In this document: positions 1 to 13,248 of the stretch, in pieces
Layout: each line of letters opens with the position of its first letter
Position numbering within the stretch: the first letter of the stretch is position 1
Origin: Candidatus Altimarinota bacterium
GTDB taxonomy: Bacteria > Patescibacteriota > Gracilibacteria > GCA-2401425 > JAJOLG01
DNA: 13,248 nt
Direction of reading: 5' to 3'
NCBI GenBank assembly: GCA_021129445.1
Contig: JAJOLG010000038.1
Location: forward strand, 1 to 13,248
The notes under the pieces: generated by a model
Told to the model about the DNA's origin: nothing
What the model saw: the letters and a program-made list of their open reading frames with translations, nothing else
Databases searched by the model: none
Translations under genes and position numbers: made by a program

Positions 1-93
1 TTTTGAAAATTAAAAATATGCTAAAAAAAGCCCTCCGTCATTCACCCTCCATCCTATTCGCCCACACCACAAACAACAATATTTCAAATTTTT
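1..93. other. Non-coding edge upstream of infB with a C-rich patch
   Basis: I recognise no gene here. Positions 31-75 are rich in C on the plus strand (repeats of ccctcc), unlike the AT-rich surroundings. On the minus strand this patch is open when UGA is read as Gly and could be the start of a gene leaving the window, but the stretch is too short to judge. A plus-strand frame ends at a TAA near position 24, which could be the last few codons of an upstream gene. Confidence 0.3.
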
Positions 94-121
94 TTGACTT
101 ATAAAGAAAAAATAATATTTT
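94..121 (+). promoter_or_regulatory. Putative infB promoter (TTGACT-N16-TATTTT)
   Basis: A -35 box TTGACT (94-99) is followed after 16 bp by TATTTT (116-121), which would give an untranslated leader of about 30 nt before the infB ATG at 160. The same arrangement, including the CT after the -10, precedes the 16S gene at 6765-6792, which supports it. AT-rich sequence makes chance -10 matches common, so the -35 box carries most of the weight. Confidence 0.5.
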
Positions 122-159
122 CTAAATTAGATATAAAAAAAACTTTACTTACTACTTTT

Positions 160-2790
160 ATGAACATTAGAAAAATTGCAAAAGAAATTTGAATTACTAC
201 TCAAACTCTAAAAAAAGAAATCCCAACTTTGAATTTGGGATTAACTTGAACAGAAACAGAAGTGCCGGAACATTTAGCTTCTGCAATTATTCGTATTGTT
301 TGACCAAAACATATTGAAGAAAAAATCAAAAGATTGGAAAAAGAATGAGCATCTGCTCAGGAAATTGAAAATGTGAAAAATTGAGATTTTTATAGATGAT
401 GAGGTGAAGAAGTTGAAAACAAAGTTGAGGTAAAAAAAGAAGTAAAGAAAAAAATTTTAGAAGATGAAAATTCTGTAAATAAAGCTCCAAAAGTTGAAAA
501 AATTAAATCAATTTTTGATATTTCTGAGGAAATTGATGAAAAAATTTCTGTAAAAGAAGACGAAAGAGAAAAACAAAGAAAAATTGAAGAAGAAAAAGAA
601 GCTGAAAGAAAAAAACTTGCTGAGCAAGCAAAAAAAGAAAGAGCTGAAAATAGAAAGAAAAAATTTTGAAAAAAATCAAATCAACCGATAAATTTGGATA
701 GTTTACCAACTGAGATTTGAAGTTGAAAAATAAAATTTTCACCAAAAACAAAAAAATGAAAATGAGTTTCAATTACAAGAAAAATTAAAATTGATGAAGA
801 AGATTTAAAAATCATTAAAAAAAATAAGGCTGAAAAAAAGAAAAAGGAAAAATTTAAAGAATTGTCGCAAGAAGAAATTGATGCAATGCCAGAAGACGAG
901 CAATTGCTTTATTTTGCTGAAATGGAAGAATTTAAAAGAGCTGAAAAAGAAAATTTTAAAAATCTTCAAAAAAAGAAGTCAAAAGTTATAAAAACTTATG
1001 ACAATCAAGAACAAATCAAGAAAAAAGAGTGAGTGATTGAAATTTCTGCGATAATCACAGTAAAAGAATTTTCTGAAAAAGTTTGAATTCCTGTTCCAAA
1101 AATTATTTGAGTTTTAATAAAAAACTGAATAATGGCGACAATAAATCATAAACTTGATTTTGACACTGCATCTCTAATTGCACTTGAACTTGATGTTCAA
1201 GTGAAAAAGAAAATTTCAGAAGCAAGTGCCGAAGAGCTTCAATGATGAGATTTATCACAATTAATTCAAGACGAACCAGAAAATTTACAAGAAAGACCAC
1301 CAGTTGTTGTAGTTATGGGGCATGTTGATCATTGAAAAACTTCAATTTTGGATTTTTACAGAAATGCAAATGTTGTGGATAAAGAGTCTTGATGAATTAC
1401 TCAGCATATTTGAGCATATCAAATCGTAAAAAATTGAAGAAAAATCACATTTCTTGACACTCCTTGACATGCTGCATTTACGGAAATGAGAGCAAGATGA
1501 GCGAAAGTGACAGATATTGCAATTTTGGTAGTTGCTGCCGATGATTGAGTAAAACCACAAACCATTGAGGCATTTAATCATGCAAAAGATGCATGAGTTT
1601 CAATAATTATTGCGATGAATAAAATGGACAAAGAAGCCGCAAATGTTGATAAAGTTAAATGAGAATTAGCTGAAATTTGAGCAATGCCAGAAGATTGGGG
1701 TTGAGATATTCCAGTTATCCCAGTTTCTGCAAAAAAATGAACTTGAATGGATGATTTACTTGAAACTATTCTTTTAACTTCTGATGTAAATGAACCAAAA
1801 GCAAATCCTAACAGAACAGCAATTTGAACAATTATTGAATCCAACTTAGATAAAGCACTTTGACCAATCGCAACTGTTTTGGTAAATACTTGAACTTTAA
1901 ATGTAAAAGATGTTTTTATCGCCTGATCTACAATGTGAAAGGTAAAATCAATTACAGACACAAACAGAAAAAGACATAAAAAATTAGAACCATCTGGGGT
2001 TTCAGTGCTTGCTTGATTTGAAGAAGTGCCATCAGTTTGAGATATTTTACAAGTTGTGAAAAATGAAAAAATTGCGAGACAAAGAGTTGAAGAAATAAAA
2101 TTACTTCAACAAGAAAATTTAAATCAATGATTCTGAATCGAAGAAATTCAAAATCAAATTAAAATGTGAAAAATAAACCTTTTAAAAGTTGTTTTAAAAG
2201 CTGATTCACAATGATCACTTGAAGCATTAAAATGATCAATTGAAAAAATTAAAAATGACGAAGTTTGAGTAAAAATCATCCATGCTTGAATCTGATCAAT
2301 TTCAGAAGCCGATGTTTCAATGGCCGCTGCATCTTGATGAATGATTTTCTGATTTCATGTCTGAATCCCAGTTCAAGCCAGAACTGCTGCCGAAAAAAGC
2401 AAAATTGAAATCAGGGAATTCAAAATTATCTACGAACTTCTTGATGAAATCAAATGACTTTTAACTTGAATGCTTGAAATTGAAGAGGTTGAAAAAGAAG
2501 TTTGAACAATGACAATAAAACAAATTTTCTACACAAAAAAGAAAATGATGATCGTTTGAGGTTCTGTTGATACTTGATCAGTTTACAAAGAATGAAAAAT
2601 TAAATTGATGAGAGAGTGAGAAATCGTTTGAGAATCTACAATTTCAAATTTACAATCATGAGTAAATGAAGTTGATGAAATGAATGCTTGAAATGATTGT
2701 TGAATTCAATTAAATCCAGCGCTTGATATTAAAGAAGGTGATAAAATTGTGGTTTCTGTTATTGAAAAGATTACCAAGACTTTGGATTAG
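160..2790 (+). CDS. infB: Translation initiation factor IF-2 (UGA read as Gly)
   Basis: IF-2 is the GTPase that brings initiator fMet-tRNA to the small subunit and promotes subunit joining. Read with UGA as Gly, this is 876 residues, close to the E. coli length of 890. Residues 1-300 form a short N-terminal module and a long, highly charged Lys/Glu region. An IF2_N-like domain follows near 300-350. The G domain has G1 GHVDHGKT (387-394, second Gly is TGA), G2 GGITQH, G3 DTPGH (433-437), G4 NKMD (487-490) and G5 SAKKG. Domains II to IV run to the end, which is a TAG stop. The start is the first ATG, giving M-N-I-R-K-I-A-K-E-I as in other IF-2 N termini. No Shine-Dalgarno is visible. The 3' end meets the 3' end of serS 19 bp away. 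The standard code would shred it, so an ordinary caller will miss it. Confidence 0.97.
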
Positions 2791-2809
2791 TTTTGGTTTA
2801 GATTTATCT

Positions 2810-4072
<1,263 letters not shown>

Positions 4073-4140
4073 ATTTTTTTAATTATCTTTAAAAAATTTT
4101 TTACATTTAAAGAAAAATTTTTTAGTTATGCAAAAAAATT

Positions 4141-4773
4141 TTATTTTTTATTTTTAAAAAATTTACAATCATTTTTCAGCGGACATTTTTCACATTTCGG
4201 ATTTCTCGCAAGGCAGTGATACCTTCCAAAAAAAATCAATCAATGATGTAAAATTCACAAATCTGCTTTTGTGAAAATCTTTTCTGCAATTTTATCTGTC
4301 TCCTCTGCCAATTTCGTCGAAACAATTCACAAACGATTTAAAACCCTGTGAACATGAGTATCAACCGCCAAAAACTGCTCTCCTCTTGCAACCGACAAAA
4401 AAACCTTCGCCGTTTTTACTCAAACTCACGGCAATTGAGTTAAATCTGAAATATTTTTAAATTTATCGAGAGATTTTTTTGATAAAATTTCACAAGTTTT
4501 AAAAATATTTTTCGCCTTCGTACGAAAAAATCAAATTGTTTTTATAAAATTTTCAATTTTTTCAACTCATATTTTTATTCAATCTTCTGGCTTTTTTAAA
4601 AATTTAAAAAACTCGGAATTTACTTTATTTACCTGCTTATCAGTAGTCTGTGCCGACATTAAAACCGCAATCAAAAGCTGAAAATCATTTTCAAAATAAA
4701 GTTCAGCTTTTGCATCTGGAAACATTTTTTTTAACTCTTTTTTTAGAAGCTGGATTTTTTCTTTTTTTGACAT
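4141..4773 (-). CDS. nth: Endonuclease III, DNA glycosylase/AP lyase (UGA read as Gly)
   Basis: This enzyme removes oxidised pyrimidines from DNA and nicks the strand by beta-elimination in base excision repair. The 210-residue frame keeps E. coli numbering almost exactly (211 residues there). The helix-hairpin-helix LPGVGVKTA has the catalytic Lys at 120. The catalytic Asp in LAVDTH is residue 138. The 4Fe-4S cluster cysteines are at 187, 194, 197 and 203 (C-x6-C-x2-C-x5-C). Eight of its ten glycines are TGA, including both in the hairpin motif. The start ATG is the first in the frame; no Shine-Dalgarno is seen. A TTGACT-type promoter lies 60-85 bp upstream, just past the 16S terminator, so it is probably transcribed on its own, perhaps running on into serS. 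Confidence 0.96.
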
Positions 4774-4831
4774 TATCTGTATATGGATTAAATTTAAATT
4801 AAAATTATTTTATTTTTTTAATTTTTCTACT

Positions 4832-4859
4832 GATTTATTTTGTAAATAAAAAAAGTCAA
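4832..4859 (-). promoter_or_regulatory. Putative nth promoter (TTGACT-N16-TAAATC)
   Basis: On the minus strand TTGACT (4859-4854) is followed after 16 bp by TAAATC (4837-4832), about 60 bp before the nth ATG. It sits between the 16S terminator and nth, where a fresh promoter is needed. The -10 is a weak match. Confidence 0.4.
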
Positions 4860-4898
4860 AAATATTTTTTTGAGTGTAAAATTTTTTATTATAAAATA

Positions 4899-4927
4899 AA
4901 AAAACAACTTATTAAAAGTTGTTTTTT
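4899..4927 (-). terminator. Intrinsic terminator after 16S rRNA
   Basis: A perfect 12-bp stem (4899-4910 with 4916-4927) with a 5-nt loop runs AAGTTGT into T6 on both strands. It lies about 150 bp beyond the 16S 3' end, just outside the processing stem arm. It would end the rRNA transcript before nth, and could also work in the plus direction. Confidence 0.8.
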
Positions 4928-4937
4928 GTATTGTTTT

Positions 4938-4982
4938 AAAATTTACAATTGATTTTAAAATGCTATATAAAGTAGAGAAACG
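4938..4982. repeat. Pre-16S processing stem, 3' (trailer) arm
   Basis: This arm is the imperfect reverse complement of 6675-6720. The inner 20 bp (4963-4982 against 6675-6694) pair with one mismatch. Pairing then continues outward through 4938-4962 with a few G-U pairs, mismatches and a 2-nt bulge. The arms enclose the whole 16S gene, as the RNase III processing stems of bacterial rRNA precursors do. Confidence 0.8.
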
Positions 4983-5040
4983 CGGTAAAGAAAAATAAAT
5001 CTTTCTAAACCAATCAGCCAAATAAATTTGACCCTTCGAC

Positions 5041-5057
5041 CTAGGATAAAATCCTAG
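5041..5057 (-). other. Small hairpin in the 16S trailer
   Basis: CTAGGAT-aaa-ATCCTAG is a perfect 7-bp stem with a 3-nt loop, about 20 nt past the 16S 3' end. No T-tract follows it, so it is more likely a structure within the precursor than a terminator. Confidence 0.5.
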
Positions 5058-5077
5058 TTGGATTGTAATATCTCCTT

Positions 5078-6549
<1,472 letters not shown>

Positions 6550-6674
6550 AAAGTTTGAACTGCTCGTTAAAGCTAGTTCAATTAAAATTTTAGTAAAAAC
6601 TAAAATTTAAAAACTAATTGTTTTAGATTTTTTTTACTTCAATCGCTCGAAGTCTCAAAGATTTTGAGAATAGA
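6550..6674 (-). other. 16S rRNA leader with hairpins
   Basis: This is the transcribed leader between the 5' processing arm and the mature 16S end. Two hairpins are visible. One is 6557-6579 (GAACT and GCT pairing with AGC and AGTTC, one bulged A) immediately before the mature end. The other is a perfect 10-bp AT-only stem at 6585-6608 (AAATTTTAGT with ACTAAAATTT, loop AAAA). No coding sequence is seen. Confidence 0.6.
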
Positions 6675-6720
6675 CGTTTCTCTATTTTATATAGTTATCA
6701 AAACCAATTATGTAAATTTT
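6675..6720. repeat. Pre-16S processing stem, 5' (leader) arm
   Basis: Partner of 4938-4982. CGTTTCTCTATTTTATATAG (6675-6694, plus strand) pairs with 4963-4982 except at one position. The outer part to 6720 pairs with 4938-4962 through G-U pairs, a few mismatches and a 2-nt bulge. It would fold the 16S precursor into a closed loop for a double-strand endoribonuclease. Confidence 0.8.
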
Positions 6721-6764
6721 CTTTATTATTTTTGGAAATTTTCCAGAAATAAAAATGCCAAAAG

Positions 6765-6792
6765 AAAATAATTAAAAAAAAAACAAAGTCAA
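6765..6792 (-). promoter_or_regulatory. Putative 16S rRNA promoter (TTGACT-N16-TATTTT)
   Basis: On the minus strand TTGACT (6792-6787) is followed after 16 bp by TATTTT (6770-6765), starting transcription about 40 bp before the 5' processing arm and about 210 nt before mature 16S. A/T-tracts just upstream resemble an UP element. The pattern matches the one before infB, including the CT after the -10. Confidence 0.6.
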
Positions 6793-7060
6793 GAGAAAAA
6801 ATAAGTTTTTTTTAGAGAAGTCATCACAAATCGAAAATTTTGGCTATTTTAAGCATAATTAACACATTAAAAAACTTCTTAAAAAGTAATTTTTGAGATA
6901 AATCACAAAAAAATTATTCACAAAAATAATCAAGTAGTACTTGCAGAAATATATTCCAAATATTTTTCAGATGACTAAAAAATACTTTCCCCCGCCTCCT
7001 CTCATGTGACAAAATTATTTTTTTAGCGTCAAAACTTTCCCTCTGGATAACTTTTGTCAA
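6793..7060. other. Intergenic stretch between 16S promoter and ychF end
   Basis: No convincing gene is seen in about 270 bp in either strand with UGA read as Gly. It holds the first copy of a 19-bp direct repeat (7019-7037) whose second copy contains the ychF stop. A GC-rich patch near 6989-7004 reads gaggaggcggggg on the minus strand. Confidence 0.4.
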
Positions 7061-7096
7061 CTAAAAAATTCTCCGAATTTTTTAGCGTCAAAACTT
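7019..7096. repeat. 19-bp direct repeat spanning the ychF stop
   Basis: TTTTTTAGCGTCAAAACTT occurs at 7019-7037 and again at 7078-7096, 59 bp apart. The second copy encodes the last residues and stop of ychF (K-F-G-R-stop on the minus strand). The spaced exact copy is likely a local duplication or a paired regulatory site. Confidence 0.7.
7061..7085 (-). terminator. Hairpin overlapping the ychF stop codon
   Basis: CTAAAAAATTC pairs perfectly with GAATTTTTTAG (11 bp, loop TCC). The ychF TAA lies inside one arm. The stem is AT-rich and lacks a clean T-tract beyond it on the minus strand, so it may be a weak terminator or an mRNA 3' end structure. Confidence 0.4.
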
Positions 7097-8170
7097 AAAA
7101 TGGCAAACATCTCCATCTTTTACAATGTAATCTTTCCCCTGCATATTTAACAAACCTTTTTCCTTTGCTCAAACTTCTCAACTGCACTCAACCAAATCTT
7201 TCCAAAAAACAACATCTGCACAAATAAAATTTTTCTCAAAATCTGTATGAATTCTTCATGCGGCTTGCGGTGCGGTTGATCATTTTTTCATAGTCCAAGC
7301 TCTCACCTCCTTTGCTCATGCCGTAAAAAATGTTTCAAGTCAAAGAGTTTTGTATGCCGATCTGATTAAATTTTCTTTTCAACCAGCTTCAAGCCCCATT
7401 TCTTCCAAAAATTCTTTTGCTTCATCGTCTGACATTTCTATCAAATCCTCTTCAAGTTTCGCCGAAATTGGCACAATTTCGTCATTTTCATCAAGTCACA
7501 AATCTTTTTTTACTTTTTGAGAATCAAAAGTCGCAACATCCTCTTCTAAAACATTTGCAATGTATAAAAGTGGCTTCATAGTCAACAAATGCAAATCTTT
7601 TAAATCTAAAATTTGCTCCTCATCCATTTCCATTTTTATCGCTCTTTTTCACTCCAATAAATGCTTTTCAAGTTTTTCAACAAGTTCAAATTTTGCAATT
7701 GCATCTTTTTTTCAAGATTTTGTCTCTTTTTTAAGCCTTTCTTTCACTTTTGCAACAGTCTGCAAATCTGCCATAATCAACTCAGTTTCAATAATTTCAA
7801 TATCAGCTTTTGGGTCAATTTTGTTATTTACATGAGTAATATTTGAATTTTCAAAAATCCTCACAACTTGTCAAATCGCATCACATTCACGAATATGGCT
7901 CAAAAATTTATTTCAAAGCCCTTCTCATTTTGAAGCCCCTTCAACCAAACCTGCAATATCCACAAACTCAATTGCAGTCGGAATTTCTTTTTTAGGATTT
8001 ACAACTTTTATAATTTCCTTCATTCTTTTATCAGGAACAGTCACAATCCCAACATTTGGATCGATTGTACAAAATGGATAATTCGCCGCTTCGGCATTTT
8101 GAGTTTTTGTCAAGGCATTAAAAAGTGTAGATTTTCAAACATTCGGTAGTCAAACAATTCAGATTTGCAT
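7082..8170 (-). CDS. ychF: YchF family redox/ribosome-associated ATPase (UGA read as Gly)
   Basis: YchF (OLA1) is a universal P-loop NTPase of the Obg group that prefers ATP and binds ribosomes. The frame is 362 residues, against 363 in E. coli. The start MQIGIVGLPNVGKST carries the Walker A loop (residues 7-15) with its three leading glycines as [16 protein letters not shown] is the family switch I region, [20 protein letters not shown] the G3/switch II region, and [13 protein letters not shown] follows. A coiled-coil Lys/Glu insert occupies the middle. YIANV stands at the G4 site that gives ATP preference. The C-terminal TGS domain includes [23 protein letters not shown]. Under code 25 it ends F-K-F-G-R-TAA; the standard code would stop two codons earlier. 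No Shine-Dalgarno. It is divergent from the AGOG gene across 105 bp. Confidence 0.96.
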
Positions 8171-8275
8171 ATTTTTATTAAATTATTTTTTTAAATTTTT
8201 TTTATCTTCTAAAAAAAATTTTTTATTGCAAAAAAATTTTAATTTTTCAGTATTTTTACATAAAAATTTTTTAAA
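8171..8275. promoter_or_regulatory. Divergent promoter region, ychF / AGOG
   Basis: These 105 bp separate two divergent start codons and must hold both promoters. Almost all of it is A/T. The only -35-like hexamer is the palindrome TTGCAA (8226-8231), readable on both strands. Candidate -10s are poor. I cannot place either promoter firmly. Confidence 0.3.
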
Positions 8276-8962
8276 ATGAACAAACTTTACAAAAAATTAG
8301 AGAATTTTACGACTTCGAGTGCGATTAAAATTGAAAATTCAGATCCGCAATTTTTGAGTTTAAAAAAACTTTTTAATGAAATTAAAAATAAAAAATTTTT
8401 TTTACCTTTGATAATCGCAAATTCTTTAATTTGTTATCAGTTATCGTGAAAATGAGAAAATTATTGGGAAGAATTCGCAGTTTTTTTCTGAAAAAATCCA
8501 GTTGATGAAAAAAATTTTTTAGAAGCATTTGAGAAATTTTTGAATTGATGCAAAAATAACAGAAGATTGCTAAAAATAAAATTTTTCAGATTGAAAAAAT
8601 TTTTTCCATTTTTAAAAAAATTTTCTGAGCAAGAAAAATTTTTTTATGACAATTTAGAAATTTTTTTGGAAGAAATTGCAAAAATTATGTGTCAAAAAAA
8701 ATCTGCAAAAACCATTGTTTTTGCGGTAAAAATGTTTTGATACTGATGAAGAATTTTTTTTGGAGAAGAAAAAATTTTTCCAAAAAACATAAAAATTCCG
8801 ATTGATTCTAGATTGGAAAAAATTTTTGAAAAATACTGAAAAAATTACAAAAACTCAAAAAATTTTTTTGAAAATTTGAGTGAAAAATTACAAATCCCAG
8901 AATTGCATTTAGATGCGATTTTGTGGGTGAATTTTAAGGAAATTATAAAAATAACAAAATAA
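8276..8962 (+). CDS. Archaeal-type 8-oxoguanine DNA glycosylase/lyase, AGOG family (UGA read as Gly)
   Basis: AGOG enzymes excise 8-oxoguanine and cleave the AP site; they form a helix-hairpin-helix family first described in archaea. The frame is 228 residues. N-terminal helices carry LPLIIANSLICYQLSGKGENYWEEF (split over 43-67), as in the family. KTIVFAVKM supplies a Lys at 145, and IPIDSRL an Asp at 177. Their 32-residue spacing equals that of the catalytic Lys140 and Asp172 I recall for Pyrobaculum AGOG. Eight of nine glycines are TGA, so the gene is fully adapted to this code. The start ATG is the first after the divergent intergenic region; no Shine-Dalgarno. With nth nearby, the cell has two glycosylases for oxidised bases. 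Family call is from motifs, not a search. Confidence 0.85.
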
Positions 8963-8969
8963 AAAATTA

Positions 8970-8997
8970 TTGACTTAATAAAAAAAAATTTTATATT
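8970..8997 (+). promoter_or_regulatory. Putative promoter for the 9127 gene (TTGACT-N16-TATATT)
   Basis: TTGACT (8970-8975), 16 bp, then TATATT (8992-8997) lies just after the AGOG stop. Transcription from about 9005 would give a leader of about 120 nt before 9127, containing the small ORF at 9055-9084. A perfect TATAAT also sits at 9032-9037 but lacks a -35 at the right distance. Confidence 0.5.
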
Positions 8998-9054
8998 TAT
9001 AATAAGTTATCTATTTTAAAATTATATTTTATATAATATTTAAAAGGTAATGTA

Positions 9055-9084
9055 ATGATCTTTAAAATTATCGGCAGTAAATAA
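9055..9084 (+). CDS. Possible 9-residue leader peptide
   Basis: ATG to TAA encodes MIFKIIGSK. An AAAAGG (9042-9047) lies 7 bp before the ATG, a fair Shine-Dalgarno in a genome region where the long genes show none. It ends 42 bp before the start of the 185-residue gene. It has one Gly, as GGC and not TGA. It could be a translated leader, but nine codons can arise by chance. Confidence 0.25.
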   Translation: MIFKIIGSK

Positions 9085-9126
9085 CTTGTTAATAAAAAAA
9101 CAAATTAAAAACAATGGAGAAAAAAC

Positions 9127-9684
9127 ATGAACGATACAATTACTTATAATCCCAAATTTGGAGCAAAGGTGTTAATGAACTGGTTTTTTGCCGGTCAACA
9201 ACAATTATTTAAGGAAATTTATCTTGATAAAATTTCTAAAAAAGAAAACGAGGTTAATGAAATAATCAAAAAAGTTTATATTGAAATTAGAAAAGAATTT
9301 CCTGATTTTAATTCATATGAATTAAAAGAGCATCAAGGTGCATATTCAGACTTATCTTATCAAGATGTTGTGTTAAATATGAAAAAAGCTTTTAAAATTC
9401 AAACAAATATTTTTATTGATATTTTATTAAATAATAAAGTAGATGAAAAATTCATAGCCCTGCTTAAAAGCTTACATTTTTGTACTCATATGTCTACAAA
9501 ATCGTCTAGCATATATTATGCAGCTATGAAAGAAAAATATTTAAAATTTATTCAATATAATAATATCAATATTGACTTTATAGAATTTAATAATTTAAAA
9601 GATATTTATTCTGAAAATGCAAAATTTTTGATGAATGATGGGTATTATTATGCCTGTGAAGAAGAACAATTATTTGATATCTAA
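9127..9684 (+). CDS. Unrecognised 185-residue protein without UGA glycines
   Basis: I do not recognise this protein. It is 185 residues, predicted soluble and mainly helical, with no signal peptide or membrane segment. Lys, Tyr, Phe and Asn are frequent. Points that may help place it are an N-terminal YNPKFGAKVLMNWFFAGQQQ (7-26), a mid-protein KEHQGAYSDLSYQDVV (67-82), and LHFCTHMSTKSSS (116-128). A GGAG (9116-9119) lies 7 bp before the ATG, so the start is firm. All four glycines use GGN (GGA, GGT, GGT, GGG). In nth and the AGOG gene 16 of 19 use TGA. The frame is intact under either code and ends in TAA. Together these suggest recent arrival from a standard-code donor, though four glycines is a small sample. 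It has its own promoter and a strong 3' hairpin, so it is a single unit. Confidence 0.85.
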   Translation: MNDTITYNPKFGAKVLMNWFFAGQQQLFKEIYLDKISKKENEVNEIIKKVYIEIRKEFPDFNSYELKEHQGAYSDLSYQDVVLNMKKAFKIQTNIFIDILLNNKVDEKFIALLKSLHFCTHMSTKSSSIYYAAMKEKYLKFIQYNNINIDFIEFNNLKDIYSENAKFLMNDGYYYACEEEQLFDI

Positions 9685-9700
9685 AATAAAAAATTTTTTA

Positions 9701-9718
9701 AATCGTTATTAAACAAAG
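9701..9718 (+). repeat. Partial copy of the downstream terminator arm
   Basis: AATCGTTATTAAACAAAG matches 9753-9770 at 15 of 18 positions. Its first 11 bases can also pair with 9771-9781 (one G-U), so it could compete with the terminator's own arm. It starts 17 bp after the 9127 gene stop. Confidence 0.4.
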
Positions 9719-9752
9719 ACAATGATTTACTGTTAAAATAAGAGATCGCTTA

Positions 9753-9781
9753 AACCGTTATTACATAAAGTAATAACGGTT
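9753..9781 (+). terminator. Strong hairpin after the 9127 gene
   Basis: AACCGTTATTAC pairs perfectly with GTAATAACGGTT (12 bp) over a 5-nt loop ATAAA, followed by ATTTTT. It is the most stable-looking hairpin in the AT-rich part and probably ends the 9127 transcript. The T-tract is short. Confidence 0.7.
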
Positions 9782-9992
9782 ATTTTTAATATAAAATAAC
9801 ATTACAAATTATATTTAAAAAAAACCCTCCTTAAAAAAAACCTCATCAATAAATTCTTAATTTCTAAAATACTCTTTTAAAAAGAAATTATGTCCATATA
9901 AAAATTTAAATATGCAAAATATATTGTAAATTTAATACCTGAAAATTATTCAAAATTAATCTGAATATGAAAATCAAAAAAATTAAAAGGAT
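9782..9992. other. AT-rich intergenic stretch, no convincing gene
   Basis: About 210 bp without a gene that I can support. A plus-strand frame at 9902-9997, read with UGA as Gly, is open for 31 codons without a start codon and reads like protein (Y-A-K-Y-I-V-N-L-I-P-E-N-Y). It could be a gene remnant, but length and composition allow chance. The segment near 9823-9853 has two similar units of A-run plus cctc. Confidence 0.35.
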
Positions 9993-10040
9993 TATAAAAA
10001 AATAAACACCTTTCACTTTAACTTGCAAAAGATGTTTATT
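9993..10040 (-). terminator. Terminator of trmB
   Basis: Arms 10001-10013 and 10028-10040 form a 13-bp stem with a 14-nt loop. On the minus-strand transcript all positions pair, one as U-G. The plus-strand version would have a mismatch there, which supports minus-strand use. A T-rich run follows (10000-9994). It lies 67 bp beyond the trmB stop. Confidence 0.7.
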
Positions 10041-10106
10041 ATTATTTTTTAATTACATCGAAAATTGGCATAAAAATTTATTGTTTTTTTGGATTATACT
10101 TATTTT

Positions 10107-10760
10107 TTATTTTTTCTCAAAAACCAACTCAAAAATTTTCTTCCCCTGAGCAATCCATTTTTCCTCAAATTCTGTGCAAATATAATCATCAGACTCAACA
10201 TCTTGCTCAGCATAAACATCTTTTGAATGCGAAATTTCACGAAAAAGATTTTTTTTGAAAAAAAATGAAACCCTCGTAAAATAAAAATATTCAAAATCGT
10301 CAGTTTTAATAAAAATTTTTCATCAAGATTTTAATTTTTTGTAAACCAATTCAATTGTTTCCTGCTGAAAAAACCTCAATTTCCAAGATTTTTTGTCGGT
10401 GCAAGCATCCGGAAAATTCATATAAATTTTTTCAATCGATTCATCGCCACATTTTTCCAAAAAAATTTTCGCATCTCATCAAACAAAAGAAAAATTTTTT
10501 GCATCAGGATTTAAAATTTCTGTTTTTTGCCGAGCATTTATCAACCTATCCTTTCTCAAATCACATCAAACACAAAATAAATCCGGATTTTTTTTCACAA
10601 GATTAGAAAAAAATTTTCATTTTCCGGTTCAAATTTCAAGTAAAATTTTTTTATTTTGTTCCAAAAAATTTTTATTTTCCTGAAAAAAATTTTCTGGTGT
10701 AAAACAAAAATTTTTGTCATTATCAAATTTTTCAAAATGTTTTGTTTTTGGTCTTCACAT
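10107..10760 (-). CDS. trmB: tRNA (guanine-N7)-methyltransferase (UGA read as Gly)
   Basis: TrmB uses S-adenosylmethionine to make m7G46 in tRNA variable loops. The frame is 217 residues, typical for the family. The SAM-binding motif I is EIGTGKGKF (42-50), with an acidic residue in GCDLRKDR at the end of strand 2. FVGGDAKIFL is the next SAM-site segment. The signature NFPD begins at 115. TEFEEKWIAQGKKIFELVFE (196-215) is the family C-terminal motif. The usual P-D-P-W-x-K-x-R-H after NFPD is changed to A-C-T-D-K-K-S-W-K-L-R, an unusual form at a substrate-contact loop. The start ATG is followed at once by TGA (Gly), a clear case where the standard code gives a one-residue product. No Shine-Dalgarno; terminator at 9993-10040. 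Confidence 0.92.
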
Positions 10761-10920
10761 AATTTTTTATATTTTGTTTATTACATCAAATTTTAAATCT
10801 TTTTTTAAAAATTACAAAATTCATAATATATTTTTTTACTGTAAAAAGCTACAATGGTAAATTTATTTTACAAGCGAAAAATACAAAAATCAAAAACTCT
10901 GAACATTTTGATAAAAAGTC
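10761..10920 (-). promoter_or_regulatory. trmB upstream region, promoter not firmly placed
   Basis: These bases lie between the dnaK terminator and the trmB start, same strand. TTGACT occurs at 10922-10917 (minus), overlapping the dnaK T-tract, but no good -10 follows at 16-18 bp. Closer to the gene, TTGTAG followed after 18 bp by TATATT is another weak candidate. Confidence 0.3.
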
Positions 10921-10950
10921 AAAAAAACCTCAGAAAATTTTCTGAGGTTT
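10921..10950 (-). terminator. Intrinsic terminator of dnaK
   Basis: AAACCTCAG and CTGAGGTTT form a perfect stem closed over AAAATTTT (arms 10925-10937 and 10938-10950). Seven T's follow on the minus strand. It begins 14 bp after the dnaK TAA. A textbook rho-independent terminator. Confidence 0.92.
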
Positions 10951-10964
10951 CAAAATTTTTAAAA

Positions 10965-12881
<1,917 letters not shown>

Positions 12882-12908
12882 AATATTTAAATTAAGTTTA
12901 TAAAAAAA

Positions 12909-12935
12909 ATAGCACTCTATTATCACGAGTGCTAT
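12909..12935. promoter_or_regulatory. CIRCE operator (HrcA binding site), perfect arms
   Basis: TAGCACTC, 9 bp, GAGTGCTA with one extra pair on each side: ATAGCACTC-N9-GAGTGCTAT. This is the standard CIRCE element, bound by the heat-shock repressor HrcA. It lies just downstream of the dnaK -10, over the expected transcription start, and within the leader mRNA. Confidence 0.96.
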
Positions 12936-12961
12936 CTTAGGAAAAAAATTAGCAATGTCAA
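12934..12961 (-). promoter_or_regulatory. dnaK promoter (TTGACA-N16-TAAGAT)
   Basis: On the minus strand a consensus -35 TTGACA (12961-12956) is followed after 16 bp by TAAGAT (12939-12934). The CIRCE at 12909-12935 abuts the -10, and a second degenerate CIRCE covers the -35. Sigma-70-type, with repression rather than a heat-shock sigma factor as the likely control. Confidence 0.9.
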
Positions 12962-12975
12962 GGGTAGAGTGCTAA
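12949..12975. promoter_or_regulatory. Second, degenerate CIRCE over the dnaK -35
   Basis: On the minus strand TTAGCACTC, 9 bp, CATTGCTAA. The first arm is a perfect CIRCE half site; the second matches the consensus GAGTGCTAA at 7 of 9 positions, with the standard N9 spacing. Its spacer and second arm overlap the -35 box TTGACA. The centre is 40 bp from that of the perfect CIRCE, about four helical turns. Confidence 0.65.
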
Positions 12976-13248
12976 AAAAAATAAAAGTCTAATGAAATTG
13001 TATCATCTCACTCAAATCAGACCAGCTAAAAACCTTTTTTAAAGATAGCTTACCAAAAGGTAGAATTAAGAAAAATGATGAATGAAATGTGAATAAAAAT
13101 ATTTTTGAAGTTTAATTATTTTTTTTGCACATAACGTGAGGTTTTTGTACAGCTTATATTTTATTTCTTTAAAATATTTTACTAATTTATTTATTTTCAT
13201 TTCTTTTTGCATAAAAAAGGTAATTATTAATTAAATATTATCATATTT
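12976..13248. other. Edge region upstream of dnaK with overlapping short frames
   Basis: No gene is certain. On the minus strand 13066-13212 encodes 48 residues from ATG to TAA (starts MQKEMKINKLVKYFKEIKYK), Lys-rich, no Shine-Dalgarno. Overlapping it on the plus strand, 12993-13115 is open for 40 codons with UGA as Gly, ends in TAA and has no ATG. Its end (L-P-K-G-R-I-K-K-N-D-E-G-N-V) reads like real protein and may be the remnant of a gene C terminus. At most one is likely to be genuine. Confidence 0.3.

Follow-up and report, generated by a model that had tools for sequence, protein, structure and literature searches.

A Shine-Dalgarno-led Orphan Gene Free of TGA Glycine Codons in a UGA-Glycine Genome of the Gracilibacteria

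Results

Structure of the Locus

The window, a stretch of 13,248 nucleotides, is the entire contig C19 of the Candidatus Altimarinota bacterium assembly. Besides the 16S rRNA gene, it encodes products that we take from their translations to be IF2, seryl-tRNA synthetase, an endonuclease-III-like protein, YchF, and DnaK. The open reading frame (ORF) studied here fills the gap between two native genes, the AGOG N-glycosylase/DNA lyase gene and a convergent gene for a TrmB-like methyltransferase (Table 1). This gap measures 1,144 bases, whereas native gaps have a median of 68 bases and reach 557 at the 99th percentile. There is no integrase near the ORF, and neither neighbor is a phage gene. Repeats, a target duplication, or insertion ends were sought around the gap and none was convincing, and a DNA search of the gap gave only short AT-rich matches. 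In the one other genome of the order, TrmB was not found, and that genome offers no AGOG-trmB empty site for comparison.

Table 1. Features of the ORF locus and the other TGA-free sequences (positions without a contig label refer to the window)
Feature	Position	Strand	Remarks
16S rRNA gene	5079..6549	-	Intact anti-Shine-Dalgarno; 3' end ...GGATCACCTCCCTT
AGOG N-glycosylase/DNA lyase, left neighbor, native	8276..8962	+	Pfam PF09171, E 3e-54; 8/9 glycines TGA
Promoter-like TTGACT-16-TATATT	8970..8997	+	AT-rich stretch, no better than chance
Shine-Dalgarno-like GGAG	9116..9119	+	~7 bases upstream of the ATG; ORF upstream sequence AAAAACAATGGAGAAAAAAC
Orphan ORF	9127..9684	+	ATG at 9127, TAA ending at 9684; 185 amino acids
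Terminator-like hairpin	9753..9781	+	12 pairs, then ATTTTT; 68 nt past the stop codon
Terminator-like hairpin of the TrmB-like gene	10001..10040	-	Right side of the ORF gap
TrmB-like methyltransferase, right neighbor, convergent, native	10107..10760	-	Pfam PF02390, E 2e-31; 8/11 glycines TGA
Lipoprotein-like gene, contig C31	L043:8469-9296		0/23 glycines TGA; Shine-Dalgarno AAGGAGG
Histidyl-tRNA synthetase-like remnant, contig C53	L065:4258-4506	-	83 codons; 0/6 glycines TGA

The original prediction gave the ORF its own promoter and a strong 3' hairpin. The promoter could not be upheld, as the search returned 13 promoter-like sites where 11.9 are expected. The hairpin downstream of the stop codon is genuine (fold z -4.3). 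As a mark of foreign DNA it was rejected, because native genes carry such stems too: stems of at least 10 pairs follow 12% of them, including dnaK in the window. The hairpin of the TrmB-like gene is likely the right limit of the foreign stretch.

Genetic Code of the Genome

The assembly comprises 673 kb in 77 contigs, with a completeness of 94.8% and a GC content of 24.3%. Genes were called on all contigs with a simple codon-model caller (not Prodigal); contigs below 3 kb consist of N letters and were left out of the gene counts. Five contigs (L033, L072, L074, L076, and L078, corresponding to C21, C60, C62, C64, and C66) use the standard code, have a GC content of 30-34%, and are contamination of a bin that otherwise uses code 25. 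They were left out of the native reference set, which consists of the 577 genes on the code-25 contigs. The HSP90 found for the genome sits on one of the five contaminant contigs. Another side observation is a standard-code gene cluster at L033:357-12304. It shows a weak match to MotA/ExbB, and some of its proteins look by eye like tubulin and trypsin; the cluster might serve the contaminating organism as a defense or conflict system.

No prfB was detected in the genome by a search that was positive in 10 of 14 control genomes, and its absence is consistent with the reading of UGA as glycine. A tRNA-Gly(TCC) is present. ARAGORN reported two tRNA-Trp(CCA) genes (L016:12830-12904 on the minus strand and L020:1944-2019 on the plus strand) and, despite the reassignment, no tRNA with the anticodon TCA in the readable contigs. 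The Gly-UCA tRNA may have been overlooked by ARAGORN or may lie outside the readable contigs. TGA accounts for only 17 of 42 glycine codons (P 3.5e-12) in a frame cut by a contig end at L017:3-830 (minus strand, C5). This frame seems to encode a series of four ATP synthase c-subunit hairpins in tandem, and it adjoins an ATP synthase a-subunit-like gene at L017:871-1701.

Avoidance of TGA in the ORF

As originally claimed, the frame is intact in the standard code: translation tables 11 and 25 yield the identical protein. Its four glycines are encoded by two GGT, one GGA, and one GGG. The other two forward frames contain TGA 6 and 12 times, so that the avoidance is confined to the reading frame. 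Across the native reference set, 86.6% of glycine codons are TGA. The claim that the neighbors exceed 80% holds on average (the range in the window is 65-92%) but not for YchF (65%) or TrmB (73%). The probability of four non-TGA glycines had been put at well under 1%, and it is indeed 3.2e-4 by the binomial distribution and 1e-3 by a beta-binomial fit that allows for gene-to-gene variation in the TGA share. Between 0.006 and 0.025 zero-TGA genes with at least four glycines are expected genome-wide, the upper value by the beta-binomial. Those seen on the code-25 contigs are the ORF, a lipoprotein-like gene on contig C31, and an 83-codon remnant on contig C53. A set of native genes that also avoid TGA, which would have spoken for a native origin, is essentially absent.

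Apart from its glycine codons, the ORF resembles native genes in composition. Its GC content is 22.8%, its Markov composition ranks at the 13th percentile among native windows and is not decisive, and its synonymous codon use without glycine falls near the 20th percentile of the native genes. In the comparison with the whole genome the glycine codons set the ORF apart, but the other synonymous codons do not. The synonymous codon use without glycine is native-like, too, in at least one gene from the foreign contigs. The glycine content and the coding score of the ORF are low, at the 1.4 and 3.6 percentiles of the genome.

A Shine-Dalgarno Sequence as a Second Mark

The clear Shine-Dalgarno sequence described earlier was verified as a GGAG at the usual spacing. 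The gene caller had placed the start of the ORF at 9175, and the start at 9127 is favored because of this Shine-Dalgarno sequence. When GGAG, AGGA, GAGG, or a similar motif was counted at positions -16 to -4, such 4-mers were present in only 5 of the 498 genes of the genome that start with ATG (~1%), and they precede intergenic ATGs by chance at a rate of 3%. The 16S rRNA keeps the CCTCC anti-Shine-Dalgarno although the genome is nearly without Shine-Dalgarno sites. A scarcity of such sites has been described for Absconditabacteria, which were grouped with organisms that have no conserved CCUCC (PMC10783764); the present genome is also poor in these sites but retains the CCTCC. One gene led by a Shine-Dalgarno sequence, at L022:1150-2250, is rich in TGA and resembles RecF.

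Both marks, the absence of TGA and the Shine-Dalgarno sequence, are found on both intact TGA-free genes of the code-25 contigs, and there is no obvious reason why they should coincide in native genes.

Other TGA-free Sequences

The C31 gene is the sole other TGA-free gene of at least 100 codons on the code-25 contigs and one of the five Shine-Dalgarno-positive genes. Its sequence looks like that of a secreted lipoprotein. Against 25 mixed genomes, a strong match was obtained in two only, both of them Arcobacter (E 5e-20 and 1e-17). Within the Arcobacteraceae it was matched in 23 of 61 genomes (best E 1e-24), and the five best of these matches are 38-45% identical. The gene runs off the end of its contig, which otherwise carries code-25 genes; either a transfer or, because of this position, a chimera may account for it. 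It is like the ORF in the lack of TGA glycines, in the Shine-Dalgarno sequence, and in its code-25 surroundings. In contrast to the C31 gene with its Arcobacteraceae relatives, the ORF is without relatives and is bordered left and right by native genes. The histidyl-tRNA synthetase-like remnant looks eroded, is out of frame with its surroundings, and may derive from a foreign gene that has decayed.

Search for Relatives of the ORF Protein

Scans of the ORF protein against Pfam, PHROGs, NCBIfam, and PADLOC families and against the PDB gave sub-threshold matches only. The best E-value in PHROGs was 0.046, and no anti-phage defense family of PADLOC was reached up to an E-value of 10. A RAP domain (PF08373) was discarded as a candidate, with 15 bits against a Pfam gathering cut-off of 24.2. 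By tblastn, no match was found in 50,697 phage records and no relative in plasmids, and none came from four peptide-pattern scans on viral contigs or from a fifth on GTDB contigs. No homologue turned up in ~1,500 genomes searched in partly overlapping sets: 145 from the class, 379 from the phylum, 228 from the Arcobacteraceae, 397 from the Campylobacterota, and 391 from the class to which a Tissierellales genome belongs. The best weak match has an E-value of 3e-4 for a single genome, which, found among 379, is expected by chance over hundreds of genomes. Four weak matches were inspected and dismissed as relatives.

Hits mainly in standard-code bacteria or phages, which had been expected under transfer, did not appear in any library or genome set searched. 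Nor was there a homologue in code-25 genomes with TGA at the same glycines, the finding that would have contradicted transfer. The lack of homologues in the class and phylum genomes indicates that the ORF does not belong to the widely conserved native genes. Judged by its sequence, the ORF is an orphan at the reach of the tools used.

Properties of the Predicted Protein

The encoded protein has a mass of 22.1 kDa, a pI of 5.7, and a GRAVY score of -0.39, and no hydrophobic segment is seen by eye. A single-sequence AlphaFold2 model is all-helical and weak, with a mean pLDDT of 59; residues ~12-120 are mostly of moderate confidence and the remainder is low. With this weak model, Foldseek returned nothing below an E-value of 0.4 in either library. 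Helical-bundle folds (Dps/ferritin-like and the Cse1 bundle) were reached with a best Foldseek E-value of 0.6 and a best VIA Z-score of 7.2, the level expected among unrelated helical bundles. The product would probably be a soluble, acidic, mostly helical cytoplasmic protein. As a tentative guess at its function, we favor a role among the accessory cargo of a phage or mobile element, such as defense or counter-defense, over one in metabolism.

Discussion

We consider the ORF a real gene that was probably acquired, with a likelihood of about three in four. Its donor would be low in GC, use the standard code, and initiate translation at Shine-Dalgarno sites; a bacterium that lives nearby or serves as host could be the source, as could a phage whose genes read in both codes. 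That a transfer took place, that it is recent, and what type of donor was involved are inferred. The lack of TGA codons, the GGAG, the parallel with the C31 gene, the outsized gap, the low glycine content and coding score, and the absence of homologues in the class and phylum argue for acquisition; the tRNA for GGN and the undetected prfB fit it. The small number of glycines, the native-like codons and GC content, the lack of a donor homologue and of insertion marks, and the rate at which Shine-Dalgarno-like 4-mers precede intergenic ATGs by chance argue against it. The original prediction of transfer from a standard-code source is supported in part, by the TGA avoidance and by a Shine-Dalgarno sequence in a genome where these are scarce, but not by a homologue in any donor.

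The four glycines are few, and their number, together with the native-like GC content and synonymous codon use, would also suit a native gene, either fast-evolving or newborn, in which the GGN glycines and the GGAG of the leader arose by chance. The lack of a homologue anywhere searched is likewise what lineage-specific genes would show, and there are few close genomes to compare, with one other in the order. However, a gene of this kind would avoid TGA with a probability of only about one in a thousand, no other intact gene of the code-25 contigs does so except the Arcobacter-like one, and a Shine-Dalgarno sequence leads very few native genes; we regard a native origin as unlikely.

A less probable explanation is an assembly chimera, in which DNA of another organism was joined into the contig and the ORF does not belong to this genome. 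The contigs are short, the bin contains five standard-code contigs, and the Arcobacter-like C31 gene lies at a contig end, all of which would fit such an event. Yet complete code-25 genes lie on either side of the ORF in the same contig, so that two false joins would be required; the ORF has a lower GC content than the five foreign contigs, and a DNA comparison with them listed no similarity. That the frame is not a gene and opened by chance in AT-rich DNA is very improbable, although the missing homologues and the poor structural model could be taken in this sense. When 3 Mb of native intergenic DNA were simulated, no run free of all three stops extended to 185 codons, which indicates that the ORF is coding. 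The GC content by codon position (0.33/0.18/0.17) is of the coding type, and the Shine-Dalgarno sequence has the right spacing.

For the acquisition that we favor, the following course may be envisaged. The donor would supply the ORF, which would enter the convergent gap between AGOG and trmB as a single-gene cassette. The GGAG can pair with the intact CCUCC of the recipient 16S rRNA. The GGN glycines, for which a tRNA-Gly(UCC) is present, and the TAA stop make the ORF readable in both codes. Given this readability and the pairing, the recipient could express it at once, without recoding. Because codon use outside glycine and the GC content are native-like, the donor would have been similarly AT-rich, or the ORF has partly adapted. 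An Arcobacteraceae partner, as suggested by the C31 gene, is a lead to the donor, though the ORF itself is unmatched in that family.

Phages compatible with code 11 have been described for Gracilibacteria and Absconditabacteria, where integrated prophages used code 25 (PMC10746230); by analogy, a phage route would seem plausible. Those phages are whole genomes, whereas here a single chromosomal gene is found that has no phage genes in its vicinity and matches none of the phages searched. Horizontally acquired genes have been reported in Patescibacteria (for example PMC12455944), among them an archaeal-like ATP citrate lyase in a BD1-5 genome (PMC6851277). The trait shared with the present case is that a reduced, probably host-dependent bacterium gains genes of unrelated organisms. 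The ATP citrate lyase case was built on homology; that of the ORF is built on code use and an initiation signal, with no known homologue.

The ORF is good evidence for gene transfer and not for a new kind of system; it is useful as a genome-specific marker of transfer and otherwise an ordinary orphan. A broader possibility, which we put forward as speculative and rather unlikely, is that a code-25 predator or epibiont repeatedly gains intact standard-code genes from its prey or hosts (Arcobacteraceae for the C31 gene), that these retain GGN glycines and the Shine-Dalgarno sequence, and that the ORF represents an undescribed family gained in this way. If this were true, the ORF would stand for an undescribed protein family expressed without recoding, and TGA avoidance with a Shine-Dalgarno sequence would be a marker for transferred genes that is independent of homology. 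In genomes that have reassigned UGA and are poor in Shine-Dalgarno sites, the two marks combined could flag foreign genes that lack homologues, a task that is otherwise difficult for orphan genes. In the present genome they single out 2 of ~577 genes, one of them with Arcobacteraceae relatives, and genes marked in this way may point to the organisms with which this uncultured, recoded bacterium is in contact.
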